NCBI GenBank assembly: GCA_017561085.1
Contig: JAFZDQ010000112.1
Coordinates: 1-44,871, forward strand
Source: Lachnospiraceae bacterium
Lineage (GTDB): Bacteria; Bacillota; Clostridia; Lachnospirales; Lachnospiraceae
Reading direction: 5' to 3'
DNA: 44,871 nt
The notes beneath the pieces were generated by a model, which was not told the DNA's origin, did not search any database, and worked only from the letters and a program-made list of their open reading frames with translations. Shown here one piece after another: positions 1 to 44,871 of this stretch. A program made the position numbers and the translations under genes. The stretch's first letter is position 1; the number at the start of each line of letters is the position of its first letter.

Positions 1-1151
1 ATTTGTTTCTCCAGATAATCGCGGAACGCTTTTTCCCGCTCTGTAATCTTATTTTTTAATTCTCCCGGTAAAGAACAAAGATATTGATATATTGCCTCCG
101 GTTCGGGCACCAGCAGGTCATTTTTTTGTTCCTCCACAGTTACGTATTTAAACCAGGGAGTCAGCTGTTCTTCCCCGTTTTCCAAACCAAAGCCCTCCAC
201 CATCCAAGCGGGCATATGCATCGTATCATCAAACCGATGAACCAATTCAAACAATTGTTGCAGATGGGTCTCACCGATGGTCGATGCAGCAAACATACCG
301 TCTTTTGACAACAATTTAGAACAATACTGCAAAAGATTCGGTCTTTGCTTATCTGAAACATGGTACAACATGTGATTTGCTATGACGCGGTCAAAGCAAC
401 CTTCCTCTTTTGGCAGATTTTCTCCCACCCAATCCTTCACCGAAAAGTGATTGGCATCTTTACAGGCATACGCAAAGCGGATATTTTTCCGGTCAAAATG
501 TGCTCTATGCTCTTCTATACATTTTTGAGCCTGCTTAATCATTCCCTCCGAATAATCCGTTAAATAGATATGCAAATTCTCGGGCAGCCTGTCACAAACA
601 GATGTCCAAAGCAGGGCTGTACCACAACCGATTTCCAAAATCCGCATACCGGGTTTCAAATCTAACTTTTCAAAAACCCAATCAAACCACTTTACATCGG
701 ATGTACTATAAGTATGGATATTTATGCGGGCTTGCAAATTTTGACTTTCTTTGTATTGCTTAATAATTTCTTCCTTTTGGGTTGTCAAACGGATGATAGG
801 TAACATCTCTTTCCATTTTTCTTCTTCAGGCAGTTTTTGTATCTCCCGTACCGCCTCCAACACCTGTTCCAAATGCTCTTTTTGTGCTACAAGCAACTTC
901 TCCTGTTTTTCAAGAGCGCCTGTCGAGTCATCCATCTCTAACATCTTACCTATCTCATCAACAGAAAAATCTAAATATCTCAACATTAGAATACGTTGTA
1001 ATATTTCTATCGCTTCATGGCCAAACATACGGTATCCAGCCTCAGTTTCATGGTCCGGTACCAGCATACCCTTCTCCACATAATAACGTATCGTCTTATA
1101 AGAGACCCCTGACATCTTCGCAAGTTCTCCTGCCGTAAAAAATTCTTTCAT
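1..1151 (-). CDS. MerR-family regulator fused to SAM-dependent methyltransferase (partial, 3' end beyond window)
   Basis: The frame is open from the ATG at 1151 to the window edge, giving 383 residues without a stop. Residues 1-70 form a MerR winged helix (FTAGELAKMSGVS, then TIRYYVEKGMLVP and EAGYRMF), followed by a helical linker of about residues 75-120. From about residue 170 comes a class I methyltransferase with motif I ILEIGCGTALLW and a later acidic motif LTDYSEGM. MerR proteins bind the spacer of their own promoter, and the C-terminal domain usually senses the signal; here that place is taken by a methyltransferase. An AAAGGTGA ribosome-binding site lies about 10 nt upstream of the ATG. 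The methyl acceptor cannot be told. The 3' end is outside the window. Confidence 0.88.
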   Translation of the reverse strand, partial: MKEFFTAGELAKMSGVSYKTIRYYVEKGMLVPDHETEAGYRMFGHEAIEILQRILMLRYLDFSVDEIGKMLEMDDSTGALEKQEKLLVAQKEHLEQVLEAVREIQKLPEEEKWKEMLPIIRLTTQKEEIIKQYKESQNLQARINIHTYSTSDVKWFDWVFEKLDLKPGMRILEIGCGTALLWTSVCDRLPENLHIYLTDYSEGMIKQAQKCIEEHRAHFDRKNIRFAYACKDANHFSVKDWVGENLPKEEGCFDRVIANHMLYHVSDKQRPNLLQYCSKLLSKDGMFAASTIGETHLQQLFELVHRFDDTMHMPAWMVEGFGLENGEEQLTPWFKYVTVEEQKNDLLVPEPEAIYQYLCSLPGELKNKITEREKAFRDYLEKQ

Positions 1152-1200
1152 AAATCTACTATCACCTTTCATTTTTCTTTGATGAAGTACTTCTATACAA

Positions 1201-1231
1201 ATAATAAACCTTGCCTCTGGGGCAAGGTCAA
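1201..1231 (-). promoter_or_regulatory. MerR-type promoter with dyad operator in a 19-bp spacer
   Basis: On the minus strand the -35 TTGACC (1226-1231) and the -10 TATTAT (1201-1206) are separated by exactly 19 bp. The spacer region carries a perfect 8-bp dyad, ACCTTGCC and GGCAAGGT, at 1208-1228 with a 5-nt centre. An over-long 19-20 bp spacer containing a dyad is the hallmark of promoters twisted into activity by MerR proteins. The gene directly downstream encodes a MerR protein, so autoregulation is very likely. Confidence 0.88.
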
Positions 1232-1256
1232 GTGATTTTACTAGAATATTTTACTT

Positions 1257-2101
1257 CTATCTTTTTTCTTCTATTCCGGGTAGATATTTCAAATCCAATG
1301 AACTCATTGTCGTCATCTGCTGTACAGCCAATTCATGCAATAATTTCATACGTTCTGCCTGAGACTTACCTTGTTGAATCAAAATAGCGTTATAGCTTTC
1401 CATATTTGATAATACTAATAACTGGTAAATAGAAGCCTGATCACGAATATTTCCAGTCCCATTGTGATTTTCATCTCGCCACTGTTTTGCTGTTTTGCCA
1501 AAAAGTACAACATTTAACATATCTGCTTCACTGGCATATGTATAAGAAATCTGTGTAGCCGTTAATTCCGGTGGAATTAAGTTCGCTTTGATTGCATCCG
1601 TATGAATCCGATAATTCAATTTTGAAAGTTCTCGATTCAGATTCCAATTCAATGATAAGCGACTATTTTCTTCTGCTTTTAACCTTTTATAATCTTTGAT
1701 GATGTATAATTTAATTCGGGTGATATCCATGATGCAAATTCAAAAGCAATATCTGAATGAGCATAAGTTCCACCGTAACGACCGGATTTACTGACTATAC
1801 CAATTGCATCTGTTGATTCAATCCATTTCTTCGGAGACATGGTAAATGCATTTGCTCCTGCTTCGTTTTTAAACCCCTCGAATTCGAGGGGTTTAAAATT
1901 CGAATTATGTAAAAGTTCCCATAAGCCGAGAAATTCAATTACATCTCGCCCTCTCATCCAATTCTGTATTACTGCTGTAGGGTTATCACTTTTATATCTT
2001 GCAATATCTGTAATTGAAATATATTCATTTTGAAAATCCTCAGTAAAAATACTAATATCAATTCCATTTGCATGAATCACATCTTTAATTATTTTTGACA
2101 T
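1257..2101 (-). pseudogene. KilA-N domain DNA-binding protein, interrupted by a 1-nt frameshift
   Basis: Two overlapping minus-strand frames make one protein of about 281 residues. The first (start 2101) holds a KilA-N domain: ITDIARYKSDNP, IQNWMRGRDVIEFLGLWE, FTMSPKKWIE, GGTYAHSDIAFEFASWISPE. It then runs into a stop near 1679. The second frame continues the family pattern with KLYIIKDYKRLKAEENSRLS and LNWNLNRELSKLNYRIHTDA, down to the stop at 1257. The switch is at about 1715-1722, where GAATTAAATTA would need one extra T to read EFKLYIIKDY. KilA-N proteins are phage and mobile-element DNA-binding proteins. The start at 2101 is chosen for its strong AGGAAGGAG site. A real 1-nt deletion, a sequencing error, or -1 frameshifting are all possible; no canonical slippery heptamer is seen. 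Confidence 0.85.
1867..1898. repeat. 32-bp perfect palindrome inside the KilA-N gene
   Basis: The left arm TTTTAAACCCCTCGAA (1867-1882) is followed directly by its exact reverse complement (1883-1898). It lies within the coding sequence for NFKPLEFEGFKN. It could form a cruciform or mRNA hairpin, or act as a protein-binding site. Confidence 0.9.
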
Positions 2102-2202
2102 ATTAATACTCCTTCCTGTACATATAATTGTGGCATATCCAACATAGCCATCTGCCAATCTCGAACATTTGTTCTCTTCTTTGTTTTTGTATCAACAATA
2201 TA

Positions 2203-2224
2203 AAGTGTTCAAATTTGAACACTT
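2203..2224. promoter_or_regulatory. 22-bp perfect palindrome, operator-like, upstream of KilA-N gene
   Basis: AAGTGTTCAAA (2203-2213) is followed by its exact reverse complement (2214-2224). It lies about 100 bp upstream of the KilA-N start in an AT-rich intergenic stretch. A binding site for a dimeric repressor, perhaps the lost or decayed element's own, is the simplest reading. No convincing -35/-10 pair could be assigned around it. Confidence 0.5.
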
Positions 2225-2260
2225 ATCATTCTATGTATAAATATCGATAGTCGGCACATC

Positions 2261-2301
2261 GAAAAAGACTTCATGGTAAGCAAGCTTCCCAGAAGTCTTT
2301 T
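2261..2301 (-). terminator. Rho-independent terminator after spoIVB
   Basis: On the minus strand AAAAGACTTCTGG pairs with CCA-T-GAAGTCTTTT (arms 2289-2301 and 2263-2276), with U residues at the 3' side. It lies 21 nt past the spoIVB stop. Confidence 0.65.
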
Positions 2302-2322
2302 CCTTGTCCCGCCGCACGGACT

Positions 2323-3642
2323 TTAGTGTTCTAACATGTTTTCAATAAATATCCCATACCCCCTCGTGGGGTCATTTACCAGCACATGGGTCACTGCCCC
2401 CACCAGTTTGCCGTCCTGAATGATGGGACTGCCGCTCATTCCCTGCACGATGCCGCCGGTTCTGGCCAGTAGCTCAGGGTCTGTGATTTCGATGACAATG
2501 CCACGGTTTACATTATCATTTTCCAAATGGATATCTACAATTTCCGCTTCGTAACTTTTCACATAATCCCCCAAAGAACATATCACGGTAGCCTCACCCA
2601 ATCGGATATCCTGTTTTAGTGCAATAGGCAGATACTCCTCATCCGATTCTTCTATAATCTTCGGGTCACAAATGCCAAACACGCCTCTTTGGGAATTGCC
2701 GGTAATGGCACCGAAGACGTTGGTGTCATCATACTCAATAAAACCTGTCAGTTCTCCGGGATCACCGCTGCTTCCTTTTTTGATACTGATAATCTCCGTA
2801 TGATACAAAGTTCCCTCCGCAATCTCCATCAGATTTCCGGTGTCTACATCATTAATGCCGTGTCCCAAGGCTCCAAAGCATCCGTTTTCATCTACATATG
2901 TCATAGTCCCCACGCCTTGTGCATTATCCCTAATCCATATCCCCATCTTGTACTCACCGTTTTGATTTGGCATAGGCTTAGCTTTTATCATAAGTTCCTG
3001 TCCTCCCCGACATATCTTAAATACCGATTCCTGCCCGTTACTGTGACTGATTTTTTCCATCAATTGCTTTTTTTCCGTTATGATTTCATCATTCATTTCC
3101 AAAATATAATCTCCCGGCTGAAACACATATTTGGCCGGATATTCTTTTTTTCCACCTTCACCTTCAAAATCCCCGACACCTACAACCAATACCCCTTTGG
3201 TCTTTACATAAATCCCGATTGGTAATCCGATTGGCTTTAACTTCCTGTCTTCTATTACTTCTACATGAACTTCTTTAAATGGCAAAACACCAAAAAGCTT
3301 AAGACTTAATTTGTAAGTATCAACCTGACTTGCCTTTACCGTTACGGGATTATTTAAATTAACAGGAATACTGTTTCCGTCTACAGTTGCGGTGCTTTGG
3401 TATTTACCTGCAATACCGTTCTCTGCAACCACTTGGGAATTATCGCGGTAAAGTTTCCCGGAAGCCGGAAGGTGAAAATCCAGTTTCTGGTCCACCCCTG
3501 CCTTCACCATAATCGTTGAAGGCATCCGAAACCACATGGATATATAAATGGATAAAAAAGTAACAACCAGTCCAAAAGCTAACGCAGCATAAAGGATTCG
3601 CCGATAGATACAAAGCCGGTACTCCTTGCTTGATTGTAACAT
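2323..3642 (-). CDS. spoIVB: SpoIVB serine peptidase (family S55)
   Basis: In sporulating Firmicutes SpoIVB is made in the forespore, inserted in the membrane between the two cells, and cleaves SpoIVFA to trigger processing of pro-sigma-K. The 439-residue protein has an N-terminal membrane anchor (about residues 15-37) and a PDZ-like region around residues 160-225 (FQPGDYILEMNDEIITEKK). The S55 peptidase domain carries the histidine motif GALGHGINDVDTG, GSSGDPGELTGF, and the serine motif GMSGSPII near residues 400-407. Length and motifs fit the family. It follows recN, as is common in Clostridia, but the usual next gene spo0A is not here. A recN terminator precedes it, so it probably has its own sporulation promoter. 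Confidence 0.96.
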   Translation of the reverse strand: MLQSSKEYRLCIYRRILYAALAFGLVVTFLSIYISMWFRMPSTIMVKAGVDQKLDFHLPASGKLYRDNSQVVAENGIAGKYQSTATVDGNSIPVNLNNPVTVKASQVDTYKLSLKLFGVLPFKEVHVEVIEDRKLKPIGLPIGIYVKTKGVLVVGVGDFEGEGGKKEYPAKYVFQPGDYILEMNDEIITEKKQLMEKISHSNGQESVFKICRGGQELMIKAKPMPNQNGEYKMGIWIRDNAQGVGTMTYVDENGCFGALGHGINDVDTGNLMEIAEGTLYHTEIISIKKGSSGDPGELTGFIEYDDTNVFGAITGNSQRGVFGICDPKIIEESDEEYLPIALKQDIRLGEATVICSLGDYVKSYEAEIVDIHLENDNVNRGIVIEITDPELLARTGGIVQGMSGSPIIQDGKLVGAVTHVLVNDPTRGYGIFIENMLEH

Positions 3643-3703
3643 TTTAGTTTCTCACTTTCTGCACATCTTTTCTTTTTTACTTCTTAGGAATTTCCTATGC
3701 AAT

Positions 3704-3735
3704 AAAAAAAGAGACATAACTTGTATGTCTCTTTT
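3704..3735 (-). terminator. Rho-independent terminator after recN
   Basis: AAAAGAGACATA (3735-3724 on the minus strand) pairs with TATGTCTCTTTT (3718-3707) around a 5-nt loop, followed by more U residues (3704-3706). It separates recN from spoIVB. Confidence 0.85.
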
Positions 3736-3792
3736 AGTATGTGAAAAACTTTTCATTTTACTTGTGATTTTGAAATTATTTCTTTCCAAATG

Positions 3793-5481
3793 TTACAAAT
3801 CACTTTTGGTTTTGGTTGCCAAATCTTTCATCTCTCTTGCGTTGGTCATCACTGCATCCGTTACGCTGCCGCTACCCAAAAGTCTTGCCAGTTCTGAAAG
3901 GCTCTCTTCTTCGGAAAGTCCCACAATTTCCGTAACAGTTCTGTCCTCTACCACATTTTTTTGAATCATAAAATGGGTATCGGCCATAGCTGCAATTTGA
4001 GGCAGGTGGGTAATACAGATAATCTGATGGTCTAAGGAAAGCTTGCCCAATTTTTCGGAAACCATCCATGCGGTCCTGCCGCTGATACCGGTATCGATTT
4101 CATCAAAAATAAGGGTTGCGGTTCCTTCTTCCTTGGCAAAAACCGTCTTAAATGCCAGCATAATTCTGGACAATTCGCCTCCGCTGGCAACCTGCCAAAG
4201 AGGCTTAACTGCTTCGCCCGGATTGGTAGAAATCAAAAATTCAATCCTGTCATAGCCTTCTTCCGTAAACTTTTCTTCTTCCGGCTCTACCAAAATAGAA
4301 AATTTCACATCCGGGAAGTTCAAATCCTGCATTGCCTTAATCAGTTCTTTGGTAAGAACCTCTGCGGCGCTCTTTCTTGCTTCTGAAATCCTTTGGCATA
4401 AGATAAGAATCTTTGCTTTCTTTTCTTTTAGTTTCTCTGTTAAAGACTCCAAATATGCTTCATAATTTTTCAAATCAAAAAGCCGCTCACTCTTTTCTTT
4501 CGCCGCCTCTAAAATCTGCTCAATCCTAAAACCGTATTTATCCTTCAGACGGTTAATTAAATTCAGCCTCTCTTCGATATGGAAAAATTCTTCTTCATCA
4601 AAATCCAGACTTTCCACATAATCTGCTACGGATCTGTTAAAATCACTTAAAAGATTCTCAACCTCCGCCAGCTGCATAGTCAGCCCTTCTGCTTCTTCGT
4701 CCAAATGACTGATGCTCTTCATCTCCCGCAGGGCCCTTGACAGGGAATTACCGGCACTTTCATTTCCGTCATATCCTGTCAGGGAATAAGCAACATAGGA
4801 TGCCGCTTTGATTTTCTTTGCACCGGTCATCTTCCGGTATTTCTTTTCCAGTTCTTCATCTTCACCGGCAGATAATGCAGCATCTTCAATTTCCTTAACC
4901 TCAAATGCCAAAAGGTCCGCTTCCCTAAGACGGGCTGCTTCATCCAAGCTGTTCTTTTCAAATTCTTCCAGCAGGGCATGGTATTCCCTGCACAAAATTT
5001 TCAGTTCATTCTTAAATTCCTGCACCTCATCCTTGGCAAAACTATCCAAAAATGCTCTGTGCTTGGCGGGCTTTAACAAAGACTGATGCTCATGCTGCCC
5101 GTACATATCCAGTAAGTAGGCAGAAATTTCTTTTAACTGTCCGCTGCTTACGCTTTCTCCGTTAATCTTACAAATGCTGCGGGCGGGCATAATCTTACGC
5201 TGCAGAATCAGACTTCCGTCCTCTTCCACCGGTAAATCCATGTTTCTAAGCGCATTTTGTTGTTCCCCGGATAAGGAAAATACCAGCTCCACCAGTGCAT
5301 ATTCTGCGCCGGCGCGGATATATCCTTTGTCCACTTTCCCGCCTAAGGCCATATTCACTGACCCGATAATCAGGGATTTCCCGGCACCGGTTTCTCCCGT
5401 TAATATATTGAGGCCATCGGTAAAATTCACCTCAGCCTCATCAATTAATGCTAAATTCTTTACATGTAAACTTTCAAGCAT
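3793..5481 (-). CDS. recN: DNA repair protein RecN
   Basis: RecN is an SMC-like ATPase that acts early at DNA double-strand breaks. The protein is about 562 residues from the chosen start (MLESLHVKNLALIDEAEVNF). Walker A is GETGAGKS (near residues 29-36). The middle is coiled coil rich in E, K and L (about 160-380). The C-terminal ABC motifs include ASGGELSRIMLAF and LIFDEIDTGISG. The GGGAGGA ribosome-binding site touches an earlier in-frame ATG but is well spaced (6 nt) from the ATG at 5481, which decides the start. It sits 33 nt after argR in the conserved argR-recN pair. Confidence 0.97.
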   Translation of the reverse strand: MLESLHVKNLALIDEAEVNFTDGLNILTGETGAGKSLIIGSVNMALGGKVDKGYIRAGAEYALVELVFSLSGEQQNALRNMDLPVEEDGSLILQRKIMPARSICKINGESVSSGQLKEISAYLLDMYGQHEHQSLLKPAKHRAFLDSFAKDEVQEFKNELKILCREYHALLEEFEKNSLDEAARLREADLLAFEVKEIEDAALSAGEDEELEKKYRKMTGAKKIKAASYVAYSLTGYDGNESAGNSLSRALREMKSISHLDEEAEGLTMQLAEVENLLSDFNRSVADYVESLDFDEEEFFHIEERLNLINRLKDKYGFRIEQILEAAKEKSERLFDLKNYEAYLESLTEKLKEKKAKILILCQRISEARKSAAEVLTKELIKAMQDLNFPDVKFSILVEPEEEKFTEEGYDRIEFLISTNPGEAVKPLWQVASGGELSRIMLAFKTVFAKEEGTATLIFDEIDTGISGRTAWMVSEKLGKLSLDHQIICITHLPQIAAMADTHFMIQKNVVEDRTVTEIVGLSEEESLSELARLLGSGSVTDAVMTNAREMKDLATKTKSDL

Positions 5482-5514
5482 TTTCATCCTCCCATGCATC
5501 TTTTGCAAAGTCGG

Positions 5515-5967
5515 TTATTCCTCTAACACACCTCGTATTTTTCCCATCACAAGCTGGGTATCCTCCACGGTACGCACAGCAATCATAATCGTATCATCAC
5601 CTGCAATAGAACCTACAATTTCCTTTAACTTCATAGCATCAAGTGCTGCAGCAACTGCCATCGCCATACCCGCAACGGTCTTTACCACCAGAATATTCTG
5701 GGCCATATCCATGGAAACAAAACCGTCCCTGAGTACACGGATATACTTATCACTCAGATAATGGTCACTGTGAATTAAGATGGTATACTTTTGTCTTCCG
5801 TCTCCCATGGGTACCTTGGAAAGCTTCAGTTCCCTGATGTCTCTTGATACTGTCGCCTGGGTTACCGTATATCCCGCTTCACGTAATTTGTCTGCAAGTT
5901 CTTCCTGGGTTTCGATTTCATACAGTTCAACCAGTTCTTTGATTTTCTGATGTCTGCTTCTTTTCAT
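5515..5967 (-). CDS. argR: Arginine repressor ArgR/AhrC
   Basis: ArgR is a hexameric, arginine-responsive repressor of arginine biosynthesis and activator of catabolism. The 150-residue length is typical. The N-terminal winged helix (residues 1-70) reads RHQKIKELVELYEIETQEEL with the recognition segment VTQATVSRDIREL. The C-terminal oligomerisation and arginine-binding domain includes GSIAGDDTIMIAVR, the usual GTIAGDDT-type ligand motif. It lies 11 nt after nadK and before recN, the standard Clostridial order. Confidence 0.96.
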   Translation of the reverse strand: MKRSRHQKIKELVELYEIETQEELADKLREAGYTVTQATVSRDIRELKLSKVPMGDGRQKYTILIHSDHYLSDKYIRVLRDGFVSMDMAQNILVVKTVAGMAMAVAAALDAMKLKEIVGSIAGDDTIMIAVRTVEDTQLVMGKIRGVLEE

Positions 5968-5978
5968 TTGCTATCCCC

Positions 5979-6833
5979 TTAATCTTTCATTTTTTTATGA
6001 AGATTCTCTAAAAAGCTGACCTTACTCAGCTTTACGATTCCGGTTGTTTTATCTGATTTCCGGATAATGATTTTATCATCCGTATGTAACGTAATTCTGT
6101 GTCCGCCGTCAAAAATTGCTTCTACTTCCTGTGCTGACCCGTCATGGGCAGTTTCAATTTCAATGGTAATTTCATCATCCGCAGAAAGTACAATGCTTCT
6201 GTTTTGCATGGAATGGGGGCATATAGGCGTCAGTACAATCATCTGCGCCTTAGGGTCCACAATGGGACCGCCTGCCGATAAACTGTAGCCGGTAGAACCG
6301 GTAGGTGTCGCTACTATCATTCCGTCTGCGTGATATCTGTGTAAAAACTGTCCGTTGACACTGATACTGAAATTCACGATTCTTAACGAACCTTTAAAGG
6401 TAATGATGATATCATTTAAGGCCCTGGTATTATCAATCTGCCCGCCGTCCCGAAGACTACAGCCCTCTAACATAAGGCGCTTTTCAATATCATATTCGCC
6501 TGCCAGGATTTTCTTAAGGGCATCCTCAAAATCATCTTTATTTACTTCTGCCAAAAAGCCAAGGGTTCCCAGATTAATTCCCAAAAAGGGAACATTTTTG
6601 TCCGCCAGGTCACTGGCTGCCTGGAGCAGGGTTCCGTCGCCTCCCAGTACAATGACACAATCCACATCCTTCTCAACATCTCCGGCGTCTGTATATTTGC
6701 CGGTGGTAACCGGATCGTCATCATCCTGGATACTGCACTTCTTACCGCATTTTTCCAAATAGTCCCTGATTTGGTAGGTCACCTGATAGTCCGGGTCTTT
6801 CTTTTTATTGGTTATCACATAAAAATGTTCCAT
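5979..6833 (-). CDS. nadK: NAD kinase
   Basis: This enzyme phosphorylates NAD to NADP. The 284-residue protein has the signature VLGGDGTLLQA (about residues 61-71), NLGTLGFL, and the nucleotide-binding TPTGSTGYSLSAGGPI. It starts 3 nt after the tlyA stop, so the two are probably translationally linked. Confidence 0.96.
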   Translation of the reverse strand: MEHFYVITNKKKDPDYQVTYQIRDYLEKCGKKCSIQDDDDPVTTGKYTDAGDVEKDVDCVIVLGGDGTLLQAASDLADKNVPFLGINLGTLGFLAEVNKDDFEDALKKILAGEYDIEKRLMLEGCSLRDGGQIDNTRALNDIIITFKGSLRIVNFSISVNGQFLHRYHADGMIVATPTGSTGYSLSAGGPIVDPKAQMIVLTPICPHSMQNRSIVLSADDEITIEIETAHDGSAQEVEAIFDGGHRITLHTDDKIIIRKSDKTTGIVKLSKVSFLENLHKKMKD

Positions 6834-6836
6834 GCC

Positions 6837-7733
6837 TTATCCTTCTATGCTCAGTCCCTCATGGGCCTTTGCTACAGTATCAAAAATCAGCCTATTCATC
6901 TCAGGCTCAGAGGAATATCCACTGTTTTCAGCTACAATGCCGCGCAGTGCCTCTTCTGCCTGCGCTTCACTAATTTCTTTGGTTTCAATGATTTTGGACA
7001 TATTCTTTTGGATGTGTACCAGATATTCAATATTTCCTTCCGGCCCTTTAATGGGAGAAAAATCAAGTGCCAGAATATCAAATCCGATGAAATCCGCATA
7101 ATCAATAATCTTCCTGATTACCTCTTCATGCACGCTTTTTTCCCTGACTACACCCTTTTTGCCGACCTTGTCCCTGCCCGCTTCAAACTGGGGCTTAATC
7201 AGACATACCATTTGTCCTTCTTCGGAAAGAAGTGCCCTGGCCGGCAGCAAAATCTTGGTCAGGGATATAAAGGATACATCCACTGACGCAAAATCCGGCA
7301 CGTCCTCAATGTCCTCCGGCTGCATATACCGGAAATTGGTTTTTTCCATGCAGACTACTCTTTCATCGCTCCTAAGCTTCCAATCCAGCTGCCCGTGTCC
7401 TACGTCCACGGCGTACACCTTCCTGGCTCCGTTTTGAAGCATACAATCGGTAAAACCGCCCGTAGAGGCTCCAATATCCACACAGACCTTATCGGTTAGG
7501 GATAAATCAAAGTGCTTAAGGGCCTTTTCCAATTTCAAACCGCCACGGCTGACATAAGGAAGCGTAGCGCCTCTTACCTCCAGTTTGATTTTGGATAAGT
7601 CAAAAGTAGTTCCTGCTTTATCTTCACGCTGTCCATCCACGAAAACATTGCCGGACATAATAATTGCCTTGGCTTTTTCCCTGGAAGGTGCGTATCCCTC
7701 CTGTACTAAAATAACATCCAGTCTTTCTTTCAT
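6837..7733 (-). CDS. tlyA: TlyA-type rRNA 2'-O-methyltransferase
   Basis: TlyA family proteins methylate cytidine 2'-OH in 16S and/or 23S rRNA. The 298-residue protein has an N-terminal S4 RNA-binding domain (MKERLDVILVQEGYAPSREKAK), followed from about residue 80 by an FtsJ-like methyltransferase with VDIGASTGGFTD and DVSFISLTKILLPA. It begins one base past the dxs stop region, within a tightly packed operon. Older annotations call it a hemolysin; the domain content favours the rRNA role. Confidence 0.94.
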   Translation of the reverse strand: MKERLDVILVQEGYAPSREKAKAIIMSGNVFVDGQREDKAGTTFDLSKIKLEVRGATLPYVSRGGLKLEKALKHFDLSLTDKVCVDIGASTGGFTDCMLQNGARKVYAVDVGHGQLDWKLRSDERVVCMEKTNFRYMQPEDIEDVPDFASVDVSFISLTKILLPARALLSEEGQMVCLIKPQFEAGRDKVGKKGVVREKSVHEEVIRKIIDYADFIGFDILALDFSPIKGPEGNIEYLVHIQKNMSKIIETKEISEAQAEEALRGIVAENSGYSSEPEMNRLIFDTVAKAHEGLSIEG

Positions 7734-7734
7734 G

Positions 7735-9600
7735 CTAAACTGTTTCCATTTCTTTCAAAATCTTAGCTGCAATACTTTCTGCATCAATGCCGATTTCTTT
7801 TTTCAGTAAATCTACATTACCATGCTCCACATACTCATCCGGCACGGTTATGGACATAAGCTGACAGGTTCCGTTTAGTCCGTCCATATAGGCCCTGACC
7901 TTTTCACCATAACCGCCGCTGGCAACGTTTTCTTCCATGGTTACCACAAGCAGATGGTTCTTGGCTGCCCAGCCAACCGCATTTTCATCAATGGGCTTTA
8001 CAAAACGGGCATTCACAAGGCTGCACTGATAACCTGCTTCATGTAAAAGTTCCCGCACCTTTTCGGCTTCCTTCACCATACTGCCGACTGCCATAAGACA
8101 AATTTCACCTTCTGCATGAATCATCTCCGCCTTACCGTATTCAACCGGTGCCCGGTACTCAGAAAGGCCGTCGTAAGCCTCCCCTCTGGGATAACGTACG
8201 GCAATGGGCGCAGGAAATGAAACGGCAAACTTCATCATGTCGGAAAGTTCCCACTTATTCTTAGGCGCCATCACATGCATATTGGGAATGGAGGATAAAT
8301 AAGATAAATCAAAGATACCCTGATGGGTTTCTCCGTCACTTCCCACAAGTCCCGCACGGTCTATGGCAAATACTACAGGCAGATTCTGGATGCAAACGTC
8401 ATGCAAAATCTGGTCATACGCTCTTTGTAAAAAGGAAGAATAAATCGCCACCACGGGCTTTAATCCTCCTGCTGCAAGTCCTGCCGCAAATGTTACAGCA
8501 TGCTCCTCTGCAATACCCACATCAAAAAACCGGTCCGGATACAAATTACGGAACCGCTTCAGTCCGGTACCGTCGGGCATCGCTGCGGTAATGGCAACGA
8601 TATTCTCATCCCTTGCCCCAAGCTTGGTCATAACGGTAGAAAAAATATCCGTATAGCTTGCACAAGTCCTAGGCTTAGTGGGGATACCTGTTTCTATATC
8701 AAAGGGCTCAGCACCATGGAATCTGGCAGGATGTCTTTCTGCCGGTGCAAAACCTTTTCCTTTCTGGGTAATCACGTGAATCAGCACCGCGCTTTTAATA
8801 CGCTTCGCTTCCTGAAACATCTGCACCATGGCCGGAATATCATGTCCGTCTACGGGACCTAAATAGGTAAGTCCCATATCCTCAAACAACATCCCCGGTA
8901 CAACCAGATGCTTAAAGCTGCTCTTAGCCTTCCGGATACTCTCCACTACCTTGCCGCCGTACTTGGGCATGTCCTTTAACGTATTGTATACGCTGTCTTT
9001 GATGCCGAGATAGGCATCCGTGGTACGGATATTGTTCAGATATTTGGAAACACCGCCCACATTTTCGGATATGGACATATTATTATCATTTAATACAATG
9101 ATAAAGTTGGTTTCCAATTTAGCCGCATTATTCATTGCTTCATAGGCCATACCGCCTGTCAGGGAACCGTCCCCGATAACGGAAATAATGCTGTGATTTT
9201 GTTTCTTAATATCTCTGGCTTTCACGAGACCTAAACCTGCTGAAATAGAGGTAGAACTATGACCGGTATCAAAACAGTCACAATCGCTTTCCTTCCGCTT
9301 GGGGAATCCGCTCATTCCGCCGTATTTCCGTAAGGAATCAAAGCCTTCCTTTCTGCCGGTCAAAAGCTTATGGGTATAGGATTGATGACCTACGTCCCAT
9401 ACAATCTTATCTTCCGGTAAATGGAACGCCAGATGAAGTGCCATGGTCAGTTCCACCGCACCCAAATTAGACCCCAAGTGTCCGCCGGTCTGTGAAATCT
9501 TCTGAATCAGGAATTCACGGATTTCTTCTGCCAGTCGGGCATATTCTTCGGGTTTTATTTTCTTGATATCATTTGCTTTGTTAATCTTTTCAAGTAACAT
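7735..9600 (-). CDS. dxs: 1-deoxy-D-xylulose-5-phosphate synthase
   Basis: Dxs condenses pyruvate and glyceraldehyde-3-phosphate using thiamine diphosphate, the first step of the MEP isoprenoid pathway. The 621-residue length is normal. Visible motifs are SNLGAVELTMALH, the ThDP motif GDGSLTGGMAYEAMNNA ending in NDNNMSIS, DVGIAEEHAVTFAAGLA, and DRAGLVGSDGETHQG. It lies directly after ispA, so the isoprenoid genes are adjacent, as in many Firmicutes. Confidence 0.98.
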   Translation of the reverse strand: MLLEKINKANDIKKIKPEEYARLAEEIREFLIQKISQTGGHLGSNLGAVELTMALHLAFHLPEDKIVWDVGHQSYTHKLLTGRKEGFDSLRKYGGMSGFPKRKESDCDCFDTGHSSTSISAGLGLVKARDIKKQNHSIISVIGDGSLTGGMAYEAMNNAAKLETNFIIVLNDNNMSISENVGGVSKYLNNIRTTDAYLGIKDSVYNTLKDMPKYGGKVVESIRKAKSSFKHLVVPGMLFEDMGLTYLGPVDGHDIPAMVQMFQEAKRIKSAVLIHVITQKGKGFAPAERHPARFHGAEPFDIETGIPTKPRTCASYTDIFSTVMTKLGARDENIVAITAAMPDGTGLKRFRNLYPDRFFDVGIAEEHAVTFAAGLAAGGLKPVVAIYSSFLQRAYDQILHDVCIQNLPVVFAIDRAGLVGSDGETHQGIFDLSYLSSIPNMHVMAPKNKWELSDMMKFAVSFPAPIAVRYPRGEAYDGLSEYRAPVEYGKAEMIHAEGEICLMAVGSMVKEAEKVRELLHEAGYQCSLVNARFVKPIDENAVGWAAKNHLLVVTMEENVASGGYGEKVRAYMDGLNGTCQLMSITVPDEYVEHGNVDLLKKEIGIDAESIAAKILKEMETV

Positions 9601-9622
9601 AGCTATCCCTTCTTTTCTTTGG

Positions 9623-10525
9623 TTAGCAAACCCTTGTAATCAGCGAGGTTACAAGTTCATTTAAAAATTCATTTTGTTTTTCAAAGGATGCCAGAATCTG
9701 CAGTGCTTCTCCTGACAACTTTTCTACCTGCGCTTTGGACGCATCCAGTCCGTTTAAAGATACGTACGTAAGCTTATTATTTTTGGCATCACTTCCGACC
9801 GGTTTTCCCAGTACTTCCGTGGTACTTGTCACATCTAAAATATCATCCTGGATCTGGAACGCAATCCCGATGTTATAGGCTGCTTTTTCCATAGCGCTGA
9901 CTGCTTCTTCACCGGCACCGGCTAAAACTGCACCAATCATCATGGCTGCCTTAATTAACGCCGCTGTCTTGTTCTCATGAATGAATAATAACAACTCTTC
10001 CGTAAGCTGTGCGCCGTCTTGTTCCGCTTCTACATCGGCAGTCTGTCCGCCAATCATTCCGTAGATACCGGCTTTTTCTCCTAAAATCCGAAGAGCCCCC
10101 GCAACCGCCTTGTATTCTTCCAAACCGGTAACCATATCAAAGGCCTTCATAGCCGTTTCAAAAGCAAGATTCAAAAGACCGTCTCCGGCAAGCACAGCCA
10201 TTCCGTCCCCATAAACGTTCCATGTGGTCTTGCGGCCTCTGCGGTATTCATCATTATCCATCGCAGGCAAGTCATCATGCACCAGGGAATAATTATGAAT
10301 CATCTCAAGTGCTGCCATGAAAGGCTCTATCACCGCTCCTTCGCCGCCAAAAAGCAAAAAGCATTCCTTCATCAAAATCGGACGAAGACGCTTCCCGCCT
10401 GCTGTCACACTATAATTAATCGCCTCACATACTGTCTTTTGGTATCCGGTCTCTTCCGGTAAATACTGTGTAAGTACTGCTTCGGCTTCACTTACTTTTT
10501 GGGAAAGTTTTTCATTAAAACTCAT
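9623..10525 (-). CDS. ispA: Polyprenyl (farnesyl/geranyl) diphosphate synthase
   Basis: This short-chain trans-prenyltransferase adds isopentenyl diphosphate to allylic diphosphates. The first aspartate-rich motif is DDLPAMDND; the second is in QIQDDILDVT; GKPVGSDAKNNK follows. The start at 10525 (MSFNEKLSQK) is chosen because AAGGGAG lies 7 nt upstream; an ATG 18 nt earlier has no such site. With this start it overlaps the xseB stop by 11 nt. About 300 residues is normal for the family. Product chain length cannot be read with certainty. Confidence 0.94.
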   Translation of the reverse strand: MSFNEKLSQKVSEAEAVLTQYLPEETGYQKTVCEAINYSVTAGGKRLRPILMKECFLLFGGEGAVIEPFMAALEMIHNYSLVHDDLPAMDNDEYRRGRKTTWNVYGDGMAVLAGDGLLNLAFETAMKAFDMVTGLEEYKAVAGALRILGEKAGIYGMIGGQTADVEAEQDGAQLTEELLLFIHENKTAALIKAAMMIGAVLAGAGEEAVSAMEKAAYNIGIAFQIQDDILDVTSTTEVLGKPVGSDAKNNKLTYVSLNGLDASKAQVEKLSGEALQILASFEKQNEFLNELVTSLITRVC

Positions 10526-10727
10526 CGGTTTCTCCCTTTTCATTCATAACCAATACTTTTTTCTCAACCATATCAATGGCTTCATTACATTTCTTCAAAA
10601 CTTCCATCCCCTGACTGTACACGGTAAATGCTTCTTCCAGGGAAATATCTTCTTTTTCCAATTTGGATACTGCTTCCTCAAGCAGGGCGAATCCTTCTTC
10701 CAGATTCATCGTTTCTTCCTTGGCCAT
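10515..10727 (-). CDS. xseB: Exodeoxyribonuclease VII small subunit
   Basis: A 70-residue helical protein with the family pattern NLEEGFALLEEAVSKLEKED and SLEEAFTVYSQGMEVLKKCN. Several copies bind one XseA to form exonuclease VII, which degrades single-stranded DNA. A perfect AGGAGG site lies 9 nt upstream. It sits 12 nt after xseA and overlaps ispA. Confidence 0.95.
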   Translation of the reverse strand: MAKEETMNLEEGFALLEEAVSKLEKEDISLEEAFTVYSQGMEVLKKCNEAIDMVEKKVLVMNEKGETDEF

Positions 10728-10739
10728 TTGTATTTCCTC

Positions 10740-11945
10740 CTAATACCGGTTTTCCCACTTGTCGGTAACCTGTGCTTTCAGGGTGCCGTTTTTCAGGGAA
10801 ATGGTTAATTCGTCTCCTACCGAAACCTTTTGTACGTCCGTAACTGCCTTGCCGGCCGCGTCAGACGCATACACAAAACCTTTGCTTAATTTATCTAAAG
10901 GGGATAATCCCTTCATCTTTTCAATATAAAGGGCCAGCGTATGTCTTTTGGCTGTGATTTGCTTCTCCATCACCACTGCCAGCTTTTCTTCCATGGATAA
11001 AAGAAACATTTTCTTTTCTCTGATTTTTCCAAGGGGCGAAGACATGGCCAGCTTACTTTCATAATTCCGGCAACGCATCTTCTGCCATTCCAGCGTATTT
11101 TTCATCAGACGGTTTAAGGATGCCTTCTGATAATCCAGCTTTTGGAGTGCCTGCATTACGTCAAAAACAGCCAGTTCCGCTGCCGCTGAGGGCGTAGGTG
11201 CCCTAAGATCGGACACATAGTCAATAATGGTCGTATCCGTTTCATGTCCTACCGCAGAAATAACCGGAACAGAACAGTCAAATACTGCCCTGGCTACGCA
11301 CTCTTCGTTAAAGGCCCATAAGTCCTCAATGGAACCGCCGCCCCGGCCTACAATCATCAAATCGACACCATGTGCTTCCAGGGTCCGGATACCGTTTATA
11401 ATACTGGCTGCAGCACCTTCTCCCTGTACAAGTGCAGGATAAAGAATAATCTGCACATAAGGATTTCTCCTGCCGGCCACCTGGATAATATCCCGTACCG
11501 CTGCACCGGTAGGCGCCGTAACAACGCCCAGTTTCCTGATATACCGGGGGATGGGCTTTTTATATTCAGGGGCGAACATGCCCTGCTCTGCCAACTCTTT
11601 CTTTAACTTCTCAAATTTTTCGAATAGGGCACCTGCTCCGTCCTGCTGAATCTCCCTGGCATACAGCTGATACTTCCCGTCACGTTCGTACACATCAACC
11701 GTACCGCTTACAATAACCTGCATTCCTTCGGTTATCCGAAACGCAAGACCGGAACGGTTCCCTGCAAACATGACACAGGAAATCGTTCCACTCCTATCCT
11801 TCAGCGTAAAATAAATATGTCCCGTTGAATGGTATTTACAATTACTTACCTCTCCCTTTACGGAAAGCTTCTGTAACAAAAAGTCCTGGGAAAACATATT
11901 TTTCACATATGCATTTATCTGCCCTACCGTATATACATTCCGCAT
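10740..11945 (-). CDS. xseA: Exodeoxyribonuclease VII large subunit
   Basis: The 401-residue catalytic subunit has an N-terminal OB-fold (residues 1-100, VKGEVSNCKYHSTGHIYF). The conserved nuclease core includes PTGAAVRDIIQVAGRRNP, IVGRGGGSIEDLWAFNEE, and SAVGHETDTTIIDYVSDLRA. A C-terminal coiled coil for XseB binding follows. Operon position between nusB and xseB is canonical. Confidence 0.97.
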   Translation of the reverse strand: MRNVYTVGQINAYVKNMFSQDFLLQKLSVKGEVSNCKYHSTGHIYFTLKDRSGTISCVMFAGNRSGLAFRITEGMQVIVSGTVDVYERDGKYQLYAREIQQDGAGALFEKFEKLKKELAEQGMFAPEYKKPIPRYIRKLGVVTAPTGAAVRDIIQVAGRRNPYVQIILYPALVQGEGAAASIINGIRTLEAHGVDLMIVGRGGGSIEDLWAFNEECVARAVFDCSVPVISAVGHETDTTIIDYVSDLRAPTPSAAAELAVFDVMQALQKLDYQKASLNRLMKNTLEWQKMRCRNYESKLAMSSPLGKIREKKMFLLSMEEKLAVVMEKQITAKRHTLALYIEKMKGLSPLDKLSKGFVYASDAAGKAVTDVQKVSVGDELTISLKNGTLKAQVTDKWENRY

Positions 11946-11958
11946 TTAATTTCCTGCC

Positions 11959-12357
11959 TTATGCAAAGAGCGCCAATACTCCGTTTACAAAAGAAGCAGA
12001 CGTATCCTGTCCGAATTTCTTCGCCAGTTCTACCGCTTCATTGATGGCTACTGACGTAGGAATATCCTCATCAAATAAAATTTCATATACAGCCAGTCTT
12101 AAGATGGTTAAATCCACCTTACCCATACGGGCGGTATCCCATCCCTTTACTTTGCCGTTAATGTTTTCATCAATTTCCTCAAGCTTCTCTACTATCTTCT
12201 CAAGTTTCCCGGAAATATATGCAGTATCCTCTGCATCTGCCTGATTCTCTTCTTCTTCGAAAAAAAGCTGAGTCTGTTCCGGAATCTCATCCTTGGGATT
12301 AAATTCTACACGGAACAATAATTTGAAAATCTGTTCTCTTAATTCTCTTCTGCTCAT
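11959..12357 (-). CDS. nusB: Transcription antitermination factor NusB
   Basis: NusB binds boxA RNA with S10 during rRNA transcription. The 132-residue protein opens with [19 protein letters not shown] and has [15 protein letters not shown] and [16 protein letters not shown], both typical of the family. It carries a mildly acidic middle segment ([14 protein letters not shown]). It lies between yqhY and xseA. Confidence 0.95.
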
Positions 12358-12381
12358 GAATTTCTTTTCCTTTGGTTCAAA

Positions 12382-12756
12382 TTACATGCTTACGCCGGAA
12401 ATACGCACATTTACATCTGTCACTTCAAGACCTGTCATATTTTCAACGGTGGTTTTTACCTTATCCTGTACCTTCTGGGAAACAGCGGGAATGTTGTAAC
12501 CGTACGCAACAACCAGTGCAAGATCCACTTTCACTGTCTTGTTAAATACTTCTACCTTCACGCCTTTATTTAAATTTTTAACACCCATCTTACTCAATAA
12601 TTCTTTACTGATATTACCGGTCATGGAAACAACGCCTTCCACTTCAACGGCGGCAAGTCCTGCAATTACGGCTACAACATCATCCGCAATTTTAACAGTA
12701 CCAAATCCTTCATCTCCCTGTAATACATATGTGTTCTGTTCTAATGTCTTTTCCAT
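12382..12756 (-). CDS. Asp23/Gls24 family protein (YqhY-like)
   Basis: A 124-residue Asp23/Gls24 protein: GTVKIADDVVAVIAGLAAVEVEGV, then VKVDLALVVAYGYNIPAVSQKVQDKVKTTVENMTGLEVTDVNV in part. In Bacillus the equivalent gene, yqhY, lies beside accBC and nusB, and its loss disturbs fatty-acid synthesis control; that role is family knowledge, not shown here. It is the first gene of the block that runs through recN. Confidence 0.9.
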   Translation of the reverse strand: MEKTLEQNTYVLQGDEGFGTVKIADDVVAVIAGLAAVEVEGVVSMTGNISKELLSKMGVKNLNKGVKVEVFNKTVKVDLALVVAYGYNIPAVSQKVQDKVKTTVENMTGLEVTDVNVRISGVSM

Positions 12757-12781
12757 GTTTATTTCCTTCCTTCCATTACCC

Positions 12782-12807
12782 GGAAGAATTACGAAGGCAA
12801 TTCTTCC
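12782..12807 (-). other. 5' leader hairpin of the yqhY operon
   Basis: GGAAGAATT and AATTCTTCC form a perfect 9-bp stem with an 8-nt loop between the promoter and the yqhY start. No U run follows, so it is more likely an mRNA stability or regulatory hairpin than a terminator. Confidence 0.6.
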
Positions 12808-12827
12808 AATTGTGGCTATACATAGTT

Positions 12828-12855
12828 ATCATATCAAAAATTCACGTATTTGCAA
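12828..12855 (-). promoter_or_regulatory. Promoter for yqhY-nusB-...-recN
   Basis: On the minus strand TTGCAA (12850-12855) and TATGAT (12828-12833) are 16 bp apart, about 70 nt upstream of the yqhY start. This fits a vegetative sigma-A promoter for the long downstream gene block. Confidence 0.65.
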
Positions 12856-12884
12856 AGACCTAAGTAAGGAAAAAACAGATTCCC

Positions 12885-14075
12885 CTACAGCCAAAAGCTG
12901 AGGCTCATCTGTTCTTTATTGTCCGAATAGGAAACGGTACTTTCCTCACCGTTTAAATACTGAAATATGCCCTGCTCCGTAATCAGCATGCGGAACATGG
13001 TATCATACACATCCTTTGAGGCACACTTTAAGGTAATGTAGGTACTGCCCTGTGCATAAGCATTGGCAAAAAGTGCTTCTAACTTTGCTTCATCCGGCTG
13101 TGTAAAGTAACTGCCCTCACGGACATAATAGTTATTCGTCATACTATGGCACAAAGGAATCATCTCCCTTTGGTCCATCGTGTGTGTTTTTTCCAACTGT
13201 TTCGTGGTCACACATAAATAATCATAATTGATGGGCGGGATACTGTTTTCGCTGATCTCGCTTCCTTCTACCCTCTGGTAAGAAGCATCTCCCCAGGTAG
13301 GGTCCACAAAATAATAATCCCCGTCTATTTTCACCAGGTTCCATGCATGTCCTTCTCCGCCCCTGACATGTCCCAATACCAATGCCGCTTCCATTCCCGC
13401 ATGGTTTAACAGATACTGGGTTGCCTTGGCATAGCCCTGACACACACTGCTTCCGTAAATAAATACCGAGCATATATTTTGGTTCTCCCGGGCATCCTCA
13501 TCATATTCCGTGCTGCCGATGATATATTCATAAATATATTTGACCCGGGCATACTCATCCATATCCGGCGTAAGAACAGAAAGGCAATTCTGCACATAGG
13601 ACTCAATCCGCTCCCCGCAAGCTGCCGCTTCTTCTTCACTCATGCTATAGGTACCCGACAGGGTAATCTTTTTGACACTGTCCCCTATGGTATATCTGGT
13701 AAAGGTATATCCTTCCACGTAAAAAATTTCCGGATGGTCATTTAATACATATTGGAACACCTTTTCAATCACGTCCGTATCCGTGGTAGAAAGCGCCACA
13801 TCACGTTCAAAATTCTGAAGGATATTCAATATTTCAAGATAAATAATCTGCTCGTCCTCATCCAGACTTTCATAATAAAAGCGGCCTGTTTGCTTTTGCT
13901 CAAGTTTCGCATCGATTTGCGGTGTAGGCTTGGTATACTGTACCTCCGGCTCTGCTTTCGGCGCATCCGTTCTCTGTCCCGGCAATTGCCAAAAATCCTG
14001 CACCTTCATACCGCATCCGCAAAGCATGGTAAGAAACAGACAAAATACCGCCAGAGCGGTTCGTTTATTTTTCAT
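12885..14075 (-). CDS. Transglutaminase-like lipoprotein
   Basis: A 396-residue exported protein. The signal peptide ends in a lipobox (LTMLCGCG, cysteine near residue 20-22), so it is probably anchored on the outer face of the membrane. The C-terminal half has a transglutaminase-like cysteine-protease core: [18 protein letters not shown] supplies the cysteine, [20 protein letters not shown] supplies the histidine and aspartate. Such domains act as peptidases, transamidases or non-catalytic binders; the substrate is unknown. It begins immediately after the prfC stop and has little ribosome-binding site, which suggests translational coupling. Confidence 0.85.
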
Positions 14076-15668
14076 TTAATCACGTCCAAACTCCGAAAGA
14101 ATAAGTCCTTCATTTCTGTCAAGTGTCATGCCCACACTCCATGCATTCACAAACAATAACAGAGGATTTCCTTTCAAATCTTTAATTTTCTTCATATCAG
14201 ATGTACCGATAATCTTGGTTAAATCAATATCCTTATTTTCAATCCATCTGATGTGTTCATAAGGAAGGGGCTCTAACCTGATTTCTACATTGTACTCATT
14301 TTCCAGACGATATTTCAGGACATCAAACTGCAGGACACCAACTACACCTACGATGATTTCTTCCATACCGGTATTAAACTCCTGGAAAATCTGGATGGCA
14401 CCCTCCTGGGCAATCTGGGTAATTCCCTTTACAAACTGCTTACGCTTCATGGTATCCATCTGTCTGACTCTGGCAAAATGCTCCGGTGCAAAGGTAGGAA
14501 TTCCCTCGTACTTAATCTGTTCCTTGGGCATACAAAGGGTATCACCGATAGAAAAAATACCGGGATCAAATACGCCGATAATATCCCCTGCATAAGCTTC
14601 TTCCAGAATCTTACGCTCGCTTGCCATAATCTGCTGGGGCTGGGAAAGACGCATCACTTTGCCGCCCTGGACATGCTTGACTTCCATGCTGGCTTCGTAT
14701 TTACCGGAGCAGATTCTCATAAAGGCAATTCTGTCTCTGTGGGCTTTATTCATATTCGCCTGAATTTTAAATACAAATGCGGAGAAATCATTTTCCGCAG
14801 GATGAATCAGTCCCTGGTCTGACTTACGGGGAAGGGGTGTTGTGGTCATTTCCAGGAAATGCTCCAGGAAAAATTCAACACCGAAATTGGTAAGGGCAGA
14901 ACCGAAAAATACCGGTGTCAGTTCCCCTTTCTGGATACTTTCCAAATCAAATTCCGCACTGGCACCATCCAAAAGGTCAATTTCATCCTGTAAAAGCGCA
15001 TAAGCATCCTCGCCGATTGCCTCTGTCAGTGCAACCTCATCCTCTACGGAAATTATTTGGGTTTCCCCTTCTTTGGTACCTTTTTCCGTATCGGAGAAGG
15101 TAATCACACATTTTTCATCCCTGTCATAAACCCCTTTAAATCCCTTACCGGAACCGATAGGCCAGTTTACGGGACAGGTTGCGATTCCCAGTTCCTTCTC
15201 AATTTCATCCAAAAGTTCAAAGGTATCATTGGCATCCCTATCCATCTTGTTGATGAAAGTAAAAATCGGGATTTTACGCATTACACATACCTTAAACAGC
15301 TTCCTTGTCTGGGCTTCTACACCCTTAGAAGCGTCAATTACCATGACCGCTGAATCCGCCGCCATCAGGGTACGGTAGGTATCCTCCGAGAAGTCCTGAT
15401 GTCCCGGTGTATCCAGGATATTGATACAAAAACCGTCATACTCAAACTGAAGTACGGATGAGGTAACGGAAATACCTCTTTCCTTTTCAATTTCCATCCA
15501 GTCTGAAACGGCATGTCTTGCTGTTGCTTTCCCCTTAACGCTTCCTGCCAGATTGATGGCACCACCGTATAACAGGAATTTCTCTGTCAATGTGGTTTTA
15601 CCCGCGTCGGGGTGAGATATAATTGCAAATGTACGTCTTCTGTTTATTTCTTTATCAAAGTTTCCCAC
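14076..15668 (-). CDS. prfC: Peptide chain release factor 3
   Basis: RF3 is the GTPase that recycles RF1 and RF2 from the ribosome. The 530-residue protein carries G1 SHPDAGKTTLTEKFL, G3 DTPGHQDFSEDTYR, G4 NKMDRD, and the RF3-specific GSVKGKATARHAVSDWM. The start is a GTG at 15668 with GGAGGAAGAAAC just upstream. It follows deoB by 22 nt and abuts the lipoprotein gene. Confidence 0.97.
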   Translation of the reverse strand: MGNFDKEINRRRTFAIISHPDAGKTTLTEKFLLYGGAINLAGSVKGKATARHAVSDWMEIEKERGISVTSSVLQFEYDGFCINILDTPGHQDFSEDTYRTLMAADSAVMVIDASKGVEAQTRKLFKVCVMRKIPIFTFINKMDRDANDTFELLDEIEKELGIATCPVNWPIGSGKGFKGVYDRDEKCVITFSDTEKGTKEGETQIISVEDEVALTEAIGEDAYALLQDEIDLLDGASAEFDLESIQKGELTPVFFGSALTNFGVEFFLEHFLEMTTTPLPRKSDQGLIHPAENDFSAFVFKIQANMNKAHRDRIAFMRICSGKYEASMEVKHVQGGKVMRLSQPQQIMASERKILEEAYAGDIIGVFDPGIFSIGDTLCMPKEQIKYEGIPTFAPEHFARVRQMDTMKRKQFVKGITQIAQEGAIQIFQEFNTGMEEIIVGVVGVLQFDVLKYRLENEYNVEIRLEPLPYEHIRWIENKDIDLTKIIGTSDMKKIKDLKGNPLLLFVNAWSVGMTLDRNEGLILSEFGRD

Positions 15669-15690
15669 GTTTCTTCCTCCAAGCTGTTCT

Positions 15691-16848
15691 TTACTTCTGC
15701 TCTATGGGCGTACCGGCGATTTCTCCGGACACACCTAAGTATTTTAACACAGTTGCACCGATATCTGCAAAGGTTTCCCGTGTACCGAAAGAGCCGGGGT
15801 TAATCTGCGCACCATACACAAGAAGCGGCGTATATTCCCTGCTGTGGTCCGTGGTCTTGGTATAACCGGGGTCACAGCCATGGTCCGCCGTAATCATAAG
15901 CACGTCGTCTTCCTTTAATTTCTGTAACATTTCGGGAAGTGCACTGTCAAATTCGGCAAGTGCCTTGGCATAACCGTCAATATCATTACGGTGTCCGTAT
16001 AAAGAGTCAAAATCCACCAGATTCACGAAACAAAGTCCGTTAAAATCTTCATCCATATAACCGAGTGTCTTCCTGATACCGTCTGTATTTCCTTCGGTAT
16101 ATACGTAGGAGGTCAGTCCCTTTCCGGCAAAAATATCATTAATCTTTCCTACACCGATTACATCCTTACCGGCAGCCTTTAGTACATCCAGCATGGTATC
16201 TGCAGGAGGTAAGATGGAAAAATCATGTCGTCTGGTTGTTCTTACAAAGCTTCCTTCCTGACCGATAAAAGGTCTGGCAATGACTCTTCCCACACCGTGT
16301 TTTCCTACCAGGATTTTCCTTGCAATACGGCAATATTCATATAAGGTTTCCACAGGCACAACATCCTCATGGGCAGCAATTTGGAACACGCTGTCCGCAG
16401 AAGTATAGACAATCAAATCACCTGTTTCCATGTGTTTCTTTCCGTAGTCCTTGATGACTTCCGTTCCGGAATAAGGTTTGTTACAAAGAACTCCTCTTCC
16501 TGTCTTTTCAGAAAATTCCCGCAAAATTTCTTCCGGGAATCCGTCGGGATATACCGGCAGGGGATTTTCGGAAACAAGTCCGGCAATTTCCCAATGTCCT
16601 ATGGTAGTATCTTTTCCGCGGGATGCCTCTTTCATTCTTCCGTAGAGGGCAACCGGTTCCCCGCATCCTTCCTCAAAATCAACTCCGTCAATATTAAATA
16701 AACCCATTTTTTTCATGTTCGGCATATGGAAAAAGGAACTTTCATGGGCAGAACGCAGGGTGTTGGTTCCTTCGTCACCAAATTCTCCCGCATCAGGCAT
16801 AGCTCCGATTCCCACACTGTCGAGCACGATTAAAAAAATTCTTTTCAT
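15691..16848 (-). CDS. deoB: Phosphopentomutase
   Basis: DeoB interconverts ribose-1- and ribose-5-phosphate (and the deoxy forms) in nucleoside salvage. The 385-residue enzyme is of the alkaline-phosphatase-like type: IVLDSVGIGAMPDAGEFGD at the N terminus, TTIGHWEIAG in the middle, and the metal-binding MITADHGCDPGYTKTTDHSRE near the C terminus. It is placed between spoIIIAH and prfC without other nucleoside genes in view. Confidence 0.97.
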   Translation of the reverse strand: MKRIFLIVLDSVGIGAMPDAGEFGDEGTNTLRSAHESSFFHMPNMKKMGLFNIDGVDFEEGCGEPVALYGRMKEASRGKDTTIGHWEIAGLVSENPLPVYPDGFPEEILREFSEKTGRGVLCNKPYSGTEVIKDYGKKHMETGDLIVYTSADSVFQIAAHEDVVPVETLYEYCRIARKILVGKHGVGRVIARPFIGQEGSFVRTTRRHDFSILPPADTMLDVLKAAGKDVIGVGKINDIFAGKGLTSYVYTEGNTDGIRKTLGYMDEDFNGLCFVNLVDFDSLYGHRNDIDGYAKALAEFDSALPEMLQKLKEDDVLMITADHGCDPGYTKTTDHSREYTPLLVYGAQINPGSFGTRETFADIGATVLKYLGVSGEIAGTPIEQK

Positions 16849-16898
16849 GGTGTATTCCTTTCTTTTACATTATCGCATATGTAATAGAATACCACATT

Positions 16899-17675
16899 TT
16901 ATTGTTCTGTAATAGTACTGATTACAATATTTTCCGGTAATACACCTGTTTTACGCACTACAATATCCTCAATCTGGGCTCGCTGGGCCTGCGTTAACTC
17001 CTGTGTACTTACTACCACATCCACGGTATCCGCATCAATACTTACCACCACATCCTCAAATCCCTTGGCTTCCAGCAGGATTTCTGCTGCCGTTTCCTTC
17101 TCTGCCACATCGGTAATGGCAATCATATTATCAATGGCTTCCTGCTTCTGTTCGTCCGCAATATTGGCATTGTTAATAATTTCCAAAAGGGTTTCTTTGT
17201 TTTTCGCTCTGGTCTGCTCCTTTAACAGTTTGGCGCCGGATAACGCATCCACACCCGTAGTTGAGGTATAAACAGCTTCTCCGGGAATATCAGCGTCTTC
17301 CTGTTCCGAGACCATAGTATCCTCAACGGCACCGGCCGTAACATCCTCTGATTCTTCCGTATCCTGCATAAGAATCTCTTCCATGGTTTCTTCCAGATAA
17401 TTTTCCTCTTCGGTAATTACTTCGGAGTCAAGGCTTTCGATATCATATTCCGCAGCAGCTTCCATATCCTCATCGGAAATTTCAAACAATGTGGCATCCC
17501 CGGCATCCTCCTTAGACAACTCTTCATCTATTCCGAGAACGGCACTGTCACTTCCGGCAGTCATAATCTCCTCTTCCGTAATTGTTTCTCCGGCAAAATT
17601 CAGATAACCGGCTACAGCTATCATAATTGCCAGGGCGGTAATCATAATCTGATTTTTCTTTACCATATTTTTCAA
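16899..17675 (-). CDS. spoIIIAH: Stage III sporulation protein AH (SpoIIIAH)
   Basis: SpoIIIAH is the mother-cell half of the channel that pairs with forespore SpoIIQ. The 258-residue protein has one membrane segment (ITALAIMIAVAGYLNFAG), then a long acidic linker (about residues 35-150), then the C-terminal ring-building domain (about 155-258, ALSGAKLLKEQTRAKNKETL and ending VRKTGVLPENIVISTI). The start is a TTG at 17675, because AAAGGAG lies 8 nt upstream of it and too far from the later ATG. Last gene of the spoIIIA operon. Confidence 0.92.
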   Translation of the reverse strand: MKNMVKKNQIMITALAIMIAVAGYLNFAGETITEEEIMTAGSDSAVLGIDEELSKEDAGDATLFEISDEDMEAAAEYDIESLDSEVITEEENYLEETMEEILMQDTEESEDVTAGAVEDTMVSEQEDADIPGEAVYTSTTGVDALSGAKLLKEQTRAKNKETLLEIINNANIADEQKQEAIDNMIAITDVAEKETAAEILLEAKGFEDVVVSIDADTVDVVVSTQELTQAQRAQIEDIVVRKTGVLPENIVISTITEQ

Positions 17676-17688
17676 TTCTGCATCTCCT

Positions 17689-18360
17689 TTATGATTGAGT
17701 ACTCATTTTGATTATTTTAATTTTATGTACATCTATTCCGAATAATGCCTGAATTGTTTCAGATATATTTTTATGGATCTCCGGATTTCCTCCTCCCTGT
17801 ACCGATACGGCAACTCCCTTAATTTGGGGACTGATAACCTGCTTTACATAAGGGGAAGAAAGTCCCTTCTCCCTGCTTTCAAGGACGGTTTTCTCTTCGC
17901 TGCTCCGATCGGTAATATGGTCGCTTTCACCGGCGCTTACACGGGTATCCCCCTTTAGGGTTTCCGTAACGTCCTTCTCCACGATTTGTTGTCCGGTATC
18001 GCTTAGGGTAATCATCACCTTCACCTTCCCTGCCCCTTCCATGGTACCAAGAAGCTCCTCCAGGGCATTTTCCAGATAAGCCACATATTCCTGCCAACCG
18101 CCCGCAGTATCATAGTGCGTTTCCGCCAATTCCGCGCCCTCCTCCAAAAACATTCTGCCACTTAAGCTGTCCGTATTTAAGGACTCATCTTCTGCTTCTT
18201 CCTTTTCTTTTCCGGTAGGAAAGCTTATCACCAATAACAAAATTCCGGTAAGCGCAAAAAGCACAAAATTTTCTTTTTTGAATACTCCCTTAAATTTCTC
18301 CGCAAAAGGAATTTCTTTCCCCTTTGGCTGTAAAACATTTTGTTCCTTTTCCTCCTCCAT
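17689..18360 (-). CDS. spoIIIAG: Stage III sporulation protein AG (SpoIIIAG)
   Basis: A membrane-anchored ring protein of the feeding-tube complex. From the chosen start (18360, AAAGGAG site upstream) it has about 223 residues: an acidic/basic N terminus, one membrane segment (ENFVLFALTGILLLVISFP), and the extracytoplasmic domain with YLENALEELLGTMEGAGKVK and VISPQIKGVAVSVQGGGNPE. An earlier in-frame ATG (18396) has poorer context and would add 12 residues. Confidence 0.92.
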   Translation of the reverse strand: MEEEKEQNVLQPKGKEIPFAEKFKGVFKKENFVLFALTGILLLVISFPTGKEKEEAEDESLNTDSLSGRMFLEEGAELAETHYDTAGGWQEYVAYLENALEELLGTMEGAGKVKVMITLSDTGQQIVEKDVTETLKGDTRVSAGESDHITDRSSEEKTVLESREKGLSSPYVKQVISPQIKGVAVSVQGGGNPEIHKNISETIQALFGIDVHKIKIIKMSTQS

Positions 18361-18418
18361 TTTTACTCCTTTCTCATCCGGCATCCTGCAGGGCAAAGTG
18401 TCCGGATTCTTCTTCTAA

Positions 18419-18658
18419 CTACCGAACGGACAGCCCGGATGCCTCTTCCATCTCCTGCGCAAAGGTATTGCCGCTTTCCATAATTTCCGTCAGCACCTCT
18501 TCCGCCTCAAAAGAAAGAATGGGCCCGGCAATTTTAACAATCATCAATATCCCCACAATTACTTTCACATACTTTACATAATTTTCTGACGGCACAAAAT
18601 ACAAAACCGCCTGGGCTATCACGATAAAAATACCGATTTCTTTTATCATTTCTATCAT
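18419..18658 (-). CDS. spoIIIAF: Stage III sporulation protein AF (SpoIIIAF), short form
   Basis: About 79 residues from the ATG at 18658 (AAAGGAG upstream). It has two membrane segments (IGIFIVIAQAVLYFVP and VKVIVGILMIVKIAGPILSF) and a short tail ending ASGLSVR. Position between AE and AG identifies it. Bacillus SpoIIIAF is about 206 residues with a soluble ring-forming domain after the membrane hairpin; that domain is missing here. Continuing the frame past the stop gives only about 14 more residues before another stop, so a single stop mutation does not explain it. A longer frame to 18754 overlaps spoIIIAE and is not favoured. Confidence 0.82.
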   Translation of the reverse strand: MIEMIKEIGIFIVIAQAVLYFVPSENYVKYVKVIVGILMIVKIAGPILSFEAEEVLTEIMESGNTFAQEMEEASGLSVR

Positions 18659-18672
18659 TTTTTCTTTCTCCT

Positions 18673-19833
18673 TTAGGAACTGTACGCCACTACACCAATC
18701 ACTATCATAAATAGTGCAACGGAGGTCAAAAGGCATTTCACCAGCAAAAAACACCCTTCTCCCACCCGGTCAACGCAGCCTGATATCTTCTTGTCACTGA
18801 CGATTCCCGTCAGCGCAGCACCGCATTTCATAAAAGAACCTACCAAAAACAGTTTGCAAAGCGGCACGATACATACAAACAAAAGTAACAGCAAAAACAA
18901 AACTCCCATACTGTTTTTTATCAGCACCGCCGAGCCCAGCATAAGTTCCGACATGCCGGAAGCAACTCCGCCGGCTCCCGGAATCGCCGCCAGGGTCTTC
19001 TTAAAGGCGGTTATTTTCAGCCCGTCCAGTGCCGGAACGATAACCGATTGCACCAGACTTAAGGAAGTAATTACCCCAAGCAAAGTTTTTTGGACTAAGG
19101 TAATTCCCTTTTTTATCAAATCAAGAAGAAGGGTCAGACGCTCTTCCGACCAAATACCGTTTAAAAGCGCCAATAAAACGTAACTGTATACAAAGGGCAA
19201 AAGCCCGTGAAGTAAGAAACTTTCTATCAGATAAGCGGCCACCAGCATCAGTTGATAATAAAAAACCGCCGTCATACTGCCACCGCAGGCACCTACCGTC
19301 ATAAAATAAGTGGGGATAAACAGCTTCACGAAAAGGACTGCATTCTCCATCGACAGCACCGCGAGTTTTGCAGACGAGGCAAACGCCTGCAAAAGAACCG
19401 AAATCAAAAACAGATACATAAAGTAAAAGCCGATCCGGGACACTTGCCTGCCCGAAAACACATCAGCAAAATTAGAAAACAGCGCCGAACAGATACCGAT
19501 TACCAAAATACTGACAAACAGCCTGCGCATACCGGTAATTTCTCCCAAAACCGCCTCCCTGATTCCGCTGCCCAGTTCCGAAAGTGCTTCCGCAAGATTT
19601 CCCTTCATAAGCATTACAAGGATTTCCTCCAAATCCATGGATATCTCCGGAAAAAGCTCCGTCATTTCACTTTGTACTTCGTCAAGTTCCCACTTGCCTG
19701 CCTGTCCCGTAAGAAACTCCTGAAATGCTTCCTCTTCTTCCTTCGCATGGACACAAAGTTCCCTATTTCCCCACACAAAAACAAAAAGTAAAAGCCCGCA
19801 GGCAAACCGTACCATCCACTTTTTAACCGTCAA
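18673..19833 (-). CDS. spoIIIAE: Stage III sporulation protein AE (SpoIIIAE)
   Basis: A 386-residue polytopic membrane protein of the SpoIIIA channel. A signal-like segment (MVRFACGLLLFVFVWG) is followed by a soluble stretch to about residue 100, then several membrane helices (for example RLFVSILVIGICSALFSNFA and FLLLLLLFVCIVPLCKLFL). The family-typical glycine-rich segment AAIPGAGGVASGMSELMLGS is present. The start is a TTG at 19833 preceded by AAGGGGGAGG. Confidence 0.94.
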   Translation of the reverse strand: MTVKKWMVRFACGLLLFVFVWGNRELCVHAKEEEEAFQEFLTGQAGKWELDEVQSEMTELFPEISMDLEEILVMLMKGNLAEALSELGSGIREAVLGEITGMRRLFVSILVIGICSALFSNFADVFSGRQVSRIGFYFMYLFLISVLLQAFASSAKLAVLSMENAVLFVKLFIPTYFMTVGACGGSMTAVFYYQLMLVAAYLIESFLLHGLLPFVYSYVLLALLNGIWSEERLTLLLDLIKKGITLVQKTLLGVITSLSLVQSVIVPALDGLKITAFKKTLAAIPGAGGVASGMSELMLGSAVLIKNSMGVLFLLLLLFVCIVPLCKLFLVGSFMKCGAALTGIVSDKKISGCVDRVGEGCFLLVKCLLTSVALFMIVIGVVAYSS

Positions 19834-19847
19834 AACCTCCCCCTTTC

Positions 19848-20234
19848 TCAGCCTGTGATATTGCTGATGGTTTCCACAATGGCAGTAAGAATCGGCAGTC
19901 CCAAAAAGAGTACGGAAACCTTGCCGAAAACCTCGATTTGCCCTGCAATGGCACCATGTCCCGCATCCTTACATACAGCGGCACAAAACTCACAGATATA
20001 AGTAATACCCACAGCCTTAAATAAGAGTTTAAAATAAGGTCCCGACACCTGCATGTACTGCTGCAGCACTTCTATCTGTTTCATAATCTGACAGAGCCCG
20101 TCCAGGGACAGGGAAAAAAGAACGATACAAACCGCAAACCCTATATAAATACCAATTTCCGGCCTGGTGCTTTTAAACTGTAGTGCCAGCATTACCCCCA
20201 CAAGACCCAAAATACCAATTTTCAGAACTTCCAT
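19848..20234 (-). CDS. spoIIIAD: Stage III sporulation protein AD (SpoIIIAD)
   Basis: A 128-residue membrane protein with four predicted helices and family segments ALQFKSTRPEIGIYIGFAVC and YFKLLFKAVGITYICEFCAA. Located between AC and AE in the fixed spoIIIA order. It is a likely membrane part of the sporulation channel. Confidence 0.95.
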   Translation of the reverse strand: MEVLKIGILGLVGVMLALQFKSTRPEIGIYIGFAVCIVLFSLSLDGLCQIMKQIEVLQQYMQVSGPYFKLLFKAVGITYICEFCAAVCKDAGHGAIAGQIEVFGKVSVLFLGLPILTAIVETISNITG

Positions 20235-20263
20235 TTGCTTTTCCTTCCCTTCCGGACTTTCCT

Positions 20264-20458
20264 CTATAATTGGAAAAGTTCCTGAATCATCATAAACAAA
20301 TCATAGATATAGGGCAAAATCCATCCAAGCACCAAAATAAGTCCCGAAAGGCTGATTAAAAAAGCATGCTCTTCCCTGCCGCTGTGCTTCAAAACCTGCC
20401 CCAGTATGGTAATCAATATTCCTACTGCCGCAATCTTAAAAATCAGACTTACTTCCAT
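20264..20458 (-). CDS. spoIIIAC: Stage III sporulation protein AC (SpoIIIAC)
   Basis: A 64-residue protein with two membrane helices: IFKIAAVGILITILGQVLKH and FLISLSGLILVLGWILPYIY. KHSGREEHAF lies between them, as in the family. AGGAGG-type site upstream. Works with AD in the channel membrane part. Confidence 0.95.
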   Translation of the reverse strand: MEVSLIFKIAAVGILITILGQVLKHSGREEHAFLISLSGLILVLGWILPYIYDLFMMIQELFQL

Positions 20459-20473
20459 CGTTCCTCCTATGCC

Positions 20474-20992
20474 TTATAGCAGGATAATCGTCAAAAACAG
20501 ACCTGCAGCTATACCAAGGCTCATAATCACTTTATTTTTACTTTTTTCTTCCTGTTCCATCGCCGCAATCAAATTCCCCAGTTCCTCAATCTGTCTTTGC
20601 AGCGACTTCACCTGGCCGCCGCATTCCCACAAATTCATACCGGCGGGGAAATCGAAAATTATCTTCCTTTGCCTCTCGGAAAGGGAATAGTCCCGCAAAA
20701 CACCAGCCGCTTCCTTTTGCCAAATTTCCTCAAATCCTTCACTTTGTGCCAGCGTCATCTTTTCACTGACCCGAAAAAGCATCCCGGAAAGCGGCTCTGC
20801 AACACTTTCCGATAAGCGTAAAAACAACCCCGGAAACGCCTCACCGGTATACAGCATTTCATTTTGCATCAGGGAATAAAGGTACTTAAATTCCTTTAAC
20901 AAGCGGATCCGTTTTTGTTTTTCCATGCACAAACTATAGGAAAAGCCCACGCAACCGCCGATTAATAAAAAAGTGCCGCACAGTTTAAACAT
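20474..20992 (-). CDS. spoIIIAB: Stage III sporulation protein AB (SpoIIIAB)
   Basis: 172 residues, with an N-terminal and a C-terminal membrane segment (GTFLLIGGCVGFSYSL and VIMSLGIAAGLFLTIILL) around a helical middle containing LSERQRKIIFDF and LWECGGQVKSLQRQIEELG. It resembles type II secretion GspF-like domains, as is known for AB. Overlaps the spoIIIAA stop by 8 nt. Confidence 0.94.
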   Translation of the reverse strand: MFKLCGTFLLIGGCVGFSYSLCMEKQKRIRLLKEFKYLYSLMQNEMLYTGEAFPGLFLRLSESVAEPLSGMLFRVSEKMTLAQSEGFEEIWQKEAAGVLRDYSLSERQRKIIFDFPAGMNLWECGGQVKSLQRQIEELGNLIAAMEQEEKSKNKVIMSLGIAAGLFLTIILL

Positions 20993-21917
20993 CCGCCTGC
21001 ACCTCTTTTTCGATTATGTTGTCAATCACACATCTTCCGTCCCTCTTTTTCAAAAAAACAAACCGCTCGAAAAGCATTTCATCCATGTTATTTTTGCGGA
21101 TATCCTCCATGGAATTTCCATGCATGGTGGCAAGTACCTTGCAGCCGCACTTTTGAATTTCCAAAATAGCAACCGCATCTTCCCTGCCGCCGATTTCATC
21201 TACCGCTATCACTTCCGGAGCCATGGAGCGGACCAGCATCATCATCCCCTGACATTTTGGACAGCTGTCCATCACATCCGTGCGGATTCCCACTTTGTTT
21301 TCCGGTATTCCCCGAAAACACCCGGCGATTTCGGACCGTTCATCCACCACCCCAACCGGCTTTCCCGGGGCCAACAAACTCCCATCGGATATTTGTCTGA
21401 CCAGGTCCCTTAAAAGGGTTGTCTTTCCGCACCCCGGCGGCGAAACAATCAAGGTGTTTTTTACTTGCCCATCCCTTAAAAGAAACGGCAGTACAGAATC
21501 TGCCGCACCCACAATCTCATGGGAAATACGGATGTTCATAAAGCGGATATATTTGATAGACTTCACCAAACCTTCTTCCGTTACCGATACTTGTCCGGCC
21601 AGGCCAACCCTATGACCGCCGGGCAGCGTTAAAAACCCTTGTCTGATATCTGCTTCATAAGCGTACCTGGAATATTGGCAAAGATGATTTACAATTTGTT
21701 CCAGTTCATCTGCCCTTATGTACCAACAATCCGGAGTAACCGACTGCTGCAAATTTCCGGACATGTCCAAAAAATATTCTTTTCCGCTTCCGATAATCCG
21801 GACCGGTTTCTGCACAGGCAAACGGATTTCCTGAAGTTCCGATGCCAGCACACTTACCTGCAAAAACCGTTCTCTGACAGATGACGGAAAAAGATTCAAA
21901 ATCTGCTCTTCTTTCAT
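20985..21917 (-). CDS. spoIIIAA: Stage III sporulation protein AA, ATPase (SpoIIIAA)
   Basis: The cytosolic secretion-type ATPase that powers or gates the SpoIIIA channel. The 310-residue protein has Walker A SPPGCGKTTLLRD (about residue 165), Walker B VIAVDEIGG, and the preceding sensor-like SEIAGCFRGIPENKVGIRTD. First gene of the operon, with ACAAGGAGGGCAT ahead of the ATG. Confidence 0.96.
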   Translation of the reverse strand: MKEEQILNLFPSSVRERFLQVSVLASELQEIRLPVQKPVRIIGSGKEYFLDMSGNLQQSVTPDCWYIRADELEQIVNHLCQYSRYAYEADIRQGFLTLPGGHRVGLAGQVSVTEEGLVKSIKYIRFMNIRISHEIVGAADSVLPFLLRDGQVKNTLIVSPPGCGKTTLLRDLVRQISDGSLLAPGKPVGVVDERSEIAGCFRGIPENKVGIRTDVMDSCPKCQGMMMLVRSMAPEVIAVDEIGGREDAVAILEIQKCGCKVLATMHGNSMEDIRKNNMDEMLFERFVFLKKRDGRCVIDNIIEKEVQADV

Positions 21918-21945
21918 ATGCCCTCCTTGTACAACCTCTCATCTC

Positions 21946-21973
21946 AATATATGAAAGCAGGGCAAAGATATGA
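21946..21973 (-). promoter_or_regulatory. Sigma-E-like promoter of the spoIIIA operon
   Basis: On the minus strand TCATATC (21967-21973) is 13 bp from CATATATT (21946-21953), 28 nt upstream of the spoIIIAA start. This matches the mother-cell sigma-E pattern (-35 near KMATATT, -10 near CATACAHT). Sigma-E control of spoIIIA is established in Bacillus. Confidence 0.7.
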
Positions 21974-22034
21974 CAGAAATTAGAAATAAAATGATACTGC
22001 CGGAACAGTATTATGACAGAAACAGTCTTTTGTC

Positions 22035-22153
22035 GGGAACAGTCTTTCTCCGGGCACGCTCCCGCTCTATAAAAACGCAGCGGATACTAAGATGCTAAAA
22101 AGCAGCATCTAAGTACCGGCGTTTTTAAAAGGCCCGTACATAAGACTGTTCCC
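22035..22153. repeat. 119-bp nested inverted-repeat element (REP/MITE-like)
   Basis: The ends GGGAACAGTCTT (22035-22046) and AAGACTGTTCCC (22142-22153) are perfect inverted repeats. Inside them CGGGC/GCCCG, TAAAAACGC/GCGTTTTTA, and TACTAAGATGCT (22085-22096) against AGCATCTAAGTA (22104-22115, one mismatch) nest to one long hairpin. Two further copies of the end motif lie just to the left (22002-22017 and 22018-22034), making three direct copies of about 17 bp. It fills the 309-bp gap between spoIIIAA and the GH43 gene; no coding is seen there. A REPIN or small non-autonomous element is the likeliest identity. Confidence 0.75.
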
Positions 22154-22185
22154 GGCGTTAGGCTATTTTATTAACAGAACGAAAG

Positions 22186-22224
22186 AATCCCGCAAGCGGG
22201 TTTTACTTACTCGCTTACGGGATT
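22186..22224 (-). terminator. Terminator-like hairpin after GH43 gene
   Basis: AATCCCGTAAGCG (22224-22212 on the minus strand) pairs with CGCTTGCGGGATT (22198-22186), 13 bp with one G-U, followed by a modest U-rich tail. It begins right at the GH43 stop. Confidence 0.6.
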
Positions 22225-22226
22225 TC

Positions 22227-23855
22227 TTATTTCTTTTCATATGTGAAATCACTGAATTTGGCAAATCCGCCTGTTTCTTTGGTTGAATATATAAACAGAC
22301 CGAATCTGCAACCGGTAAAGTGGTCTAATTTAAAGTAAAGTTTCTGGGTAATCCCCACTTTGCGATAGCCGGAAATACTTCCGTCAAAGAAACTGAAAAT
22401 TGCCTCATCCTTCTTATTGGTAAATTCTGCCTCTATCTTTAAACGGATTTGATTTCCTTCAAAAGGAACTGCTTCCCACTCGGTTCCGGGAACGAACTCA
22501 TTTTTGTAAGACATCATATCACTCTGCTCGGAGGTTTTACTTACCATGACCACATAATTTCGACCGTCACGCTTGGTAATACCGACAAAACCATAGCATC
22601 CCTGCAGTGCACAAAGTCCGGCAAAATCGCCTTCCTTAAGGCCGCTTGCATCCAGCGTCACCTCACCGGCACAGGCAGGATAAAACATACGCTGTGTCAG
22701 CACATTTTTCGCCTTGGTTAAGTCATCACAAAGTTTTCCGGATGTAATTGTGAAGTTTCCTTCCTCCCGGTTCAAATCTACTAAAGCTAAATCAGGCTCA
22801 TGGTTAAACTGCCACACACTCTTAAAGCCGAAGCTGCCGTATTCTTTCGCCTTTTGTTCCTCTGACAAATCTTCAGGCAGGCGGAAATCATCGCTTTGGA
22901 TTAAGGGGGTATATTCATGTCCCGGTCTGGTGCTTGTTACTTCAATCTTCTCCGGAATTTTTCCGTTCTCACCAAATACGGGGAAGTCTTCTTCCCAACG
23001 CATGGGGATTAGCACGGGACATCTGCCGATGGCGCCTCTGTCCTGGAACAGGATGCCATACCATTTGCCATCCGGTGTATCTACAATACCACCCTGGGCA
23101 ACTCCCTGATAGCAGTATCCAAGGTCATCATTTACCACATCACAGCCGGTAAATTCACCGTCTAAGGAATCTGCCACAAAACAGGCTTCTGTACGTCTCC
23201 ACTCCCCAATTAAAGAGTGGATAAAGAATACATAATATTTTCCGTTAATCTTGTAGAAATGTGCACCTTCGTAGCCCAGACGGGTTTCATCGCTGTCCTT
23301 CACAATCATGCGGTGAAGACCGCCCTCTTTCGGCGCCGAAAGTTCATCATTTAATTCTGTCAAATAGATTTCACGGTTTCCGTAAACAATATAAACCCTA
23401 CCGTCATCATCAAACAAAAGGGAGCAGTCATGGAAAAATCCTTCAATGGTGCTCTTTTTCCAAGGTCCCGTTATCGTATCGGACGTATAAAGATAAGTCT
23501 TTCCGGTATCATTTGCCACAAAACAAATATAAAATTTGCCTTCATGATAACGGATGGTAGCCGCCCACATGCCTTTACCGTAGACATTTTCATCCCCTTC
23601 TAAGCACTGTGCGGGGGTTGAGTCTAACCGGTCGTATACATAGGAAATATGCTCCCAGTTCTTTAAGTCATAAGAACGCAGGATTTCACATCCGGGCATG
23701 AAATACATGGTGGTAGAAACCATATAATACGTATCATCCACTCGGATTACATCAGGGTCCGGATAGTCAAGGTTCAGTACCGGGTTCAAAGCATAGTCTG
23801 CCTGCTTTTGAAATTCCGCTTCCTTTTGGGCACTTACAAAGTTATCGTTATTCAT
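22227..23855 (-). CDS. Glycoside hydrolase family 43 (beta-xylosidase/arabinofuranosidase-like)
   Basis: A 542-residue enzyme with no signal peptide, so it probably works in the cytoplasm on imported oligosaccharides. The five-bladed GH43 domain (about residues 20-330) shows the catalytic base in NLDYPDPDVIRV, the pKa-modulating aspartate in FFHDCSLLFDDDGR, and the general acid in RLGYEGAHFYKINGKYY. About residues 340-542 form a beta-sandwich of the kind appended to many GH43 xylosidases (ending CRFGLFIYSTKETGGFAKFS). Substrate cannot be fixed from sequence alone; xylan or arabinan oligosaccharides are the usual ones. AAGGAGGATTATAACCC precedes the ATG. Confidence 0.92.
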   Translation of the reverse strand: MNNDNFVSAQKEAEFQKQADYALNPVLNLDYPDPDVIRVDDTYYMVSTTMYFMPGCEILRSYDLKNWEHISYVYDRLDSTPAQCLEGDENVYGKGMWAATIRYHEGKFYICFVANDTGKTYLYTSDTITGPWKKSTIEGFFHDCSLLFDDDGRVYIVYGNREIYLTELNDELSAPKEGGLHRMIVKDSDETRLGYEGAHFYKINGKYYVFFIHSLIGEWRRTEACFVADSLDGEFTGCDVVNDDLGYCYQGVAQGGIVDTPDGKWYGILFQDRGAIGRCPVLIPMRWEEDFPVFGENGKIPEKIEVTSTRPGHEYTPLIQSDDFRLPEDLSEEQKAKEYGSFGFKSVWQFNHEPDLALVDLNREEGNFTITSGKLCDDLTKAKNVLTQRMFYPACAGEVTLDASGLKEGDFAGLCALQGCYGFVGITKRDGRNYVVMVSKTSEQSDMMSYKNEFVPGTEWEAVPFEGNQIRLKIEAEFTNKKDEAIFSFFDGSISGYRKVGITQKLYFKLDHFTGCRFGLFIYSTKETGGFAKFSDFTYEKK

Positions 23856-23922
23856 GGGTTATAATCCTCCTTACTAAAATCATAATTGTTACCGAATATT
23901 TCACTCATTTTCAACAAGCCGT

Positions 23923-24126
23923 TTACATAAACAGCATACAATTGCCGGACTCCCGATAATATTGAATCCTCTTTTCCAAGTCCTGCCGTTTGCAGCCAAG
24001 CTTAGTTGCCAGACAATCCATACAAAGAAATTCCCTGGCATTTCTGGTAACCATTTTCATATAAATGGCCTTTTCATCCCAGACAAGGGATGCACCACAT
24101 TCATAGCAAATATTCTGATTAGTCAT
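23923..24126 (-). CDS. Small four-cysteine (zinc-ribbon-like) protein
   Basis: 67 residues with CYECGASLVW and, about 27 residues later, CMDCLATKLGCKR. This CxxC...CxxC arrangement fits a small zinc-binding fold. It begins inside the end of the GH27 gene (8-nt overlap ATGACTAA), so it is translationally coupled to the alpha-galactosidase, and the GH43 gene follows 67 nt later. I do not recognise a characterised family; no function is proposed. Confidence 0.7.
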   Translation of the reverse strand: MTNQNICYECGASLVWDEKAIYMKMVTRNAREFLCMDCLATKLGCKRQDLEKRIQYYRESGNCMLFM

Positions 24127-25285
24127 TGGGCACGATCTTTCCGCGCAGAATCACACAATCATGGGAAGGAACCACTACATGGTACTGTCCCTTAAATACG
24201 CCCAGTTCCTTTTCTTCCCAGCAATCGTATAAGGAGAGCATTTCTCCTGATGCGGTAGAAAGTCCCAAATCCCAGAACTGGAGCGGGATTCCTCTTTGTC
24301 CTTCACCCAGGTTAAAGAAACCGATGGCAAGGTCACCGTCCGCTAACACCTTCACCAGGATGAAACAGCCACTGTCAGTGAGCCACTGGGGTTCGGGATG
24401 CAGCACATAAAAACCTCTGGCTTCGTCGTCCTGATTGATGGCAATAAAATTCTTGTTCATTAAAATCCGCTTAGTCATTGCATCTGCCTTGCGGATGTCA
24501 CAGCCAATCATAAGCGGGGAACCCATCATACACCAAAGTGCAAAGTGTGTTTTGTACTCGGTATCCGTACAACCACCGATGGTGCCGATAAAGTCATTGT
24601 TACTGCCTCCACGCATACCTACTACCAGCATATCCATGTCATTGTGGCAGAAATTGCCTGTAAAAGGGGCCTTATCCATCTGGGAATTGGCCAGTCTCTT
24701 AATGGAATCCCAATTGTCCTGAATATCTCCGGTAGAACGGTACATATGTGCTCCGGCACTGCGGATCCAGTCATGTACATGGTCTTCGCCCCAGTTGCAG
24801 GCAGAGAACAAAATATCACGGCCGGAATTCTTCAGGGCAAGTGCCATTCTCCTGTACAAAAGCTCTCCGTCCATGGCACGGGGTTTATAGCAATAATCAT
24901 ACTTCAAATAATCAACGCCCCAGCTTGCAAACTGCTTGGCATCCTGAAACTCATATTCAAAACTTCCGGGATAACCGGCACAGGTATGGGTTCCGGCACA
25001 GGAATACATACCAAACTTAAGTCCCTTGGAATGGATATAATCCGCAAGCGCCTTCATACCGCTGGGGAACTTCTCGGGATCTGCCACCAGATTTCCGTTT
25101 TCATCTCTTTGCTTTAAGCTCCAGCAATCATCGATTACTATGTATTCATAGCCGGCATCCTTGTATCCTTCTTCTACAAAAACGTCTGCCACCTGTTTAA
25201 TCAAATCTTCATTAATGTCCCATGTAAAAGTGTTCCATGAATTCCATCCCATGGGAGGATGAAAACCTGTTTTGATGTTTTCCAT
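24119..25285 (-). CDS. Alpha-galactosidase, glycoside hydrolase family 27
   Basis: The enzyme removes terminal alpha-galactose (or possibly beta-L-arabinopyranose). About 388 residues: PPMGWNSWNTF at the N terminus, YIVIDDCWSLKQRDENGNL, the catalytic nucleophile in VDYLKYDYCYKP, and the acid/base region MYRSTGDIQDNWDSIKRL. A C-terminal beta domain starts near residue 300. No signal peptide, so intracellular. The ATG at 25285 is chosen (GGAGG with a 10-nt gap); an upstream in-frame TTG is too close to that site. Confidence 0.94.
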   Translation of the reverse strand: MENIKTGFHPPMGWNSWNTFTWDINEDLIKQVADVFVEEGYKDAGYEYIVIDDCWSLKQRDENGNLVADPEKFPSGMKALADYIHSKGLKFGMYSCAGTHTCAGYPGSFEYEFQDAKQFASWGVDYLKYDYCYKPRAMDGELLYRRMALALKNSGRDILFSACNWGEDHVHDWIRSAGAHMYRSTGDIQDNWDSIKRLANSQMDKAPFTGNFCHNDMDMLVVGMRGGSNNDFIGTIGGCTDTEYKTHFALWCMMGSPLMIGCDIRKADAMTKRILMNKNFIAINQDDEARGFYVLHPEPQWLTDSGCFILVKVLADGDLAIGFFNLGEGQRGIPLQFWDLGLSTASGEMLSLYDCWEEKELGVFKGQYHVVVPSHDCVILRGKIVPND

Positions 25286-25353
25286 ATAACCCAATCCTCC
25301 AAAATAAATCTATCCTGTCGATGCCTGCTTTTTCGAAAGACAGCCTTATTATT

Positions 25354-25382
25354 ATTTTAACTCATTACTACTTTTTTTCCAA
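25354..25382 (-). promoter_or_regulatory. Promoter of the GH27/GH43 operon
   Basis: TTGGAA (25377-25382) and TAAAAT (25354-25359) are 17 bp apart on the minus strand, about 69 nt upstream of the GH27 start. A 7-bp inverted repeat CCCAACG/CGTTGGG with a 21-nt gap lies just upstream (25419-25453) and might be an operator; that part is weak. Confidence 0.6.
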
Positions 25383-25471
25383 GTAAAAACCGCTCTTTTC
25401 TATGCTGTCGGACTTTTGCCCAACGGATTTTAAATTTCTTTCAGTGCGTTGGGACAACCACCAAAAGCAAC

Positions 25472-25501
25472 AAAAAAACCTCCGGAACATCGTTCCGGAG
25501 G
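25472..25501 (-). terminator. Rho-independent terminator after pnp
   Basis: CCTCCGGAAC and GTTCCGGAGG form a perfect 10-bp stem with a 3-nt loop, followed by seven U residues (A at 25472-25478 on the plus strand). Confidence 0.95.
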
Positions 25502-25518
25502 CCCTTAGCATCAATAAC

Positions 25519-25552
25519 TTTAGTCGCTTTAATGCTTTAATCGCTTTAATGC
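25519..25552. repeat. Two 17-bp tandem repeats between pnp stop and terminator
   Basis: TTTAGTCGCTTTAATGC (25519-25535) and TTTAATCGCTTTAATGC (25536-25552) differ at one base; a degenerate third unit follows. They lie in the pnp 3' untranslated region. Confidence 0.8.
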
Positions 25553-25565
25553 TTCAATCCTTCAA

Positions 25566-27656
25566 TTACTGCTGTGCTACGTCTTTCATGGAGAAGCTCA
25601 TTCTTCCCATCTTATCCTTGCCAAGGCAAACAACGGTTACCTTATCGCCAAGTGTCAGCACATCTTCTACATGGTTGATTCTTTCCTTCGCAATCTTGGA
25701 AATATGAACCATACCTTCTTTACCGGGTGCAAATTCTACGAATGCACCGAATTCTTTAATGCTTACTACAACACCCTTGAAAATCTGGCCTTCCTGGTAG
25801 TCTGCAACGATTGTCTTAATATATTCAACAGCCTTATCCATCATTGCTGCGTCTGTACCGCAAACAGATACCATACCATCATCGGTAATGTCAATCTTCA
25901 CGCCTGTACGTGCAATGATTTCGTTGATGGTCTTACCACGCTGACCTACAACATCACCAATCTTTTCAGGATCAATCTGAAGAGAGATAATCTTAGGAGC
26001 GTAAGGACCAACTTCAGGTCTGGGCTCTGCAATTGCAGTCTTCATACAGTTGTCCATGATGAACAATCTTGCTTCACGACATCTTGCGATAGCGCCTTCT
26101 ACGATAGGTCTTGTTAAACCATGAATCTTAATATCCATCTGGATTGCTGTGATACCTTCGGTAGTACCTGTTACCTTAAAGTCCATATCGCCGAAGAAGT
26201 CTTCTAAGCCCTGGATATCGGTAAGAAGTACAAAATCGTCATCAGTATCACCTGTTACAAGACCACAGGAAATACCTGCAACCATTCTCTTAATCGGTAC
26301 ACCGGCAGCCATCAGGGACATACAGGATGCACATGTGGAAGCCATGGATGTAGAACCGTTGGATTCAAAAGTTTCGGATACGGTACGGATTGCATAAGGG
26401 AATTCTTCTTCAGAAGGAAGAACAGGCATAAGAGCCTTTTCTGCAAGTGCGCCGTGACCGATTTCTCTTCTTCCGGGACCTCTGGAGGGTTTGGTTTCAC
26501 CTACAGAGTAGGAAGGGAAATTATAATGATGCATATAACGCTTGCTTACTTCGTTTTCGTCCAAACCGTCAATTCTCTGCTGTTCGGATAAAGGAGCAAG
26601 TGTACATACGTTACAAATCTGTGTCTGTCCACGGGTGAACATTGCGGAGCCATGTACTCTGGGGATTAAATCAACTTCTGCTGCAAGAGGACGGATCTGT
26701 GTGATATCACGGCCGTCAGGACGCTTTCTGTCCTTTAAAATCATCTTACGAACAGTCTTCTTCTGATACTGGTAAACAGCTTCAGAAAGAAGTGCAAGCC
26801 ATTCTTCGTTTTCAGCGAAAGCTTCTTCTAACTTAGCAGTAATGTTCTTGATGTTTTCTTCACGAACCTGCTTTTCATCTGTAAATACTGCTTCTTCCAT
26901 TTCAGCGGGAGGAACGATTTCCTTAATTGCTGCGAATAATTCTTCGGGAATAGCACAGCTTGTGTATTCGTGTTTTTCTTTACCAACTTCAGCTACAATC
27001 TGTTCGATGAATGCGATGATTGTCTGGTTGATTTCATGTGCTTTGTAAATAGCCTCAATCATCTTATCTTCGGGTACTTCGTTTGCACCTGCTTCAATCA
27101 TGATAACTTTTTCTTTGGTAGAAGCTACTGTTAAGCTTAAGTCACCGCTCTTCCACTGTTCCTGGGAAGGATTCACTACGAACTGTCCGTCAACTAAGCC
27201 CATCTGTGTCATAGCACAAGGACCATCAAAAGGAATATCTGAAATAGCAGTAGCGATTGCTGCACCCAGCATAGCTACGATTTCAGGACGGCATTCAGGG
27301 TCAACGCTCATTACCATGTTGTTTAAGGTAACGTCGTTTCTGTAATCCTTAGGGAATAAAGGACGCATAGGTCTGTCGATTACACGGCTGGTAAGGATAG
27401 CATTTTCAGATGCCTTACCTTCTCTCTTGTTAAAGCCGCCGGGAATCTTACCAACTGCATATAATTTTTCTTCGTATTCAACACTCAGAGGGAAGAAATC
27501 GATTCCTTCTCTGGGCTTGTCGGATGCTGTTGCTGTGGATAATACTGTGGTATCACCATAATGCATAAATGCACATCCGTTTGCCTGCTTACCTACTCTG
27601 CCTACGTCTACGCTTAAGGTACGGCCGGCCAGTTCCATGGAAAATGTCTTGTACAT
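25566..27656 (-). CDS. pnp: Polyribonucleotide nucleotidyltransferase (PNPase)
   Basis: PNPase degrades RNA 3' to 5' using phosphate, and can add tails in reverse. The 696-residue protein has the family layout: first RNase PH domain (MELAGRTLSVDVGRVGKQAN), a helical domain, second RNase PH domain (RPDGRDITQIRPLAAEVDL; SVGETKPSRGPGRREIGHGA), a KH domain (KIGDVVGQRGKTINEIIART), and a C-terminal S1 domain (GQIFKGVVVSIKEFGAFVEF). It follows rpsO, the conserved pairing, but with a terminator and a long leader between them. Confidence 0.98.
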   Translation of the reverse strand: MYKTFSMELAGRTLSVDVGRVGKQANGCAFMHYGDTTVLSTATASDKPREGIDFFPLSVEYEEKLYAVGKIPGGFNKREGKASENAILTSRVIDRPMRPLFPKDYRNDVTLNNMVMSVDPECRPEIVAMLGAAIATAISDIPFDGPCAMTQMGLVDGQFVVNPSQEQWKSGDLSLTVASTKEKVIMIEAGANEVPEDKMIEAIYKAHEINQTIIAFIEQIVAEVGKEKHEYTSCAIPEELFAAIKEIVPPAEMEEAVFTDEKQVREENIKNITAKLEEAFAENEEWLALLSEAVYQYQKKTVRKMILKDRKRPDGRDITQIRPLAAEVDLIPRVHGSAMFTRGQTQICNVCTLAPLSEQQRIDGLDENEVSKRYMHHYNFPSYSVGETKPSRGPGRREIGHGALAEKALMPVLPSEEEFPYAIRTVSETFESNGSTSMASTCASCMSLMAAGVPIKRMVAGISCGLVTGDTDDDFVLLTDIQGLEDFFGDMDFKVTGTTEGITAIQMDIKIHGLTRPIVEGAIARCREARLFIMDNCMKTAIAEPRPEVGPYAPKIISLQIDPEKIGDVVGQRGKTINEIIARTGVKIDITDDGMVSVCGTDAAMMDKAVEYIKTIVADYQEGQIFKGVVVSIKEFGAFVEFAPGKEGMVHISKIAKERINHVEDVLTLGDKVTVVCLGKDKMGRMSFSMKDVAQQ

Positions 27657-27702
27657 AATCTCTCTCCTTTTCTAAATTTGATAAGTTAATTTGTTTTAAG
27701 AA

Positions 27703-27872
27703 AGAGTTTGCATACAAAGCGACTTTTGATGGCCGTCTGCCATCTGTCAAAAAGCAACATAAACTCTCCGGCAATATGCGCTCGCGTAAAACGTGCACAC
27801 CCTCAGCATTCGCGCTTATCGGGGCGGGCAGAGAACTTATGTTACTTCTTGACCTGCATTGCATGAACTCTT
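27703..27872 (-). promoter_or_regulatory. Structured leader of pnp with nested inverted repeats
   Basis: Between the rpsO terminator and pnp lie several inverted repeats. AAGAGTT (near 27701) and AACTCTT (near 27872) are outermost. A roughly 20-bp stem with a few G-U/mismatch positions joins 27752-27772 and 27828-27847. A separate perfect 6-bp hairpin GATGGC/GCCATC sits at 27728-27744. No open reading frame is convincing. In enterobacteria pnp is autoregulated through a leader stem cut by RNase III; an analogous role, or a small inserted element, are both possible. Confidence 0.5.
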
Positions 27873-27884
27873 CCTTATTTTCGC

Positions 27885-27926
27885 TTAAAAGGCGGAGATT
27901 CCGAAATACTCGGTATGCTCCGCCTC
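27885..27926 (-). terminator. Rho-independent terminator after rpsO
   Basis: GGCGGAG (27924-27918) pairs with CTCCGCC (27897-27891), with an inner CCGAG/TTCGG pairing, followed by UUUU. It lies 24 nt after the rpsO stop. Confidence 0.82.
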
Positions 27927-27949
27927 TTGCTTGCATTTTTGCTGAAGTC

Positions 27950-28216
27950 TTATTTTCTAAGACCAAGTCTTTCAATCAAAGAACGGTATCTTTCGATATC
28001 TTTGCTCTTAAGATAGTCAAGTAAACCACGTCTCTGACCTACTAATTTGAACATACCTCTTCTGGAGTGGTTGTCCTTGGGATGAACCTTTAAGTGCTCT
28101 GTGAGCTCCTGGATTCTTGCTGTAAGAACTGCAATCTGTACTTCAGGTGAACCTGTATCGTTAGCACATGTAGCATATTCTTTCATAATTGCTGCTTTCT
28201 TTTCTTTAGAAATCAT
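27950..28216 (-). CDS. rpsO: 30S ribosomal protein S15
   Basis: 88 residues, the usual length. Signature [20 protein letters not shown], then [20 protein letters not shown] and [21 protein letters not shown]15 binds 16S rRNA in the central domain. AAGGAGG lies just upstream of the ATG. Confidence 0.98.
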
Positions 28217-28219
28217 GTT

Positions 28220-28310
28220 TGTTTCCTCCTTTTTCTTAATAATCGCCGTGAGCTAAGATTCGGTCGGAGTCTTCCAAGAATCCGGGCTCAGGCTATAAAT
28301 ACATACCTTA
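28220..28310 (-). promoter_or_regulatory. Probable S15 autoregulatory leader
   Basis: The roughly 100-nt leader folds around TGAGC/GCTCA (extended by GCC/GGC) enclosing GATTC/GAATC and a GG-rich loop, ending shortly before the rpsO ribosome-binding site. rpsO leaders that bind S15 are known in several bacterial groups with differing shapes. That this one binds S15 is inference. Confidence 0.45.
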
Positions 28311-28313
28311 ACG

Positions 28314-28342
28314 ATAATACCACAGTTTCGGGCGCGTGTAAA
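28314..28342 (-). promoter_or_regulatory. Promoter of rpsO
   Basis: TTTACA (28337-28342) and TATTAT (28314-28319) with a 17-bp spacer on the minus strand, about 98 nt upstream of the rpsO start. Confidence 0.8.
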
Positions 28343-28360
28343 GTATGATTTTTCATCAAC

Positions 28361-28651
28361 TTAATCCGGTATTCTGCATTCAGTAAATTCAACTGTTCCA
28401 TCTATAATGGAAACATTACATCGCGCTGAATATTGCCATTTGATTCCCGAGGTTAAGATTAACTGCGTAACTTTTGATATATCATATTCATTCACGGGTT
28501 TATCATTTATTCCCACAAAACAATTAACAAAACCATCTTCTTCACTATAGCCCGAAGTTGCATTATCAGCATGCTCTTTACAGAATTCATATCCTAATTT
28601 ATTGATACACGCAGATATTCCGATACTCTTAGCTTCATTTACCGTTAGCAT
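28361..28651 (-). CDS. Hypothetical protein, partner of JAMM-motif gene
   Basis: 96 residues, mixed alpha/beta by appearance, with no recognised motif (MLTVNEAKSIGISACINKLG at the start, VSIIDGTVEFTECRIPD at the end). Its ATG overlaps the stop of the upstream gene by one base (TAATG), so translation is coupled. The AT-rich composition differs from the flanking rpsO and wall-protein genes. It could be a partner or immunity-like protein of the JAMM gene; that is a guess from position. Confidence 0.7.
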   Translation of the reverse strand: MLTVNEAKSIGISACINKLGYEFCKEHADNATSGYSEEDGFVNCFVGINDKPVNEYDISKVTQLILTSGIKWQYSARCNVSIIDGTVEFTECRIPD

Positions 28652-29136
28652 TATCTTATACCTCCTTCCACAAAATCATCAAAAATATTTGCAGTAAATT
28701 CCATTTCATAACCGGTTATATAAGAAATAATCGTACTTCTTTTCTGGTCTATATATTTCAAAAAATCTCTATCATCTTCAGAGGGTTCTATTGATGAATA
28801 ATCAGGATGTGTGTGTGCTATTAAGCGAAGTTTCTTAGACTTTAAAAGAATCAGTAGCTCATCAGTGAATTCACAATGTCTCTCAATCCCATGGAAAACA
28901 ATGTCCTTCGTTTTCCCTCTTAATAGAGCAAATTCATGCTTTGTTGCTGCTGAAAGATAAGCGATATCCTTAATTGTTATGGATTCATATTCGAATGCAC
29001 CCCAATCATTAGGATTTGGAACTCTTGCTAATATATTTTTCCTTCGTTCATTCAATCCAGCATCTCCGTTTCGTATAGCTTCCAGTGATTTCTGTGTCGA
29101 TGCTGTAGAAGCAAGCAAGTTCTGCTTTACTTTCAT
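28651..29136 (-). CDS. JAMM/MPN-like putative metallopeptidase
   Basis: About 161 residues. It shows a possible JAMM zinc site: a glutamate in KHEFALLRGK, then 40 residues later the HxH of LRLIAHTHPDYSS, and PSEDDRDFL supplying the serine and aspartate. Spacing of HxH to S is one residue longer than in RadC or Rpn11 but is similar to JAB domains of phages and polymorphic toxins. The N-terminal 60 residues are helical and charged. Start at the ATG 29136; an in-frame TTG at 29142 has better spacing to AAGGGG and may be the real start. AT-rich, likely acquired. Function unknown. Confidence 0.65.
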   Translation of the reverse strand: MKVKQNLLASTASTQKSLEAIRNGDAGLNERRKNILARVPNPNDWGAFEYESITIKDIAYLSAATKHEFALLRGKTKDIVFHGIERHCEFTDELLILLKSKKLRLIAHTHPDYSSIEPSEDDRDFLKYIDQKRSTIISYITGYEMEFTANIFDDFVEGGIR

Positions 29137-29266
29137 TAACAAATATTTCCCCTTTTTATCATCAAATATTAACAATCAAGTTTTTATTTACTTATTGTTA
29201 ATTATATTATATCAAAAAAAAATGGAAAGTACATATTTTTAGAAAGATTTTATATTTGAGGTTTCA

Positions 29267-29956
29267 TTAACGGAATGTGACCGTTTCTGCACTTTGTTTG
29301 AATGCGTCCATGTATCCGGCGCCTTTTTCCTGGATGTAGCTGAAGATATGCTCTTCTTTTCCTGCCTCATCATAAATAAGGAGCTGGAGCTGTTCATAGT
29401 TCGTACCAAGAAGCTTGTAGGCTACTTCGATCTGTACGCATTCCTTTCCGTCTGTTTCATACTCCTTTAAGTCCTTCACTCTGACATCCACGTCTTCACC
29501 GTAGTTGTCCTGAAATTCCTTAATAAGACGTTCTCTGAAAATCGCTTCGTTCACAGCTTCCTTCCTGCCGTCATAGGCTGCTATCAGATAGCTGATGCAG
29601 GCGATTTCTTCAGGGTATTCTTCACAAACGAAAAGTCCTTCTTCCCCTTCATATTCCACAAAACCTTTGGGCAGACGCAGGTTTATACTTCCGTCTTCCC
29701 CTAAATTCGCTTCTTCTGTTTCTATTTGCGTTTCCGCGTCTTGATTGCTACCTGCTACGGTTTCTTTCTGACTGTCGGTTTCTTCCTGACTGCTTTCTGC
29801 GCTATCATCCTTGCTGTCGTCTTCTGTTACGGGAACGCCGGCAATGGTTACTTCCATTGCCGGTGTTTCCTCTGTTTCTGTCTTTCCTTTTGATGCACAG
29901 CCGGTCAGCATTGTCAGGGTCAGCGCAAGCACCAACCATAATGCTTTTTTATTCAT
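29267..29956 (-). CDS. Lipoprotein coupled to the Cna_B wall protein
   Basis: 229 residues with a lipoprotein signal (MNKKALWLVLALTLTMLTGC). A low-complexity acidic stretch rich in E, S, D and T (about residues 25-85) is followed by a compact domain (SINLRLPKGFVEYEGEEG to MDAFKQSAETVTFR). Its ATG lies inside the end of the upstream gene (8-nt overlap ATGAATAA), so both are made from one mRNA. I do not recognise the folded domain. Confidence 0.85.
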   Translation of the reverse strand: MNKKALWLVLALTLTMLTGCASKGKTETEETPAMEVTIAGVPVTEDDSKDDSAESSQEETDSQKETVAGSNQDAETQIETEEANLGEDGSINLRLPKGFVEYEGEEGLFVCEEYPEEIACISYLIAAYDGRKEAVNEAIFRERLIKEFQDNYGEDVDVRVKDLKEYETDGKECVQIEVAYKLLGTNYEQLQLLIYDEAGKEEHIFSYIQEKGAGYMDAFKQSAETVTFR

Positions 29957-32900
29957 CCTTCAAAATTCCTCTTCTTTTGCCCTTATAAATTTGGGTGGCT
30001 GCAAACGTGGCTGAAATACCTGCCATTAACAGCATACCAATCCATAAGAAAATCTGCATGTCATCGCCTGTTGCGGGACGTCTTCTCTTACCAAGAACTG
30101 CACAGTCTGTGGCTCTTCTTGCTCCAAGCACTGCCGCTTCAATGCCTACTTCCTCTACTCTTTCGCCCTGCTCGGGTTCCACCTCCGTTACCGGCTTGGG
30201 TGTAGCGCTAGGTGCCGGTGTCTTGCCCGGCGTAGGTGCCGGCGTTTCCCCGGGATTCGGTGTAGGGGTTGTCTCAGGCTCCGGTGTCACTTCCGCTGTG
30301 GGCGTAGGTGTTTCGGTAGGCTTGGGTGTCGCCGTAGGTGACGGTGTTGCCGTAGGTGCGGGAGTTTCCTCCGGTACCGGGGTAGGAGTCGGTGTAGGTT
30401 CTACCTTGTGGGTATTGGTAATGGTAAAGGTATCCTCACTGTAGGTAGTGGTGTAGCCTTTCACCTTACTGATTTCCTTCACGGTATATGTGATTTCCAC
30501 GCCGTCCTTATACTTGGGCAGGTCTGTCCAGGTATAGGTCCACTTGTTTGCTTTGTTTAATACTACAGGCTCGCCTATCTCTTCGCCGTCTGCAAGGAGC
30601 TGAACTTTGATGCTGTCGGGACGGAGGCCGTCCTTGTCGTTTTCGTCCTTCCACTTCTTTAAAACCGTTACTTCGGTGGTTTCAGGCTCATGGGTATTGG
30701 TTACGTTATAGCCGTCTACTTCACTGTCGTAGTCTGCAACTTCATCTTCCGTGATGGTGTAGACGATTTCCACGCCACCGTCTCTGTACTTGGGAAGCTC
30801 TGTAAAGCTCCACTTCCAGTCATCTGCTTCCGTTACGGTTACAGAGTCGATTTCTGTTCCGTCTGCAAACAGTCTGATAGTAATGCTTTCAGGTCTCTTT
30901 CCGTCCTGATTGTCTGCATCGTCCCAGGTCTTTTCACCGCTTACTTCAGTTGTTTCGGGTGTATAGGTATTGGTTACGTCATAGCCGTTTATCTCGGTTT
31001 CGTAGCCTGTAACTTCATCTTCTGTGATGGTATAGGTTACAAGCTGGCCTACTGCACCAACCTTGTATTTAGGAAGTTCTGTAAAGCTCCACTTCCAGTC
31101 ATCTGCTTCTGTTACGGTTACGGAATCAATCTTTTCGCCGTCCGCAAGTAAATTGATGGTGATGCTGGAAGGACGTTTACCGTCCTGATTGTCTGCATCT
31201 TCCCAGGTCTTTTCACCTTCAATATCAACCACTTCCGGTTCATGGGTGTTTATTACGTCGTAGCCGTCTACTTCGGTTTCATAGTCTGTAACTGCTTCTT
31301 CCGTAATGGTATAAACGATTTCCTGACCTACTGCACCAGCCTTATACTTGGGCAGGTCTGTGAAACTCCATGTCCAGTTGCCGTCTGCATCGGGAGTCAC
31401 TGTTACGGAATCAATCTTTTCGCCGTCTGCAAGTAAGTTGATGGTGATACTGGAAGGACGTTTGCCATCCTGATTGTCGGCATCTTCCCAGGTCTTTTCA
31501 CCTTCAATATCAACCACTTCCGGTGTATAGGTATTGGTTACCGTGAAGACTTTTTCTTCTTCCTCATAGGTTGCGGTATAGCCTTCCGGTAAGTTTATTT
31601 CTTCAATGGTGTAGGTAATCTCTGCCCCACCGATTGCGGTCTTGGGCAGGTGTTCCCAGGTATAAGCCCAGCCATTTGCTTCACTTAAGGTAACAGGGTC
31701 GCCATATGCTACTCCGTCACCAAGAATCTGAATTTCAATGCTTTCGGGACGCTTTCCGTCCTGATTGTCTGCATCTTCCCATACCTTCTTCACGCTACGC
31801 TGTGTTTCGGGAATGCTGATTTTTACGCGGGTTCCGATTACCGTTGCGTACTCGCCCTCTGAGGAGGTACTAGTCTGACGGTAACAGGAGTATGCCGGTC
31901 TGTTGATGGCGTAAATCTTGTCCGGGTTTTCCATCTGGGGCAGGGTGTCCGGTGCGGTCATGCTGATTTCAAAGTATACACAGCCGCTGTTGGGTAACAC
32001 GAAGTCGCTGCCGTCTGTTTTCTTACGCAGGTCTACCGCGATGGCCTTGATGGTACTCTTATCTTCCGGCTGTGTGGTGGACCAGACAGAAGTATTCTCA
32101 AGCCAGGTATCCTTCACGCTGCCGGTTTCCGTGTTATAGTCAATATCTGCCGTGGAGTAATAAACCACGGGAGCAATGCCAAGGGCTACGGCGCGAGAGG
32201 TATCGATAGACTGGAATGTTCCCTTCCATGTTACTTCTCCGGTGGCGCCTTCTTTGTTGGCCGCTTCTTCTAAAATGTCGTAAACAATTAAATCCTTTAA
32301 GGTACCGCTGGCGGAGTTAGTTACGCCCACACGGTATTTGTAGGTGTCATTTAAGTTGGTGGTATCGATGGTGGTATAAATACCGCCGTTCCCTTTGACA
32401 CGTTTGTCGATACCAACTTCCAGGGAGGTAGCCATATCCAGAGATACTGCCACGTAAGCGTACAGGGTGCTGTTGGGTGTGATTACACCATCCCCATCCA
32501 TGTCGCAGAACGCAGGATTTCCGTCACGGCCTACTACTTCTAAAAATTTCACTGTACTGTCAACCGGATTTCCTTTATTATTATATACCTCCGGATTTCC
32601 GCTGTCTGATTTAGAGTCTCCCTTGATGGTCTTGCCGCTCTGGAATGCAACCAGGTTGTATTCATTACCGGTGGTGTAAACCAGATCTTTCCAGGTGATA
32701 TAGGTGTCGAAGGTAAGTTCAAAGCCACTCACTCCGGTATAAACAGATGAATTGTTTCCGATATGCAGTGCAGAAAAATAACGATACACCTGCTCACGCA
32801 TAAAATTTGTTACACCCTCATCACACTTCACATAGAACTTCACCATCTGTCTGCCGGTTCCGTCCCAGTTATCAAATGCCTCTACCTTCGTAACCTGTAC

Positions 32901-35900
32901 TCCGGTCCCCCCATTTGATACCATATATCTTTTTACAGTAGGCGTGGACTCGGTATTATACTTGTAACCAACCGGAAGCAGGTCATAAAATACCCCTTCC
33001 GTCTGCTGGAACGCATTAAATATCTCCGGATTATTTGTCGCAAAGCTTTCAGACATGTTAGTGGATTCAGCTTCCGTTATCTTAAACTGTACTTCTGCCC
33101 TTTGCTTATCGGTATTGTTTGTCTTACTTACGATTTCTTTCTTAATAGCAGATTTATAGGTAATGGGAGAAAGTACGCCGGAGTCCCAGTCTCTTAACAT
33201 ATAACCGTCACTGGTGGCTTCTCCATAGTTATTCTCTGCTTTATCTCTGGTTGCTAGATATTCACATACTGATGTAGACGGCTTGGAACCACCGGGTGTA
33301 GTTACCTGTTCTGCACTTTTGTCATTCCATACAAAGTTTCCGTTTTCATCCGTAAGGAAATGCTTAAAGGCTGCCACATCATAAATATATATACTACCGG
33401 TGTAATCCGGATTTGCCTCTGCCCATGCCTTGAAGGTAGGGGAAGTGGGCTTAATTTCTGTATACAAGTCTATGTTACATTTGAATTTTCCTCTTCCCAC
33501 TGCAGGCGTTTTTACGCGAATTCTGGTAAAGCCGCGCCCCTTTATATTCGTGTCTAAACCACTGCTATTGATACCTTTATTAAACAAATAACCACCACTA
33601 GCTTTTTGAGGCTCTAATGTAATTGTCTGGATTTCTTCCCATGCACCTTTTCGATACCCTTCAATTACCAAATCTCCGCCTTCAAAATCCGAATAATAAG
33701 AGTTTCCGTTGGATAAATCTACAACCGAGAGACTGCAACTTATACGATTTATCTGGGTAATTTCATAATCTTCCTCCGTCATGGGAATATAAGCACCATT
33801 TTCTCCCAGATTCCAAAAATGAAAATCATCATAGATTTCAAATTTTTGTCTGGCATCCTCAGAAAGCAGGTTTCCGTCATAGGATTGCTCCAATTCCCAC
33901 TCAAATTCTCCCGGAGATTTTCCGTTTTTTACAATTTCTATACCACCGGCATAGGTATTTCCACCATCCTTTTCCCATGTTTCCAGTTCACCGATATGGT
34001 ATTCGTAATTCACCCATTCGAATTCATCCATGGTAATCTGCGCACCATCTATATCATTGTGGTCGCCGTCTTCTACCAAATGGCTGTCTTCATCCGTCGT
34101 CGTAATATCCAGATAAATGATAGGCTGGAAGCTTTCCTGTGTGGCAGGATAACGGACATAGATTGTACTATTTACCTCTGAGGTCATTGAACTTCCTTGG
34201 GAATACATTGTCCCCGGCCTTGTATAAGACCATGCCGTTGTATCTCCTTCCGGATGAAGCTGAACAGGGTGATTCTTAACTACTCCCCCTCTGTCAGGAC
34301 TCATACTGGATTTTACAAATAGTACCTCTGCTTCATCGCAAAGTGCATCTTCAAAATGGAATAGCGACTCTGTGGGCTGATTGATTTTTGTATACTGCTC
34401 ATTTATATTAAATGACATATACCTGTAATTCTCAAAATCTGCATCCGTCCTAAGTTCAGAAGGTAACTTATCCGCACTGTAAATATAGGTTGGCTTGGGC
34501 GGCGTACTGGAAAATGACAGTTTACCCAAGGTAAACCCGGTATCCAGCTGATAGGTAATGGCATCTGTGGTATATACCTCAGGGGTATCCTGCAGGGTGG
34601 TTGTCGCACTTCCCTTGGCTACCAGTTCGCCAATACTCATATCGATGGTTTTCACAGGGTCAACCGTATATCTTACTTCAATGGTGGTGTTGGTACCGGC
34701 CGGCACCTCGCACCAGTTGGTAATTACCAATTCGTCATCCGCTTCATTTTCCGGGGTTCCCATATCATCTACCCAATAATGATATCTCACGTCCTCATCT
34801 GCAGGAATATCAGGCATCTTCGCCAGGGAAATCTGGCTGGGCACGCAAGCCGTTCCGTCACGGTACGCCCAAAGGGCATAAGGAAGCCTTACCTCCATCT
34901 TGCCGGTATCATAAGTGCCGGATGAGGTAATGATATTCAGCACGTAGGTGGTGTCAACGCCACTTTCTTCTACTGTGTCGTAGGTCTGGTGATACTTCTT
35001 ACTTTCGTCTGCAGTCTTCCAGTAAAGGTCGATGGAATACTGGAGTTTATCAGAGGTTGCACTCCAGGTAAGGGTAACTGCGGGGTCGCTCTCTGCTGCC
35101 GCTTCGTCTGCTGCTGTGGCTGCTGTTTCCGCGTCCGCTCCCATACCTGCATAAACCTTCACTGTGGCAGGGTTTGAGTTGGTGCTGTCCGCACCTTCCT
35201 CTGATGTAAAATCTAAAGTGAATTCTGTAGCCGCATCTTCAAGGCTGTTATCAAGCGTGAAATAGCAACCATCCGCGGTTTTCGTAAGGGTGATTTCATT
35301 TCCGCTTGTATCTGTTACAGAGAAGGTTTCACCTTCTGCCACTTCTGTCAAAAGGCCTGCTCTGTCTGTATCTAACTTCAGGTAAAAATAATTGTCTGCT
35401 CCCATAGGTGCACTTGCACTGACCTTCATGGATAAGGTCTCACCAAAGTAAGCACTGATTTTGTCCCCTTCTGTGGTAACTTCGATGGTGGCAGGCTCTG
35501 CTTGCTGGGGTTCTAAGTCTATCTCATCCCCTAACGCATCTTTCAAAAGTAACAGTTCCTCTTCGGTCATACAGTCGCCTTCATGGCCCTTCTCCAGGGC
35601 ACAGTTTTCAGAGAGGTCACAAGCTTCTTCAAGCTCACAATCTCCCTCATGCCCTGTAGGCAGGATGCAACCTTCTGTCAGGGTACATTCTTCCTCCGGC
35701 TCTGCTGTGGGTTCTGTGCCCGGTTCTAAAGTAGGCTCTATAGTAGGTTCCACGGTTGCCTCTGCTGTAGGCTCCTCGGTAACTTCTGCTGAAGGCGCGG
35801 GCGCTTCCGTAGCTTCTGTACCGGTTTCTGTGCCAGGCTCTGTAGCAGGTGCTGTCGTTTCAGTTGCTTCCGTTGCAGGTGCTTCTGTTGCCGGAGCCTG

Positions 35901-36128
35901 GGTAGGCTGTTCAACCACGGGCGCCTGTGTAGGCTCCGGGGCTTGCGTCTGAACGGGCTCTGCTACCGGTTCCTCGGTAGGTTCCGCTTCCTCCTCTATC
36001 ATGACTTCTCTTTCCACTTCCACGGGGACCTGCTCACTTGCACGAACCCATTCAAAGGGGAAAACTGACAGTATCATAAGCACTGTCATAAAGTACAAAA
36101 ATGATTTTTTCCTGAAGAATTTATTCAT
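29949..36128 (-). CDS. Giant cell-wall-anchored protein with five Cna_B repeats
   Basis: 2059 residues. A signal peptide (KSFLYFMTVLMILSVFPF, cut near residue 31) is followed by a T/P/E-rich stretch and two copies of a cysteine motif ending GHEGDC. Then comes a long extracellular region (about residues 225-1440) with probable adhesin beta-domains. Five Cna_B repeats span about residues 1440-1910; each has the lysine of EKTW or KKVW, a glutamate as in YTITE, and an asparagine as in VTNT, the triad that forms internal isopeptide bonds. A proline-rich wall-spanning tail ends in the sortase signal RPATGDD, a hydrophobic helix and KGKRR. The ATG at 36128 has GGAG 8 nt upstream; a longer frame from a TTG would begin inside the promoter. 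A surface adhesin is likely; ligand unknown. Confidence 0.93.
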   Translation of the reverse strand: MNKFFRKKSFLYFMTVLMILSVFPFEWVRASEQVPVEVEREVMIEEEAEPTEEPVAEPVQTQAPEPTQAPVVEQPTQAPATEAPATEATETTAPATEPGTETGTEATEAPAPSAEVTEEPTAEATVEPTIEPTLEPGTEPTAEPEEECTLTEGCILPTGHEGDCELEEACDLSENCALEKGHEGDCMTEEELLLLKDALGDEIDLEPQQAEPATIEVTTEGDKISAYFGETLSMKVSASAPMGADNYFYLKLDTDRAGLLTEVAEGETFSVTDTSGNEITLTKTADGCYFTLDNSLEDAATEFTLDFTSEEGADSTNSNPATVKVYAGMGADAETAATAADEAAAESDPAVTLTWSATSDKLQYSIDLYWKTADESKKYHQTYDTVEESGVDTTYVLNIITSSGTYDTGKMEVRLPYALWAYRDGTACVPSQISLAKMPDIPADEDVRYHYWVDDMGTPENEADDELVITNWCEVPAGTNTTIEVRYTVDPVKTIDMSIGELVAKGSATTTLQDTPEVYTTDAITYQLDTGFTLGKLSFSSTPPKPTYIYSADKLPSELRTDADFENYRYMSFNINEQYTKINQPTESLFHFEDALCDEAEVLFVKSSMSPDRGGVVKNHPVQLHPEGDTTAWSYTRPGTMYSQGSSMTSEVNSTIYVRYPATQESFQPIIYLDITTTDEDSHLVEDGDHNDIDGAQITMDEFEWVNYEYHIGELETWEKDGGNTYAGGIEIVKNGKSPGEFEWELEQSYDGNLLSEDARQKFEIYDDFHFWNLGENGAYIPMTEEDYEITQINRISCSLSVVDLSNGNSYYSDFEGGDLVIEGYRKGAWEEIQTITLEPQKASGGYLFNKGINSSGLDTNIKGRGFTRIRVKTPAVGRGKFKCNIDLYTEIKPTSPTFKAWAEANPDYTGSIYIYDVAAFKHFLTDENGNFVWNDKSAEQVTTPGGSKPSTSVCEYLATRDKAENNYGEATSDGYMLRDWDSGVLSPITYKSAIKKEIVSKTNNTDKQRAEVQFKITEAESTNMSESFATNNPEIFNAFQQTEGVFYDLLPVGYKYNTESTPTVKRYMVSNGGTGVQVTKVEAFDNWDGTGRQMVKFYVKCDEGVTNFMREQVYRYFSALHIGNNSSVYTGVSGFELTFDTYITWKDLVYTTGNEYNLVAFQSGKTIKGDSKSDSGNPEVYNNKGNPVDSTVKFLEVVGRDGNPAFCDMDGDGVITPNSTLYAYVAVSLDMATSLEVGIDKRVKGNGGIYTTIDTTNLNDTYKYRVGVTNSASGTLKDLIVYDILEEAANKEGATGEVTWKGTFQSIDTSRAVALGIAPVVYYSTADIDYNTETGSVKDTWLENTSVWSTTQPEDKSTIKAIAVDLRKKTDGSDFVLPNSGCVYFEISMTAPDTLPQMENPDKIYAINRPAYSCYRQTSTSSEGEYATVIGTRVKISIPETQRSVKKVWEDADNQDGKRPESIEIQILGDGVAYGDPVTLSEANGWAYTWEHLPKTAIGGAEITYTIEEINLPEGYTATYEEEEKVFTVTNTYTPEVVDIEGEKTWEDADNQDGKRPSSITINLLADGEKIDSVTVTPDADGNWTWSFTDLPKYKAGAVGQEIVYTITEEAVTDYETEVDGYDVINTHEPEVVDIEGEKTWEDADNQDGKRPSSITINLLADGEKIDSVTVTEADDWKWSFTELPKYKVGAVGQLVTYTITEDEVTGYETEINGYDVTNTYTPETTEVSGEKTWDDADNQDGKRPESITIRLFADGTEIDSVTVTEADDWKWSFTELPKYRDGGVEIVYTITEDEVADYDSEVDGYNVTNTHEPETTEVTVLKKWKDENDKDGLRPDSIKVQLLADGEEIGEPVVLNKANKWTYTWTDLPKYKDGVEITYTVKEISKVKGYTTTYSEDTFTITNTHKVEPTPTPTPVPEETPAPTATPSPTATPKPTETPTPTAEVTPEPETTPTPNPGETPAPTPGKTPAPSATPKPVTEVEPEQGERVEEVGIEAAVLGARRATDCAVLGKRRRPATGDDMQIFLWIGMLLMAGISATFAATQIYKGKRRGILKDE
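30400..31810. repeat. Tandem array of five Cna_B repeat units (about 270-285 bp)
   Basis: Units two and three match almost base for base in their first 110 bp (for example copies beginning at 31131 and 31416, 285 bp apart), and neighbouring units share motifs such as DNQDGKRP. Near-identical tandem units can recombine, so repeat number may vary between strains. Confidence 0.85.
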
Positions 36129-36169
36129 GTATCCGTCTCCTCTCAAAATAAGTAAAACGTTCCACCTTA

Positions 36170-36200
36170 ATTTTACCCCCCCCCACCTATATTTTGTCAA
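36170..36200 (-). promoter_or_regulatory. Candidate phase-variable promoter of the Cna_B wall protein
   Basis: On the minus strand a perfect -35 TTGACA (36195-36200) and a -10 TAAAAT (36170-36175) are 19 bp apart. Nine of the spacer bases are a run of G touching the -10. The start codon is 41 nt further down. Loss of two G would give the ideal 17-bp spacing. Confidence 0.72.
36176..36184. repeat. Homopolymer run of nine C/G in promoter spacer
   Basis: Nine C on the plus strand in an otherwise very AT-rich intergenic region. Such tracts change length by slipped-strand mispairing during replication. Confidence 0.95.
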
Positions 36201-36269
36201 TATTCGTTAATTATTTATTTATATTTTGTATATATTTACTAAACTTTTAAGGAATTTTAGTTTTTTTTA

Positions 36270-36300
36270 CGAAAACAAAAGCGGGCATTTTCGTGCCCGC
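36270..36300 (-). terminator. Rho-independent terminator after NlpC/P60 gene
   Basis: GCGGGCA and TGCCCGC form a 7-bp stem (36300-36294 and 36287-36281) with a 6-nt loop, followed by UUUUGUUUU. Confidence 0.88.
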
Positions 36301-36329
36301 TTAACTTCGCTAAAATATTCAACTTCTCT

Positions 36330-37400
36330 CTAATCCTGCAGTACTCTCATCATCTTATGAGGTGTTCTGTAATTGTATTTAGAAATCTTAATACCGGACT
36401 TAGGGCTGCTGGCATGTACTACCTGGCCTCCGCCGATATAAATTGCCACATGGTTGATGGTTCCGCCCTTGGCATAGAAAATCAAATCTCCGGCCTTTAA
36501 ATCACCTGCTGAAATCTGTGTACCTACGCCTGCCTGTGTTCTGGAAGTTCTGGGAAGAGATACACCATACTTCTTAAATACACTCTGTACGAAACCGGAA
36601 CAGTCCGCACCCTTAGTAAGGCTGGTGCCGCCCCACACGTAAGGGTTACCGATAAACTGCTTTGCATACTCACAAAGCTCTACTCTTACATCAGATACGC
36701 CTTCCCCATATAAAACTTCCGTCATGGTAATGGCAGTATTTAAATCAGACTTAACTTCCACATAATCTGCAGAAACATAAACTTCTTCACTATCCAGGTA
36801 AACCTTCACCCAGCCGTTATTCATAATTTCGGCAATATCCAACATTTCACCATGGGCTACCTGAGTCACCACTTCTGCTGAGGTGTTGGGCTCTTCTCTG
36901 ACATTTAAGCCGTCCGTATTTGCTACAGCAATGGGACTTGCCAGTTCTTCACCCTTTTGGATGGCATCAAAGCCTACCAAAAGATACTGTTCTTTCACAT
37001 AGCCGTCTACCTTACCGGACTTGATATGCGCCCAGCCATCCTTGCTCTCTAATACTTCACAAGCCGCATTCTTAGGCAGCTTCCCTACCATTTTACCGGA
37101 TTCATCGGGAGTCTGTCTGATATTTAAGTTATTATCCTCCACGTTACAAATACCGAGATTGGTATAACCCCATCTGGCTCCCTGTGCCTTCTTAGCGATT
37201 TCCTTATATTCGTCTTCCGTCAGTACCGTACTGAAAAGTTCGCCGATACCGGCTGTCAGAAGGTCTTCTGTTGACTGTGCAATATTGTTATTTTCTTTTA
37301 CTATCTGATTATTTATTTCGGATGCGTACGCTGTAGCCGGTGTTCCCAAAACAAGACCGGCAACCAGTGCACACACACCACATTTCACTAATGTTTTCAA
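36330..37400 (-). CDS. Secreted SH3-domain NlpC/P60 peptidoglycan hydrolase
   Basis: 356 residues. A signal peptide (VCALVAGLVLGTPATAYA) leads to two bacterial SH3 domains (about residues 80-145 with NLNIRQTPDESGKMVGKLP, and about 155-220 with GLNVREEPNTSAEVVTQVA). The C-terminal NlpC/P60 domain (about 240-356) carries the catalytic cysteine in GADCSGFVQSVFKKYG, with SLPRTSRTQ and the histidine in INHVAIYIGGG. Such enzymes cut the D-gamma-Glu to diamino acid bond in stem peptides. The start codon is TTG (37400) with AGGAGG 6 nt upstream. Confidence 0.95.
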   Translation of the reverse strand: MKTLVKCGVCALVAGLVLGTPATAYASEINNQIVKENNNIAQSTEDLLTAGIGELFSTVLTEDEYKEIAKKAQGARWGYTNLGICNVEDNNLNIRQTPDESGKMVGKLPKNAACEVLESKDGWAHIKSGKVDGYVKEQYLLVGFDAIQKGEELASPIAVANTDGLNVREEPNTSAEVVTQVAHGEMLDIAEIMNNGWVKVYLDSEEVYVSADYVEVKSDLNTAITMTEVLYGEGVSDVRVELCEYAKQFIGNPYVWGGTSLTKGADCSGFVQSVFKKYGVSLPRTSRTQAGVGTQISAGDLKAGDLIFYAKGGTINHVAIYIGGGQVVHASSPKSGIKISKYNYRTPHKMMRVLQD

Positions 37401-37447
37401 AACAAGCCTCCTAAATATTACGAAAATATTACGAAACAGTAAAGATA

Positions 37448-37476
37448 TTATAACAACTTTTCATGCATCTGTCAAA
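37448..37476 (-). promoter_or_regulatory. Consensus sigma-A promoter of the NlpC/P60 gene
   Basis: TTGACA (37471-37476), exactly 17 bp, TATAAT (37448-37453) on the minus strand. This perfect match suggests strong constitutive expression; the rare TTG start may temper it. Confidence 0.92.
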
Positions 37477-37520
37477 TTTTAATAATCAGGCTTTTTCCGA
37501 AAACGTTATTTTAGTAATAT

Positions 37521-38432
37521 TTACCAGTGCCTACCCTCTTCTACATCCGCAAGCATCTGTGCTTTCAAAGCATCCACACTGTCAAATTTCATTTCGGGAC
37601 GTTTGAATGCCAGCAGGAAGGTTTCGATTTCTTCCCCGTACAAATCTCCCTCAAAATCGTACAAATAAGATTCCACACTAATCGCGGGCGTATCATTCAC
37701 CGTAGGCTTTAAACCGATATTGGTAATACTTTTATAAGGAATTCCGTTACACCGGGTTTCCGAGAAGTAAACACCCTTCCTGGGCAAAAGCTTCCCCTCC
37801 GGCGGATAAAGGTTTACCGTAGGCATCCCCAAGGTTCTTCCCAGCTTCTTTCCTTGCTCCACCTTACCGGTAATGCTGTAAGGCCTGCCCAAAAGTTCCC
37901 TTACGGTTTCCATATTTCCAAGCAGGACTTCCTCCCTGACATAGGTAGAACTGATTTCTCTCTCTTCAAAAAACAGTTTGTCTATTATTTCCACACGATA
38001 ACCAAACTGTTCACCAAGCGCCGACAACAAAACGCTGTCACCACGGCCCTTGTATCCAAAGGATAAATCCGTTCCGGCTGCAATATACGCCGCCTGAATC
38101 TGCTTTACCAGAATCTCTTTCACAAAATCCTCAGCCTCTATGGCTGCTGTTTCTTTATTTAAAGGAAACTCAATCAGCACATCAATTCCAAGGCTTTCAA
38201 AGAACCGTCTTTTTTCCGCAAGGGTAGTCAGTTCCTTCTCACCGCCCCGTCCGAAAAACACAGTAGCCGGCGGGTCAAAGGTAAAAACAACTGCCTGCAT
38301 TCCCTCATTTTTTTGTTCCAATATATGATTCATCAGTGCCAGGTGTCCTCTGTGAATCCCATCGAACTTGCCGATGGCAACCGCACTCTTTCCTTCCAGC
38401 ACAAAATCCGTACTTCCGCTAATTATCCGCAT
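37521..38432 (-). CDS. ribF: Bifunctional riboflavin kinase/FAD synthetase
   Basis: 303 residues. The N-terminal FMN adenylyltransferase domain has IGKFDGIHRGHLALMNH and, later, ISSTYVREEVLLG. The C-terminal riboflavin kinase domain has GRTLGMPTVNLYPPEGK and GVYFSETRCNG. It makes FMN and then FAD. Last gene of the nusA-type operon, after truB. Confidence 0.97.
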   Translation of the reverse strand: MRIISGSTDFVLEGKSAVAIGKFDGIHRGHLALMNHILEQKNEGMQAVVFTFDPPATVFFGRGGEKELTTLAEKRRFFESLGIDVLIEFPLNKETAAIEAEDFVKEILVKQIQAAYIAAGTDLSFGYKGRGDSVLLSALGEQFGYRVEIIDKLFFEEREISSTYVREEVLLGNMETVRELLGRPYSITGKVEQGKKLGRTLGMPTVNLYPPEGKLLPRKGVYFSETRCNGIPYKSITNIGLKPTVNDTPAISVESYLYDFEGDLYGEEIETFLLAFKRPEMKFDSVDALKAQMLADVEEGRHW

Positions 38433-38443
38433 ATGATATCTTC

Positions 38444-39400
38444 CTATTCCATAAAAAACATCTTAAAGGGACTGAATAGTCTTCGTTCCTTTTGATATTC
38501 GTAAACACCGAAAAAAGTACCTTCATGACTGTACATGCGCACTCTGACGCCTGCGCCTGCCTCTGCCTTCGCCACAGTCTCGCCGCCTGTGCTTATCGGG
38601 GCTGTAAACGAGAAGCCCTCCGGCAAAACCACTTCACTTTTCTTCAGCTGGTTTCCGTTTAAAAGCGCTTTCAACGCTTCCTCTTTCGCCGTCACCGCAG
38701 GAAGCTTTTCAAACATCTTCTCCACGGGAATCACCAGTCCCTCAAGTCTTCCTTCATCCGCATAGGTCTGGATTTCCGAAAGTTTATGGGCCTCTTCTAA
38801 GTGAAACTGTCCGGACTTAGTACGAAGCAGCGATTCCATCGCGCCGCCGCAGCCAAGCTTCTGACCGATATCATGACAAAGGGTTCTGATATAGGTTCCC
38901 TTAGAGCATCTGACGCGGATTTTAACCCTGGGTAAATCCTCTTCCAAAATTTCCAGTTCATGAATGACCACGTCCCTGGCTACACGCTCTACCTCCTTGC
39001 CTTCTCTTGCAAGCTCGTAAAGCTTCTTTCCGTTCACCTTTAAAGCAGAATACATGGGCGGTACCTGGGCATAATCACCCTGAAAAGAAAAAATCGCTTC
39101 CCGCACTTCTTCCACGGATGCCGTTACCGTTGCCTCAGAAAGCACCTCTCCCGTGGTATCCTGGGTATCCGTAACCTTACCAAGTAAAAGAACCGCTATG
39201 TATTCTTTCTCTTTATCTGTCAGCATATCGCACAATTTCGTGGCACTTCCCAAACAAACAGGAAGAACCCCCACCGCATCCGGGTCAAGGGTTCCTGTGT
39301 GTCCGATTTTTTTCTGTTTACAGATTCCTCTCAGCTTCGCAACCACATCATGGGAGGTAAAGCCTTTTTCTTTATATACGTTTATGATTCCGTGATACAT
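38444..39400 (-). CDS. truB: tRNA pseudouridine-55 synthase
   Basis: TruB makes pseudouridine 55 in the T-loop of tRNAs. About 318 residues; the catalytic aspartate is in GHTGTLDPDAVGVLPVCLG, with QVPPMYSALKVNGKKLYELA and KGTYIRTLCHDIGQKLGC following. The ATG at 39400 (MYHGIINVYKEKG) has GAGG 5 nt upstream; a GTG 15 nt earlier is less likely. Confidence 0.96.
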   Translation of the reverse strand: MYHGIINVYKEKGFTSHDVVAKLRGICKQKKIGHTGTLDPDAVGVLPVCLGSATKLCDMLTDKEKEYIAVLLLGKVTDTQDTTGEVLSEATVTASVEEVREAIFSFQGDYAQVPPMYSALKVNGKKLYELAREGKEVERVARDVVIHELEILEEDLPRVKIRVRCSKGTYIRTLCHDIGQKLGCGGAMESLLRTKSGQFHLEEAHKLSEIQTYADEGRLEGLVIPVEKMFEKLPAVTAKEEALKALLNGNQLKKSEVVLPEGFSFTAPISTGGETVAKAEAGAGVRVRMYSHEGTFFGVYEYQKERRLFSPFKMFFME

Positions 39401-39471
39401 AAAAACCTCATTCACTTATTTTCCGGTTCTGCCGCTTGCGCCTTAAAAGGCCGTCCGCAAACACCGGCTTC

Positions 39472-40422
39472 TTAAAACTGCTTTGCAATCTCTGCTGACA
39501 GACGTGTTACGATTTCTTCGTAAGTTCCCGTCAGGGTTGCGCCGGCTGCTCTTACATGACCGCCGCCGCCAAATGCGGAAGCTGCTTTTGCCACATCCAC
39601 GTTCCCGTTGGAACGCAGACTTACTTTAAATTCATTTTCACCTAAGGGATACATGAAAATGGCACATTCCACGCCCTTGGTATATCGAAGCTGACTGATA
39701 ATTCCGTCCAAATCATGACTGCAAACCTGATAAAAATCCATGGTTTCCTTATCAATCATACTGACAATACACTTGCCGCCCATCATCAGTTTGCTGTCTA
39801 ACAGTGATTTTCCGAGAACCTGATTTTGCACATGTGTTTTTTCATAAAAGGTCTGGTCAATCAGTTTGGAAAAATCAAAACCGTAGGATAACAGTTCTGC
39901 CACTGTCCTTAATGTCTTGGGAGAAGTATTGGAATACTGGAACACTCCCGTATCATGCATGATTCCTATGTAAAGAGCCTTGGCGATTTCCTCGTCAATT
40001 AACTCTTTTTGGTCAATAACATCAAAAACAAGTTCACTGGCACTGCTGGCATCGGGAACCACATAATTGGCATCCCCGCAGCCGCCCGCATTACTGATAT
40101 GATGGTCTATATTAATTGTTTTTTTCGCGCCGTCAAAGAATTTCTCTGCTTCTCCGAGACGTGTTTTTTCAGAATCCAAAGCGATAAAAATATCAAATTG
40201 ATCTGTTACCGGCACAAAATCACTGCTGATTTCCTCTACGCCTTTGATACACTGAAAGATATCAGCAGGCTTTTCAATCATCACCTGAATTTGTGCTTCG
40301 GGACATACCTTCTTTAAATACATACTAAGCCCCATGACAGAACCGATACAATCCCCATCCGGTCTGACATGTCCACTCAACCCAATTGTTTTTGCCCCCT
40401 TAACTTCTTCAAAAATGTTCAT
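39472..40422 (-). CDS. nrnA: DHH-family phosphoesterase NrnA (oligoribonuclease / pAp phosphatase)
   Basis: 316 residues. DHH motifs: GHVRPDGDCIGS, IALDSEKTRLGE, and NIDHHISNAG; the C-terminal DHHA1 domain has VSLRSNGNVDVAKAASAFGG and HVRAAGAT. It degrades nanoRNA and 3'-phosphoadenosine-5'-phosphate in Bacillus. Placed between rbfA and truB, as is usual. Confidence 0.95.
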   Translation of the reverse strand: MNIFEEVKGAKTIGLSGHVRPDGDCIGSVMGLSMYLKKVCPEAQIQVMIEKPADIFQCIKGVEEISSDFVPVTDQFDIFIALDSEKTRLGEAEKFFDGAKKTINIDHHISNAGGCGDANYVVPDASSASELVFDVIDQKELIDEEIAKALYIGIMHDTGVFQYSNTSPKTLRTVAELLSYGFDFSKLIDQTFYEKTHVQNQVLGKSLLDSKLMMGGKCIVSMIDKETMDFYQVCSHDLDGIISQLRYTKGVECAIFMYPLGENEFKVSLRSNGNVDVAKAASAFGGGGHVRAAGATLTGTYEEIVTRLSAEIAKQF

Positions 40423-40435
40423 CCTTTTATCCTGC

Positions 40436-40804
40436 TTATTCCTCTTTATTTAAGTCGCTGCAAACATCATCAATCATCTTTGACATTTTTACGCCATACG
40501 CAATGGACTGGTCTACGATAAAACGTATTTCCGGTGTATTACGTAAATTAATTTCTCTGGCTAACTGATTACGGATATAGCCTTCCGCACTCTTTAAACC
40601 GGCAAGGGTATCTTTCTGCGCCTGGTCATCCCCGTATACGCTAATCCAAGCTTTACAGGTCTTTAAGTCGGGCGCTACCTCTACCGCAATAACAGAGGTA
40701 AGGGGACTGACTCTCGGGTCTTTAATCCCCCCTCTGATGATTTCGGCCAGAACACGTTGTACTTCCCCGTTAATACGGGTATTTTTTACACTGTTTTTTC
40801 TCAC
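40436..40804 (-). CDS. rbfA: Ribosome-binding factor A
   Basis: A 122-residue KH-like 30S maturation factor: [40 protein letters not shown], and [20 protein letters not shown]. The start is a GTG that overlaps the infB stop (GTGA, 4 nt), so translation is coupled. Confidence 0.96.
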
Positions 40805-43737
40805 CTGGGAACCTCCACCATGATATATGCTTCTACAATATCAAGTTCCTGCATCTGATCAAATCCGTCGAATACAAGACCGCATTCGAATCCGGATCTT
40901 ACTTCTTTTACATCATCTTTAAATCTCTTAAGGGACTTTAAGTCACCTTCGAAGATCTGCTTACCTTCTCTGGAAATACGAACCTTACAATCTCTCTGGA
41001 AGGTACCGTCAAGCACATAAGAACCGGCAATGTTTCCGACTGCGGAAGCCTTGAAAATCTGTCTTACTTCTGCATGACCGATTACCTTTTCTTCGTATAC
41101 GGGGTCTAACATACCCTTCATGGCAGCTTCGATATCTTCGATTGCCTGATAGATAACCTTGTAAAGTTTTACGTCTACGCCTTCTCTTTCGGCAATGGTC
41201 TTAGCCTGTGCGTCAAGACGTACGTTAAAGCCGATGATAATTGCATTGGAAGCAGATGCTAAGGAAACATCGGATTCATTGATGGCACCTACGCCGCCAT
41301 GAATACATTTTACAACTACTTCTTCGTTGGAAAGCTTCATAAGACTCTGCTTAACCGCTTCCACACTACCCTGAACGTCAGCCTTAACGATGATGTTCAG
41401 TTCTTTTAAGTTACCTGCCTGAATCTGTGTAAACAGATCATCCAGGGACATCTTCGCCTTGGTTTCTTCCAGCATTTTTTCTTTATTCTGTGCAAGATAA
41501 GTTTCTGCATAAGATTTAGCAAGCTTATCCGTTTCATGGGCGATAAATACTTCACCGGCACTGGGAACATCGGAAAGACCCAAAATTTCAACAGGGGTAC
41601 AAGGAAGTGCTTCTTTTACTCTTCTTCCCTTATCATCAATCATGGCTCTTACCTTACCATGGCTTGCACCTGCGGAAATAAAGTCACCCACATGAAGGGT
41701 ACCCTTCTGAACCAGTACGGTTGCCACAGGACCACGGCCTCTGTCAAGCTCAGCTTCGATAACAAGACCTCTTGCCTGTCTGTCGGGATTTGCCTTTAAT
41801 TCCATGATTTCTGCGGTAATCAGAATGGTTTCCAAAAGGTCTTCAATACCTTCTCCGGACTTCGCGGATACCGGTACAAATTCAGTGCTTCCGCCCCAAT
41901 CCACGGGAATTAACTCGTATTCGGTCATTTCCTGCTTCACGCGGTCGATGTTTGCACTGGGTTTATCAATCTTATTTACAGCTACGATAATTTCGATACC
42001 TGCTGCTTTTGCATGGTTAATTGCTTCTACGGTCTGGGGCATAACACCGTCGTCCGCAGCAACTACTAAAATTGCGATATCTGTTGCGTTTGCACCACGC
42101 ATACGCATAGCGGTAAATGCTTCGTGACCGGGTGTATCAAGGAAGGTGATACTCTGGCCGTTTACATTTACAGTATAGGCACCAATGTGCTGTGTAATAC
42201 CACCGGCTTCTTTATCTGTAACATTTGTTTTACGGATTGCATCCAAAAGGGATGTTTTACCGTGGTCAACGTGACCCATTACACAGATAACCGGAGGTCT
42301 GTTCTTTAAGTTTTCTTCTGCTTCATCTTCTTCCTTCAGCAGTTCTTCGATAACATCTACCTTAATTTCTTTTTCACAGATGATATCATATTCAATTGCA
42401 ATATTTTCTGCATCTTCATAAGAAATTTCAGAGTTTACGGTTACAATCTGTCCCTGCAGGAAGAGTTTCTTGATGATTACGGAAGGCTGCATCTTCATCT
42501 TATCAGCCAAATCCTTAATGGTTAAGGTGTCAGGAAGGGTAATTACCTTAATCTGTTCTTCCACTACGGTTTCTACCTTCTTTTCGGGCTTGATGAATTT
42601 GCCGGCTTTATTCTTTCCTTTACCCTGAACATCACCGTCTTCATACATGAAATCCTTACGTGATTTCTTATCACGTTCCTGATTCATTCTTCTCTTTTCA
42701 TCATCACGATGCTTTTCTACTTCCTTTACGGGAGTTTCCGGAACGAAACTCTTAGCGGGCTTTTCAGGACGCTTGAATCGATTGTCCTGTCCCTGGCCGC
42801 CTCTTTCACCGCGGTTATTATCTTTAGAAGGTCTGTTACCATTTTTATCAGGGCCATTGCCGCGGAAATCATTCCGGCCACCCTGATTATTCGGGCGATT
42901 CTGTCCATCATTTCTACGGAAGTTATTTTCTCTCTGGGGTCTGTCACCCTGGGGTCTGTCACCGTTTCTTCTTTCGCCCTGAGGTCTTTCTCCCTGATTA
43001 TAGTTCTGATTTCTTTCATTTCTCTGATATCTTTCTTCTCTTGCGGGTGCAGCGGTATTCTGTGCTGCAGATGCTGAAGTTTCCTTCTGTCTTGCAGCCT
43101 CTGCTGCAGCTGCGGCTGCTTCTGCTTCTCTCTTTGCCGCATTCTGGGCTGCCACTCTTCCTTCTTCCATTCTTCTTGCATTCTGCTTAAAGTCCGGTTT
43201 AACACTATCCGGCATGGAAGGTGCTGTTAAAGGTCTGATAATCTTGTGGGGCACTTCTCTGTTCTGATTGCCCTGTCCCTGACGGTTCTGATTCTGGGCA
43301 GGTCTGTTCCCCTGATTCTGACCCTGGGGTCTTCTGTCCCCGTTACCGCCCTGACGCTGTCCGGGAATATTGCTGTGCTGGGGATTGCTTACGAAAATAA
43401 TTTTCTTTTTCTTCTTAGGCATTTCCTCTTTGTCGGCGGGTCTTAATACAGGCGCTTCTGCTACAGGCTTCTGTACTTCAGGTGCCTTAGCGGGAGCTTC
43501 TGCTGCAGGTGCTTTTGCTTCGGGTGCTTTCGCAGGCGCAGCTTCCTTTGCAGGTGCTGCTTCAGCTGCGGGAGCCTTTGCCCCTCCAAACTGCTTTCTT
43601 ACCATCATAACGGCATCGTCTTCAAGAGAGCTCTGTGCTGCCTTGACTTCAATCCCCTTTTCCTGTAAAAAGGCAATTACTTCTTTGCTTTGTTTATCTA
43701 ATTCTTTTGCAAGTTCATATACTTTCAATTTCGCCAT
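40801..43737 (-). CDS. infB: Translation initiation factor IF-2
   Basis: 978 residues. The N-terminal IF2_N domain ([20 protein letters not shown]) is followed by a long low-complexity linker (about residues 75-390): first alanine/proline-rich, then rich in G, N, Q and R. A second IF2_N segment is at about 400-450. The GTPase core has [31 protein letters not shown], and [10 protein letters not shown], followed by domains II-IV ending [11 protein letters not shown]. The factor brings initiator tRNA to the 30S subunit. Confidence 0.98.
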
Positions 43738-44067
43738 TTATTTACCTCCGTCTTCTTTCCGGTCTTCCAAATGTTTCGCTATGTTTGCTGCCATTCCGGG
43801 ATCTGTAATCGCTATCGATGTACGCATCTGCTTACCGATGGCCTTGCCCAGTGCTTCCTTTTCACCATAGTAGTAAATCGGGATATTGCGGTAATTACAT
43901 TTATCCGTGAATAACTTCTTGGTATTTGCGGAAGCATCTTCTGATACAATCACCAAAAATGCTTTTTCTTCTTTTACTGCTTTTTCTGTAGAAAACTCAC
44001 CGCTCACCAGATTTCTCCCTCTTGCAGCAAGCCCTAAAAGAGATAATATTTTATCCATTCTCTTCAT
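43738..44067 (-). CDS. L7Ae-family ribosomal protein (YlxQ-like)
   Basis: About 109 residues of the L7Ae/L30e/S12e/Gadd45 RNA-binding fold: ILSLLGLAARGRNLVSGEFS, FLVIVSEDASANTKKLFTDK, and GEKEALGKAIGKQMRTSIAI. It lies between rnpM and infB, exactly where ylxQ is found. The start is uncertain: ATG 44067 is 4 nt after AAAAGGAG, ATG 44058 is 13 nt after it. Both overlap the rnpM stop. Confidence 0.9.
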   Translation of the reverse strand: MKRMDKILSLLGLAARGRNLVSGEFSTEKAVKEEKAFLVIVSEDASANTKKLFTDKCNYRNIPIYYYGEKEALGKAIGKQMRTSIAITDPGMAANIAKHLEDRKEDGGK

Positions 44068-44320
44068 CAAACTCCTTTTCCAGGCTGTCATAGACATCAC
44101 TTGGAATACTCATTTTAAAAGACCGTTCCAATCCTTTATTCTTACGTGCGCTAATCAGGCATTCCTTACTGACACAAAGATATGCGCCCCGTCCGTTTTT
44201 CTTGCCTGTCTTATCCAGTGTAATGGCATCCTCCGGCGTCTTTAAAACACGCATCATTTCCTTCTTGCTCTTCATTTCGCCGCAGCCGACACACTGTCTT
44301 AAGGGAATCTTCTTCGCCAT
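44051..44320 (-). CDS. rnpM: RNase P modulator RnpM (YlxR)
   Basis: 89 residues with RQCVGCGEMKSKKEMMRVLK, NGRGAYLCVSKECLISARKN, and ERSFKMSIP, all typical of YlxR. In Bacillus this protein binds RNase P RNA and lowers its activity. It follows nusA by 15 nt. Confidence 0.95.
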   Translation of the reverse strand: MAKKIPLRQCVGCGEMKSKKEMMRVLKTPEDAITLDKTGKKNGRGAYLCVSKECLISARKNKGLERSFKMSIPSDVYDSLEKEFDEENG

Positions 44321-44335
44321 ACAGATACTCCTTTC

Positions 44336-44871
44336 TTATTCTTCGGAACCATCTGCAGCTTCGTCATATTCCTCATACTCTTCATATTCTTCATATTCGC
44401 CGTCTTCGTATTCATCATATTCATCCATATAATCTTCATAACGGAAGCCGGGTGCATCCTTCGCCTGTGTTTCGCTCTTGATGTCAATCTTGTATCCTGT
44501 CAGTCTCGCTGCCAGTCTTGCATTCTGACCTTCCTTACCGATTGCAAGGGAGAGCTGATAATCGGGAACAACTACCTTTGCAGTCTTTTCATCGGGATCA
44601 GCAAATACCGCAACAATCTTAGCAGGGGATAAAGCGTTCTGAATCAGGTTACCGGGGTTTTCATCCCAGTTGATGATATCGATTTTTTCACCGCGGAGTT
44701 CTTCTACAATGGAGTTTACTCTTGCGCCGTTTAAACCAACACACGCACCAACAGCATCTACGTTAGGGTTGGTGGAACGTACTGCCATTTTGGTTCTGCT
44801 TCCTGCTTCTCTGGCAATACTCATAATCTCAACGGTACCGTCCTTGATTTCTGTTACTTCAGACTCGAACA
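44336..44871 (-). CDS. nusA: Transcription elongation factor NusA (partial, 5' end beyond window)
   Basis: The frame is open to the window edge, so the N-terminal part is missing. The visible 178 residues hold the end of the S1 region ([20 protein letters not shown]) and two KH domains, with [20 protein letters not shown] and [20 protein letters not shown]. The tail (about the last 35 residues) is strongly acidic and tyrosine-rich, built from [13 protein letters not shown]-like units. NusA controls pausing, termination and antitermination. First gene of the operon running to ribF. Confidence 0.97.

Follow-up and report, generated by a model that had tools for sequence, protein, structure and literature searches.

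Promoters whose spacer ends in a long run of G directly against the −10 hexamer form a real class in the Lachnospiraceae, and one of them precedes the gene of a large wall adhesin in the DNA studied here, a stretch of 44,871 nt of contig JAFZDQ010000112.1 (Lachnospiraceae bacterium, assembly GCA_017561085.1), which is called the window below. The adhesin promoter is probably of the sigma-70 type with a slippage-prone poly-G spacer, i.e. a phase-variable promoter of the kind described for porA of Neisseria meningitidis and tp0126 of Treponema pallidum. The evidence consists of the recurrence of the layout, the strand and position of the tract, the promoter spacing that accompanies it, and tract lengths in homologous copies.

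Promoter and operon of the adhesin

The sequence-only reading of the window had described TTGACA and TAAAAT on the minus strand, separated by a 19-nt spacer that ends in nine G, and direct reading confirms this arrangement (Table 1). The homopolymeric G tract lies between −35 and −10, the layout by which the poly-G promoter-spacer class is recognized, and it is the sole run of at least seven G in the window. From the −10 hexamer to the adhesin ATG at 36128 there are 41 nt. A consensus promoter scan of 36100-36340 accepted spacers of 16-18 nt only, hence the 19-nt poly-G promoter is absent from its output; its single match, TTGAGA-17-TAAATT at 36146-36118, is weak, overlaps the start codon and is at the level found in shuffled sequence (shuffle mean 1.0). 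Judging from the sequence, we see no better candidate than the poly-G promoter in the gap between the nlpC terminator and the adhesin. Rfam elements at gathering score were not found in 35900-36500. To our knowledge, nine G are too few for a three-tier intramolecular quadruplex.

Table 1. Features of the adhesin promoter and its operon (window coordinates)
Feature	Position	Strand	Basis
−35 hexamer TTGACA	36195..36200	minus	consensus 6/6; read from sequence
Promoter spacer AAATATAGGTGGGGGGGGG, 19 nt	36176..36194	minus	read from sequence
G9 tract, flush with −10; putative slippage site	36176..36184	minus	read from sequence
−10 hexamer TAAAAT	36170..36175	minus	consensus 5/6; read from sequence
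Ribosome-binding site AGGAG	36137..36141	minus	read from sequence
Wall protein (adhesin), 2059 aa: signal peptide, five Cna_B stretches, C-terminal RPATGD sorting-type motif, hydrophobic stretch, basic tail	29949..36128	minus	Pfam PF05738 (E 1.8e-129) and translation; signal peptide and RPATGD motif judged by eye
Lipoprotein, 229 aa, lipobox LTGC by eye	29267..29956	minus	ORF; 8-nt overlap with adhesin stop (ATGAATAA)
Terminator-like hairpin of upstream nlpC, sets operon apart from nlpC	36279..36302	minus	hairpin
Two more small ORFs of the inserted module, 174 and 96 aa; transcript membership uncertain	28361..29175	minus	ORF list

The genes behind this promoter are of the surface or exported kind that goes with the class, namely a lipoprotein and a Cna_B protein that bears a signal peptide and a C-terminal motif of the sorting type, and the overlap of the lipoprotein ORF with the adhesin stop makes coupling of the two plausible. 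Together with the 174-aa and 96-aa ORFs they make up an insert of ~8 kb between nlpC and rpsO (window 27950-36400). In 11 of 29 genus loci nlpC is followed by rpsO and pnp, named by Pfam, within 1.5 kb, and in the other 18 rpsO falls outside the stretch compared. The gene order marks the adhesin operon as an accessory module placed between nlpC and rpsO. A true adhesin ortholog was found in none of the 36 congeners: the protein search gave Cna_B-repeat matches only, in 4 of the 37 genus genomes (own included), and upstream of three Cna_B-match proteins (L369-L371, gene starts approximate) there is no run of at least six G. The DNA of the promoter region matches 32/37 genus genomes (own included), nearly always through the nlpC end alone. 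The 174-aa ORF (window 28651-29175) has no Pfam match and holds a HTHPDYSSIEPSEDD stretch, which we take to resemble the JAMM/JAB metallopeptidase motif.

Recurrence of the promoter layout

The G-tract layout recurs in the family far above chance, and almost only with the G on the non-template strand. Of 397 family genomes, 36 (from 35 of 334 genera) contain the pattern TTGACN{6,18}G6TAWAAT; its 46 places are mostly at different genes, and the reversed control gave 0/397 genomes. When C6 was swapped for G6, one of the 397 genomes matched (three for the corresponding reversed control). An independence estimate that assumes 2.95 Mb per genome predicts about 3.5 places in the family for at least six G and 0.17 for at least eight, against the 46 observed, of which 34 have at least eight. 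Within the genus, TTGAC, at least seven G and TAWAAT stand in register in 4/37 genomes (reversed pattern 0); since two of the four are orthologous sugar-binding lipoproteins, three different genes are represented.

In the window, a long G-run by itself is not above chance, but its placement in a promoter is. Matches to G7 number 3 against a mean of 6.64 in dinucleotide shuffles, whereas TTGACN{6,18}GGGGGGTAWAAT matches once and occurred in none of 100 shuffles. The 2.96-Mb genome contains six distinct long G-runs (one G10, the G9 of the adhesin promoter and four G7), and TTGAC 8-16 nt ahead of G7 is found in it at one place, which is the adhesin promoter.

Tract position and promoter spacing

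At the 46 family places, the flush tracts run from G6 to G11 with a peak at G9 and sit in spacers of 14-20 nt, with 17-nt spacing in only 4 of them (2/25 when TATAAT alone is counted). For runs of at least six G elsewhere in the spacer of a promoter with a TATAAT −10, the count is 26 places, spread over 24/397 genomes (reversed control one genome); 25 of the 26 were parsed and comprise 20 G6 and five G7, none longer. A 17-nt spacing is held by 14 of these 25, compared with the 4/46 of the flush tracts (Fisher p 2.5e-5), and the two sets also differ in the share of tracts with at least eight G (Fisher p 1.9e-10), it being understood that the flush search accepted TAAAAT or TATAAT and the non-flush search TATAAT only. 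Several of the non-flush G6-G7 promoters precede genes that by eye look like housekeeping genes.

The same was seen with exact-TTGACA promoters in a wider set, composed of the matches listed from a broader search plus the family and genus loci, in which related loci are not independent: 17 nt was found in 8/137 promoters with a flush tract versus 24/48 tract-free ones, the latter being promoters without G5 in the same loci. Split by group, as assigned from record titles and with some places counted in two groups, the 17-nt fractions among the matches listed are 5/44, 2/18, 1/20 and 1/37 for Clostridia/Bacilli and 8/48 for the remaining organisms. A two-peaked spacing, at 16 and at 18-19 nt, was considered and set aside: the 15-16-nt peak stems largely from one uncultured-Clostridia set (21/37 there, among the matches listed) and partly reflects clades, but 17 nt is still low in every Clostridia/Bacilli group and less markedly so in the remaining organisms. 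In statistical terms the scarcity of 17 nt is a clear indication, itself testable, that most of the alleles captured lie away from the usual optimum.

Tract length in homologous copies

The sequence-only reading had also proposed that tract length be compared across relatives. This comparison gives different lengths for some homologous members of the class and equal lengths for others, the adhesin locus itself being one that lacks a true ortholog among the congeners. Between homologs the tract stays G while the remaining spacer diverges, and the tracts of the class are very probably length-variable, though not in every comparison; for all comparisons it should be kept in mind that consensus assemblies may miscount G-runs. 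Sugar-binding lipoproteins of three species that are 81-91% identical have G9/G9/G11, two large secreted proteins of 51% identity G11/G9, ABC ATPases G11, G9 and G9, and the 80% identical pair L270/L271 G10/G9. Paralogs or look-alikes within one genome differ as well (L105/L106 G9/G10; L243 G10/G11), including the L286 tandem paralogs, which have near-identical flanks and G10/G9, in spacers read by eye as 20/19 nt. Where similarity was judged by eye, different lengths were found in L208 (G10/G9), L190/L217 (G9/G11) and L219/L253 (G9/G10); L126/L127 (G7/G8), whose genes fall into no common cluster, have promoters that are similar by eye. Tracts are of equal length in the L273 pair (G9/G9), the L292 pair (G8/G8), L283/L303 (G8/G8), L228/L241 (G8/G8), L200/L257 (G9/G9), L266/L295 (G9/G9) and three G248 copies (G7).

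Viral contigs, with 1 and 11 pattern matches plus relatives, served as a proxy for variation at the same locus, and their comparison is mixed. The phage contigs L383 and L385 are identical and carry G12 in such a promoter; in L384, which is 99.65% identical to them along 4.9 kb, the tract measures 15 nt and is interrupted by two T, which may be a base-calling effect. G13 is present in all of L442, L443 and L451. Different lengths were also seen in L387/L388 (G13/G14), L465/L466 (G7/G8) and L481/L482 (G8/G7); the sets concerned (L386-L388, L465/L466, L481-L483) are no TTGAC-type promoter spacers.

Genes behind the tracts

Export was called with a crude custom signal-peptide rule. It classes as exported-looking 75 of the 113 genes that follow a flush tract, as opposed to 6/28 that follow a tract-free promoter (p 2.7e-5, among the matches listed). 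Within the family the flush tracts give 23/40 and the non-flush G6-G7 control 7/20, which is not a significant difference (p 0.17), and the pooled comparison of 75/113 with the 7/20 of that control, again among the matches listed, gives p 0.012. By eye, the downstream genes include large repeat proteins, glucan-binding-type repeats, lipoproteins, ABC ATPases and a Wzz-like protein.

Two phage contigs (L374:2872-3445 and L165:1324-2344) carry, after a gene that by eye resembles that of a tail-assembly chaperone, additional genes under a separate poly-G promoter, in the manner of morons. L228 and L241, near-identical poly-G promoters of a single uncultured-Clostridia MAG, have a repeat able to form a hairpin directly behind the −10 (by eye).

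Known systems with homopolymeric promoter tracts

In porA of N. meningitidis the poly-G tract lies between −35 and −10, and expression follows the order 11G>10G>9G (PMC3639595, PMC7864442). The adhesin promoter shares with it the homopolymeric G in the promoter spacer of a surface-protein gene, and porA expression is graded by length; unlike the adhesin, PorA is a Gram-negative outer-membrane porin, and its switching and expression have been measured, whereas the adhesin locus is known from sequence. In T. pallidum, tp0126 has a G-tract between −35 and −10 with an optimum of 17 nt in all, an optimum that the same source states for porA too; tprL has 7-11 G, mostly 9, varying within isolates, and control of the poly-G promoters of tprE/G/J also involves a CRP homolog (PMC7864442). 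All of these are poly-G promoters like that of the adhesin, but serve spirochaete outer-membrane proteins; for tp0126 and tprL, as for porA, effects have been measured (PMC7864442).

Closer in habitat is Bifidobacterium breve, a gut Gram-positive commensal in which G-tract slippage controls a sortase-dependent pilus (PMC9187656). These tracts are intragenic and act on the reading frame rather than on promoter spacing; the authors mention promoter-spacer G-tracts in passing (PMC9187656). In Streptococcus pyogenes the transcript level of R28/Spy1337 depends on the length of an intergenic T-tract (PMC7098570), and the likeness is that of a Gram-positive LPXTG surface protein, but the tract is a poly-T between divergent genes instead of a G-run flush with the −10. 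The opc gene of N. meningitidis likewise has a homopolymer in a surface-protein promoter, in this case poly-C overlapping the −35 (PMC7864442), and the C-run pattern is the one found in a single family genome.

A literature search for poly-G promoter-spacer switching in Lachnospiraceae or Clostridia, incomplete and covering few subscription journals or preprints, found nothing on point, which agrees with the earlier remark that such variation is little described in gut Clostridia. The mechanism is already known; within these limited searches, the family-wide recurrence and the under-representation of 17 nt appear to be new.

Possible mechanisms

Slipped-strand phase variation of the porA/tp0126 type is the best explanation of the class. 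Replication slippage would add or remove G, each step shifting the distance between −35 and −10 by one base, and in individual cells this shift would make transcription of the adhesin and its overlapping lipoprotein stronger or weaker. By analogy with tp0126 and porA, the 17-nt spacing obtained with G7 would be the strong state and G8 an intermediate one, and the sequenced 19-nt G9 allele would be weak or off. Its biological use may be heterogeneous surface display. The earlier reading of the promoter as a phase-variable candidate is partly supported, for the class by recurrence, G strand, flush position, genes that are often exported and lengths that differ in several homologs; for the adhesin locus we infer it from membership of that class. 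Against switching speak the presence of one such promoter only in the own genome, the homologous copies of equal tract length, an export excess that is not significant against the in-family control, the small share of promoter spacers in a promoter-blind sample of G9 tracts, possible miscounts of G-runs in consensus assemblies, and the G-over-C strand bias, which slippage alone leaves unexplained.

This strong bias implies a role of the Gs other than in slippage, perhaps by an extended −10-like contact, and poly-G may alter DNA geometry and move the spacing optimum. A second mechanism would make this the entire role of the tract, as a fixed functional element in which the non-template G-run by the −10 improves or tunes binding of RNA polymerase, either by the extended −10-like contact or by an A-like DNA form in which a spacer of 18-19 nt becomes shorter, and in which no switching takes place. 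The excess of G over C (36 versus 1 of 397 genomes) argues for it, since slippage would be strand-neutral, and the flush placing of the long tracts suggests a role for the Gs themselves. However, flush spacers ranging from 14 to 20 nt in one family and homologs of different tract length are unexpected for a fixed element, and G6-G7 runs elsewhere in spacers mostly hold 17 nt. We consider a fixed element without switching rather unlikely, while the idea of a function for the Gs and that of slippage can hold together.

A third mechanism treats the G-run as an operator, bound by a CsoR-like regulator or another G-tract binder of surface genes. It would fit the recurrence before exported-protein genes and the palindrome AGTTTAACGTTAAAC that by eye lies just 3′ of the −10 in two sugar-binding-lipoprotein poly-G promoters (L132, L133); this palindrome, presumably LacI-operator-like, suggests layered control in these two. 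At the adhesin, 36000-36500 has 0 pairs of inverted repeats with arms of at least 10, and no dyad around the tract was seen by eye. Moreover, tract length is not fixed and the class extends across many unrelated genera, so that we regard an operator as very unlikely.

Chance or an assembly artefact, i.e. a G-run that happens to lie beside an ordinary promoter, or a wrong homopolymer count, is highly improbable. It would agree with the G-runs alone not exceeding chance in the window, and with the G10 discussed below, which is no promoter spacer and is missing upstream of the same gene in 29 congeners examined, but not with the absence of the full pattern from all shuffles, with family counts above expectation and above both controls, or with flush tracts whose lengths have their maximum at G9 and do not simply fall off from G6. 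Inversion of the promoter by a recombinase, a known route of phase variation in gut bacteria, is scarcely credible here, as the flanking inverted repeats that it needs were absent from the 36000-36500 scan (arms of at least 10).

If slipped-strand variation operates throughout the class as in porA, many gut Lachnospiraceae and relatives would differ from cell to cell in their adhesins, binding proteins and exporters. Such variation, unseen in consensus genomes, would bear on colonisation, on recognition by the immune system and on sensitivity to phages. The stereotyped anatomy makes the class searchable in read data. A wider proposal is tentative and in our opinion somewhat doubtful: gut Clostridia and Bacilli might have in common a large class of poly-G spacers that recurs independently before surface and secreted genes, mostly off-optimal (15-16 or 18-20 nt, with 17 nt under-represented), weak by default and one to three slips from full expression, which would amount to community-wide bet-hedging of surfaces by DNA slippage and not by recombinases.

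Other long G-runs

The long G-runs of the family are mostly something other than promoter spacers. In a promoter-blind sample of 30 family G9 tracts, one per genome, two were clearly promoter spacers and a third was judged to be one by eye, and 8 of the 14 tracts checked lie inside ORFs of at least 200 aa. One genome, G065 (L167-L184), has 20 exact G9 tracts; they were rejected as members of the promoter-spacer class because 14/20 are overlapped by an ORF of at least 200 aa on either strand, and its intragenic tracts are candidates for phase variation of the frame type.

The G10 of the own genome (contig C64, L042:3576-3585) was considered as a second switch and rejected, there being no conserved promoter spacer in congeners. 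It directly precedes the palindrome GTACTTTGGTAC, and downstream lie an HTH-like gene and one that by eye resembles the gene of UDP-galactopyranose mutase. The HTH gene matches 32/37 genus genomes (own included). In 29/29 of the congeners examined, from 31 others matched, the 152-173 bases upstream of this gene contain no run of at least five G. By eye, a GTACTTT[AG]GT stretch is found upstream of the gene in 24 of these 29, and in the own genome it stands just after the G10.

Similar ATGGGGT-TAGCAAAAA-CTATAT-AATGTATT stretches occur at L048:3275-3281 and in L135, followed by G7 in the own genome and by G9 in the other, which belongs to another genus; they are possibly copies of a small repeat element whose tract varies.
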